45,853 nt of DNA from Helicobacteraceae bacterium (GTDB lineage: Bacteria > Campylobacterota > Campylobacteria > Campylobacterales > Sulfurimonadaceae), in NCBI GenBank assembly GCA_026988515.1, contig JALSLA010000059.1, forward strand, positions 1 through 45,853, in the 5' to 3' direction. Shown in pieces: positions 1-45,853 of the stretch. The first letter of the stretch is position 1, and every line of letters begins with the position of its first letter. The translations under genes were made by a program, and so were the position numbers. The notes beneath the pieces are model-generated. The model was not told where the DNA came from and ran no database searches. It worked only from the letters and a program-made list of their open reading frames with translations.

Positions 1-332
1 ATATACACCTTATTGAACCGCTTCAGTATGAAAGTTTTATATATCTCATGGACACATGTTACTTTATTATTACCGACAGTGGCGGTGTTCAAGAAGAGGC
101 ACCGAGTTTAGGCAAGCCGGTATTGGTTATGAGAGATACGACAGAGCGACCCGAAGCACTTGAGGCAGGTACGGTAAAACTTGTTGGAACAGACAGAGAA
201 AAGATTATTGAAGAGGCGCAAAAACTTTTACATGTAAAAAGTGCGTATGAGAGAATGAGTCAAGCATCGAATCCTTACGGTAGCGGCGACGCCTGCAGTA
301 ATATTGTTAATTATATTCAAAAAAAGTTATGA
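1..332 (+). CDS. wecB: UDP-N-acetylglucosamine 2-epimerase (non-hydrolysing), C-terminal part
   Basis: The frame is open from base 3, so the gene enters from the left edge and only about the last 109 residues are present. The visible part has the family's C-terminal donor-binding signature: [19 protein letters not shown], followed by [14 protein letters not shown] and a stretch ending in YGSGDA. These are the standard marks of WecB/MnaA, a GT-B-fold enzyme that interconverts UDP-GlcNAc and UDP-ManNAc in the cytoplasm. This fits a role in supplying an N-acetylmannosamine sugar to the glycan genes that follow. The stop at 330-332 lies 20 nt before the preferred start of the next gene. A hydrolysing NeuC-type 2-epimerase is the main alternative and cannot be fully excluded without the N-terminus. 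Confidence 0.88.
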
Positions 333-351
333 CGAAAAGAGCAGCATTACC

Positions 352-1647
352 ATGAAAGAAAACTGTGCAGTTAGAATGATGACATTAATAGAAGAAATTT
401 TTCCTCTGGCACGACGATTTAACTCTCCGGGAATGGATCGTGCGTATGAGATTGTACAAGAGCACTACGACGAATTAAGTATTTACGAGTACCCTTCGGG
501 CCTGGTATGTGAAGACTGGACAGTACCGTTTAGTTGGGAAGCCAAAAGCGGAGTTTTAAAAGATGAAGCGGGACAAGTGCTGGTATCGCTCGAAGAAGAG
601 ATGCTGTTTGTTGCTGCCTACAGTGAGCCAGTTGAAGGATGGTTTAGCAAAAAAGAGTTGCTTGCGCATGCATTGGTACACCCCACACTTAATGATGTAT
701 TTATGTTTCAGCATCGCTTGGGATTTAATTTAGAGAGACCGCAGTGGGGTATTTCTTTGTCCCAAAATATAGTAGATCTGCTTAAAGAAGATAAAAAGTA
801 CTATCTTAATATTGAAGTAGAAACTAAAGCGAATAGCATGAAAGTTGCCGAATGGTTGCTGCCTGGAACTTCCGACCGGACAATTTGCATTGCGGCACAC
901 ATCGATGAGCAGTTATGTAATGATGACCTGACCGGATGTGTGGTCGGGTTAGAACTGATGCGATGGATTCAAGAGAAAACCGATCGAAAATATACATACC
1001 GGTTGTTGCTTTTTCCTGAAACTATCGGTAGTTTTATTCATATGTATTCCCACCAGGAAGATTTTGCCAATACAATCTGCCAACTAAATCTTGAGATGGT
1101 CGGTGCCGGAGAACAGCTGAAAATAAAACATTCGTTTCATGGTGATACTGCTATTGACCACATACTGCAGATGGCATTAGCGCATCAAGGTGTTGATTAT
1201 GGAGCACTCGAATTTTTTGACGGATACGGCAATGATGAACGTTCGTTTGAGTGGCCGACATTTGGTATTCCCGGGGTGGCGCTGCAGCGTCATCCGTTTC
1301 AGTACTACCATACCAGTAAAGATACGCCGCAGATTATCAGTCCGGAGTATTTGCTTGAAGCACTGGAGGTATCTAAAACATTTGTAGCAATTTTTGAAAA
1401 TGACTACATCCCGGAATATACAATGGTTCTGCCGCCGAAACTTTCAAAACGCGGACTCTATTTTGATGCGGTAAACGACAGAGAGAATTTTAAAAAATTT
1501 AATAACCATCTGCTTTATATGATTAACGGAACAAGTAAACTGTCCGATATAGCGTATGCACTGCAGCTTGATTTTTTTGAAGTCTATAACTATATTGAGC
1601 AGTTTGTTCAGCAAGGGCTTATTATCAAAAAGGAAGAAATTGCATAA
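352..1647 (+). CDS. DUF4910/DUF2172 aminopeptidase-like (M28-fold) protein, copy 1
   Basis: About 431 residues from ATG 352. A TTG at 304 would extend it but overlaps wecB by 29 nt; ATG 352 follows a purine-rich GAAAAGAG. The layout matches the polysaccharide-locus aminopeptidase-like family: an N-terminal segment with EIFPLARRFNSPGMDRAYEI and CEDWTVP (DUF2172 type), a zinc-peptidase-like core (AAHIDEQLCNDDLTG, FPETIGS, GYGNDERSF, YYHTSKDT) and a C-terminal winged-helix part (LYMINGTSKLSDIAYALQLD). The His, Asp, Glu and final His expected for metal binding look present. Family members sit in capsule and O-antigen clusters but their reaction is not established. It is more diverged than the paralogue at 6376-7686; for example the usual CHPS metal motif reads AHIDEQ here. 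Confidence 0.82.
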   Translation: MKENCAVRMMTLIEEIFPLARRFNSPGMDRAYEIVQEHYDELSIYEYPSGLVCEDWTVPFSWEAKSGVLKDEAGQVLVSLEEEMLFVAAYSEPVEGWFSKKELLAHALVHPTLNDVFMFQHRLGFNLERPQWGISLSQNIVDLLKEDKKYYLNIEVETKANSMKVAEWLLPGTSDRTICIAAHIDEQLCNDDLTGCVVGLELMRWIQEKTDRKYTYRLLLFPETIGSFIHMYSHQEDFANTICQLNLEMVGAGEQLKIKHSFHGDTAIDHILQMALAHQGVDYGALEFFDGYGNDERSFEWPTFGIPGVALQRHPFQYYHTSKDTPQIISPEYLLEALEVSKTFVAIFENDYIPEYTMVLPPKLSKRGLYFDAVNDRENFKKFNNHLLYMINGTSKLSDIAYALQLDFFEVYNYIEQFVQQGLIIKKEEIA

Positions 1648-3088
1648 CGAAAATATCTGTTTTTATGCCCGGTCGGGAATCTCAAAAATTTTTTCTTATG
1701 TAGGAAAGCAGTGTGAAGACCAAGAGATAAAAACCTGCTATATCATCCATCAAGATCGTGAACACCGTAATCTTACAAAGCAGTACTGCAGTAACAATAT
1801 TTACAATCTTACGGAGTTTTTGCGAGAAAACTGGAATAATCAAGAGATACTAGATTCCATATCTCTTGAGGCGATTGAGAGAGATTATGAGATTGCATCA
1901 CTATGGAGTCTTTTGTACACCGATCGATTTTTAATCTATTATTCATACGATGATGTTATAAAATTTATGAAATTGCATATAGCATTTTATTTGAAAATTA
2001 TAGAAAAAGAGAAGATCACATTTTTTGTTAATGAGAATATTGCCTCATTTTCTGCGTTTATTTTTTATAAAATCGGCTTAGCACACGGTGTTCGCTATAT
2101 TGGAGTCAGTGAGGCACGAAATTTTAGCGATAAAAAGTTCTACTTTACCGATGATGAACATTCAACAAACTATTTGCTCGAACAGTATTATTTGGAGAAT
2201 AAATTTTCTGATCTTGAGAAACAAAACGCCAAAGATTTTTTAAGAGAGTATCGGTTAAGCAAGAAAAAGCCGGAATATATGGAAATTTACGGCAAAAAGC
2301 CCGCTATTAACATACCGTTGATTAAAGGGATATTACGTTATCCTCTCTATCTTCTGGAAAAAAGAAAAGATTTTTTTGATTATATGGTCTATAAAGATCA
2401 GGACGGATCGTCACTAAAACGGTTGCAATATTATTTGAAATACCAGTATCATAAAATATACTATCAGCGATCTCTTAAAGAGGAGCCGTTTTTCCTGTTT
2501 GGGCTGCACTTTCAGCCTGAAGCGACCACGCTTGTCAATGCACAAAACTATGAGAAACAGCTTTGTGCTATTGATGTGATTGCTAAAAAAATTCCGGTTC
2601 ATGCCAAGCTGTACGTCAAAGAACACTATTCGGATTTGGGGCATCGGGAGTTAACTTTTTATCGTAAGCTTAAGGCGTATCCTAATGTACGCCTGATCAA
2701 TCCGTGGGAAAATTCACGTGATTTAATTGAAAAATCGTTGGGAGTTATTGCTCTTTCGGGAACAATTGGTTGGGAAGCAATCTTGCTTCGAAAGCCGGTT
2801 TTTCTTTTGGGTAATATGTTTTATGAGAGCTTTAAGTATACTAACAAGATTGATAATATCAATGAATTGTCAACACAGTTACGGCATCACAAACTCATTA
2901 ACCTTGACATGTCAGAATATGATAAAGAGCTAGAGCGTTATACAGCAGCCTATTTAAAGTCACTTCAAGACGGCAGTTTTATTAATTATGGACAATCAAT
3001 TTTGATGTCTCAGGAGAATAAAGAGGCTATTTACCACAGTTTTATTACTGAATTGAAGCGATTGGTTGCTTTAAAAGAGTCGCAATAA
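1640..3088 (+). CDS. Capsule-polysaccharide-type glycosyltransferase (Capsule_synth-like)
   Basis: I start this at TTG 1640, 482 residues, because AAGGAAG lies directly upstream and an earlier ATG at 1556 would overlap the previous gene by about 90 nt. The TTG start leaves an 8-nt overlap. The C-terminal half resembles the capsule synthesis family that includes Kdo transferases: LFGLHFQPEATT, an acceptor-side stretch KLYVKEHYSDLG, and the donor-side stretch ALSGTIGWEAILLRKPVF that closes GT-B folds of this type. There is no signal peptide; a cytoplasmic or membrane-associated enzyme is expected. The sugar transferred cannot be told from sequence. Its neighbours, a flippase and pseudaminic acid genes, suggest it adds a residue to the repeat unit. 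The 5-nt gap to the flippase suggests co-transcription. Confidence 0.7.
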   Translation: MHNENICFYARSGISKIFSYVGKQCEDQEIKTCYIIHQDREHRNLTKQYCSNNIYNLTEFLRENWNNQEILDSISLEAIERDYEIASLWSLLYTDRFLIYYSYDDVIKFMKLHIAFYLKIIEKEKITFFVNENIASFSAFIFYKIGLAHGVRYIGVSEARNFSDKKFYFTDDEHSTNYLLEQYYLENKFSDLEKQNAKDFLREYRLSKKKPEYMEIYGKKPAINIPLIKGILRYPLYLLEKRKDFFDYMVYKDQDGSSLKRLQYYLKYQYHKIYYQRSLKEEPFFLFGLHFQPEATTLVNAQNYEKQLCAIDVIAKKIPVHAKLYVKEHYSDLGHRELTFYRKLKAYPNVRLINPWENSRDLIEKSLGVIALSGTIGWEAILLRKPVFLLGNMFYESFKYTNKIDNINELSTQLRHHKLINLDMSEYDKELERYTAAYLKSLQDGSFINYGQSILMSQENKEAIYHSFITELKRLVALKESQ

Positions 3089-3092
3089 TCGT

Positions 3093-4601
3093 ATGCAAAA
3101 AGTAATTAACGACTCCGTCATTAGTGCCGCCTTTCAGTTTTTAAAAATAGGGGCACGTTTTTTTATTGGTATTTTTTTAGTTAAACAGCTTGAAGTTCAT
3201 GAGTACGGTGCCTACAATCTTTTTATGATGTTTATCTCTTTCGGCGGTATTATTCTCGCATTAAACACACATGAATATTTTAACATTGAGATATCATCCT
3301 CGAAAAGTATAAAGCAAAAACATCGCTACTTCTGGACAATTATGGAGTTACTTTTGGTATTGTCCCTCTGTTTTTTCCTTGTTATGCAGAGTGATTTTGT
3401 TTCGAGACATCTTATGTCCTGGCTCAATATTGAACCCTACAAAGAAGCATATATTTATGTATTGTTGGTTGTTATTATTACGACTGTTTCGATGACTATA
3501 GCGCGTTATTTGGCATACTCAAAGTATGTGCTTTTTTTTCAGTCATGGACCTTTTTTTTACAGTCCATGTGGATTGTTCCGTTTTTCTTTATGCAGTTAA
3601 GTTTGGAGCATATTTTTTTGAGTCAACTTGTCTCAGCGGCTGTTTTGATTGTCATTGGTATATATTATATCTATCGCAAAGAGCATGAAGAGTTTTTGTT
3701 TCAAACCAAGAAGATTGTTCCAGATAAACATTTTGCCAAGTCGGCAATTTATTTTGGGTTTGGAACCTATTTTGCACTTATCGGTTCCTTTCTTCTTGAA
3801 ATTACCGATAAGGTCATGTTGGCTCTTTTAAGCTCCAACGATAATGTGGCGTACTATTCGTTCTCTTCTATTACCTTTAGTATCTTAAACGGTTTTATCG
3901 TTGGTACGGTTTTTTTGATTGCCATGCCTTATATTAATGAATACAACAGTAGCGACAAAGAGAAGAAATTTACACTTTATGTGGAGCTAATCAAGGGATT
4001 TATTGTCTATTTGAGCGGGGTTCTGTTGATCGTATCGCTTTTAGCAGACAGTATTGTGCTTTTTATCGGAAAAGTTGAGTATTTACAAACAGCTGAAGTT
4101 TTTCCGATTGTATCTCTGATTTTTCTTACCACACTGATTATTGCACTGTTAAAGCATGAACTTATGTTAACGAAACAGCTTAAGAAATTAAGTATTATCT
4201 TCTTCTCGGCTCTGGTACTGAACGCACTGCTCAACCTCTTTTTAATTCCGCAGCATGAGTATTTAGGAGCGTTTATAAGCACATTGATAACACAACTGTA
4301 TATTATTGTCTGGCTATACGGCAGTACAGAAATCAGGCGATATGTTGTGTTTAAAATCACAAAAACAGCCCTACTGATTGGTTGTTTGGCATTAGTGTAT
4401 ATTGTATATGAAACACTACGTACGTTAATCGCCTCTGTTGTGACCAACAACACAGCACATTTGTTTGTGATGCTGTTTTTGTTGTATATAGTCTATTTGT
4501 TTTTGGTGTCTTTATGTGGTATTATACCAAAAAAACATTGGCAGGCCGTACAACAGATTGTACGAAAAAAAATTAATATAATAAAGGGTGCATCATCATG
4601 A
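3093..4601 (+). CDS. Wzx-like polysaccharide flippase
   Basis: A 502-residue protein that is hydrophobic almost throughout, with about 12-14 predicted membrane segments. It begins with the amphipathic N-terminal pattern common to MATE/MVF-type polysaccharide exporters (SVISAAFQFLKIGARFFIGIF, then a short loop VHEYGAYNLF). It also has YLGAFISTLITQ near the C-terminal third, a characteristic Wzx position. It should move a lipid-linked glycan from the inner to the outer face of the cytoplasmic membrane. It sits between a glycosyltransferase and a carbamoyltransferase and its stop overlaps the next start by 4 nt (ATGA), so translation is probably coupled. Codon use is A+T-rich like most flippases. 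The substrate is unknown; two other flippases lie in region 2. Confidence 0.82.
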   Translation: MQKVINDSVISAAFQFLKIGARFFIGIFLVKQLEVHEYGAYNLFMMFISFGGIILALNTHEYFNIEISSSKSIKQKHRYFWTIMELLLVLSLCFFLVMQSDFVSRHLMSWLNIEPYKEAYIYVLLVVIITTVSMTIARYLAYSKYVLFFQSWTFFLQSMWIVPFFFMQLSLEHIFLSQLVSAAVLIVIGIYYIYRKEHEEFLFQTKKIVPDKHFAKSAIYFGFGTYFALIGSFLLEITDKVMLALLSSNDNVAYYSFSSITFSILNGFIVGTVFLIAMPYINEYNSSDKEKKFTLYVELIKGFIVYLSGVLLIVSLLADSIVLFIGKVEYLQTAEVFPIVSLIFLTTLIIALLKHELMLTKQLKKLSIIFFSALVLNALLNLFLIPQHEYLGAFISTLITQLYIIVWLYGSTEIRRYVVFKITKTALLIGCLALVYIVYETLRTLIASVVTNNTAHLFVMLFLLYIVYLFLVSLCGIIPKKHWQAVQQIVRKKINIIKGASS

Positions 4602-6375
4602 CGGTAATAGGAATATTTGACGGGCACAATGCTTCTGCAGCACTGACAATTGACGGCGAAGTATTATGTGCTATTCAAGAAGAGCGTTTTACCAAACGAA
4701 AAAATGAAACCTGTTTTCCACAATATGCGGTAAGATATATTTTAGAAACGTATCAGCTTAATAATGACAACATCGATATGGTAGCAATGTCTACAACAGA
4801 TCGAACCGATATTAATAATATTCAATACCCAATTGATTCTGTTTTTAGTATTGCAGATTATATTGATATGATGGAGGAGTACTGGAAGCCCAAACTCTCC
4901 GGTAAACCTTATGTTAAAGCGTATGCTAAAAAAGTTTTTGAAGAAAAATATCCAAATGAGACAACGTTTCATAACATTCCTTTGGAGTTTTATGACCTGG
5001 ACAGACCAATACTGCAGCAAAAGATGCAAGAGTTGATTCGAAACGATGTCGCCGCTTTTATGCATATTGATGCCGAGAAAGTACGCTACTTTGATCATCA
5101 TACGTGTCATGTGATGTATGGCTATTTTGCCAATCCAAATAAAAAAGAGAAAACCATTGCCATAACGGTAGATGCTAATGGTGACGGGCGTAATCAGACT
5201 GTCTGGAAAATCGAAAACAATCAATTTACTTTGGTAGACGACAGTGCTCAATGTGACATTGGACGAATCTATCGAATGATTACACTTTATTTGAGAATGA
5301 AGCCCCTTGAGCATGAGTTTAAAGTCATGGGGCTAGCACCTTATGCCAAAAAGAGTTATATTAATGATGTTATGCATGTGTTCAAAGAGCTATTGACGTT
5401 TGACGGTTTGAAAATTATCTATAAAAATCGTCCGGAAAACCTGTATGAATATTTTAATGAAAAGTTAAAGTACTACCGGTTTGACAATATCGCCGGTGCT
5501 GTTCAAGAGTATACGGAACAGATGCTAAATGAGCTTTTTGTGCGTGCATATAAAGAGATTGGGTACCGTAACTTTGTATTTAGCGGCGGGGTGGCAATGA
5601 ATGTAAAGGCAAATAAAGCCCTTGGTGACTTGGATTGTGTTGATGATCTTTTTGTTGCCGGCTCTTCTTCAGATGAGTCTCAAAGTATCGGTGCTTGCTA
5701 TTTTGCCAATTATGAGAAAGGTATTGAGAATAAACCGCTAAAAAATCTCTATTTGGGCACTCAGATTGCTGATGACGAAGTGCAAGACTATATACAAAAA
5801 CATCAGCTTGACAAGCGATATAATATTTCTACAGCAGATCACGCCACGGTAGCCTCTTTGTTGGCAAAAGGAGAGGTAGTTGCTAGAGTCGCCGGTAGAA
5901 TGGAATTTGGGTCGCGGGCACTGGGGAATCGAAGCATTTTAGCCGATCCGTCTAATCCGGGGATTATTCAATATATAAATGAACTCATTAAAGGTAGAGA
6001 TTTTTGGATGCCGTTTGCTGCAACAGTGCTTGATAGCTATGCCAACCAATATTTAGTCAATCCCAAAGGGTTTACCTCAGCCTATATGGCCGTTGCTATG
6101 GAGACTCGCAAAGAGTCCCTGCATGACATTAAAGCAGGAACCCATCCCTACGATGAAACCATTCGACCTCAGATTTTAACGAAAGAGCAAAATCCGGAGT
6201 ATTATGATTTAATCCAAACTTTTTCAGAAATAACGGGGATTGGAGCACTGTTAAATACCAGTTACAACCTGCACGGCTTGCCGATGGTTAATGATATTGA
6301 AGATGCCATGCATGTTTTTGAGAACTCAGGCTTGAAATATCTTGTGTTGAACCATACTCTAGTGTCCCAAAGATA

Positions 6376-6376
<1 letters not shown>
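4598..6376 (+). CDS. NodU/CmcH-family O-carbamoyltransferase
   Basis: 592 residues, the usual size for the family. The N-terminal Kae1-like domain opens with GIFDGHNASAALTIDG and QEERFTKRKNE, and includes the FDHHTCHVMYGY metal-binding region near residue 165. The middle has VDANGDGR and FSGGVAMNVKANKAL, and the C-terminal domain has EFGSRALGNRSILADPSN and FWMPFAATVL, all family hallmarks. Such enzymes use carbamoyl phosphate and ATP to carbamoylate a sugar hydroxyl, as in Nod factor, tobramycin and some O-antigens. Here the acceptor is probably a sugar in the glycan made by region 1. The ribosome site is AAAGGG 8 nt before ATG 4598, and the stop overlaps the next start as TAATG. No key motif seems missing. 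Confidence 0.92.
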
Positions 6377-8665
<2,289 letters not shown>

Positions 8666-8666
8666 T

Positions 8667-9845
8667 ATGAATTTTATTCCTTACGGCAGGCAACATATTG
8701 ATCGTAACGATATTGACGCTGTTGTCGGTGTATTGAATACGGAGTATTTAACTACGGGACCAATGGTAACAGCCTTTGAGGAAGCGATTGAGGCATATTG
8801 TGGAGCCAGGTATGTTATTGCTGTTTCAAGCGGTACGGCTGCACTGCACCTTGCGTCGCTAGCCCTGCTTAAGAGTGGCGACAAGGTGCTAACGACACCG
8901 AACTCTTTTTTAGCAACGGCCAATGCTATTGTATATGCAGGGGCAACTCCTGTTTTTGTCGATATTGCATCCGATGGCAATATTGACTTGGATTTGTGCG
9001 AACAATATCTGCAAGAGCACGATGACATAAAAGCAATATATGGTGTGCATTTTTCAGGAAATCCGCTGCATCAGGCGAAGCTTCAATCATTACGCGAACG
9101 TTACGACATTGTTATTCTTGAAGACTGTGCCCACTCTATCGGTGCTAGTAATGGCGGTATTACTGCGGGAAGTTGCACTAATTCAGAGTGTTCTGTTTTC
9201 TCATTTCATCCGGTTAAGCATCTGACTACCGGTGAAGGTGGTGCGGTGACGACCAACTCTGAGGAACTGTACCAGAAACTGCTTCTTTTAAGAAATCATG
9301 GCATACAGCGTGATGGAGCATTGTGGGTTAACAGGACAATGGCATATGACAGAAAAGGTAATAGCAATCCGTGGTATTATGAGATGCAGGAGTTGGGGTT
9401 TAACTATCGTATTACAGATATTCAATGTGCATTGGGAGTGACTCAGTTGCAGAAACTGCCTCTGTTTTTGAAAAAACGACGGCATATAGCACAGGTATAT
9501 GACACGGCATTTAAAGAGACGCCGTTAATTGTACCGCTGTATGACTTTTGTGAAGATTCGGCATATCATTTGTATGTAGTAACCATTGCATTTTCAAAAC
9601 TAAGAATTACCAAAGCTGAACTGTTTTTAAAAATGCGAGAAAAAAACATTGGCTTGCAGTTGCATTATATCCCAATAAATAAACAGCCGTACTATACGCA
9701 ACGCGGTTACGGGAATGAAGATACACCGGTTATGGATGCGTATTATGCTACGGCATTGTCGCTACCGATATATTATGATTTAAGCCATCACGAACAGTCT
9801 TATGTCATTGAGACCTTACTGGCGATAGTCAATGAAAACAGCTAA
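8667..9845 (+). CDS. pseC: UDP-4-amino-4,6-dideoxy-N-acetyl-beta-L-altrosamine transaminase, PseC
   Basis: 392 residues in the DegT/DnrJ/EryC1 PLP-dependent aminotransferase family. Visible marks are IPYGRQHIDRNDIDAV and TTGPMVTAFEEA at the N-terminus, SSGTAALHLA for phosphate binding, EDCAHSIGA with the PLP-ring Asp, and the catalytic Lys in FSFHPVKHLTTGEGG. The C-terminal QLHYIPINKQPYY stretch is typical of PseC. It transfers an amino group from glutamate to C4 of the PseB product. Its position directly after pseB supports PseC rather than another sugar aminotransferase. It overlaps the next gene by 14 nt. Confidence 0.94.
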   Translation: MNFIPYGRQHIDRNDIDAVVGVLNTEYLTTGPMVTAFEEAIEAYCGARYVIAVSSGTAALHLASLALLKSGDKVLTTPNSFLATANAIVYAGATPVFVDIASDGNIDLDLCEQYLQEHDDIKAIYGVHFSGNPLHQAKLQSLRERYDIVILEDCAHSIGASNGGITAGSCTNSECSVFSFHPVKHLTTGEGGAVTTNSEELYQKLLLLRNHGIQRDGALWVNRTMAYDRKGNSNPWYYEMQELGFNYRITDIQCALGVTQLQKLPLFLKKRRHIAQVYDTAFKETPLIVPLYDFCEDSAYHLYVVTIAFSKLRITKAELFLKMREKNIGLQLHYIPINKQPYYTQRGYGNEDTPVMDAYYATALSLPIYYDLSHHEQSYVIETLLAIVNENS

Positions 9846-10575
9846 GTCGTCCCTCTATATTATTATTCAGGCGAGAATGGGTTCAACGCGACTGCCGGGA
9901 AAAGTCTTGTTGCCTTTGTGCGGCGACACGGTATTGGGTGTGATGCTTCAGAGACTTTCACGTTTTCGAGATAATATTATTATTGCAACGACTAACGACG
10001 GTAGCGAAGAGGCTATTGTGGCTTTGTGCCGTCAATCCGATATTCGCTGTTTTCAAGGGGATGTTGACAACGTCTTAAAGCGTTACTATGATGCTGCAGT
10101 GCATTTTGGTGCGCAAGAAGGCGATACTATTGTACGGTTGACCTCGGACTGTCCTTTTATTGATCAAGAGATTTTAATGCAGATGTTACAACAGTTTTAC
10201 AGCAGTACATATGACTACTACTCCAACATCTTTGAAAGAAGCTATCCCAGAGGGCTTGACACTGAGATATTTACATTTAAAACATTAGAGCGGGCATTTT
10301 GCAATGCGACGACACCGTTTGAAAAAGAGCATGTTACTACATACATACACACCACACACCACAAAATATTTAAAATAGGTTCTTTTACAGACTCTCATGA
10401 TAACTCAAAGTATCGATTAACGCTAGATGAAGCTGCCGATTATGAGGCGATCACTCTGCTTTATGAACAGCTGGGATGTCAAACGGACTTCTCTTATGCT
10501 GCATTGTTACAGGCATTGAGAGATCGCCCTGACATTTATGAGATAAACGCGTATGTAGAGCAGAAAAAAAGATGA
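9832..10575 (+). CDS. SpsF-type cytidylyltransferase-like protein, probable stand-in for PseF
   Basis: 247 residues. The N-terminal nucleotidyltransferase signature IIQARMGSTRLPGKVLLPL is followed by the SpsF-type features GDVDNVLKRYYDAA, RLTSDCPFID, and YPRGLDTEIF. This is the spore-coat SpsF branch of the CMP-sugar transferase superfamily, not the ordinary PseF/NeuA branch. It lies between pseC and pseG, where a CMP-pseudaminic acid synthetase would be expected, and no other CMP-sugar synthetase is seen in the window. I infer that it activates the nonulosonic acid with CTP; the Bacillus sps cluster has the same gene next to PseC-, PseI- and PseG-like genes. Direct activity on pseudaminic acid is not proven by sequence. 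It overlaps pseG by 4 nt. Confidence 0.8.
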   Translation: MKTAKSSLYIIIQARMGSTRLPGKVLLPLCGDTVLGVMLQRLSRFRDNIIIATTNDGSEEAIVALCRQSDIRCFQGDVDNVLKRYYDAAVHFGAQEGDTIVRLTSDCPFIDQEILMQMLQQFYSSTYDYYSNIFERSYPRGLDTEIFTFKTLERAFCNATTPFEKEHVTTYIHTTHHKIFKIGSFTDSHDNSKYRLTLDEAADYEAITLLYEQLGCQTDFSYAALLQALRDRPDIYEINAYVEQKKR

Positions 10576-11555
10576 AAAAAGTGTTGATCCGTTGCGACTC
10601 TTCCCATACCATCGGTTTGGGACATGTTATGAGGGATCTTGTATTGGCACAAGCGCTTCAGTCACGCTATGAGGTGATGTTTGCAACACGAGAGCTCAAA
10701 GGAAATATCAACAACAAGATTAAAGAGAACGGTTTTGTTTTACATGTTATTGCTTCGAACGATATTGAAGAGCTGATTCGTGTTATTGTCGACAATAACA
10801 TTGACATTGTCGTTATCGATCATTACGGTATTGATGCAAGTTTTGAACAAACGCTAAAACAACGTACCGGAGTCTATCTTGTTGTATTGGATGACTATTA
10901 TGAAAAGCATTACTGTGACAGGCTTATAAATCACAATCCCGGTGCTGATAGTGAAAAATATGACACACTGCTTCCGAGGCATGCCGTACGACAGTGCGGC
11001 ATTGCCTATACATTAATTCGCAATGAGTTTAAAGAGGCTCGAGACGGTATGACATCAAAGAGAAAACCGGGCAAAAAAAGAGTTAAGCATATTATGGTAA
11101 TGATGGGGGGAAGTGATCCAAAAAACTATACGCTCTCTATTGCAAAAAGCCTTTATCGTCACCAATACTATAAACTGCATTTGGTTACCACAAGCGCCAA
11201 TCATCACTGTGAGACTTTGAGGCGATTGGCACAATGCCATCGCAATATTTATTTACATGTAAATTCGTCACACATTGCACGGCTGATGAATCAGGCGGAT
11301 TTAGCTGTTATTTCACCAAGTGTTACGGCTGCCGAGGCACTTTTTATGAGACTCCCTTTTGTCGCCGTGCAAACTGCAGGCAACCAAGAAGCGATCTATA
11401 GCTACTTAAAACACAAACGCCTTCCTGTACTAAAACAGTTCCGAAGCGCAGCTCTTTTAAGAGCAGTTGAGGAGTGTTTGGCAAACTATGATACGATTAC
11501 AAAGAGATTACGGCAGTTTTATTTTTCTAAACAGACAGTGGAGTATATTATTTGA
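10572..11555 (+). CDS. pseG: UDP-2,4-diacetamido-2,4,6-trideoxy-beta-L-altropyranose hydrolase, PseG
   Basis: 327 residues with the GT-B-like PseG layout. The N-terminus has RCDSSHTIGLGHVMRDLVLA, which holds the GxGHxxR motif and the catalytic His. The middle has VIDHYGIDASFEQ and VVLDDYYEKHYCD. The C-terminal domain has MVMMGGSDPKNYT, a nucleotide-sugar site, and AVISPSVTAAEALFM. The enzyme removes UDP from the 2,4-diamido hexose to release the free sugar that PseI condenses. It overlaps the formyltransferase-like gene by 4 nt (TTGA). If that neighbour replaces PseH, this enzyme's natural substrate would carry an N-formyl group at C4. Confidence 0.92.
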   Translation: MKKVLIRCDSSHTIGLGHVMRDLVLAQALQSRYEVMFATRELKGNINNKIKENGFVLHVIASNDIEELIRVIVDNNIDIVVIDHYGIDASFEQTLKQRTGVYLVVLDDYYEKHYCDRLINHNPGADSEKYDTLLPRHAVRQCGIAYTLIRNEFKEARDGMTSKRKPGKKRVKHIMVMMGGSDPKNYTLSIAKSLYRHQYYKLHLVTTSANHHCETLRRLAQCHRNIYLHVNSSHIARLMNQADLAVISPSVTAAEALFMRLPFVAVQTAGNQEAIYSYLKHKRLPVLKQFRSAALLRAVEECLANYDTITKRLRQFYFSKQTVEYII

Positions 11556-12205
11556 AAGTTGCTATACTAACTACGGCTAACACATGGTTTGTTGCTTATG
11601 TGTCAAAGCTTGAAGAGAAGATTAGAGCATCGCACCATGAGGTCACACTTTTTTTTGATCATGAAACAATTGATTCAAGTTACGATACGGTGTTCATCTT
11701 AAGCTATCATCGAATCATTCCAAAAAAGTATTTGGAATCGCACAGACACAATCTTGTTGTACATGCGAGCGATCTTCCACATGGGAAAGGATGGGCTCCT
11801 TTTTTTTGGCAGGTTATTGAGGGTAAAACGACCATTCCATTCACACTGTTTGAAGCGGGTGAAGGGGTAGATGACGGTGATATTTATCTGCAAGAAGAGG
11901 TACACTTGAGCGGTTATGAGCTTTATGATGAGCTTCGCCATATTCAGGCGGAAGCAACCATTGCTATTTGTTTGAAATTTCTGCAACATTATAAGCTGCT
12001 AACTCCTAAAAAGCAGCAAGGCAAAGAGAGTTTTTACAAAAAAAGAACGCTCTGTGACAGCAGGCTGGATGTTGAACGTTCTATTAAAGAACAGTTTAAT
12101 CTTTTACGTACCGTTAGCAACGAGGAGTTTCCCGCCTTTTTTGAAATAGAGGGGCGACGCTATCTTCTTAAAATTGAGCACGATACCCGAGGAGCATTAT
12201 CGTGA
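11552..12205 (+). CDS. Formyltransferase-fold protein in the pseudaminic acid operon (candidate PseH replacement)
   Basis: 217 residues from TTG 11552, with GGAG about 9 nt upstream. The central part, VVHASDLPHGKGWAPFFWQV, matches the formyl-transfer domain of methionyl-tRNA and sugar formyltransferases: a catalytic His, the SxLP segment, and a Pro/Trp stretch. EGVDDGDIYLQEEV follows, which includes the conserved DxGDI-like Asp. The family uses N10-formyltetrahydrofolate to formylate an amine. The GNAT-type PseH that acetylates N4 of the PseC product is not in the window, and this gene lies inside the pathway between pseG and pseI. I infer N4-formylation of the UDP-amino sugar, giving 7-N-formyl pseudaminic acid, a form known from Pseudomonas aeruginosa pilin glycan. 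Its true acceptor is untested. It is too short for tRNA formyltransferase. Confidence 0.75.
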   Translation: MKVAILTTANTWFVAYVSKLEEKIRASHHEVTLFFDHETIDSSYDTVFILSYHRIIPKKYLESHRHNLVVHASDLPHGKGWAPFFWQVIEGKTTIPFTLFEAGEGVDDGDIYLQEEVHLSGYELYDELRHIQAEATIAICLKFLQHYKLLTPKKQQGKESFYKKRTLCDSRLDVERSIKEQFNLLRTVSNEEFPAFFEIEGRRYLLKIEHDTRGALS

Positions 12206-13242
12206 CCATTGCAAATTTTGATTTTAATAGTGACAAAACCTTTATTATTGCCGAGCTCTCTGCTAACCATAACGGGAGTCTGGATACGGCTATAGAGAGC
12301 ATTCGAGCTATTGCCAAAACGGGTGCTGATGCAGTCAAACTGCAAACCTACACAGCCGATACACTAACCCTTAATTGTGATAACCGCTATTTTACAATAG
12401 ATGGCGGCACCTTGTGGGACGGTAAGACCCTCTATGAACTTTACCAGGAGGCATACACACCGTGGGAATGGCACGAAGAGCTGTTTAGTATTGCCGAAGA
12501 AGTAGGACTTATATGCTTCTCCTCCCCGTTTGATTCAACGGCTGTTGACTTTTTGGAGCAGTTTGACCCTCCGGCATATAAGATTGCTTCATTTGAGATT
12601 ACCGATATTCCGTTAATTGAGTACACCGCCTCTAAAGGAAAGCCGGTGATTATCTCCACCGGTATTGCGACACTTGAAAATATAGAAGAGGCTCTTGAGG
12701 CTTGTCGGCGTCAAGGCAATAACAACATTATTTTGCTAAAGTGTACGTCTGCCTATCCGGCGCCTCTGGAAGAGGCCAATTTAAAAACCATTGCCGATAT
12801 GGTAACAAAATTTCAAACCGTCGTAGGGTTTTCAGACCACACCTTAGATATGGTAGCTCCTGTGGCAGCTGTTGCACTGGGGGCTCGCGTTATTGAAAAA
12901 CATTTTATCTTAGATCGAAATATTGGTGGTCCTGATGCTGCGTTTAGTTTAGATGTCAATGCGTTTTCACAAATGGTTCAAGCAGTGAGAGATACTGAAA
13001 AACTTTTGGGATCGGTTGATTATACCATTAGCGAAAAAATCGAGCAATCACGGCAGTTTGCACGAAGCCTGTTTGTAGCGCAGGATATTAAAAAAGGTGA
13101 ACGAATTACTACAACTAATGTCCGTTCCGTACGACCGGGGTATGGAGCCCATCCAAAATATCTGCAAGATATGCTTGGGAAAAGAGCGAAAAAAAATTTG
13201 CATTTTGGGATGCCGTTGAATCTTGGTGATGTTGTGTTTTAG
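12202..13242 (+). CDS. pseI: Pseudaminic acid synthase, PseI
   Basis: 346 residues from GTG 12202, with GAGGAG upstream and a 4-nt overlap with the previous gene. The NeuB-type TIM barrel is plain: FIIAELSANHNGSLDTAI, GADAVKLQTYTADT, FSSPFDSTAVDFLE, YKIASFEITDIPLI, STGIATLENIEEA, KCTSAYPAP, GFSDHTLD and VIEKHFILDR. A C-terminal SAF (antifreeze-like) domain follows (RSLFVAQDIKKGERITTTNV). The enzyme condenses the 2,4-diamido-trideoxy sugar with phosphoenolpyruvate to give the nonulosonic acid. The NHNG and DRNIGGPDAAFS details fit PseI better than sialic or legionaminic acid synthase. It is the last clear pathway gene in region 1. Confidence 0.95.
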   Translation: MTIANFDFNSDKTFIIAELSANHNGSLDTAIESIRAIAKTGADAVKLQTYTADTLTLNCDNRYFTIDGGTLWDGKTLYELYQEAYTPWEWHEELFSIAEEVGLICFSSPFDSTAVDFLEQFDPPAYKIASFEITDIPLIEYTASKGKPVIISTGIATLENIEEALEACRRQGNNNIILLKCTSAYPAPLEEANLKTIADMVTKFQTVVGFSDHTLDMVAPVAAVALGARVIEKHFILDRNIGGPDAAFSLDVNAFSQMVQAVRDTEKLLGSVDYTISEKIEQSRQFARSLFVAQDIKKGERITTTNVRSVRPGYGAHPKYLQDMLGKRAKKNLHFGMPLNLGDVVF

Positions 13243-13254
13243 GAAGAGATTGTC

Positions 13255-14808
13255 ATGTACCGACTGCTAAAACTTTGGGGTGTTTTCTTGGGAATTCTTT
13301 TGATTTTTTCCAGTTGTACCGGCATGAAACCTAACGACACCGATGTTCAAGAGTCTTCCACAACAGTACATACCGAGGTAGAAAAAAAGGCTATTGAGAC
13401 AAGGTCAGCAACATCAAGTTTGTGGAAAATTTTGCTTACTAAAAAGGCAGATGCGCAACAATGGGTTAAGTACGGCAGTAATACTATAGCAGATGGAACA
13501 GAGTTTACAGAGATTGCAGTAAATTCTGACGACAGAGGAGCATACTTATTTCTAGACAACTTAGCAACACTAGAAGATAACAAAAACTACAAAGTTACAT
13601 TAAAGGCGTACGCAACAAACGTTAATACAAATAGCAGTTTGCAAATGTTTTCTGAGGGGAATTCATTTATAGGCGACATCATAGGAACAGCAGAAAAAGG
13701 ATACGAGCTAAAAGCGTTTAAAGAAGCAGGCAAAAAACTTGTTATCAGATTTTCAGGGCTGCCGACAGGTTCAAAGGTATATGTATCTAAAAATATAAAT
13801 ATTTACAAAATGCGAGATAGAACCTATGCCCAACCTTTAGGAGGCGCAAGGTTTAAAGGTGCAACTATAGACATTACAAATCCAAAAGATGCCAGCGTTA
13901 TACAAGAGTGGTTTACTGATTTAGACACTATAGGCGTGAAGACAATAAGGGTACAAGTAAACCCAAAAGATGGGAACATGAACGGTCTGTCAAAAGCAGC
14001 ATTTTTGGCTGATGTTGTTAACAGATTCAATGCTGACTATCTTCCGTTAATCCAACAATACGGAATGAATGTTATATTTGGAATGGAGAGTATTCCATAC
14101 GATGATCCAGCGCTTAATAATAGAAGAAATTCTGGATACTGGGAGAATCCACAAACAAAGCAAAATTTCATTGATACAGCAGATTATATAGCGAATGCGT
14201 TCAAAAACACAAGTGAAATTTTTGCACTACAGTTTATGAGTGAGCCAGTTGATAGCGCAAACAAGCTACCTCAAACATGGAACGATATATCAAATTCAGT
14301 TCTTACAACAGTTAGAAACTATACCGACAAGTTTATAGTTTGGTCACCAGTTTTAGGTGGGCTTGTAAACAAATATGATTTAACAGTCCCTCTAGATGAC
14401 GATAAGATAATCTATAATTTTCATACGTTCAGACCGATGTCTTATACGCATCAAGGAATCGGAACACGACCAAACAATGTCCCATATTCTCCTGTTACGT
14501 TAAGTAATATAGGAATGGACGCTGTAATTGCATTTAAGACAAACAACCCTAGCATCCCTGTTATGTGTGGATCGTATTCATTGGCAAACTGGATAAGTGA
14601 CGCTGACCAATGGGTTAACGACATGCATGCAATTTTTGACACAAACAATATAAGCACAATACAATTTGCTACTGGGCAGTTTAAAGGGTGGGATTGGAGA
14701 TTTATTGGAACTGTTGACGATTCAGGAAGAAAGTTATTTATATATGATGCATCTACAAACAACAAACTGTGGACAAAACTGTCTCAATATTTGAGAAAAC
14801 AGTATTAA
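13255..14808 (+). CDS. GH5-cellulase-like lipoprotein with an apparently altered active site
   Basis: 517 residues; AGGAAGAG precedes ATG 13255 by 6 nt. The N-terminus is a signal peptide ending in LLIFSSC, a slightly atypical lipobox that suggests a lipid-anchored protein. A low-complexity linker and a beta-rich region (about 60-190, carbohydrate-binding-module-like) precede a TIM-barrel region (about 200-515). The barrel has IGVKTIRVQV, FALQFMSEPVD (where GH5 enzymes have Asn-Glu-Pro) and IPVMCGSYSLANW (where GH5 enzymes have the Gly-Glu-Phe nucleophile). Here the Asn is Ser and the nucleophile Glu appears to be Ser, so hydrolysis may be lost. Codon use (many AGA, ATA, ACA) differs from the pse genes, hinting at separate origin. 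It may bind or trim the exported glycan. Confidence 0.7.
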   Translation: MYRLLKLWGVFLGILLIFSSCTGMKPNDTDVQESSTTVHTEVEKKAIETRSATSSLWKILLTKKADAQQWVKYGSNTIADGTEFTEIAVNSDDRGAYLFLDNLATLEDNKNYKVTLKAYATNVNTNSSLQMFSEGNSFIGDIIGTAEKGYELKAFKEAGKKLVIRFSGLPTGSKVYVSKNINIYKMRDRTYAQPLGGARFKGATIDITNPKDASVIQEWFTDLDTIGVKTIRVQVNPKDGNMNGLSKAAFLADVVNRFNADYLPLIQQYGMNVIFGMESIPYDDPALNNRRNSGYWENPQTKQNFIDTADYIANAFKNTSEIFALQFMSEPVDSANKLPQTWNDISNSVLTTVRNYTDKFIVWSPVLGGLVNKYDLTVPLDDDKIIYNFHTFRPMSYTHQGIGTRPNNVPYSPVTLSNIGMDAVIAFKTNNPSIPVMCGSYSLANWISDADQWVNDMHAIFDTNNISTIQFATGQFKGWDWRFIGTVDDSGRKLFIYDASTNNKLWTKLSQYLRKQY

Positions 14809-14817
14809 AAAATACTG
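14800..14817. terminator. Possible hairpin terminator at the convergent operon ends
   Basis: CAGTATT (14800-14806) and AATACTG (14811-14817) form a 7-bp inverted repeat around AAAA, and the stop codons of both convergent genes lie within it. On the - strand the hairpin is followed by TTTTCTC, so it could end the long leftward operon. On the + strand no T-run follows. The stem is short and A+T-rich, so a function is uncertain. Confidence 0.35.
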
Positions 14818-15884
14818 GCATATTGACTTGCTATTTTTTCCCACGTGTAGTGATTTTTAGCAATATGATACATTGCAGTAGAATAAGCTTGCAAATCAAT
14901 TTGATTAGCGACAATTTTTTCTAAAAGCACAATAAGTTCTTTATGATCATGGAAATACAGGGCCTTGTCTTCAGTAGTTGCTCGATTGTAACTAACATCA
15001 AAGGCAAGAATAGGCAATTCTAAATACATTGCCTCCACCAAAGAGGGGTTGGTACCACCTGCGCTATGACCATGTAAGTAAAGATAGCAATTACTTCGTA
15101 TTTGATCTAAAATAGTTTGATCATATATTGGATCAATTAAAATAATATTTTCCACATTGGAATAGTTTTCTTTTAATTGTTGACCATATTCACTTTTTGA
15201 CCAGTTTCCAATAATGGCCAGCGTAAGCTTTTTAAATTGTTCAAATGCATTGAGTAGTACATGTATATTGTTTTCCGGCTCAATTCGGCAGACACTAAAG
15301 GCATAATTATGTTTTAAAAAAGAGAATTGCTCTAAAAGATCATTGGAGATTTCAAGTTTATTAACATGGTCTGCACCATAAGCTATTAATTCACTTTGTT
15401 TGCCATATTCTCTTTGCACATAATCTTGAATAACCTTATTATCGGTAATAACAACATCGGCATATTTTACAGCGAGGAATTCTGAAAATTTTAAAAATTT
15501 TTTCGCATAAGATTTCCATTTTTGTCGTTTCCATTCTAGTCCGTCAATATTGACAACAATCTTCTTCTTTCCAAAAAGCTTTACAAAGGGTAATATTAAA
15601 CAACCCGATACACCAAGTATCAGTAGCGTATCTGAAGTCTTCCAAGCGTTAGCAATAGATAGAATATCATACGGAACACTTTGTATGCCGTTAGCATGAA
15701 GATTAATATACTTTAATGTTGCACCATTGTAGTGCGATAGTTGTTGCTTATAGCTTTTGGAGCTACAATAAACAGTTATATTGTAATCTTCTGAAAGGTG
15801 TTTGGTTATGTATTCTACTAATGTTTCAAAACCACCGTATGTTGCCGGTAAGCCGACGGTTCCGATAATGCTTATGGTTTTCAT
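14805..15884 (-). CDS. DUF1972 family glycosyltransferase (GT4-like)
   Basis: 359 residues. The N-terminus IIGTVGLPATYGGFETLVEY is the DUF1972 signature found in rhamnosyltransferase-like GT4 enzymes. The donor-site half has FSVCRIEPENNIHVLLNAFE and HGHSAGGTNPSLVEAMYLEL, with the Glu of the E-x7-E-like motif. It is a cytoplasmic GT-B enzyme that adds a sugar to the lipid-linked repeat unit. Several DUF1972 proteins act on rhamnose, and dTDP-rhamnose genes lie in the same operon, so rhamnosyl transfer is a fair guess only. It is the last gene of the leftward operon and overlaps the opposing lipoprotein gene by 4 nt at its stop. Confidence 0.88.
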   Translation of the reverse strand: MKTISIIGTVGLPATYGGFETLVEYITKHLSEDYNITVYCSSKSYKQQLSHYNGATLKYINLHANGIQSVPYDILSIANAWKTSDTLLILGVSGCLILPFVKLFGKKKIVVNIDGLEWKRQKWKSYAKKFLKFSEFLAVKYADVVITDNKVIQDYVQREYGKQSELIAYGADHVNKLEISNDLLEQFSFLKHNYAFSVCRIEPENNIHVLLNAFEQFKKLTLAIIGNWSKSEYGQQLKENYSNVENIILIDPIYDQTILDQIRSNCYLYLHGHSAGGTNPSLVEAMYLELPILAFDVSYNRATTEDKALYFHDHKELIVLLEKIVANQIDLQAYSTAMYHIAKNHYTWEKIASQYASIF

Positions 15885-16981
15885 CTGCTTAGTACTTCTA
15901 GTATTTTTTCTTCAAAAGCTTGTTCGTTAAAGTGTTTTATTTTTTCTTTTGAAGCTTTTGACATTAGTTGGCATTGTTTTTCATCAACTGATAAGGCTTG
16001 AATTTTTTTAGCAATAACGTCTGTTTTATAGGATGAAATTAAATAACCCTCTTTTTCGTGACTAACTATTTCTGCCGGTCCACCAATAGGTGGCACTATT
16101 GAAGGAATGCCAAAGGCCATTCCTTCAATAATAGTAAGACCAAATGTTTCTATCCACTCATCGATTCGCGAAAGATTAAGCAATAAACTAGTTTTACTAT
16201 AAAAAGGAACAAGGTTTTTTTGTTTTGGTAAAAGTGAGAGATTTGAAGGAATAGATATCTCTTTAAAAAATAGATCTATCTCAGATTCTTCTGCGTTTAA
16301 GATTAAAGTGAATTTTATATGTGTATTTTGTTCACATAAAGCTGAAATTTTAACATATTCATGAATACCTTTGTATGTTTTTAGCGAACATATCATTAAA
16401 ATATTAAAAGTTTTATTGTAAAGAAAGCTATACTTGTTTTGAGCTGCTACTTTTACAAAATTATCACTTAGTGTATTGTAAATAACTTCTTGTGGTATAT
16501 CTAGGAAAGGTTCTAGCTTTTTAACGGCTTTAGAAACAAAGATTATTTTTATAGCAGTAAATTGTGCTATTGTGCGTAAAAAATTTTTAAAAATCAAAGG
16601 AGTTATAGAGGTTTCATGAATATGATAATAGACAGGTTTTTTCATGAGTTTTCCGGCCAAAGCTGCTCCAAAAGGAAGTAGAGTATTAACATAAATGATG
16701 ACATCTTTGTCTCGATACTTCAAAAGCTTAAAAAATAAACTTAGTTGAGACAACATAAATGACAATAAAGTTAAAAGTCGATTGTTAAACCGTTTGTAAG
16801 GATAGTGATAATGCTCATCATCTGCAAAATGAGATAAAAATCCATCACCTCCTTTTCCAGTATATAGTTCTATATCAAAGTTGTTTTTTTTAAAAGTATT
16901 AATGACCTGAGAAAGAACTTTGGGACTACCGCTATAGTCATTTAATAGGTGAATAAAAATAATTTTTTTATGTTGATTCAT
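15881..16981 (-). CDS. Glycosyltransferase family 4
   Basis: 366 residues with a GT-B fold. The N-terminal half begins KIIFIHLLNDYSGSPKVLSQ, an acceptor-domain opening with the SGSPK loop. The C-terminal half has FNILMICSLKTYKGIHEYV and FGLTIIEGMAFGIPSIVPPI, the standard GT4 donor motif with Glu residues, then GGPAEIVSHEKEGYL. It probably adds one residue of the repeat unit at the cytoplasmic membrane. It overlaps the next gene downstream by 4 nt and abuts the sulfotransferase upstream with no gap. The donor sugar cannot be predicted. The DNA is strongly A+T-rich, as is the rest of this block. Confidence 0.88.
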   Translation of the reverse strand: MNQHKKIIFIHLLNDYSGSPKVLSQVINTFKKNNFDIELYTGKGGDGFLSHFADDEHYHYPYKRFNNRLLTLLSFMLSQLSLFFKLLKYRDKDVIIYVNTLLPFGAALAGKLMKKPVYYHIHETSITPLIFKNFLRTIAQFTAIKIIFVSKAVKKLEPFLDIPQEVIYNTLSDNFVKVAAQNKYSFLYNKTFNILMICSLKTYKGIHEYVKISALCEQNTHIKFTLILNAEESEIDLFFKEISIPSNLSLLPKQKNLVPFYSKTSLLLNLSRIDEWIETFGLTIIEGMAFGIPSIVPPIGGPAEIVSHEKEGYLISSYKTDVIAKKIQALSVDEKQCQLMSKASKEKIKHFNEQAFEEKILEVLSR

Positions 16982-17824
16982 TTAGTATCCAAAAACTTTC
17001 GCACTGTCTTGAAGTTGATTCTCAATAATTTTTGTCATGTTCGCATCAAAATATTTTTTCCACCCATCTATTTTTCCGGAACGTAAAGTAGGGGATGATG
17101 AGTTTTCCATTTTAGAAATTATACTATTTATTTCATTGTTGCTCATATTAATTTCTAAAAAATCTACTATTTTTTTAAGTGTTTCAAATTGTTTATTGCA
17201 ATTTCCTCCTCCTCTTTCTCCAACAAGGTCTTCAAACTTTATGATTAAACAGTTATCTAAAGTTGTCCATCCTGAAAAAAGCTTAAATATCTCATCAATA
17301 GGAGTTAGAATGTCTTTTTGATCTTTGTTTTGGGATTTTTTACCGACTATGCATGCCTTTAGTCTTTCTCTGTCATTAGATAAAGACTTTATATATTGAT
17401 GTGTTCTATGTGTTACATCTATATCTAATACATATTTAAAGTTTGATACAACTACTGCTCTTGGGTCACGGACAATTAACAATACTTTTATATCGCTAGA
17501 CCTTAAAGCGGACAATAGTTTTTCGTGCGCAGGAATATGAGCAATGTAATACTGTCCTTTTTTTATAGATAAAATTTTGTTTACAGTTTTATCTGGAATA
17601 TCTTTCCATTCAATTATGGTCCGAGTCCCAGAAGGTCTTAGAGGGGGAAGTTTTTGCAAATAACCATCAAGTAAATTAGTGCCAGCTTTTGGAATGCTGT
17701 TGAGTAATACTTTAGGTCCAGATTTCCTACCTTCAATCTTTTCCGGCAGTAATGCCATTTTTTTTGCCTTTATATAACGTTTTGCAAAAATTTCAAGCCT
17801 TTTTAATTTATTTTGTTTACGCAT
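16982..17824 (-). CDS. Sulfotransferase, Sulfotransfer_1 family
   Basis: 280 residues. The 5'-phosphosulfate-binding loop is seen in LLNSIPKAGTNLLDGYL, the 3'-phosphate site in VLLIVRDPRAVVVSNFKY, and the C-terminal GKIDGWKKYFD matches the conserved PAPS-contact loop of cytosolic-type sulfotransferases. Such enzymes move sulfate from PAPS to a hydroxyl or amine. With cysD/N/C and cysQ heading the same operon, the likely acceptor is a sugar in the repeat unit. It lacks a signal peptide, so sulfation would take place in the cytoplasm before export. It overlaps the polymerase gene by 8 nt. Confidence 0.88.
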   Translation of the reverse strand: MRKQNKLKRLEIFAKRYIKAKKMALLPEKIEGRKSGPKVLLNSIPKAGTNLLDGYLQKLPPLRPSGTRTIIEWKDIPDKTVNKILSIKKGQYYIAHIPAHEKLLSALRSSDIKVLLIVRDPRAVVVSNFKYVLDIDVTHRTHQYIKSLSNDRERLKACIVGKKSQNKDQKDILTPIDEIFKLFSGWTTLDNCLIIKFEDLVGERGGGNCNKQFETLKKIVDFLEINMSNNEINSIISKMENSSSPTLRSGKIDGWKKYFDANMTKIIENQLQDSAKVFGY

Positions 17825-19028
17825 TAGTTATTCTCCTTCTTGATTTAAGAATGTTTTTTTTATCAAACTTTGAAAAAATAGTAGAAAATGTAAAAGCCCA
17901 TAGAATAAATTCATAAACGTTCAGCATCCAACCTCCCGATAATCCATATATAAAGGTATAGAAAAAAAGCGTAAGCCTAAATATATTTTGATAGACATGA
18001 GTTTTTAGGAAAAAAAATACTAAAAATGAAATTTTTAGTATTATGCCAATGAAGCCCACTGTAGCCAAGGTGCTTGCAAATGTATTTGGAAGCCTATCTG
18101 ATCCATAGCCTGGAATTTTAGCAGTAAATTCAAGAACATATTCTTTTGTTTGTCCAAAGCCAACCCCAAAATAAAAATTATATTTTTTTATCATATTATA
18201 GGCAGATTGAGTTGCATATATTAAACGAACATTTCCAGAATTGTCTTTTCCTTCAATAGTTTGCTTAATGCGATACATAAAGCTATCGCCTATAAGAGGC
18301 AGGATTATTAATAGAGTTAAAAAGAATAAGAAAACTTTTTTATAAAACTTTTGAATTAGGGGCAAGAAAAAAACCAGTGCAGCAAAAAAAAATGCAATGG
18401 CCATTGAAGACAAAACACCTAATGATTTAGTTAGAAAAATTGACAAAAGTGTAATAAGTAAAGGAAGAAAATATTTTTTTTCCGAATATAAGAAAAAATT
18501 TAGAAAAAGATAGAGCAAAAAAACAATAAAAATATATGCATAATGGGCAGGTTCATAGAAAAATAAGCGTAGCCTTGTTTCTCCAAGAGAGTTAATATTG
18601 TTAGATGTTATCCATAACTGCTCTTTTAAGGGGGTAAAGTACAGAAGTATAGCTATTAAAGTTAACATAATATTTATTTTTATGATTTTCATAAAGATTT
18701 CATCTAGTTTTTGACTGCTGAGTTTTTTAGTGTTTAGATAAGTGAAAAAAAAGATTCCAACAAGTACAGATGTGTAGAAATAGGTTGCACTTAATATATA
18801 ACTAGTGAGATTTGAAATAGCAACGGTCGTGTATTGCAAGAGCATGTAGAACAGCAGCAGAAAGAGAGAAAGAAAAACAAATACATATTGTTTTTTTAGT
18901 AAAAGCCAAGAAAGAATGCCTATTGAAAAAATATTACTCCACATAACACCATAAGGGAGGCCTATCGTATTAAAATTAAAAATTATTATAAACAAAATAG
19001 TAATAAATGAAATTTTTTTCAAATACAA
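17817..19028 (-). CDS. O-antigen polymerase-like membrane protein (Wzy-type)
   Basis: 403 residues with about 10-12 hydrophobic segments and a large polar loop roughly at residues 240-310 (GDSFMYRIKQTIEGKDN, then the stretch around GYGSDRLPNTFAS). This is the arrangement of Wzy/O-antigen ligase-like proteins, in which a periplasmic loop carries Arg residues for catalysis. Sequence similarity in this family is low, so identification rests on topology and operon context. It would join repeat units on the periplasmic side after flipping. It is the only polymerase candidate in the window. An 83-nt gap, the longest in the operon, separates it from the glycosyltransferase downstream in transcription at 17816, and I see no clear terminator upstream at 19029-19111. 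Confidence 0.68.
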   Translation of the reverse strand: MYLKKISFITILFIIIFNFNTIGLPYGVMWSNIFSIGILSWLLLKKQYVFVFLSLFLLLFYMLLQYTTVAISNLTSYILSATYFYTSVLVGIFFFTYLNTKKLSSQKLDEIFMKIIKINIMLTLIAILLYFTPLKEQLWITSNNINSLGETRLRLFFYEPAHYAYIFIVFLLYLFLNFFLYSEKKYFLPLLITLLSIFLTKSLGVLSSMAIAFFFAALVFFLPLIQKFYKKVFLFFLTLLIILPLIGDSFMYRIKQTIEGKDNSGNVRLIYATQSAYNMIKKYNFYFGVGFGQTKEYVLEFTAKIPGYGSDRLPNTFASTLATVGFIGIILKISFLVFFFLKTHVYQNIFRLTLFFYTFIYGLSGGWMLNVYEFILWAFTFSTIFSKFDKKNILKSRRRITNA

Positions 19029-19111
19029 GAATCCTTTTTAGAAATTTCTTTCTCATCCAATCTTCACTACTTTTGACTGTTTGATTGGAGCATTTATAAA
19101 AGTATGATATT

Positions 19112-20080
19112 TTATCTAAAAAAAGCTTGTAAAAAACTGTTTATTTGTAACTTATCATAATAGTTAGCAGGGTTTTTACTGTCAATGAATTGAATGTCAA
19201 GCTTAGGTTTGTTTCGATCTATAATATTTATATCTTGTTCGCAATAAAATGCGTCATTTAAAATTGATTTGTTGGTAGTAAGTAGTTTTTTCCCTGCACC
19301 CAAGGTCTCAATGGTACGCATTGTCAAGCCGCTTTGAGAAGTATTGTTAATATCTACAATCACTTTCGATTTGGCAAAAAGATCCAATAATGCTCTTTTG
19401 TCAATAGGTTTGAAAATCATATATTTCATGTCAAACGAAAAATCTTTAGTAAAAAGGAAGTTTTTTAAAAAAGTAAAAAAGGGCATGTATAAAAGAAATT
19501 TAATGGTTAGACCGTGCTCTTTTGCTTGTGCATCCAGCTCTTTTAATATTTGCAGTCTGTCACTGTGCAATGAACCGACGAATAAAAGGTCAAACTCTAT
19601 TGGTTCATTTAAGTTTCTTATGTTTTTATAATCATTATCATAAAAAAGAGGTAAATATTCAAAGCCGTTCTGTTTGCAGTCTTCACGGTCAAACGAATAC
19701 ACTGTGTCAAAAACATCAATTAAATCTAAATAATTAAAAACTTTTACCGAATCCCATTGATACATTAAAAACTTAGCGGTTTTTTGTTTGCATTTTATTT
19801 GATGTAAAAAACCTTTTGAAAGAAAGTCTCCTCGGATTAAAAAAATGTAATCATATTGAATCTCATTGGCTTTTTTGTCAATTTTATTTCGAAATTTTTT
19901 TACATGTAAATTAAAAAGATGCTTGTTGAATTTTTTAGTCGCTCGATATAAAAAAGCCAGGGTGTTTTCTCCAAAAAAATCAACTTTGGCACCCATATTA
20001 ATAAGCTCATTGTAAATTTCTGTATGGTAGGTGTAGGTTACCGGCCCAATAAAAAGAATTTTTTTGTTTTTAAGATTCAT
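19112..20080 (-). CDS. CgeB/RfaS-like glycosyltransferase
   Basis: 322 residues. The N-terminal part (ILFIGPVTYTYHTEIYNEL) and YDYIFLIRGDFLS suit a GT-B acceptor domain. The donor half has LLFVGSLHSDRLQILKEL, KSKVIVDINNTSQSGLTMR and TIETLGAGKKLLTTN, a pattern seen in CgeB and lipopolysaccharide-core RfaS-like proteins. I infer a cytoplasmic transferase that adds a sugar to the repeat unit or core. Its ATG overlaps the acetyltransferase stop by 4 nt. A 12-bp palindrome TTTACATGTAAA lies inside the gene at 19899-19910. The specific sugar is unknown. Confidence 0.68.
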   Translation of the reverse strand: MNLKNKKILFIGPVTYTYHTEIYNELINMGAKVDFFGENTLAFLYRATKKFNKHLFNLHVKKFRNKIDKKANEIQYDYIFLIRGDFLSKGFLHQIKCKQKTAKFLMYQWDSVKVFNYLDLIDVFDTVYSFDREDCKQNGFEYLPLFYDNDYKNIRNLNEPIEFDLLFVGSLHSDRLQILKELDAQAKEHGLTIKFLLYMPFFTFLKNFLFTKDFSFDMKYMIFKPIDKRALLDLFAKSKVIVDINNTSQSGLTMRTIETLGAGKKLLTTNKSILNDAFYCEQDINIIDRNKPKLDIQFIDSKNPANYYDKLQINSFLQAFFR

Positions 20081-20658
20081 ATAAAAGTTCCTTCATCATT
20101 AACTTTTTGCCATATACTTTTTTTGGTATTGTAGCGTTTAATTATTTTTGCCGGATTTCCAACAGCAACGGAAAAGTCTGGAATATCATGGGTTACTACG
20201 GCATTGGCACCAATAATGCACTGTTTCCCAATTGAAGAACCAAGTACAGAGACGTTTTCACCTAGCCATGATCCTTCGCCTATTGTAATGGGTTTAGTTG
20301 CAGAAACTCCTTGTTCTCTAATAGGTATTGTAATGCTTGAAAAGTTGTGAGTGCTGTCACTAATAAACACTTTATCGGCTATAAGTACCGACTCTTCAAT
20401 GACTATTTTTTTAATAGACACAATATGGAAAAAGTGCCCAATTTCGCAATTTGACTTAATAATTAGTTGTGAATTGTCTCCGGCGTATAGCCATGCCATA
20501 TCGCGAATAACAATTTTACTGCCCAATGAAATATTTTTAATACCGTCAATTCGTAAGACTCGGTAGATTCTGTTGTCACCCCCACAGCTTCTAAAAAAAT
20601 TTTTATAAAAGGAAAAATTGACAATACTAAGGAAGTTAATGAATTTTCTAGTCAGCAT
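20077..20658 (-). CDS. Left-handed beta-helix O-acyltransferase (hexapeptide repeat family)
   Basis: 193 residues. Hexapeptide-type turns run through the middle (SNCEIGHFFHIVSIKKIVIE, then VLIADKVFISDSTHNF). The C-terminal part GEGSWLGENVSVLG and IGANAVVTHDIPDFSVAVG are the hallmarks of the WbbJ/Maa acetyltransferase group, with the His in DSTHNF as a candidate catalytic residue. It should transfer an acetyl or other acyl group from acyl-CoA to a sugar hydroxyl in the cytoplasm. In this operon it would be a third kind of decoration next to sulfate and pyruvate. It overlaps both neighbours (11 and 4 nt). Confidence 0.88.
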   Translation of the reverse strand: MLTRKFINFLSIVNFSFYKNFFRSCGGDNRIYRVLRIDGIKNISLGSKIVIRDMAWLYAGDNSQLIIKSNCEIGHFFHIVSIKKIVIEESVLIADKVFISDSTHNFSSITIPIREQGVSATKPITIGEGSWLGENVSVLGSSIGKQCIIGANAVVTHDIPDFSVAVGNPAKIIKRYNTKKSIWQKVNDEGTFI

Positions 20659-21550
20659 GAGTGTACCAATGTGATAGATCTCTATCTATAAGTTTTTCTA
20701 ATTTTTTTATATCATCGATAAAAAAAGGAAGTAAAAACTGTGCTTCTTCTTGTGGAATTTTTTCTTTATTTTTTTGAAAAAAGAGGTTTTTAAGTGCATT
20801 TCTATATTTTTCAGGTACAAAGTTTAATTGAATACCAAAGCGATTTCTTATATAGTTGATGTATTGTAGTGGTTTGTTTTTTGGTACTACGGTTTCATTA
20901 TGTCTTTTAGTATAGTCAACAGCAGTAATGTTGTCTATGTTTAAAAAAGCATAAATGTCTCCCATAAATTGTTCAGGACTTTTTATTAGGTCATCATACA
21001 AACATACATGTACATTCGAAAAAGACTCTATATATGCTTTGACTTGATTGTAGTACAAGCCCATATCTTTGTAAAACCAAAATGAGTTATATTTTTTTTC
21101 TTTTTTTTCATCTTCTTTGTTGAGCGCCTCTTCAAAGCTTAAAAATTCAATATTTGACTGATACTTATAGTTTGAAAATGCTCTTTTGACAGGATCTCGT
21201 AATACAATAATAATAGGAACGTCTCCTAGTTTTTCTTTAATTTTTGGTATGACGGTATTATGATGGTATAAATATTGTATGCTTGCATCTCCAAACATGG
21301 TAGCTCTTGAATCAGCTTGTTTATAAAGATCTACATATGCATTCCAGTCTAGAACAGAACTTTCCATAAGGTAATTAAACATAGGGTCTTCTTTGCTAAC
21401 TTCTTCAAAAACATCATGTAAAAAATATCTTGGTTCTTTTAGTTCCGGTATAAATACTTCAGGGTGACTAGTTAAATATTTAGCGACAGAAGAGGTGCCT
21501 GCTTTGGCGGTACCCACTATGAGAAAGTTTGGTAACTTTGTAATTTTCAA
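20648..21550 (-). CDS. Sulfotransferase, heparan-sulfate-type
   Basis: 300 residues. The 5'-PSB loop is NFLIVGTAKAGTSSVAKYL near residues 8-26, followed by LTSHPEVFIPELKEPRYF, the usual continuation in bacterial and Golgi-type sulfotransferases. The 3'-phosphate site is VPIIIVLRDPVKRAFSNYKY. EEALNKEDEKK and LCLYDDLIKSP-like segments also match the family. It should sulfate a sugar using PAPS. It belongs to a different branch from the sulfotransferase at 16982-17824, so two positions may be sulfated. There is no signal peptide. It overlaps the flippase gene upstream by 4 nt. Confidence 0.92.
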   Translation of the reverse strand: MKITKLPNFLIVGTAKAGTSSVAKYLTSHPEVFIPELKEPRYFLHDVFEEVSKEDPMFNYLMESSVLDWNAYVDLYKQADSRATMFGDASIQYLYHHNTVIPKIKEKLGDVPIIIVLRDPVKRAFSNYKYQSNIEFLSFEEALNKEDEKKEKKYNSFWFYKDMGLYYNQVKAYIESFSNVHVCLYDDLIKSPEQFMGDIYAFLNIDNITAVDYTKRHNETVVPKNKPLQYINYIRNRFGIQLNFVPEKYRNALKNLFFQKNKEKIPQEEAQFLLPFFIDDIKKLEKLIDRDLSHWYTHAD

Positions 21551-22884
21551 GATAATCTCCTTAAAAAACTGGGAACAAAGTATGTGGTATAGCCTAAATG
21601 CACTTTAACATAATAAGCTGCACTGATATTAGCAAGTATTGCACAGACCATCGATGCAAAAGCAGCGCCATTGATGCCATAGAGAGGTATAAGCAAATAG
21701 TTTAAAGCAATAGAAACAAGCATGCTAATCACAACAATATTTCTTAAAATTTTTTGATGCCCTGTCATATTTAGAAAGATACCGACTGATCCTGTGGCAG
21801 CATTAATGAGCTGACCTAAAATTAGCAACAAAAGAGCTACACTTCCTGCTATAAACTCTTTTCCAAATAAACTTAAAATAGCAGTATTGAAAAGAACAGC
21901 TACAGCAGCTATGAGCAACGAAGAAAAAAAGATTATTTTTGTAGATTGGTGAATAACCTGCTGAAGCGAATGGTATTCTTTAGCCCAGAATAGCTCTGAA
22001 AACTTAGGTGCTGAAATTGTATTGACAACCATTAAAACCAGACTTATGAGCATAGATATTTTTAAAGCAACACTAAAAATCCCTACCTGATCTGTTGTTG
22101 AATAAATTTGTAAAAAAACTAGTGCGATGTTCCCCATAAAAAAAGTAGATAGTGATGTTATGAGCATTGGGAAAGAAGTTTCAATAAGCTCTGTTTTGGA
22201 GAAATCGCCGTTGGTTTTTAATGTAATAGTAGTTAATTTTTTGTAAATAAAGTACAAAGAGACAAGACAAGTAAAGACTATGGCAATAAAAAGAGAGTAT
22301 AAAGGAAGCGTGGTGTTTGAAAAATAGATACTGAGAATAAATAAGAAAAGGAGATTGACAATAGGTCGATGTACACTCCTTAAAAATTCTGAAATTTTTA
22401 AATTTTTTAATCCTCGAATGTATTCAACATTAACATTGGTAATGGCAAAAAAAGGTATTATAAAGGAGGCAATTTTCAAGGCATCACAATAGGTTGAGTT
22501 CTGAAAAATATGCAGAGCGATATAGTCAGACAATAAAAACAAGACAGCAGAAAGAGTAATTGATACAGGAACGGTGATCTCTAAGACATATTTATATAAA
22601 AGTTTTAGTTTTTGATGATGATTTTCTTGATTAAACTGACCGACATAACGCAATATGGACATATCCATTCCCATAGTAGAGAGCATTGCTAAGAAAGTAA
22701 TAACAGCTAAGGTTAGGCTGTAAATGCCAATACCTTCTGCGCCAAACTGTTTAGAGATAACCAGCACAACCAGATATCCAAGAAGCATGCCTCCCATTTT
22801 TAATGCAAATGTAACGGCACTTCCAGAAATAATTTCTTTTAAGTTGTTGTCGCTACTGAGCTTTGCTTTGAGTTTCGTTATCAT
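21547..22884 (-). CDS. Wzx-like oligosaccharide flippase (second in window)
   Basis: 445 residues, almost entirely hydrophobic, with about 12-14 membrane segments. SGSAVTFALKMGGMLLGYLV and KQFGAEGIGIYSLTLAVITF at the N-terminus are typical of the MVF/RfbX exporter family, and YGINGAAFASMVCAILANI near the C-terminus is the matching repeat. It should flip the lipid-linked repeat unit to the periplasm. A further flippase sits at 25828-27129 in the same operon, with only one polymerase candidate. Either two glycans are exported or one copy has a changed role. Confidence 0.85.
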   Translation of the reverse strand: MITKLKAKLSSDNNLKEIISGSAVTFALKMGGMLLGYLVVLVISKQFGAEGIGIYSLTLAVITFLAMLSTMGMDMSILRYVGQFNQENHHQKLKLLYKYVLEITVPVSITLSAVLFLLSDYIALHIFQNSTYCDALKIASFIIPFFAITNVNVEYIRGLKNLKISEFLRSVHRPIVNLLFLFILSIYFSNTTLPLYSLFIAIVFTCLVSLYFIYKKLTTITLKTNGDFSKTELIETSFPMLITSLSTFFMGNIALVFLQIYSTTDQVGIFSVALKISMLISLVLMVVNTISAPKFSELFWAKEYHSLQQVIHQSTKIIFFSSLLIAAVAVLFNTAILSLFGKEFIAGSVALLLLILGQLINAATGSVGIFLNMTGHQKILRNIVVISMLVSIALNYLLIPLYGINGAAFASMVCAILANISAAYYVKVHLGYTTYFVPSFLRRLS

Positions 22885-22888
22885 TGTT

Positions 22889-23647
22889 TTATGAATCTTT
22901 ATGGTTTAAATAATCAAGATAGGTCGCATACAATTTAGCCTTAAAGCCCTCATCATAGCTTGCAGGCGTGTTAAGATTTTTGAACTCATCAAGATAGTCG
23001 ACAACATCACCCAATGTAGTGTCATAGGTAATTTTAGGTTTGCAGTAACAGTCTGTAGTGCTGTCATGTTGAGTATTTAAACAATCTATGAACTCATCAA
23101 CCAGGTCTTGTACATAAACGTAAGTCATTGGAATGCTTCTGTCAAAAACAACAATCTCTTTGTTATGAATGCTATTGTAAAGCCATGTAGAGATGACGGA
23201 GTTATAGTTTGGTTTGCACCCTTCGCCAAATACATGAGGAAGCCGGTAGATCCATACGGGTACGTTATTGCGCTTTCCGTATTCTTCAAGATAGATTTCG
23301 GCCTCTCTTTTGCTGGTGCCGTAGGCGTTTTTTTGCAGCTCTGCATGAATAGAAGATGCCATAAGAAACGGAATAGAGAGTTGTTTTTTTTCAATAACAT
23401 GTATAATGTCTTTGGTGAGTCCGGCATTACCCTTGAAAAACTCTTCGTCATTGCTTTTGGGATAAACTTTGCCAGCAAGGTGATAGATAAACTCAATGCT
23501 TCCTATGATTTTTTCAAGATCTTGGAACGTATGATTCCGGTTGAATTCTACAATATTAATATTGTTAAAACGGGTAAGTTTTGTTAGTAGGTTTGATCCT
23601 AAAAAACCTTTTGCCCCGGCTATTAAAATGTTTTTTTTATATTTCAT
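22889..23647 (-). CDS. CapF/FnlB-like NAD(P)-dependent sugar reductase lacking the cupin domain
   Basis: 252 residues. The SDR Rossmann motif is GAKGFLGSNLL, followed by YHLAGKVYPKS. YGTSKREAE holds the Tyr-x3-Lys pair. IYRLPHVFGEGCKPNYNSVI is close to the CapF/WbjC/FnlB signature for the reductase that makes 6-deoxy-L-talose intermediates on the way to N-acetyl-L-fucosamine. Full CapF is about 370 residues with a C-terminal cupin; here the protein ends right after YATYLDYLNHKDS, where the cupin would begin. FnlA- and FnlC-type partners are not in the window. It may therefore be a stand-alone reductase with another substrate. The downstream gene is the flippase, 4 nt away. Confidence 0.72.
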   Translation of the reverse strand: MKYKKNILIAGAKGFLGSNLLTKLTRFNNINIVEFNRNHTFQDLEKIIGSIEFIYHLAGKVYPKSNDEEFFKGNAGLTKDIIHVIEKKQLSIPFLMASSIHAELQKNAYGTSKREAEIYLEEYGKRNNVPVWIYRLPHVFGEGCKPNYNSVISTWLYNSIHNKEIVVFDRSIPMTYVYVQDLVDEFIDCLNTQHDSTTDCYCKPKITYDTTLGDVVDYLDEFKNLNTPASYDEGFKAKLYATYLDYLNHKDS

Positions 23648-23724
23648 GCTACAATGCAGAGGGTATCTGGAAGATGTACCATGATAAGCAAGGAAACAAA
23701 GAAAAATTCATATAATATCTATGC

Positions 23725-24840
23725 TTATGTAGATTTTGAATTAACTAAAGACTTGTCTAAATAAGACCATGTTGCGTCTCTTAGTTGTTTAAGGTTCTGG
23801 CTTGCTTTTTCAAAACTTACAGAGGTGTTAAGTATGCGATCTAGATTTTTGTTATCTAAGATTAAGCGATCGTCAAGTCCGACGTTTGCTAAAAAATTTT
23901 GCATTCTATTTAAACCACTTTCAGGTTTTATGGCAATAAAAGGTATTTCAAAGTTGACAGAAAAGGCAGTACCATGAAATGAGTTGGTAATAATAAAAGA
24001 AGCTTGAGAGAGAAGTTCAATATATTCTTTTGGTCCAGCATCTTGAATATGTTTATCGGAAGGATAACCCAAAAAAGGATCTTGGTCAATCACTACTGTT
24101 TTTAAGCCTAGCATTTTTGAAACTTTATTTACAACTGTACGAACAAATTCATCTTTTTTTAGAGTATATACGAAAACATAAGGAGGAGTTTTATTTGTTT
24201 GATTAATATTTAAAAGGCCAAGCCAATCGGATTTGTTTAGCATTAAAGTAGGGTCTAGTACAGTAAAAATTTCCCTATTTTCCAATAGGCTGCTTATAAA
24301 TTTCCCAGTATTTTTTTCTCTTACTGACAAGCAAGAGAATGAATCGAAATATTTTTTTAGTAGTTCTTTCTCATGTTTTGAGAATCGGTATCCTCCTGCG
24401 CTAGATGCAAAGGAGACTTTTTTCTTTTCTGCTACAAAGTCTAAAAAGTAGGCGCTGTCAAAGCCATCTATAATTTTAGGGTTCCATATTTGATCACTGC
24501 CACAAACAAAAACATCATAAATTGATTCAAGCTCTTTTAGGTCTTGTATACTATTGCAGGGTTGTGTTAAATTAAAAGAATTAATGATGAATTTTTTAAA
24601 TTTTTTCAACAACCTATATCTAGGAAGCAATCTAAAAAAATCTTTACCCATTCTTAAAAAATCACGAGGCTTTAATCCGTATCGAATCACTCTCATCGTT
24701 TTATCCAAATGAGGTGTTTTATAGTCTATAATTGAAACTTCTCCATACTTAGATAAGACTTTGTGCGATGCTAGTGCTTGCAGCATACCACCATAACTAT
24801 TTGCCCAATGTATAGTAATTAATGCAATTTTTATGCTCAT
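23725..24840 (-). CDS. Polysaccharide pyruvyltransferase (CsaB family)
   Basis: 371 residues. The family marks are ITIHWANSYGGMLQALAS at the N-terminus, FVCGSDQIWNPKIIDGFD, KKVSFASSAGG, SVREKNTG, VLDPTLML, and the C-terminal SQASFIITNSFHGTAFSVNF, which carries the conserved SFH motif. Enzymes of this family move the enolpyruvyl group of PEP to a sugar to make a cyclic pyruvate ketal, adding negative charge. The acceptor is probably a hexose of the repeat unit. A 77-nt gap at 23648-23724 separates it from the CapF-like gene. One nucleotide separates it from the nitroreductase stop, so the two are likely co-translated. Confidence 0.9.
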   Translation of the reverse strand: MSIKIALITIHWANSYGGMLQALASHKVLSKYGEVSIIDYKTPHLDKTMRVIRYGLKPRDFLRMGKDFFRLLPRYRLLKKFKKFIINSFNLTQPCNSIQDLKELESIYDVFVCGSDQIWNPKIIDGFDSAYFLDFVAEKKKVSFASSAGGYRFSKHEKELLKKYFDSFSCLSVREKNTGKFISSLLENREIFTVLDPTLMLNKSDWLGLLNINQTNKTPPYVFVYTLKKDEFVRTVVNKVSKMLGLKTVVIDQDPFLGYPSDKHIQDAGPKEYIELLSQASFIITNSFHGTAFSVNFEIPFIAIKPESGLNRMQNFLANVGLDDRLILDNKNLDRILNTSVSFEKASQNLKQLRDATWSYLDKSLVNSKST

Positions 24841-24841
24841 A

Positions 24842-25831
24842 TTATCTCTCCCTTATTTGAGTATATATTTCATCCAATGGTCTTCTTGCGGAAGCACATG
24901 TAATATTGCTTGCATCTGGATATCCTATTGCCAGGAGCATTACAATGGTGTGGTGAGGACAAATATCAACTTCTTTTCTTAGTAGTCTATCTTGTGAAGG
25001 TGGAGTACTCCAGTTTAATGGGCATGTTGCAATACCAAGAGCATGGAAAGCGTAGATTAATGACATTGAGAACATTCCTCCGTCAATCCAGTATTCATAG
25101 TGTTCTTCGGCAAGAAAAAAAGCTTTTAAGTCTATGGAAATAATCATTAAATTTGGAATCTTTTCCCCAAAAGGCTTGTTGCCAGATTGGTATTTTAAAA
25201 TAGTGTCTTTCACGCACTTGTTATTTGTGTGGTAAATATGCCATGGTTGACGATTGCAGACAGATGGAGTTTTCATGGCAAGCTTAACAGCCCTTGAAAT
25301 AATTTCATTGGGAACAATAGCATCTTTAAATTCCCTTAAAGAATATCTGGAGAAGAAAAAGGCTTCCGGATTTTCTAAAATACCTTGTTGATATTCTTTT
25401 TGGTTGAGCTTTATTGCACCATGCTTGTCTGTCGAATTAAATTGTATTGTTTTTAGTTCTTGTTTTATTTGTTTTGACTTTTCGTGCTCTCTATTTTCTG
25501 GAAGGTTTATGAAGGTTTCTAAAACTTGTTTTGCAGCTTTATCATGATAGCCGACATTATTATATTTATTGGCTATTTTTAGCAAATCTAATAATTTATA
25601 AGCATTTTTCCATCCTGAATCAGCATTTCTGTTTTTATAACTCATGCTTTTTTCTAAAGCATGATAAACCAATACGGAAAAATAGTTTCTTTGTTCTGCA
25701 TCCTTCATATTGTTGCGCCAACCGCTATACAAAACAAAGCGTTTAAAATCATAGGTAAAACCAATAAATAATTTATAAAATTTATAAAAATCTTTTATAT
25801 AAGGTCTAATGTGTTTCCATATAAACTTCAT
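24842..25831 (-). CDS. Nitroreductase-family flavoprotein with an N-terminal extension
   Basis: 329 residues. The C-terminal two-thirds is a nitroreductase domain: FFFSRYSLREFKD (the S-x-R-x-F FMN entry motif), AMKTPSVCNRQPWHIY, and the late stretch GIATCPLNWSTPP. The first 150 residues or so are an extension with no motif I recognise. Nitroreductase-like genes of this length occur next to pyruvyltransferases in exopolysaccharide loci. Here it lies directly upstream of one with a 1-nt gap. The reaction in glycan synthesis is unknown to me; a reduction or oxidation of a sugar or lipid intermediate is possible. It overlaps the flippase upstream by 4 nt. Confidence 0.85.
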   Translation of the reverse strand: MKFIWKHIRPYIKDFYKFYKLFIGFTYDFKRFVLYSGWRNNMKDAEQRNYFSVLVYHALEKSMSYKNRNADSGWKNAYKLLDLLKIANKYNNVGYHDKAAKQVLETFINLPENREHEKSKQIKQELKTIQFNSTDKHGAIKLNQKEYQQGILENPEAFFFSRYSLREFKDAIVPNEIISRAVKLAMKTPSVCNRQPWHIYHTNNKCVKDTILKYQSGNKPFGEKIPNLMIISIDLKAFFLAEEHYEYWIDGGMFSMSLIYAFHALGIATCPLNWSTPPSQDRLLRKEVDICPHHTIVMLLAIGYPDASNITCASARRPLDEIYTQIRER

Positions 25832-27129
25832 TTTTGTCCTTTTAATATTTCTGTTTTCTTGGAAAAAACAATATTCTCTGATGCATAGTAGTAGAGTAAT
25901 AATAGAATAATATTACTAACAACAGTTGATATGGCTGCTCCAGTTATTCCAAATTTTGGAATTAAAAAGAGATTTAAAACAATATTAAGCAGTGCTACTA
26001 GCCCCATATATTTAACTTTTTTCTTCATATAGGACTGAGTTACCAAGGTGGCGCCCGTACTGTGTGCCACAAATACAAAGGGTATTGATATTGCCAATAT
26101 ATTCAAAACAGCAATTGCATTTTCATATTTAGCGCCAAACAAAAATACAACTGCCCATGAAGATAATGACCAAATTAACAACATTGCAGTTATCCCAAAA
26201 ATTAGCATTATAAAATTACCTTTGCGATAGACCATGTAAAACTTTTCTTTGTCATGATTTGCCCAGCGATGAAGTTTTGGCAAAAGATACTTTTGATAGA
26301 TTACCCCTGGAAAAAGAAGTGTTGCCATTATAATAGTGAATGCTACATTATATATGCCTGATGCAGCATCATTTATCATATACTTTATTAAAATTAAATC
26401 ACTTTGATAGTAGACTAAATAAAAAAAAGTAGCTAGACCAAATGGCCAAGTGTTTTTTACTACAGAAGTAATGCTTAAAGAATTATGCAGGATAGGTTGC
26501 GCCAAACCATGTCCTTTTAGTAAAAACCCATCTTTTAACATCTTTCTCAGCTGAAGTATAGAGAGAAATGAAAATAAAACCCCAGTAAATGCATATATAA
26601 AAGCAACCGCTTCTGGAGTCATGGAGTCGGTGAACAAATATGCCAATAAACTGATCAAGAACAGCCTTGTTATATGTGGTGATAGTTGCCAAGCAGAAAA
26701 ATTAATATAGCGCTCCTCTAGTTGAAGCTTACTGCTTACTAACCCAATCGATACTTGACCAAGAATATGAAAAGATAAAACTAAAATTAAAGTTTGTGTT
26801 ACTTTGTCATGGTTTCCAAAGAGAGCCCATGCTCCAAGTGTAGCTATTACAGAAAGTGTAGAAATCAATACAAAATGAAAAGATGGGATTAGCCATCTTT
26901 TGGCATTCCATCCTTCCTCACCATAAAGTTTTAGCCATAGTTGCGATACTCCAAAGCCAGCGAGAGGCGAAGCTAGCACAACGGTTGCTAAAGTTGCTGA
27001 AAAGACTCCGAAGCTCGCTATTTCTAAGTTGCGAGCAAGGATGACCTGCGTTAAAAAGGCGAAGAAAGCACCTATCAGTGATCCAAATGACAACAATACC
27101 ATTGATACAATAGCATTTTTTTTAGGCAT
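25828..27129 (-). CDS. Wzx-like oligosaccharide flippase (third in window)
   Basis: 433 residues with about 12 hydrophobic segments. SLIGAFFAFLTQVILARNL and ASFGVFSATLATVVLASPL at the N-terminus and FGITGAAISTVVSNIILLL near the C-terminus are the usual paired motifs of the polysaccharide transport family. It should flip a lipid-linked oligosaccharide. It overlaps rfbB by 8 nt and the nitroreductase gene by 4 nt, so it appears to be expressed with both. It differs clearly from the flippase at 21547-22884. Confidence 0.87.
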   Translation of the reverse strand: MPKKNAIVSMVLLSFGSLIGAFFAFLTQVILARNLEIASFGVFSATLATVVLASPLAGFGVSQLWLKLYGEEGWNAKRWLIPSFHFVLISTLSVIATLGAWALFGNHDKVTQTLILVLSFHILGQVSIGLVSSKLQLEERYINFSAWQLSPHITRLFLISLLAYLFTDSMTPEAVAFIYAFTGVLFSFLSILQLRKMLKDGFLLKGHGLAQPILHNSLSITSVVKNTWPFGLATFFYLVYYQSDLILIKYMINDAASGIYNVAFTIIMATLLFPGVIYQKYLLPKLHRWANHDKEKFYMVYRKGNFIMLIFGITAMLLIWSLSSWAVVFLFGAKYENAIAVLNILAISIPFVFVAHSTGATLVTQSYMKKKVKYMGLVALLNIVLNLFLIPKFGITGAAISTVVSNIILLLLYYYASENIVFSKKTEILKGQK

Positions 27130-28129
27130 ATTTATTCAAATACCACTCAATAGTCTTAACAATACCGCTGTCGAAGTTCTCATCGGCACTCCAGCCAAGT
27201 TCGGTCTCCAGCTTGGTGGCGTCTATGGCATAGCGACGGTCATGTCCTGCTCTGTCTTCTACAAAGGTAATGAGCTCTTTGTAGCTTTTTTCTTGCGGTA
27301 CACGGTCGTCCAAAATGGTGCAAATGGTATTGACAATTTGTAAATTGGTGCGTTCGTTCCGTCCGCCGATATTATAAACGTTACCCTCTTTTCCGGTATG
27401 ATATACCAGATCGATTCCTTTGCAGTGATCAAGCACATAGAGCCAGTCACGAACGTTTTTCCCGTCACCGTAAATAGGGATGCTCTCACCGGCAAGCGCT
27501 TTACGAATTATGGTCGGAATGAGTTTTTCGTCATGTTGCTTGGGGCCGTAGTTGTTAGAACAGTTGGTAATGACGGTGTTCATGCCATATGTCTCTTGGT
27601 AGGCCCTTACGATCATATCGCTCGATGCCTTGCTGGCTGAATAGGGTGAGTTGGGCGCGTAAGGAGTCTCTTCCGTAAAAAGATCGGTCTCATTAAGCGT
27701 GCCGTAAACTTCGTCGGTGCTAATGTGATGGAAGCGACACTCCTCATAGCCAGATTTACATGTAAACGGTTTGTCCATCCAGTATTTGTAAGCAACATCA
27801 ATAAGGGTAAAGGTGCCGTTGACATTGGTTTCAATAAAAATACCGGGATTTTTTATGGAGTTGTCAACATGGCTTTCGGCAGCAAAGTGAATGACCCCCT
27901 GAATATTGTACTCATTAAAAATATATTCAACAAGTTCCCGATTGCAGATATTGCCGCGAATAAATTTGTAGCGCGGGTGATTGTCGCACTCTTTTAAATT
28001 ACTAAGATCTCCCGCATAGGTCAATAGATCTAAGTTTATCAGGGAATAGTCGGAATATTTTTCTAAAAAATAAGGAACAAAATTGCTGCCGATAAATCCT
28101 GCACACCCTGTTACTAAAATGGTTTTCAT
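27122..28129 (-). CDS. rfbB: dTDP-glucose 4,6-dehydratase
   Basis: 335 residues, standard for RmlB/RfbB. It has VTGCAGFIGSNFVPYFLEKY for NAD binding, HFAAESHVDNSI, HISTDEVYG with the catalytic Thr-Asp-Glu, and PYSASKASSD with the active-site Tyr and Lys. NCSNNYGPKQHDEKLIP and GDGKNVRDWLYVLDH are also diagnostic. It dehydrates dTDP-glucose to the 4-keto-6-deoxy sugar, the second step of dTDP-L-rhamnose synthesis. Gene order is rfbA-rfbC-rfbD-rfbB in the direction of transcription. From here to the left the DNA becomes visibly more A+T-rich, so this may mark the boundary of the variable cassette. Confidence 0.96.
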   Translation of the reverse strand: MKTILVTGCAGFIGSNFVPYFLEKYSDYSLINLDLLTYAGDLSNLKECDNHPRYKFIRGNICNRELVEYIFNEYNIQGVIHFAAESHVDNSIKNPGIFIETNVNGTFTLIDVAYKYWMDKPFTCKSGYEECRFHHISTDEVYGTLNETDLFTEETPYAPNSPYSASKASSDMIVRAYQETYGMNTVITNCSNNYGPKQHDEKLIPTIIRKALAGESIPIYGDGKNVRDWLYVLDHCKGIDLVYHTGKEGNVYNIGGRNERTNLQIVNTICTILDDRVPQEKSYKELITFVEDRAGHDRRYAIDATKLETELGWSADENFDSGIVKTIEWYLNKYA

Positions 28130-28998
28130 TGTTTTTTCACCTCAATTTGTTTTAAACACCGTTGTAAACTATCATGCCAATAAGGTATAACGATATTATA
28201 GTGGTTTTTTATTTTATTTTTATTTAATACGCCATAATTTGGGCGTTTTGCTGCAGTTGGATACTCCTTGCTTTCGATGGGATCTACACGGCATGAAATA
28301 TTTGAAAATTCAAATATGGCTTTTGTAAAATCGTACCAGGAGCAGACACCTTCATTGGAGTAGTGATAGATACTGACAGTTTCTTTGGGAATATGCGGAA
28401 GTATGTCTAAAATAAGCATTGCCAAGTCTGCGGCATAAGTCGGTGTGCCGATCTGATCATAAACAACATTGAGTGTATCGCGCTCTTTTCCCAATTTTAG
28501 CATGGTTTTTACGAAATTATTCCCAAAGCTTGAGTAGACCCAAGAGGTACGGATAATGATGCTGTTGCTCGGGTGAGCTCGAAGCAAAGCATTTTCTCCG
28601 TCGAGTTTGGTTTTTCCGTAAATTCCCTGAGGGTTTGTTGCATCACTTTCAATATAGGGCGTGCACGAGGTACCGTCAAATACATAGTCCGTTGAAATAT
28701 GAATTAATGAAATATGCTGTTTTGCAGCAACTTCAGCAAGGTATTGAACCGCTATATGGTTGATGGTGTCGGCACTTTGCTGCTCTTCCTCCGCTTTGTC
28801 AACCGCGGTATAAGCAGCGCAATTGATAATGTGCGTGATATTGTTGCGTTTACATGTAGATTCAACCGCTGCTTTATCGGTAATGTCAAGTGTTTCCCGA
28901 TCGGTAAAGAGAAAGCTAAATTGCGGGTAACTTTGGTGGAGTTCTTGAAGTTCAGACCCCAGTTGGCCACTGCTGCCGGTTACGAGAATATTAGGCAT
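28126..28998 (-). CDS. rfbD: dTDP-4-dehydrorhamnose reductase
   Basis: About 290 residues from ATG 28998, which puts the start just before [17 protein letters not shown], as is normal. An in-frame start at 29031 would add 11 residues and lengthen the overlap with rfbC. With ATG 28998 the overlap is 8 nt. Other marks are NCAAYTAVDKAEEE, HISTDYVFDGT, and YGKTKLDGEN with the catalytic Tyr-x3-Lys. It reduces dTDP-4-keto-L-rhamnose to dTDP-L-rhamnose with NADPH. The C-terminal YPTAAKRPNYGVLNK region is typical. Confidence 0.95.
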   Translation of the reverse strand: MPNILVTGSSGQLGSELQELHQSYPQFSFLFTDRETLDITDKAAVESTCKRNNITHIINCAAYTAVDKAEEEQQSADTINHIAVQYLAEVAAKQHISLIHISTDYVFDGTSCTPYIESDATNPQGIYGKTKLDGENALLRAHPSNSIIIRTSWVYSSFGNNFVKTMLKLGKERDTLNVVYDQIGTPTYAADLAMLILDILPHIPKETVSIYHYSNEGVCSWYDFTKAIFEFSNISCRVDPIESKEYPTAAKRPNYGVLNKNKIKNHYNIVIPYWHDSLQRCLKQIEVKKQ

Positions 28999-29563
28999 AC
29001 AAATTCTCATTGTAATGAAAACACTCCGCATTTACAAGTAGCGGCTGTTTGGTGTCTTTGTCAGAGAGTTTAATGTCAGATGTGCTTAAAAGCCAGTCAA
29101 TTCCAATGCTTTTGTCATCAAAAGCGATGCCGCGGTCGCATTCCGGCGAGTAGTAGTTGTCAACCTTATAGGCAAAAACGGTCTCACCTTCCAAAACAAT
29201 AAAACCGTGTGCAAATCCGCGAGGAACAAGAAGCTGGCGTTTGTTCTCACTGCTGAGCTCAACGGCAACATGTTGACCAAAAGTCGGGCTGCCTTGGCGA
29301 ATATCGACGGCAACATCAAGGACGCGTCCTTGAATGACGCGAACCAGCTTGGTTTGGGCAAACGGAGGCAATTGATAGTGTAGCCCGCGCAACACCCCTT
29401 TAGAACTTTTGGACTCATTGTCCTGACAAAAGTCAATGCAATAGCCTAAAAAGTCTTCAAGCTTATCTTGACGAAAGGTTTCGACAAAATAACCGCGTGC
29501 ATCACCATGTACTTTTGGCTCAATAATAATAACATCGGAAATAGCGGTTCGAATAAAATTCAT
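28991..29563 (-). CDS. rfbC: dTDP-4-dehydrorhamnose 3,5-epimerase
   Basis: 190 residues, the standard RmlC length. [26 protein letters not shown] with the catalytic His, [16 protein letters not shown], and [14 protein letters not shown] identify the cupin-fold epimerase. It inverts C3 and C5 of the RfbB product. It overlaps rfbA by 4 nt and rfbD by 8 nt, consistent with one transcript and coupled translation. Confidence 0.96.
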
Positions 29564-30450
29564 CGTGCCACGCTCCCTTCGTTGGCACGACGAATCAGAT
29601 ACTGTCCGTATTGGTTCTTTTTAAGCGGTTGTGCCAGTTCAATAAGCGCATCTTTAGAGATATAGCCCATTTCATAGGCTATCTCTTCAATACAGGCGAC
29701 TTTAAGCCCCTGACGGTTCTCTATGGTCTGAATAAAGTTTGAAGCCTCAAGCAAGCTCTCATGCGTTCCCGTATCGAGCCATGCATAACCGCGACCCATG
29801 AGTTCAACGCGTAAGTTTTTCTCTTTGAGGTACGCTTGGTTAACGCTGGTAATCTCGAGCTCTCCCCGGTCGGAAGGCGTAACATTTTTAGCAATTTGAA
29901 CAACAGAATTGGGGTAGAAGTAAAGACCGACCACAGCATAGTTACTTTTAGGATTGGACGGTTTCTCTTCAATGGAAGTGACTGTGCCGTCTTCGTTAAA
30001 CTCAGCTACACCGTAACGTTCCGGATCTTTCACATAATAACCAAAAACGGTAGCCTTGTTCTCTTTTTTTGCGCTGACAACAGCTGAGTCCAGGAGTTCC
30101 GTAAGACCGTGTCCGTAGAAGATGTTGTCGCCCAACACCAGACAGACGTCGTGGTCTCCGATAAACGCCTCCCCTAAAATAAACGCCTGAGCAAGACCGT
30201 CAGGAGAGGGCTGCACTTTATAGGAAAATGACATTCCAATACTGCTGCCGTCACCTAAAAGCTCTTCAAATCTCGGTAGATCTTGCGGTGTCGAAATAAT
30301 AAGTACCTCTTTAATGCCTGCTAGCATGAGAATGGAGAGCGGATAGTAGATCATTGGTTTGTCATAAATGGGAGAGAGCTGTTTGCTAATTCCTTTGGTA
30401 ATCGGGTAGAGGCGTGTTCCGCTACCTCCTGCTAAAATAATGCCTTTCAT
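29560..30450 (-). CDS. rfbA: Glucose-1-phosphate thymidylyltransferase
   Basis: 296 residues with [17 protein letters not shown], the nucleotidyltransferase signature, then [27 protein letters not shown] and [13 protein letters not shown], and [18 protein letters not shown]. All are RmlA hallmarks. It makes dTDP-glucose from glucose-1-phosphate and dTTP, the first step of the rhamnose pathway. Feedback control by dTDP-rhamnose is known for the family. It starts 4 nt after the manC stop. Confidence 0.97.
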
Positions 30451-30454
30451 TTAA

Positions 30455-31816
30455 TTAACTCCTTTTAAAATCATCATCGATACGTACAATATCGTCTTCA
30501 CCGGTATACTCACCAACCTGTGCTTCTATGAGTACAAGATTGATTTTACCCGGGTTTTCCAACCGGTGAATTTCACCCATTTTTATGTAAGTAGATTCAT
30601 TGGGACGAACCAAAAAGCTTTTTTCTCCTACTGTTACCATAGCAGTTCCGCTAACCACAATCCAGTGTTCGCTTCGGTGAAAATGTTTTTGTAGGCTAAG
30701 TCGTTTTTTTGGTTTTACGACAATACGTTTAATTTTATAACCGGGGGTGTCTTCTAGAATGGTATAGGTCCCCCAGGGGCGATGAGCAGTTATGTGGATT
30801 TGAGGAAGAGAAGAACCCTTTTCTTTAAGTTTTTGCACAACTTGTTTGACTTTCTGTGAGCTCCCTTTTTTTGAGATAAGCAGAGCATCATCGGTATGGA
30901 CAATAATCATGTCTTCTAGGTCAACAGCTGCGACCATTTTGTCTGAAAGAATCAAATTGTTTTTTGAATTTACAGCAATCAGGTTTTTGTTTGTTGTGTT
31001 GCCTTGATCGTCTTTTGGTAACTCATCGTAAAGTGCATCAAAGCTTCCTAGGTCACTCCATGCAATATTGCTTGGGATGACTTTGACTCTGTTGCTTTGC
31101 TCCATAACGGCATAATCGATGCTGTCCTCGGGAATTTGTGCCATATCATCATGTGAAATGCGAATGATATTTTCTTTATTTGCATGTTCATAGGCATTTA
31201 GAGCAGTGTTATAGATATTTGGTGAATGTTTTTCAAGTTCTTTTAGAAATACTCCGGCTTTAAAACAGAACATGCCACTGTTCCAATAATAATTACCGGC
31301 TTTAATATATGTTTCGGCGGTAGCGGTATCCGGTTTTTCTTTGAAAGACAACACGTTGGTACCGTCAGCCTCTATGTATCCGTAACCGGTTTCTGCATAT
31401 GAGGGAGTTATACCAAATGTGACAAGATTATTTTTCTCAGCTTCTATTTTGGCTTGTCTAACAGCATTTTCATAGGCCGTTTGATCTTTTATGAGATGAT
31501 CTGAAGGAGTCACTAAAACAATTTCATTGGGATCTATATTGAAACAGGCTAATGCAATGGCAGGAGCCGTATTCCGCCCTAGGGGCTCAAGTAAAAAAGA
31601 GGCATTTTTAGTATGTTCCATCTGATCAACAGCTAAAAAATATTGCTCCGCATTAGAGACTATATATTGCTGATTACAAAAGAGACTATTACGTTTTAAA
31701 GTTAACTGAAAGAGTGATTGGTCATTAAAAAGTTTTACAAATTGTTTCGGCATCAAGGTGCGACTTATTGGCCACAGGCGTGTCCCACTACCTCCACAAA
31801 GAATAATATTAATCAT
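30455..31816 (-). CDS. manC: Bifunctional mannose-1-phosphate guanylyltransferase / mannose-6-phosphate isomerase
   Basis: 453 residues, the length of the two-domain ManC/AlgA/CpsB enzymes. The N-terminal domain starts IILCGGSGTRLWPISRTLMP and contains EKPDTATAETYI and WNSGMFCFKAG. The C-terminal cupin has RPWGTYTILEDTPGYKIK and HFHRSEHWIVVSGTA with the metal-binding His residues, the isomerase part. It supplies GDP-mannose for the repeat unit or as a precursor of GDP-deoxysugars; no GDP-mannose dehydratase or phosphomannomutase is in the window. It abuts cysQ with no gap. Confidence 0.94.
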   Translation of the reverse strand: MINIILCGGSGTRLWPISRTLMPKQFVKLFNDQSLFQLTLKRNSLFCNQQYIVSNAEQYFLAVDQMEHTKNASFLLEPLGRNTAPAIALACFNIDPNEIVLVTPSDHLIKDQTAYENAVRQAKIEAEKNNLVTFGITPSYAETGYGYIEADGTNVLSFKEKPDTATAETYIKAGNYYWNSGMFCFKAGVFLKELEKHSPNIYNTALNAYEHANKENIIRISHDDMAQIPEDSIDYAVMEQSNRVKVIPSNIAWSDLGSFDALYDELPKDDQGNTTNKNLIAVNSKNNLILSDKMVAAVDLEDMIIVHTDDALLISKKGSSQKVKQVVQKLKEKGSSLPQIHITAHRPWGTYTILEDTPGYKIKRIVVKPKKRLSLQKHFHRSEHWIVVSGTAMVTVGEKSFLVRPNESTYIKMGEIHRLENPGKINLVLIEAQVGEYTGEDDIVRIDDDFKRS

Positions 31817-32578
31817 CTATTTTCCTTTAACAACAAACCATGGATTGAGCAGATTTTCCTTATTATAAATCATGGGCTCATTGCTTTCAAACTGGTAGGT
31901 CATCTTGCCGGCTTCACGGACAACAGCATCGGCGGCACCGGTGTCCCACTCCATAGTGGGTGCAAGCCTTGGGTAGATATCGGCACTGCCTTCGGCCACC
32001 ATGCAAAGTTTCAGAGAACTTCCTTTGGAGACCTGTTCAATGTTGTCACTTTCAAGTGCATCAATAAAGGCTTGTGTCTCTTCGGAAAGATGTGATTTTG
32101 ATGCGACGACAAAGAGCTTTTTCTCTGGAGTTGCATTGGTTTTCAAGGGGAGCTTTTGGCCATTTTTGTAAGCTCCTTCATCTTTTTTAGCGCGATACAT
32201 ATCGCCCAGTGCCGGAGCATAGACAACCCCGAGTACGGGAGTGTTTTTGTGAATGAGTGCGATGTTGACGGTAAACTCCCCGTTTTTCTTAATGAACTCT
32301 TTGGTACCGTCAATGGGGTCGATCAGCCAGAAATACTCCCAGTTCTTGCGCTCACTGTACGGTGCGGCTTTGTTCTCTTCGGAGAGAATGGGGATGGTCG
32401 GGTAGAGTTGTGTTAAAGCGTTGCAAATAATTTCGTTTGACTTGGTATCGGCTTCGGTCAACGGTGATTTGTCGTCTTTATAGTCGACGGTAAAGTCTCG
32501 GCTGTAGATCTCCATAATGGCATCGCCGGCCTCTTTGGCAACAGCAACAATATCGTTGAGCAGAATGCTTTTAAGCAT
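31817..32578 (-). CDS. cysQ: 3'(2'),5'-bisphosphate nucleotidase, CysQ
   Basis: 253 residues from ATG 32578, giving an 8-nt overlap with cysC; a longer in-frame start at 32632 would overlap by 62 nt. The inositol-monophosphatase-family motifs are [26 protein letters not shown] (metal-binding DPIDGT) and [12 protein letters not shown]. CysQ removes the 3'-phosphate of PAP, the product left when a sulfotransferase uses PAPS, and so relieves inhibition of those enzymes. Its place beside cysC and in the same operon as two sulfotransferases fits this role closely. Confidence 0.93.
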
Positions 32579-33173
32579 GTATGTATCCTTTGGTAGTGAG
32601 ATAGTCAATGATGATGTCGGCGCATGCATCAATACTGAGCTCGCTGTTTTTTACATGTATTTCAGGGTGTTGCGGTGCTTCGTACGGAGAGGAGATACCT
32701 GTAAAATCGGGTATTTCACCGTTCCGCGCTTTTCTATAGAGTCCTTTGGGATCACGGCGCTCACACTCTTCAAGAGGGGTATCAATAAAAACTTCAATAA
32801 ATTCGCCCTCCTCCATCATGGCTCTAACGCGATCACGATCTTCTTGAAAGGGAGAGATAAAAGCCGAGAGGACAATGGTTCCGGCATCGACAAAAAGTTT
32901 GGCAACTTCACCGATACGACGAATGTTTTCTATGCGATCTTCGTGGGAAAATCCAAGCCGGGCATTGAGCCCGCGGCGGATATTGTCGCCGTCAAGCAGG
33001 TAGGTATGACGCCCGAGTGCATAGAGCTTGGCTTCAACGGCATTGGCTATGGTAGACTTTCCGCTACCGCTTAGCCCTGTAAACCAAAGTACGCAAGGGC
33101 GCTGTTGTTTAAGGTCAGATCGTGCCTCTTTGCTAATATCATGATTGTGCCATACAATGTTGTTATTTGACAT
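32571..33173 (-). CDS. cysC: Adenylyl-sulfate (APS) kinase, CysC
   Basis: 200 residues with the full APS kinase motif set: P-loop GLSGSGKS at residues 33-40, [41 protein letters not shown], and [12 protein letters not shown] followed by [10 protein letters not shown]. It phosphorylates APS to PAPS, the sulfate donor. No APS or PAPS reductase lies in the window, so PAPS made here is more likely for sulfation than for cysteine synthesis. It overlaps the DUF2061 fusion gene by 11 nt. Confidence 0.95.
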
Positions 33174-33888
33174 AGTGCTTCTTTATATATTTTACAATAG
33201 TGTTAGCCGCTTCTTCGGCACTCATTATCTCGGTATCAATGACAATTTCAGCATGCTGCGGCTCTTCGTAGACATCGTTGATACCGGAGAAATTCTGCAA
33301 TTCACCTTTAAGAGCCTTTTGGTAAACCCCTTTGTAATCTCGTTGTTTGCAGGTCTCAATATCGGCTTTAACATGGACAATAATATTGTTGGTTACCATA
33401 TCACGGATGGCCTTGCGTGATTCTCTATAAGGAGAGACGAAAGAGGCAACGGTTGAGATGGAGTTTTTTTGTAATTTTTGAATCAGAAAACCGACACGGT
33501 GCATATGACGGTTTCGGTCTTCTCGTGTGAAGCCGATATCGGGAATGAGGTCGCGGATATCTTTGGCATCAATACGTTCAAGCGGAATGTGCAGCTTTTC
33601 AAGCTCTTCATAAACCTTGTCGGCAATGGTTGTTTTTCCTGAAAGCGGCAGACCGGTAAACCATAGATTAAACGGCTCAATCTTCTTTTTGCCCCAGTGG
33701 ATTTTAAACCATGCGCGTTCATGCAGCCAGTAGAGGGCTACTTTTAAAACAGTTTCAATCATTCCGGCGGCAATGGCCAAGTCGAGCCTTCCAAAAAAGA
33801 CATAGACAATAACAATGGTTGTTGATGTGGCAACGATGCGCCAGCTAATCCCTTTAACAATGGAGCGCTGATTGGTCTCTTTATACAT
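33163..33888 (-). CDS. DUF2061 membrane domain fused to a diverged APS-kinase-like domain
   Basis: 241 residues. Residues about 5-62 match DUF2061: [17 protein letters not shown], a hydrophobic segment, then [21 protein letters not shown], giving two membrane segments. Residues about 70-235 are CysC-like, with P-loop GLPLSGKT at 79-86, [22 protein letters not shown] and [10 protein letters not shown]. The motif that reads LDGD in ordinary CysC reads IDAK here (106-109), and the NIRR segment reads HMHR, so activity on APS is uncertain. It may be a membrane-tethered APS kinase, a regulatory paralogue or a kinase for another substrate. It lies between cysN and cysC with 1- and 11-nt overlaps. 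Confidence 0.85.
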
Positions 33889-35300
33889 TAGACTGCTTTA
33901 CACTCCCATTCCGGAAAGTTGTCACGAATGTATTGATTAAGTGCTTTTTCGGCGTCACTGTAGTGTTTACCATTGCGTTTAATGACATCTTCGTCTCTGC
34001 GGCTGACTCCGACAATCATTCCTGCACCGACCGTGTTGTTGGTAATGCGATCAACAACAATAAAGCTGCCGGTTAAGCGGTTTTCTTTGTAAGCATCAGA
34101 AGCTATAGGGCGAGTAAGTACCATGCGGCAGGAGGCAATGTCATTGAGTTCGAGTGTTTCTACCTGCGTACGCTCATAGGTGTTGACATCAATTTTGTAG
34201 TTAATGTGTTCAATATGCCCCGATACCACAGATGTAGCTCTTTTAATGTCATACGTACGTCCGGTGTCCATAGGTTTCTCATCCATCCAGACCAGCATTA
34301 CTTTTAGGCTGTTGGAAACACGTGGTAGGCTATGCGTATGTACAATCATATCGCCACGGCTGATATCGACTTCGTCTTCGGTGGTGATTGTAACGGCCAT
34401 AGGAGCATATGCCTCTTGCGTAGTTGCTTCTCTGTCTGCCTCGCTAATATCTCCGGCATTAATAATGCTTTTTACTTTTGTGGTTTTTCCTGATGGCAGT
34501 ACGGTAATTTCATCGCCCACGGCAACGCTTCCGGCGGCAATAGTACCGCAAAATCCTCTGAAATTAAGGTGAGGTCGGTTGACGTACTGTACCGGAAAAC
34601 GGAAATTCTCCGCTTTTTGCTCTTTTGAAATATCCATAGTATCAAGCAGCTCTAAAAGGGGCTTGCCCTCAAACCATGGAGTATGAGTACTTTTGTCGAC
34701 GACATTATCACCGTTTAAAGCACTGACGGGGATGTAGTAGGTGTTTTTAATGCCTAACTCATCGGCAAGTGCACCGTAAGCCTGCGAGATATCATTGAAA
34801 ACACTTTCGCTAAAATCGACCAGATCCATTTTGTTGATGGCAATAACAACATGCTCAATGCCCAACAGTGAGACAATAAAACTGTGGCGCCGTGTCTGCG
34901 TCAAGATACCTTTGCGCGCGTCAATAAGAATGATGGCGACATCCGCGGTTGAAGCACCGGTGACCATATTGCGGGTATACTGCTCATGCCCCGGAGTATC
35001 GGCAATAATGAATTTACGTTTTTCTGTTGTAAAAAATCGATAGGCAACATCAATGGTAATACCCTGTTCGCGTTCACTCTGCAAGCCGTCGACCAAAAGT
35101 GCCATATCGATTTTTTCGCCGGTAGTGCCATATTTTTTACTTTCGCTTTCGGCTGCGGCGAGCTGGTCGTCAAAGATCATTTTGGAGTCGTACAGCATAC
35201 GACCGATAAGTGTGCTTTTACCGTCATCGACGCTACCACAGGTTAAGAAGCGTAGCATGTCTTTGTTTTCATGTTGCTTTAAGTAATCGATAATATCCAT
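33888..35300 (-). CDS. cysN: Sulfate adenylyltransferase subunit 1 (GTPase), CysN
   Basis: 470 residues. It is an EF-Tu-like GTPase with P-loop GSVDDGKSTLIGRMLYDSK, GITIDVAYRFF (switch I), IADTPGHEQYTRNMVTGAS (G3) and NKMDLVDFS (G4), then beta-barrel domains (FRFPVQYVNRPHLNFRGFCG). It couples GTP hydrolysis to APS formation by CysD. It is not fused to CysC, unlike NodQ-type CysNC proteins. It overlaps cysD and the fusion gene by 1 nt each. Confidence 0.96.
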   Translation of the reverse strand: MDIIDYLKQHENKDMLRFLTCGSVDDGKSTLIGRMLYDSKMIFDDQLAAAESESKKYGTTGEKIDMALLVDGLQSEREQGITIDVAYRFFTTEKRKFIIADTPGHEQYTRNMVTGASTADVAIILIDARKGILTQTRRHSFIVSLLGIEHVVIAINKMDLVDFSESVFNDISQAYGALADELGIKNTYYIPVSALNGDNVVDKSTHTPWFEGKPLLELLDTMDISKEQKAENFRFPVQYVNRPHLNFRGFCGTIAAGSVAVGDEITVLPSGKTTKVKSIINAGDISEADREATTQEAYAPMAVTITTEDEVDISRGDMIVHTHSLPRVSNSLKVMLVWMDEKPMDTGRTYDIKRATSVVSGHIEHINYKIDVNTYERTQVETLELNDIASCRMVLTRPIASDAYKENRLTGSFIVVDRITNNTVGAGMIVGVSRRDEDVIKRNGKHYSDAEKALNQYIRDNFPEWECKAV

Positions 35301-36211
35301 TAAAAGTACCCTTCAATTTTTTTCTGCTCCATTGCGCCTTCTTGATCTTTGTCAATCAGGCGTCCTTCACGTTCGCTGCTGGTAGAGAGCAGCATCTCTT
35401 TAATAATTTCAGGCAGTGTGGTTGCCGTAGAGTTTATGGCGCCGGTCAGCGGGTAGCAGCCGAGTGTTCGGAAGCGCACCATCTCTTTTTTGGCGGTTTT
35501 TCGTAAGGCTTCCGGCATACGATCGTCATCAACCATAATTTTGGTGCCTTCATACTCTACGACTTCCTGCTCTTTGGCAAAGTAGAGCGAAGGAATGGGG
35601 ATCTCCTCTAAGTAGATATATTGCCAAACATCGAGTTCGGTCCAGTTAGAGATAGGAAAAACACGAACACTTTCACCTTTTTCAATAGCAGTGTTGTAGA
35701 CATTCCACAGTTCAGGACGCTGGTTTTTCGGATCCCATCGGTGGTGTTTGTCGCGAAACGAGAAGATACGCTCTTTGGCGCGAGACTTCTCTTCGTCACG
35801 GCGTGCACCGCCGATAACGGCATCGTAGCCACCGGCGTTAAGCGCTTGTTTGAGCGCTTGGGTTTTCATAATATCGGTATGCACTTTGCTGCCGTGTTCA
35901 AACGGAGAGATATTCATCTCAAGCCCTTCGGGATTGGAGTGAACAATAAGATCAAAACCGAGATCTTTGGCACGTTGATCACGGAAGTCGATCATCTCTT
36001 TAAATTTCCATGTTGTGTCGACATGTAAAAGCGGAAAAGGAAGCTTGCTCGGAGCAAAAGCTTTCATGGCAAGATGCAGCATAACCGAGGAGTCTTTACC
36101 CACAGAGTACATCATGACCGGATTGCTAAATTCGGCAGCTACCTCCCGTAAAATATGAATGGACTCGGCCTCGAGTTGCTTAAGGTGTGTCAGCCGTTCT
36201 TGGTTCAACAT
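35300..36211 (-). CDS. cysD: Sulfate adenylyltransferase subunit 2, CysD
   Basis: 303 residues, the standard length. [20 protein letters not shown] is the PP-loop ATP pyrophosphatase motif. [50 protein letters not shown] and [13 protein letters not shown] are the diagnostic CysD blocks. It adenylates sulfate to APS with CysN. It is the first gene of the long leftward operon; AAAGGAATT precedes its ATG at 36211. Confidence 0.97.
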
Positions 36212-36404
36212 GCAATTCCTTTAATTCTCAGTATTTTGACATGGCAATTATTGTTGCAAAAAACACTAAATATACGGTTAAATTTCGATTTATTTCGCGT
36301 ATTCTATCGTTTTTATTCTTTTTTGTTGCTTTAACATTGATATTTTTTTGATACCCTTTCGTAACGTACTCCTGTCAAGGTAAGTATTTTAGGAGAATAA
36401 TCAT
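36212..36404. promoter_or_regulatory. Divergent intergenic region between the leftward glycan operon and ydcF
   Basis: 193 nt of very A+T-rich DNA separate cysD (leftward) from the YdcF-like gene (rightward), so promoters for both are expected here. On the - strand TTGACA is read near 36372-36377 but I cannot fix a matching -10 box with confidence. On the + strand AGGAG at 36391-36395 is a clear ribosome site for the rightward gene. I see no ops/JUMPstart-like antitermination element, although the operon is over 21 kb long. Confidence 0.45.
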
Positions 36405-37094
36405 TTGAAAAAATTTTTAGTCAAATTTTCAATATTCGGCATTACAGTGTTAACAATATCTTATATTGTTTTTATCAATCTAGGAAAATTTTTTGATGTT
36501 ACAAAAAAACCTCAAAACGTTGATGTGATTGTCTGTCTGGGTGGGGGTAGTGGAGAGCGTTTGCGTAAATCAGCAGAGCTCTATAACAGGGGCTATTCAA
36601 AAACCGGTATTATCATATTGACCGGAGGCGAGACCATAGGTTTTGGTAAGCATCAATACAACAAAACAGACTACTTGATAGGACAAGGCGTACCTGCAGA
36701 GGCTATTGTATACCTTAACAATACTTCCAATACGATGAAAGAGGTTTTAGCATTACGAACGTATCTGCAACAACACCGTCTTCACAGTGTGATGTTCGTA
36801 TCGGATCCACCCCATTCGCGTCGTATTAGAATGTTGGCCGATACGATTGCCGAGTATGCTGATTATGGACTGCATGCCTATGAAGTGAGCAGCGATCCTG
36901 CATGGTGGCATGCGAACCGATATTATGAGAACAAAAAAGCACTGGGGTATGTTGTTGCCGAGGTGCTGAAATTGCCGACAAATTATATTGCTTACAATAT
37001 ATTGGAGCCATTGGGATTATTTGAGCCAATAAAAGCACATGCAGGGGAGTTCCTCTATTTTCTTAAATATCATATAGTGAGTATTTTGCGCTAA
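36405..37094 (+). CDS. YdcF/ElyC-family (DUF218) protein
   Basis: 229 residues from TTG 36405, chosen because AGGAG lies 9 nt upstream and no ATG fits better. A single N-terminal membrane segment (VKFSIFGITVLTISYIVFI) precedes a DUF218 domain: VDVIVCLGGGSGERLRKSAEL, IILTGGET, NTSNTMKEVLALRTYL and VMFVSDPPHSRRIRMLAD. Family members in E. coli (SanA, ElyC) affect envelope integrity, but the reaction is unsettled. It is transcribed away from the glycan operon, and a role in envelope or polysaccharide metabolism is only suggested by position. Confidence 0.87.
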   Translation: MKKFLVKFSIFGITVLTISYIVFINLGKFFDVTKKPQNVDVIVCLGGGSGERLRKSAELYNRGYSKTGIIILTGGETIGFGKHQYNKTDYLIGQGVPAEAIVYLNNTSNTMKEVLALRTYLQQHRLHSVMFVSDPPHSRRIRMLADTIAEYADYGLHAYEVSSDPAWWHANRYYENKKALGYVVAEVLKLPTNYIAYNILEPLGLFEPIKAHAGEFLYFLKYHIVSILR

Positions 37095-37150
37095 TATACA
37101 AATTTACATTTTCCTCGATATAATAACCTACTTTAATTTAAGGATTTGGC

Positions 37151-38317
37151 ATGCAATTTTCTGCTCCACTAAAACACAACTCAAAGCGCATGATGCTTTT
37201 GGGTTCGGGAGAACTTGGCAAAGAGGTCGCTATTGAAGCGCAGCGTTTGGGACTGGAGGTGATTGCCGTAGATCGTTATGAGCATGCGCCGGCACACATG
37301 GTGGCGCACCGTTTTCATGTGGTAAATATGCAAGATAGTGAGGCAATTTTAGAGATAATTCGTCATGAAAAACCCGATTTTATTCTGCCCGAAATTGAAG
37401 CAATCAGTATTGATGCACTCTTTAAAGCAGAAGCGGAAGGATTTCATGTCATTCCCAATGCCGAGGCGGTGAACAAGACGATGAATCGTAAAAACATTCG
37501 CCGTTTTGCGGCAGAAGAGCTGGGGGTCAAGACGGGTGCGTATCGGTTTGTATCGACGTATGAAGCGCTTTGCAGTGCAGCTGAAGAGCTGGGCTTTCCC
37601 TGCGTGATAAAACCGGTGATGAGCAGTTCGGGGCACGGTCAGAGTGTTGCCAAGAGTGTGGATGAATTGGCAGCGTCGTGGGAGATTGCCAAAGAGGCGC
37701 GCGGTGATGCGAGCGAGTTGATTGTGGAAGCATTCATTAAATTTGATTATGAAATTACACTGCTGACGGTTCGCAATGAGACAGAAACGGTTTTTTGTGA
37801 GCCGATTGGACACATTCAGCGTGATGGCGACTACGTTTTTAGTTGGCAGCCCATGCAGATGAGCACGCTTGCCAAAGAGCGAGCGCAAGCGATGGCCAAA
37901 CAGGTGACCGACGGACTGGGCGGTCGTGGTCTGTTTGGCGTAGAGATGTTTGTTTGCGGCGATGAGGTCTATTTTTCAGAGTTAAGCCCCCGTCCGCACG
38001 ATACGGGAATGGTGACGCTTATTACGCAGAGTCAGAGTGAATTTGCCTTGCATGTTCGTGCTGTATTGGGCTTACCGTTAGACTTTACCTTTTACGGCAG
38101 CGGTGCCAGTGCCGCCTTTAAGTCCGAGGTCGATTCTCATGCTCCGGTGATTGAGGTCGATGAGAGTCTTTTTGGTGCTGAGAGTTACGTCAGAGTCTTT
38201 TCAAAGCCCGAAAGCCATAAAGGACGACGCATGGCAGTTGTATTGGTTTATGATGAGGTGGCACGTGCGCTGGAGAAAGCTAAAGGGCTGATTACAAAAA
38301 TAAAGGATGTTGTGTGA
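37151..38317 (+). CDS. purT: Phosphoribosylglycinamide formyltransferase 2 (formate-dependent)
   Basis: 388 residues of an ATP-grasp enzyme. [20 protein letters not shown] is the N-terminal signature, followed by [47 protein letters not shown] with ATP-binding residues, and [16 protein letters not shown]. It uses formate and ATP to formylate GAR in purine synthesis. AAGGA precedes ATG 37151. The stop overlaps the next start by 4 nt. Nothing looks unusual, and I see no link to the formyltransferase-like gene in region 1. Confidence 0.96.
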
Positions 38318-39243
38318 AAGTTGTTTGTCTTGATGCCGCAACACTTGCGGGAACGGATTTGAGTGCCTTAAAGCAGTTTGGAACGATCGATATCTATGAG
38401 ACGACATTTTCCGGAGAGACACTCGAGCGCATTAAAACTGCCGACATCGTAATTACTAACAAAGTGGTTATTACCGAACATATGATGGCATCATGCAAGC
38501 ATCTTAAGCTTATCTGTGTGGCAGCTACAGGGATGAACAATATTGATCTTGAAGCAGCAATGGAGCATAATATTACAGTAAAAAATGTCGCAGGCTATTC
38601 GACCGACTCCGTAGTACAGCACACGTTTAGCATGTTGTTGTATCTGATGGGAAGTTCATGTTATTACGACCGTTATGTCAAAGAGGCTCAGTGGTGCAAG
38701 AGCCCGATTTTTACCCATTTGGATCGGCCGTTTGGTGAAATTCGAGGGAAAAAATGGGGCATTGTCGGTTTGGGTGCTATCGGTCAGGGGGTGGCACGTG
38801 TGGCTGAAGCATTCGGCGCAGAGGTCTGTTACTACTCTACATCACACCAAAACCACAATGACAACTACCCCAGTGTCGGACTAAGCGTCTTGCTTGAAAC
38901 ATGTGACATTATCTCCATTCATGCACCGCTCAATGCCAACACAAAAGGCCTGATCGCCCAGTCGGAGCTGTTACAGCTTAAAGAGGGGGCCTTTTTACTC
39001 AATCTCGGGCGCGGCGGAATTGTCGATGAAGCGGCATTGGCACGGATTATTGATGTTAAAGATATTAACGTGGGACTTGATGTTCTTGAAAGTGAACCGA
39101 TGCGTGAAGACCATCCGCTTTTACATGTAAAAAATAGTGACGCACTTTACATTACACCGCATATAGCATGGACATCCATACAAGCCCGTGAACGCTTGGT
39201 AGATGCCATTGTTCACAATATTCAAACGTTCATAAATGGCTGA
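38314..39243 (+). CDS. D-isomer-specific 2-hydroxyacid dehydrogenase
   Basis: 309 residues from GTG 38314, overlapping purT by 4 nt. The NAD-binding core has [20 protein letters not shown], then [14 protein letters not shown] and [16 protein letters not shown] with the catalytic Arg nearby, and ITPHIAWTS with the catalytic His. The order matches hydroxypyruvate/glycerate/lactate dehydrogenases. The specific substrate cannot be told; [14 protein letters not shown] is like that in HprA-type enzymes. It is cytoplasmic. A 12-bp palindrome lies at 39120-39131 in its C-terminal part, encoding Leu-His-Val-Lys. Confidence 0.92.
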
Positions 39244-39784
39244 AGCCCTTGCGCTTTTTGTGACTGCATTTGCAGCGGCGACGATTCTTCCCTTGAGCTC
39301 TGAAGTGGCATTTATTGCCGCGCTCACGTCAGGAATGGATACATCGTTGGCGATGCTAAGCGCATCGTTAGGTAATGTGTTAGCCGTAGTCGTTAACTAC
39401 AGCCTCGGTTTTTGGCTCTACGAAAAAATGCACCACAAACTGGAATCGTCAAGAATTGGAGCCAAAGCACTTTATGTGGGTCATCGATATGGCTATGTGG
39501 CATTGCCGCTTACGGTACTGCCGATTATAGGTGACCCGTTAACCATTGTAGCAGGTATGGTTCGTTTACATTTCGTATGGTTTCTGGTGATGGCGGCACT
39601 GTTGCGTATCGGACGCTACTATCTTATACTATTAGCATATTAATGTCGAAATTTTACATGTAAAAGCGGACAAACCTTACGGCGATCGAAGGGTTTTGTA
39701 GGCGACGCCATCTCCCCTATGGTTTGGTGGGTATCGAAGAAGTTTTGAATATAATAGATACCGTTATAGCCTTTTACATGTAAA
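39120..39784. repeat. Cluster of three TTTACATGTAAA palindromes; seven exact copies in the window
   Basis: Exact 12-bp copies are at 39120-39131, 39653-39664 and 39773-39784 in this cluster, and at 227-238, 11252-11263, 19899-19910 and 27755-27766 elsewhere. An eighth copy of the inner 10-mer is at 44076-44085, and one-mismatch 10-mer forms are at about 6631, 28851 and 32651. Most lie inside coding sequence, often spelling Leu-His-Val-Lys. They do not sit at a fixed place relative to promoters. See the finding for interpretation. Confidence 0.85.
39236..39643 (+). CDS. YqaA/DedA-like small membrane protein
   Basis: 135 residues with four or so hydrophobic segments: ALFVTAFAAATILPLSSEVA, NVLAVVVNYSLGFWLYE, and later GDPLTIVAGMVRLHFVWFLV. 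The ILPLSSE opening and the GDPLTIVAG motif are typical of YqaA proteins, a short branch of the DedA/SNARE-associated family. Relatives move or scramble lipids such as undecaprenyl phosphate, but function for YqaA is not known to me. It overlaps the dehydrogenase gene by 8 nt and the convergent nrdG gene by 4 nt. Confidence 0.85.
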   Translation: MAEALALFVTAFAAATILPLSSEVAFIAALTSGMDTSLAMLSASLGNVLAVVVNYSLGFWLYEKMHHKLESSRIGAKALYVGHRYGYVALPLTVLPIIGDPLTIVAGMVRLHFVWFLVMAALLRIGRYYLILLAY

Positions 39785-40317
39785 TCTTCAATAATAGCGT
39801 TAATATCATATTCATCTAACAAATCGGTATGGAGTGTCGTTCTTACTTCAAACGGCAGGTTAGAACCGATGAGCAGTGTCAACGTTTTCTGGAACGTTTG
39901 GAATGTTTTGTGATGCGTGATACGGGTAAACTTTGTTTCGGGTGCTTTGTAATCCAAAGCGATATAATCAATAAGAGATTGTTCTAAAAGTTCTTGAATA
40001 ATATCACAGGCAGTACCGTTAGTATCGAGTTTGATTTTAAAACCGAGTGTTTTAATCTGCCGTGCGAATGTTGTAATGTCGTTGTACAGGGTGGCTTCAC
40101 CACCGGAGAGTACCACGGCATCAAGCAGACCGATGCGCTGTTTTAAAAACGCCAATGCCTCCTTAGTGCCAATGTGGCCTGTTCCCAAGACAACATCTTT
40201 GTTATAACAGTAATCACACCGCATATTACACCCGCCAAACCAGAAGATGGCCGCAAGATGGTCAGGATAATCCAGCGTGCTAAAGGGTGTGATATCATAA
40301 AGAGGAGTGCTAAGCAC
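39640..40317 (-). CDS. nrdG: Anaerobic ribonucleotide reductase activating protein (radical SAM), NrdG
   Basis: 225 residues from GTG 40317. A longer frame runs to TTG 40365, but the 52-codon glycyl-radical gene occupies 40310-40468 in another frame, and GTG 40317 gives the usual 8-nt overlap with its stop. The radical SAM cluster motif is C30-x3-C34-x2-C37 within WFGGCNMRCDYCYN, followed by VVLSGGEATLYNDITTFA and KLDTNG. The [4Fe-4S] enzyme uses S-adenosylmethionine to make the glycyl radical on the reductase. Its target Gly here is in the separate small protein. Two of the TTTACATGTAAA sites lie in its 3' part. Confidence 0.9.
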   Translation of the reverse strand: MLSTPLYDITPFSTLDYPDHLAAIFWFGGCNMRCDYCYNKDVVLGTGHIGTKEALAFLKQRIGLLDAVVLSGGEATLYNDITTFARQIKTLGFKIKLDTNGTACDIIQELLEQSLIDYIALDYKAPETKFTRITHHKTFQTFQKTLTLLIGSNLPFEVRTTLHTDLLDEYDINAIIEDLHVKGYNGIYYIQNFFDTHQTIGEMASPTKPFDRRKVCPLLHVKFRH

Positions 40318-40468
40318 ACGCTTCTCTAAACGGTTTGCGCTCTTGATGCTCCCCTTTTTTCCCAATGTTAAAACTCTCTACGGGCCGATGATACCCCATA
40401 ACTCGGGTGTAAACAATGCAACGCTTTCGTTTGTGTGCTACTTTTTTTAAAATTGCTTCATGAGACAT
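40310..40468 (-). CDS. Separate glycyl-radical domain of anaerobic ribonucleotide reductase (52 aa)
   Basis: A 52-codon gene with ATG at 40468 and stop at 40310-40312. AAGGAG lies about 7 nt before the ATG, a strong ribosome site located in the last codons of nrdD. The product contains VYTRVMGYHRPVESFNIGKK, which matches the conserved C-terminal tail of class III reductases (RV-x-GY followed by N-x-GKK). Gly25, encoded at 40394-40396, is the predicted radical site. The nrdD product ends at 40458 without this tail. The start overlaps the nrdD stop by 11 nt in a different frame, and the gene overlaps nrdG by 8 nt. I read it as a two-piece enzyme: the large chain plus a radical-bearing small chain. 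A simple sequencing error is less likely because the small gene has its own good start. Confidence 0.88.
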   Translation of the reverse strand: MSHEAILKKVAHKRKRCIVYTRVMGYHRPVESFNIGKKGEHQERKPFREACA

Positions 40469-42569
40469 GTGTCTGCTCCTTATGGTAAGATTGAATCAGC
40501 TCTTCATCACATTGTGGACAGAACTCATGTTCTCCGGAAAGATAGCCATGTTTTTCACAGGTTGAAAAAAGCGGTGTAATGGTGATATAAGGGAGTTTGT
40601 AATGGGTAATGATGTTTTTTACCAGCTTTCGACATGCTTCAGTGGAGCTGATACGCTCTTTCATATAAAGATGCAGTACGGTTCCGCCGGTATATTTACA
40701 CTGCAGTTCATCTTGAAGGTACAATGCTTCAAAAGGATCGTCGGTTTGGTTGGCGGGCAGTTGCGAGGAGTTGGTGTAGTAGATATTGTCACCAAATCCG
40801 GCTTGTAAAATGTTGGGATATCGTTTTTTATCTTCCTTGGCAAAACGGTAGGTGGTTCCCTCTGCCGGCGTTGCTTCAAGGTTGTACAGATTTCCCGTCT
40901 CCTCTTGATAGGTTACCATGCGTGCTCGCATATGCTCCAACACTTCAAGGGCAAAACGCCTGCCCTCACTGCTTGCCATATCGTATTGGTCTTGTGTAAA
41001 ATTGCGAAGCATCTCGTTCATGCCGTTGACACCGATTGTAGAGAAATGATTGTTAAAGTGGTGAAGATACCGTTTGGTATAGGGAAACAGACCCCGTTCA
41101 TACATCTCTTGGATAAACAGACGTTTTTTCTCCAGAGTCGATTGTGCCAATGCCATGAGTCGGTCAAGGGCAAGCAATAAATCTGCTTTGTTGTTTGCAT
41201 GTAAATATCCCAGCCGTGCCATGTTAATGGTGACCACGCCAATGCTCCCCGTCATTTCGGCACTGCCAAAAAGACCGCCGCCCCGTTTAAGCAGCTCGCG
41301 CAGGTCAAGTTGTAACCTGCAACACATGCTTCTGACATGCCCCGGTTTATAGGCATCGGGATTGGCGATACGTTCACCCTTGGCGTTGTGCATAAATTGT
41401 GAACCAATAAAGTTTTGAAAATAGGGAGAGCCGATTTTCGCTGTATTTTCAAAAAGAATGTCGGTGTTCTCACCGTACCAGTCAAATGTTTCCGTAATAT
41501 TGACGGTTGGAATCGGGAACGTAAAGGGCTGCCCGTTGTTGTCGCCCTCGGTCATGATTTCAAAGTAGGCTCTGTTGATGAGATGCATCTCTTCTTGAAA
41601 ATGACCATAGGTCATCTCTTCGAGGGTGCTAACTCCACGTAACAGAGCCTTTTGCTGCAAGGAGTACTCTTTAATGCTCCGAAACAGGTGCACGTTGTGG
41701 CGTGTTGGAATCTGATCATACAAGTCTGCGGGTACCGTCCAGTCAATGGTAATGTTTGTAAAAGGACTTTGACCCCAACGTGCCGGTACATTTAGGTTGT
41801 AGATAAAACTGCGAATCGCTTTTTTTACATCGCTAAATGTGAGTTGATCTTTAAAAATATAGGGTGCCAAATAGGTGTCAAACGAGCTAAATGCCTGTGC
41901 GCCCGCCCATTCGCTTTGTAAAATTCCCAAAAAATTTGCCATCTGCCCCAACGCTTCACGAAAGTGGTTGGGAGCAGCAGATGCCACCCTGCCGCGCACA
42001 CCGTTAAAGCCCTCATCGAGTAAGGTGCGAAGACTCCAACCTGCACAATAGCCGGTGAGGCAGTCCAAATCATGAATATGGTAGTCGCCGTTTCGGTGGG
42101 CATACCCTTCCTCTTTGGAGTAGATGGTATCGAGCCAGTAATTGGCAATGATTTTTCCGGCACTGTTATTGACCAGTCCGGCATTGGAATACCCGGTATT
42201 GGAATTGGCTTTAATGCGCCAGTCACTACCGGTAATGTACTCTTCTATGGTCTGTGTCGCATTAATATAGGTAGTATCTTCACTCAGTCCAAACTGATGC
42301 TCCCGTTGCATTTTATGGGTGTGACGATAGAGCAGAAAAGATTTCATAACATCAAAGTATCGTGCCTTAAAAAGCGCGTGTTCTATAAGGTCTTGAACCT
42401 CTTCAACAGCGACAGTGCGTCGGCTTTGCAGTGTGGTTATGACATCAACATAGACCGTATTGTCGTAAGCTGTTGATTCACTCTGAAATGCTTTTTTTAT
42501 GGCATCTTCGATCTTGTAGGGGGTAAAGTCTTGAGATGTGCCGTCTCGTTTGAGTATCGTTGCTAACAT
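40458..42569 (-). CDS. nrdD: Anaerobic ribonucleoside-triphosphate reductase large chain, lacking the glycyl-radical tail
   Basis: 703 residues from ATG 42569, with TTTGGAG just upstream; a start at 42659 would only add an unlikely leader. The N-terminal ATP-cone (LATILKRDGTSQDFTPYKI onward) is followed by the class III barrel: VNNSAGKIIANYWLDT, NVPARWGQSPFTNITIDW, CCRLQLDLRELLKRGGG and NLEATPAEGTTYRFAKED. The zinc site is present at the C-terminus (STCEKHGYLSGE, then EFCPQCDEE). The chain ends 13 residues later, before the RV-x-GY tail that carries the radical Gly in ordinary NrdD. The tail is encoded next door at 40310-40468. The enzyme makes deoxynucleotides without oxygen. Confidence 0.94.
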   Translation of the reverse strand: MLATILKRDGTSQDFTPYKIEDAIKKAFQSESTAYDNTVYVDVITTLQSRRTVAVEEVQDLIEHALFKARYFDVMKSFLLYRHTHKMQREHQFGLSEDTTYINATQTIEEYITGSDWRIKANSNTGYSNAGLVNNSAGKIIANYWLDTIYSKEEGYAHRNGDYHIHDLDCLTGYCAGWSLRTLLDEGFNGVRGRVASAAPNHFREALGQMANFLGILQSEWAGAQAFSSFDTYLAPYIFKDQLTFSDVKKAIRSFIYNLNVPARWGQSPFTNITIDWTVPADLYDQIPTRHNVHLFRSIKEYSLQQKALLRGVSTLEEMTYGHFQEEMHLINRAYFEIMTEGDNNGQPFTFPIPTVNITETFDWYGENTDILFENTAKIGSPYFQNFIGSQFMHNAKGERIANPDAYKPGHVRSMCCRLQLDLRELLKRGGGLFGSAEMTGSIGVVTINMARLGYLHANNKADLLLALDRLMALAQSTLEKKRLFIQEMYERGLFPYTKRYLHHFNNHFSTIGVNGMNEMLRNFTQDQYDMASSEGRRFALEVLEHMRARMVTYQEETGNLYNLEATPAEGTTYRFAKEDKKRYPNILQAGFGDNIYYTNSSQLPANQTDDPFEALYLQDELQCKYTGGTVLHLYMKERISSTEACRKLVKNIITHYKLPYITITPLFSTCEKHGYLSGEHEFCPQCDEELIQSYHKEQTHVS

Positions 42570-42858
42570 GGTCGCTCCAAAATAGGGTGAGTACGATGTT
42601 ATGTCAGCGTGTGCGCCATATAACAAAAGTATCGTTAAGCGCTGTATCAGACCGTACAACGCTTAACGATACCCTTACCACACGGTTAACTGTATTAGGT
42701 CTTCGAATGAAGAACGGATGCTTTGAATCTATAAGACTTTCGTTACCTAAAGTAAGTTAACCGGCTTTGACATAACACACACAAGAGAATTATAGAGAAA
42801 GAGTTTGTCACATCCTGTCAAAAATCAATGTTTTTGATAAAATGTATAAATGTTTCTT
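42570..42858 (-). promoter_or_regulatory. nrdD leader region with nested inverted repeats
   Basis: This 289-nt gene-free stretch lies between the response regulator stop and nrdD. A 13-bp perfect inverted repeat, GTATCGTTAAGCG (42629-42641) and CGCTTAACGATAC (42660-42672), continues inward as TGTA/TACA after one mismatch. On the - strand it is followed by TTTTGTT, so it could act as a terminator or attenuator 60 nt before nrdD. Next to it, CGGTTAACT (42683-42691) pairs with AGTTAACCG (42755-42763), and TTAGGT with ACCTAA inside it; CTTCATTCGAAG (read on the - strand) and AACG/CGTT could form two inner arms. The result is a branched fold. A weak ATCAA/TTGAT repeat is at 42824-42838. No NrdR-like box is evident. 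Confidence 0.5.
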
Positions 42859-43545
42859 CTATTTTGTATGTACAATATAACCAACGCCGTAGTTGCTGGT
42901 AATAGTGTTGTCAGGAAGCTTCGTACGCAGACGTTTAATCAGCGAGGTAAGCGCGTGAATGCTAAACTCTTTTTCGGGTTGGTCCGCATAGACGGTATAG
43001 TAAATATCTTCGTTGGAGATACTGCGATTGGGTTTACGAAGCATGAGGTTTAAAAGGCGCTGTTCCCGTTTGGTCAAGTGAATATTGTGACCGTTATGCT
43101 GCAGTGTCTGGTGCTTCTGATCCCACACAAATCCCTCTTTCAATATAACGGTACTCTTTTCATTTTCAATCTCTGCGACCAAAGAGAAGAGCAGTTCTTT
43201 CAGGGTGTCGCTGTGGATGGGCTTGATCAAATAGCGCACCAGATGCAGTTCAATCGCTTTAAGCAGTTTCTCTTTTTCCGAGTGCGCGGTAGCAATAATG
43301 ACTTTGGTCGTTTTATCGTGTTGGCGAATACTCTCAATCATGCTCAACCCGTCAAGGTTGGGCATATTGATATCGGCTACGATGATATCGGGTTTTTTGA
43401 CCTTGTAAATTTCGAGGGCTTCCCGACCGCAAGAGGCCTGATAGACGGTTTTAAAAAAGATTTGAAGGTACTCTGCGAAATATTCGCGCAACTCGTGTTC
43501 ATCTTCGGCAATCAGAACGGAAATGTGTTCAATCTTTTGATGCAT
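42859..43545 (-). CDS. OmpR/PhoB-family response regulator
   Basis: 228 residues. The receiver domain has acidic E14-D15 in LIAEDEHELREYF, the phospho-acceptor D58 in IIVADINMPNLDGL, Thr in ATAHSEKEKLL and Lys in YLIKPIHSDTL. A winged-helix output domain follows (LTKREQRLLNLMLRKPNRSIS, then IHALTSLIKRLRTKLPDN and NYGVGYIVHT). It should bind DNA when phosphorylated by the kinase encoded just upstream, with which it overlaps by 17 nt. The nrdD leader with its repeated TTAAC-type elements lies immediately downstream and is a possible target; this is inference. Confidence 0.92.
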   Translation of the reverse strand: MHQKIEHISVLIAEDEHELREYFAEYLQIFFKTVYQASCGREALEIYKVKKPDIIVADINMPNLDGLSMIESIRQHDKTTKVIIATAHSEKEKLLKAIELHLVRYLIKPIHSDTLKELLFSLVAEIENEKSTVILKEGFVWDQKHQTLQHNGHNIHLTKREQRLLNLMLRKPNRSISNEDIYYTVYADQPEKEFSIHALTSLIKRLRTKLPDNTITSNYGVGYIVHTK

Positions 43546-45040
43546 GGGTGACTCCTATACTGAATGTGGTACCGTTACGGTCGCTCTCAACTTCCAAGGT
43601 ACCGTGCATACTACGCTCAATAATCATTTTGGTAATATACAGACCCAATCCGGTTCCCATGGATTGATGCTTGGTCGTAAAGTAGGGTTCAAAAATTCGT
43701 TCAATAATTGCATCATCAATACCTCCGGCGTTGTCGGTGATCTCTAAACGGGATTGGTGTTCCCTAGAAAAAAAGGTAACCGTAATGGTCGGGTTGGCAA
43801 TATTGTTAGAAACGAGGGCGTCTTGCGCATTGTTAATAATGGCCATAACGGCTTGGACATACTCATTCATATAGCCGTTGACAACCAGAGAATGATCGCC
43901 TTCAATAGAGATGGCAATACCGTGTTTTTTAATATTGGGATGTAGTACTTCGAGTGCCAGCGTAACGGCTTTGCGAATGCTAAAGCGCCGTTTTTGTTTA
44001 TTGGGTTTGAAAAAGCTCATAAAATCTTCAATGGTGCTGGACATGTAGGCAATGTTCTTCTCCATCTCCGCCAGTTTACATGTAAGATCCTCTTTGTTCA
44101 ACATGTCATAGTTGTGTTTCTCTTTGGTAATGGCGATGAGGGTATTGACAATGGCAAGAGGCTGGCGCCATTGGTGGGCGATATTGCCGATCATCTCTCC
44201 CATAGCCGCCATTTTTGATTGCTGAAACAGAAGGCTCTCTTGCTCTTTGAGAGCTCTGTCTTTGGCGCGAAGGGCTTCGATGGTATCGAGAAGTTCACTG
44301 TTGTATTTCTCTTCAATGTAAAGACCGCAGTCAAGATTTTTCATTTTATCAATAAGATTGGCTATATAAGGTTTTTGAATGATTGAGCCGTGTTGCGGAG
44401 CGATCAGTTCAAGATCGAGTCGTTCAATCTTTTTTAAGGCATAATTGAAAATGTCTTTGCTGGGCATATATTCGGCATGAAACTGTTTGGCTTGGTCAAA
44501 ATAGTTTGCTTTGGCATAAAACTCCCATGACTCTTCAATACCGCCGAAAATATCACCTGAAAAGAGTACTTTGGTTTGTGGATCGTAACTGACAAAGGCA
44601 CCGGGAGAGTGGCAGTAGGGAGTAGTGAGAAAGGTAAGGCTGACGCCGGTTTCGGTTTCAAGGCGTAACTTTTTTTTGTCGATCTCGTAATAGGTTGATG
44701 TGGTGAGATAATGTTTGATCAACGGGGTCATGCGGCTATGCGTAACAATGTGTAAATCCCGACGTTGAATCAGTTTTTCAAGATCGGGTACCGAGGCACA
44801 CAGATCCGGATCTTGATGATGTAATATAATATATTTAATCGCGCCAATATCGGTAATGGAGCGAACTTTTCGGACAACGGCATCAAACTCCAACATGCTA
44901 CCGGGGTCAATCAAAATGGATTCGTCGCCGTTATGGATAAAGTAGGGATGACACTGGAAGGGGTCATGCTCCAAATACATGCCGATCCAATAGGTATTGG
45001 GAGCAATTTCAACGGCCTTGTTGTAGTCGTGTACGTGCAT
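43529..45040 (-). CDS. Histidine kinase with N-terminal diiron/metallo-beta-lactamase sensor domain
   Basis: 503 residues and no membrane segment. Residues 1-230 are a flavodiiron-type metallo-beta-lactamase domain. Metal ligands are visible as H75-x-D77-x-D79 (in LHHQDPDL), H144 (YCHSPG), D163 (FSGDIFGG) and H217 (PQHGS), close to the spacing in diiron O2-reducing proteins. This resembles the oxygen-binding diiron protein (ODP) sensors known from spirochete chemotaxis. A coiled-coil linker (about 245-275) leads to a kinase core: H289 in IGNIAHQWRQPLAI, N-box IINNAQDALV, ITDNAGGID, IFEPYFTTK and GTGLGLYITK. I infer a cytoplasmic O2 or iron/redox sensor. It lies 2 nt after the thioredoxin stop and precedes its regulator and nrdD. 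Confidence 0.9.
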   Translation of the reverse strand: MHVHDYNKAVEIAPNTYWIGMYLEHDPFQCHPYFIHNGDESILIDPGSMLEFDAVVRKVRSITDIGAIKYIILHHQDPDLCASVPDLEKLIQRRDLHIVTHSRMTPLIKHYLTTSTYYEIDKKKLRLETETGVSLTFLTTPYCHSPGAFVSYDPQTKVLFSGDIFGGIEESWEFYAKANYFDQAKQFHAEYMPSKDIFNYALKKIERLDLELIAPQHGSIIQKPYIANLIDKMKNLDCGLYIEEKYNSELLDTIEALRAKDRALKEQESLLFQQSKMAAMGEMIGNIAHQWRQPLAIVNTLIAITKEKHNYDMLNKEDLTCKLAEMEKNIAYMSSTIEDFMSFFKPNKQKRRFSIRKAVTLALEVLHPNIKKHGIAISIEGDHSLVVNGYMNEYVQAVMAIINNAQDALVSNNIANPTITVTFFSREHQSRLEITDNAGGIDDAIIERIFEPYFTTKHQSMGTGLGLYITKMIIERSMHGTLEVESDRNGTTFSIGVTHASKD

Positions 45041-45042
45041 AC

Positions 45043-45396
45043 TTAGCCGAAGATACGTCGGAAAAAGCCTTTGTCGCCGATTGCTTTTTCGATCATGTTT
45101 ATGTAGCGCTCAACAGAGGCCGATCCCAGCTCATAATCTTTAACCATTTTATCCTCGCCGATACTGACGCAAAACGGCACGCTTTTAATATCATATTTTT
45201 TAGCGAGTTTGGGATTTCGGGTAATATCGACTTTGCAAATACGCGCGCGTTCTCCGAAGTAGGTCTCAAGAATATCGAGTAGCGGTAATACCTCTTGGCA
45301 CGGGCCGCAGGTTGGCGAATAGAAGTCAATAAACAGGGCAACGGATGTCGCTTCAACTGTAGTAACATAATTCGTGTCGGTTAGCTCAAATGCCAT
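45043..45396 (-). CDS. Thioredoxin-family protein
   Basis: 117 residues. The active site is CGPC in DFYSPTCGPCQEVLPLL, followed by KVDITRNPKLAKKYDIKSVP with the conserved cis-Pro. The C-terminal tail GDKGFFRRIFG is slightly longer than in minimal thioredoxins. It is a cytoplasmic disulfide reductase, first gene of a leftward group with the diiron kinase 2 nt downstream. It could reduce the sensor or serve the anaerobic reductase system, but that is inference from position. GGGGG lies about 7 nt before ATG 45396. Confidence 0.92.
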   Translation of the reverse strand: MAFELTDTNYVTTVEATSVALFIDFYSPTCGPCQEVLPLLDILETYFGERARICKVDITRNPKLAKKYDIKSVPFCVSIGEDKMVKDYELGSASVERYINMIEKAIGDKGFFRRIFG

Positions 45397-45550
45397 AGTT
45401 TTCCCCCTAAAATATCTGCATTATTGTAACGGCTGTAAAAATAATAGCTAAAATAGAGTAACAAGGCGATGAACATCGGTGTTATCGTATCATTGAGCGG
45501 GCATTTTCAGCGTAATGCTTACATTAACGTTAAACTATGAAAAATTTTGC

Positions 45551-45556
45551 TAAAAT
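45551..45556 (+). promoter_or_regulatory. Candidate -10 box (TAAAAT) for the right-edge gene
   Basis: TAAAAT preceded by TTTTGC is close to the Campylobacterota -10 pattern. The A of ATG 45564 lies 8 nt after it, about where transcription would start. No AGGA-like ribosome site precedes that ATG. This suggests a leaderless message, unless a promoter further upstream is used. No good -35 box is seen. Confidence 0.4.
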
Positions 45557-45563
45557 GTCCTTC

Positions 45564-45853
45564 ATGAATAGAAGATTGTTTATAACAACTGCTATAGCGT
45601 CTCCTCTATTGGTTCAAGAGCTTTTGGCGGTTGAAAAAGATATTATTATTGGTCGTGAAGAGTGGCAGACGTTTGTCGGTTTGCGCAATCGGCTGCGTCG
45701 TGTTAAAAAAGTAGTGGGGTATGGTAATTTCAATATTATTTCATGGGACAGGGCTCTGTATTATGCCAAGCATTATGCCGTTATAGGTGCCTTTCCCCGT
45801 GAAGAGTTAGATCTGGCAGAAAGACTGTTTTATGAAGACCCTAAAAAATACGG
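45564..45853 (+). CDS. Exported protein, N-terminal part; possibly an M15-type peptidase
   Basis: The frame is open from ATG 45564 (or ATG 45555, three codons earlier) to the window end, about 96 residues. The N-terminus NRRLFITTAIASPLLVQELL is a signal-like segment with two Arg residues, which could suit Tat or Sec export. The rest includes EEWQTFVGLRNRLRRVKKVV, GYGNFNIISWDRALYY and GAFPREELDLAERLF. The pattern reminds me of Campylobacterota D-Ala-D-Ala carboxypeptidase-like (M15) exported proteins, but the catalytic part is beyond the edge, so the family is a tentative recollection. It is divergent from the thioredoxin gene. Confidence 0.6.
   Translation, partial: MNRRLFITTAIASPLLVQELLAVEKDIIIGREEWQTFVGLRNRLRRVKKVVGYGNFNIISWDRALYYAKHYAVIGAFPREELDLAERLFYEDPKKY

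Follow-up and report, generated by a model that had tools for sequence, protein, structure and literature searches.

The window, meaning the whole 45,853-nucleotide stretch of DNA that we analyzed, is one contig (C59) of a draft Helicobacteraceae genome assembly (1.99 Mb, 97 contigs, 97.8% complete). It carries a pseudaminic acid (Pse) operon of six genes. A formyltransferase-fold gene, henceforth referred to as FT, occupies the place of pseH, and an SpsF-type gene occupies that of pseF:

7673..8665, + strand: pseB, UDP-GlcNAc 4,6-dehydratase (inverting); TIGR03589, 531 bits (cut-off 408)
8667..9845, + strand: pseC; TIGR03588, 462 bits (cut-off 424)
9832..10575, + strand: SpsF-type cytidylyltransferase in the PseF slot; CTP_transf_3, 103 bits; 6oew, E 1e-48
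10572..11555, + strand: pseG, UDP-sugar hydrolase; TIGR03590, 249 bits (cut-off 154)
11552..12205, + strand: FT, formyltransferase-fold protein of 217 aa in the PseH slot; Formyl_trans_N, 41 bits
11750..11794, + strand: FT motif N-L-V-V-H-A-S-D-L-P-H-G-K-G-W (residues 67-81); Val69 stands where the catalytic Asn would be
12202..13242, + strand: pseI, pseudaminic acid synthase; TIGR03586, 520 bits (cut-off 340)

A preliminary description of this DNA had recognized pseB, pseC, pseG and pseI and had reported a 217-residue formyltransferase-fold gene and an SpsF-type gene interleaved with them by overlaps of 4 to 14 nt. Both statements agree with our data. The four pse genes exceed the curated NCBIfam equivalog cut-offs, and all six genes score above chance. 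The overlaps are 14 nt at pseC/spsF and 4 nt at each of spsF/pseG, pseG/FT and FT/pseI; pseB and pseC do not overlap, and a DUF4910 gene upstream overlaps pseB by 14 nt. FT begins with a TTG codon that overlaps the pseG stop by 4 nt and falls at the same start residue as in its relatives. The Formyl_trans_N match covers only residues 42-120 and scores above the Pfam cut-off of 26 bits.

The variant pathway proposed in that description supposes that pseH and pseF are not encoded elsewhere in the genome, above all not in a complete second pse set. We found no match to PseH (TIGR03585) at E ≤ 0.01 in the draft genome; as a control, the same search returned matches in 13 of 14 genomes. The best score for PseF (TIGR03584) anywhere in the genome was 40.6 bits (cut-off 205.7) and fell on a KdsB-like gene of contig C27. 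That gene and the operon SpsF gene are the only two CTP_transf_3 genes in the assembly, and the latter is the sole candidate for a nonulosonate cytidylyltransferase. A second nonulosonate set does exist at the end of contig C85, where it is interrupted by the contig end. It encodes a LegB-like dehydratase, a LegC aminotransferase (560 bits), a NeuD-family acetyltransferase (184 bits) and NeuB (512 bits), and from this gene content we predict a route of the legionaminic type rather than another pse set. Because no cytidylyltransferase belonging to the C85 set was found in the assembly, the one SpsF-type enzyme might serve both the pseudaminic and the legionaminic-type routes.

The C85 set also suggests another source for the acyl group. 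The N4 amine could be acetylated by an enzyme from elsewhere, either this NeuD/LegH-type protein or an undetected GNAT, and FT would then be dispensable or a further modifier. Besides the C85 gene, the presence of other GNATs in the genome and the coexistence of FT and PseH in most FT genomes favor this explanation. However, the NeuD/LegH type belongs to the D-sugar legionaminic route, and the C85 gene shares an operon with LegC and NeuB. The genome has only three Acetyltransf_1 matches, none of them within the window, and two genomes from other families (G238 and G453, see below) repeat FT in this slot without PseH. We therefore consider acetylation from elsewhere quite improbable.

We examined the fold and the active site of FT. 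The AF2 model (pLDDT 91) predicts the formyltransferase fold of the N10-formyl-tetrahydrofolate-dependent sugar N-formyltransferases, and a Foldseek search with this model ranked 1zgh first, then ArnA and Fmt, with VioF also among the best matches. The phage records that we searched gave distant formyltransferases only. FT is not the methionyl-tRNA formyltransferase of the genome, a candidate role that we ruled out because the genome has its own Fmt, PurN and PurU elsewhere, all of which keep N-x-H. The N-x-H...D triad is incomplete in FT, which has Val69 instead of the catalytic Asn (Val69-Val70-His71, with Asp107). Every family member that we read has Val or Ile there, or in one case Phe. 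The alignment of relatives shows no variation at His71 and Asp107, the S-x-L-P and D-x-G-x-I loops are conserved, and nearly all members read carry the motif N-[hydrophobic]3-H-x-S-x-L-P. In the alignments of the other solved formyltransferases whose triads we read, N-x-H is kept with the exception of 1zgh. A hydrophobic residue also replaces the Asn in two further formyltransferase-fold groups from nonulosonate clusters. One is FT2, which in our data always adjoined a PIG-L deacetylase within Pse-type loci; the other is a Mariluticola protein encoded in a plasmid Pse cluster. The invariant Asn67 lies on the same strand (66-71) as Val69 and His71 in the model and was considered as a substitute for the lost Asn; against this, the position is not shared by the Mariluticola protein.

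A missing catalytic residue could mean that FT is a passenger of the operon, either decaying or neutral, and internal stops do occur in some relatives (G272 and G374). Against this, identity to the window protein is 51-58%, 57 columns are invariant across 17 sequences, the reading frame is open in nearly all genomes, and FT overlaps its neighbors by 4 nt at both ends. The loss of the Asn is shared and conserved and so is not a sign of decay; we regard the passenger explanation as highly improbable. The loss does mean that formyl transfer from N10-formyl-tetrahydrofolate is something we infer, and the activity is not to be assumed. FT may instead modify the pseudaminate precursor without ordinary transfer from this donor, the change from Asn to Val then implying another donor, reaction or sugar position. 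Such chemistry would fit the absence of the Asn from all three nonulosonate-linked groups, as well as the fusions of FT to PseH-like GNATs in many genomes, which are odd for enzymes competing over one amine. The conserved His, Asp and loops and the ordinary fold model argue against it, as does the fact that N4 acylation is the single missing step of the PseH-less operons. We consider this alternative unlikely.

To place the window in context, we searched the FT family alignment (A2) across 397 genomes of the phylum and obtained matches in 44, of which 41 were accepted as true members. Only one of the 121 genomes of the window's own taxonomic family has FT, and it is thus rare there and was probably acquired. 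In G238 and G453, which belong to other families of the order, the genes run exactly pseB-pseC-PseF-pseG-FT-pseI, with no PseH at E ≤ 1e-10; the G453 assembly is a single contig. This order without PseH places FT in the PseH slot and, in the window, SpsF in the PseF slot, a slot that is held by a TIGR03584 PseF in loci L055 and L058. The window, L055 and L058 each have a formyltransferase-fold gene in the Pse operon of a PseH-less genome. In G311, FT directly follows pseG and is accompanied by an SpsF; G311 and G372 both carry FT, and their sole PseH-like GNAT scores 45 bits versus a cut-off of 93. Given these four genomes, neither FT in the PseH slot nor SpsF in the PseF slot is private to the window genome. 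A more distant FT (26%) lies 3' of a NeuB gene in an alphaproteobacterial plasmid cluster (pseB-pseC-pseF, pseG) without an annotated PseH. We rejected the idea that the PseH-less FTs form a single clade: the four rows do not group on a quick tree, and the window branch is long.

The broader family shows a different arrangement. A PseH-family GNAT is also present in 38 of the 41 FT-bearing genomes (35 over the cut-off), which rules out a simple replacement of PseH across the whole family and suggests that FT may act beside PseH. In most of the other FT genomes, from Helicobacter and Campylobacter, FT adjoins pseH and is often fused to a further PseH-like domain. Most of these pseH-adjoining loci have a poly-G tract of 8-13 bases at the pseH/FT junction, and often another at the FT/PseH2 junction; none of the PseH-less FT loci has such a tract. 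We scored 22 tract-bearing loci in their native frames; these are related to one another and are not independent. In 17 of the 22, the same frame (+1 relative to FT) leads from the tract to a stop at the FT start. In our scoring, the overlap between this stop and the FT start region is 1 or 4 nt, with the nearest ATG 12 nt further upstream in three of the 17. The +1 frame is currently that of pseH in four of the 17 loci, and in two more loci according to the frame table; otherwise pseH ends earlier. The natural reading of these frames is a probable phase-variable translational coupling of FT to pseH, and in Helicobacter and Campylobacter FT apparently serves instead of PseH or alongside it, in a phase-variable manner. 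A survey from 2018 lists a phase-variable formyltransferase-domain gene with a G(9-10) tract in Campylobacter fetus (PMC6321876), a candidate relative of FT by its domain.

Building on the observed gene identities and order, the genome-wide lack of PseH and PseF matches and the FT slot repeated in other families, our main reading is that the product of the operon is a pseudaminic acid with an N-formyl group, most likely CMP-Pse5Ac7Fo; we give this reading a probability of roughly 0.62. PseB and PseC would produce UDP-4-amino-4,6-dideoxy-L-AltNAc, whose 4-amino group FT would formylate in place of PseH, with N10-formyl-tetrahydrofolate as the expected donor. PseG would then remove UDP, PseI would condense the sugar with phosphoenolpyruvate, and the SpsF-type enzyme would attach CMP. 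We infer the activity of FT, its donor, the acceptor nitrogen and the substrate of SpsF.

This is the pathway that the preliminary description had put forward, and it stands in part: the occupation of the PseH and PseF slots is borne out, and the loss of the triad Asn and the frequent co-occurrence of FT with a PseH-family GNAT speak against it. In weighing formylation, we counted in its favor the pse genes above their curated cut-offs, the PseH-less genome, the gene order in G238 and G453, the FT loci of G311 and G372, the alphaproteobacterial plasmid cluster, the position of SpsF in the PseF slot, the fold model, the invariant His71 and Asp107, and the existence of a PseJ entry in the PDB. 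On the other side we counted the Asn loss, the GNATs of the 38 genomes, the weak likeness to PseJ, and the genome's NeuD-type acetyltransferase, which could in principle serve.

A wider reading joins the window to its relatives. FT would be a second nonulosonate formyltransferase lineage, non-PseJ and with an active site altered by the loss of the Asn. In Helicobacter and Campylobacter it would be a phase-variable add-on to PseH. There the 3'-terminal poly-G tract of pseH would set the frame, one frame bringing the end of pseH onto the start codon of FT; slippage would thereby switch the translation of FT, and with it the choice between acetyl and formyl pseudaminic acid. For the window and the other PseH-less operons, FT would be a fixed, coupled replacement of PseH. 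We offer this wider reading tentatively and consider it somewhat doubtful as a whole.

Pseudaminic acid is found on flagella, pili and capsules, with N-acyl groups that vary by species. If FT does produce the 7-N-formyl derivative, its gene would mark formylated pseudaminate at the sequence level in many Campylobacterota. The loss of the Asn raises a clear biochemical question, namely formyl transfer by a formyltransferase fold without the catalytic Asn. FT-type genes are also prone to being labeled as methionyl-tRNA formyltransferases. In a 2025 study of Campylobacter coli, a "methionyl-tRNA formyltransferase" listed beside pseH was taken to indicate altered initiation of protein synthesis (PMC12102941); that gene may belong to the FT family. 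Formylation of a pseudaminate precursor (PseJ) and the replacement of PseF/NeuA by SpsF (PMC7371886, PMC7439481) are already known. What appears to be new is the Asn-less, non-PseJ lineage, together with its operons that lack PseH and, in relatives, a coupling to PseH that is probably phase-variable.

We compared the operon to known systems. PseJ, which reportedly formylates the PseC product in vitro for 7-formamido CMP-pseudaminate, shares with FT the formyltransferase fold and the same pathway logic. The PDB holds four "formyltransferase PseJ" entries (6ci2, 6ci4, 6ci5 and 6edk). However, the match of PseJ to FT is weak and partial (E 5e-5, residues 15-155) and ranks behind 1zgh, VioF, Fmt and ArnA, and for the solved PseJ chains (192-217 aa) the alignment is confined to roughly the first 142 profile positions. 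From these alignments, orthology between FT and PseJ appears doubtful. The Clostridium thermocellum "methionyl-tRNA formyltransferase" 1zgh is the best fold match (TM 0.77), matches FT over nearly its full length and likewise lacks the Asn (V-x-H-x-T-D-L-P-x-G-R-G), but the identity is only about 19% and its motif more closely resembles that of FT2, a group from other Pse clusters. The sugar N-formyltransferases ArnA, VioF, WbkC and Rv3404c share with FT the fold, the triad His and Asp and a matching C-terminal stretch, whereas the N-terminal half of FT is shorter; where FT has Val69, the alignments that we read show N-x-H retained by ArnA and VioF.

The closest solved relative of the SpsF-type gene is 6oew ("Cytidylyltransferase"), matched over the gene's length. 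The CTP_transf_3 domain of the window's SpsF and its place in a Pse operon, at the PseF slot, make it a putative CMP-nonulosonate synthetase. An SpsF-type gene also replaces the NeuA/PseF homologue in the nonulosonate pathway of Bacillus subtilis (PMC7439481) and in the Pse cluster of Vibrio B9-25K2 (PMC7371886); the Vibrio SpsF is fused to an aldo-keto reductase, whereas that of the window is a separate gene flanked by pseC and pseG. Halorubrum sp. PV6, which makes 5-N-formyl-legionaminic acid and has a candidate formyltransferase gene in its cluster (PMC6137143), resembles the window in pairing an N-formyl nonulosonic acid with such a gene, but there the sugar is legionaminic, the formyl group is at N5 and the enzyme is a candidate only.

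At the pseH/FT junctions of relatives (L026-L045, L061, L062 and others), where FT denotes the family of the formyltransferase-fold gene in the PseH slot of the window, the 3' end of pseH carries a poly-G tract of 8-13 G, and the conserved frame terminates on the FT start codon. Phase-variable translational coupling seems the likely meaning of this arrangement. Another poly-G tract lies at the junction of FT with PseH2, a further PseH-like domain; some loci fuse FT and PseH2, and others encode them separately. WbqC-like genes and methyltransferases occur near FT-type genes in the Pse clusters of unrelated bacteria (L059:5560-6950, L078:6585-7265).

A second formyltransferase-fold group (FT2, Formyl_trans_C_2) occurs with a PIG-L deacetylase in Pse-type loci of other genomes:
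L007:6109-7972, FT2 and PIG-L deacetylase
L013:6615-7989, FT2 and PIG-L deacetylase
L016:5236-6610, FT2 and PIG-L deacetylase
L019:5940-7822, FT2 and PIG-L deacetylase
L064:4892-6691, FT2 and PIG-L deacetylase
FT2 is in some cases fused to PseH. The deacetylase follows FT2 in all loci seen, and the pair suggests exchange of N-acetyl for N-formyl at the other nitrogen (the future N5).

The window's own genome encodes a second, legionaminic-type nonulosonate set, interrupted by a contig end, and its assembly contains no separate LegF. This set and other genes are:
C85 (L072:25-3924), LegB-like, LegC, NeuD and NeuB
window 304-1647, DUF4910/DUF2172/HTH_47 protein
window 6376-7686, DUF4910/DUF2172/HTH_47 protein
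L018:3353-4696, relative of these proteins, after pseC in one Campylobacter locus
window 4598-6376, carbamoyltransferase (Carbam_trans_N/C), a short distance upstream of the pse operon
window 16982-17824, 20648-21550 and 32571-36211, two sulfotransferases together with a set for sulfate activation

One DUF4910/DUF2172/HTH_47 protein additionally matches Peptidase_M28, and one of the window genes overlaps pseB by 14 nt; the encoded protein is possibly an amidohydrolase linked to Pse glycans. The carbamoyltransferase may O-carbamoylate the glycan. The sulfate activation set comprises CysN- and CysD-like genes and two APS kinases, of which one carries a fused DUF2061 domain. Since it shares an island with both sulfotransferases, a sulfated surface glycan is likely.
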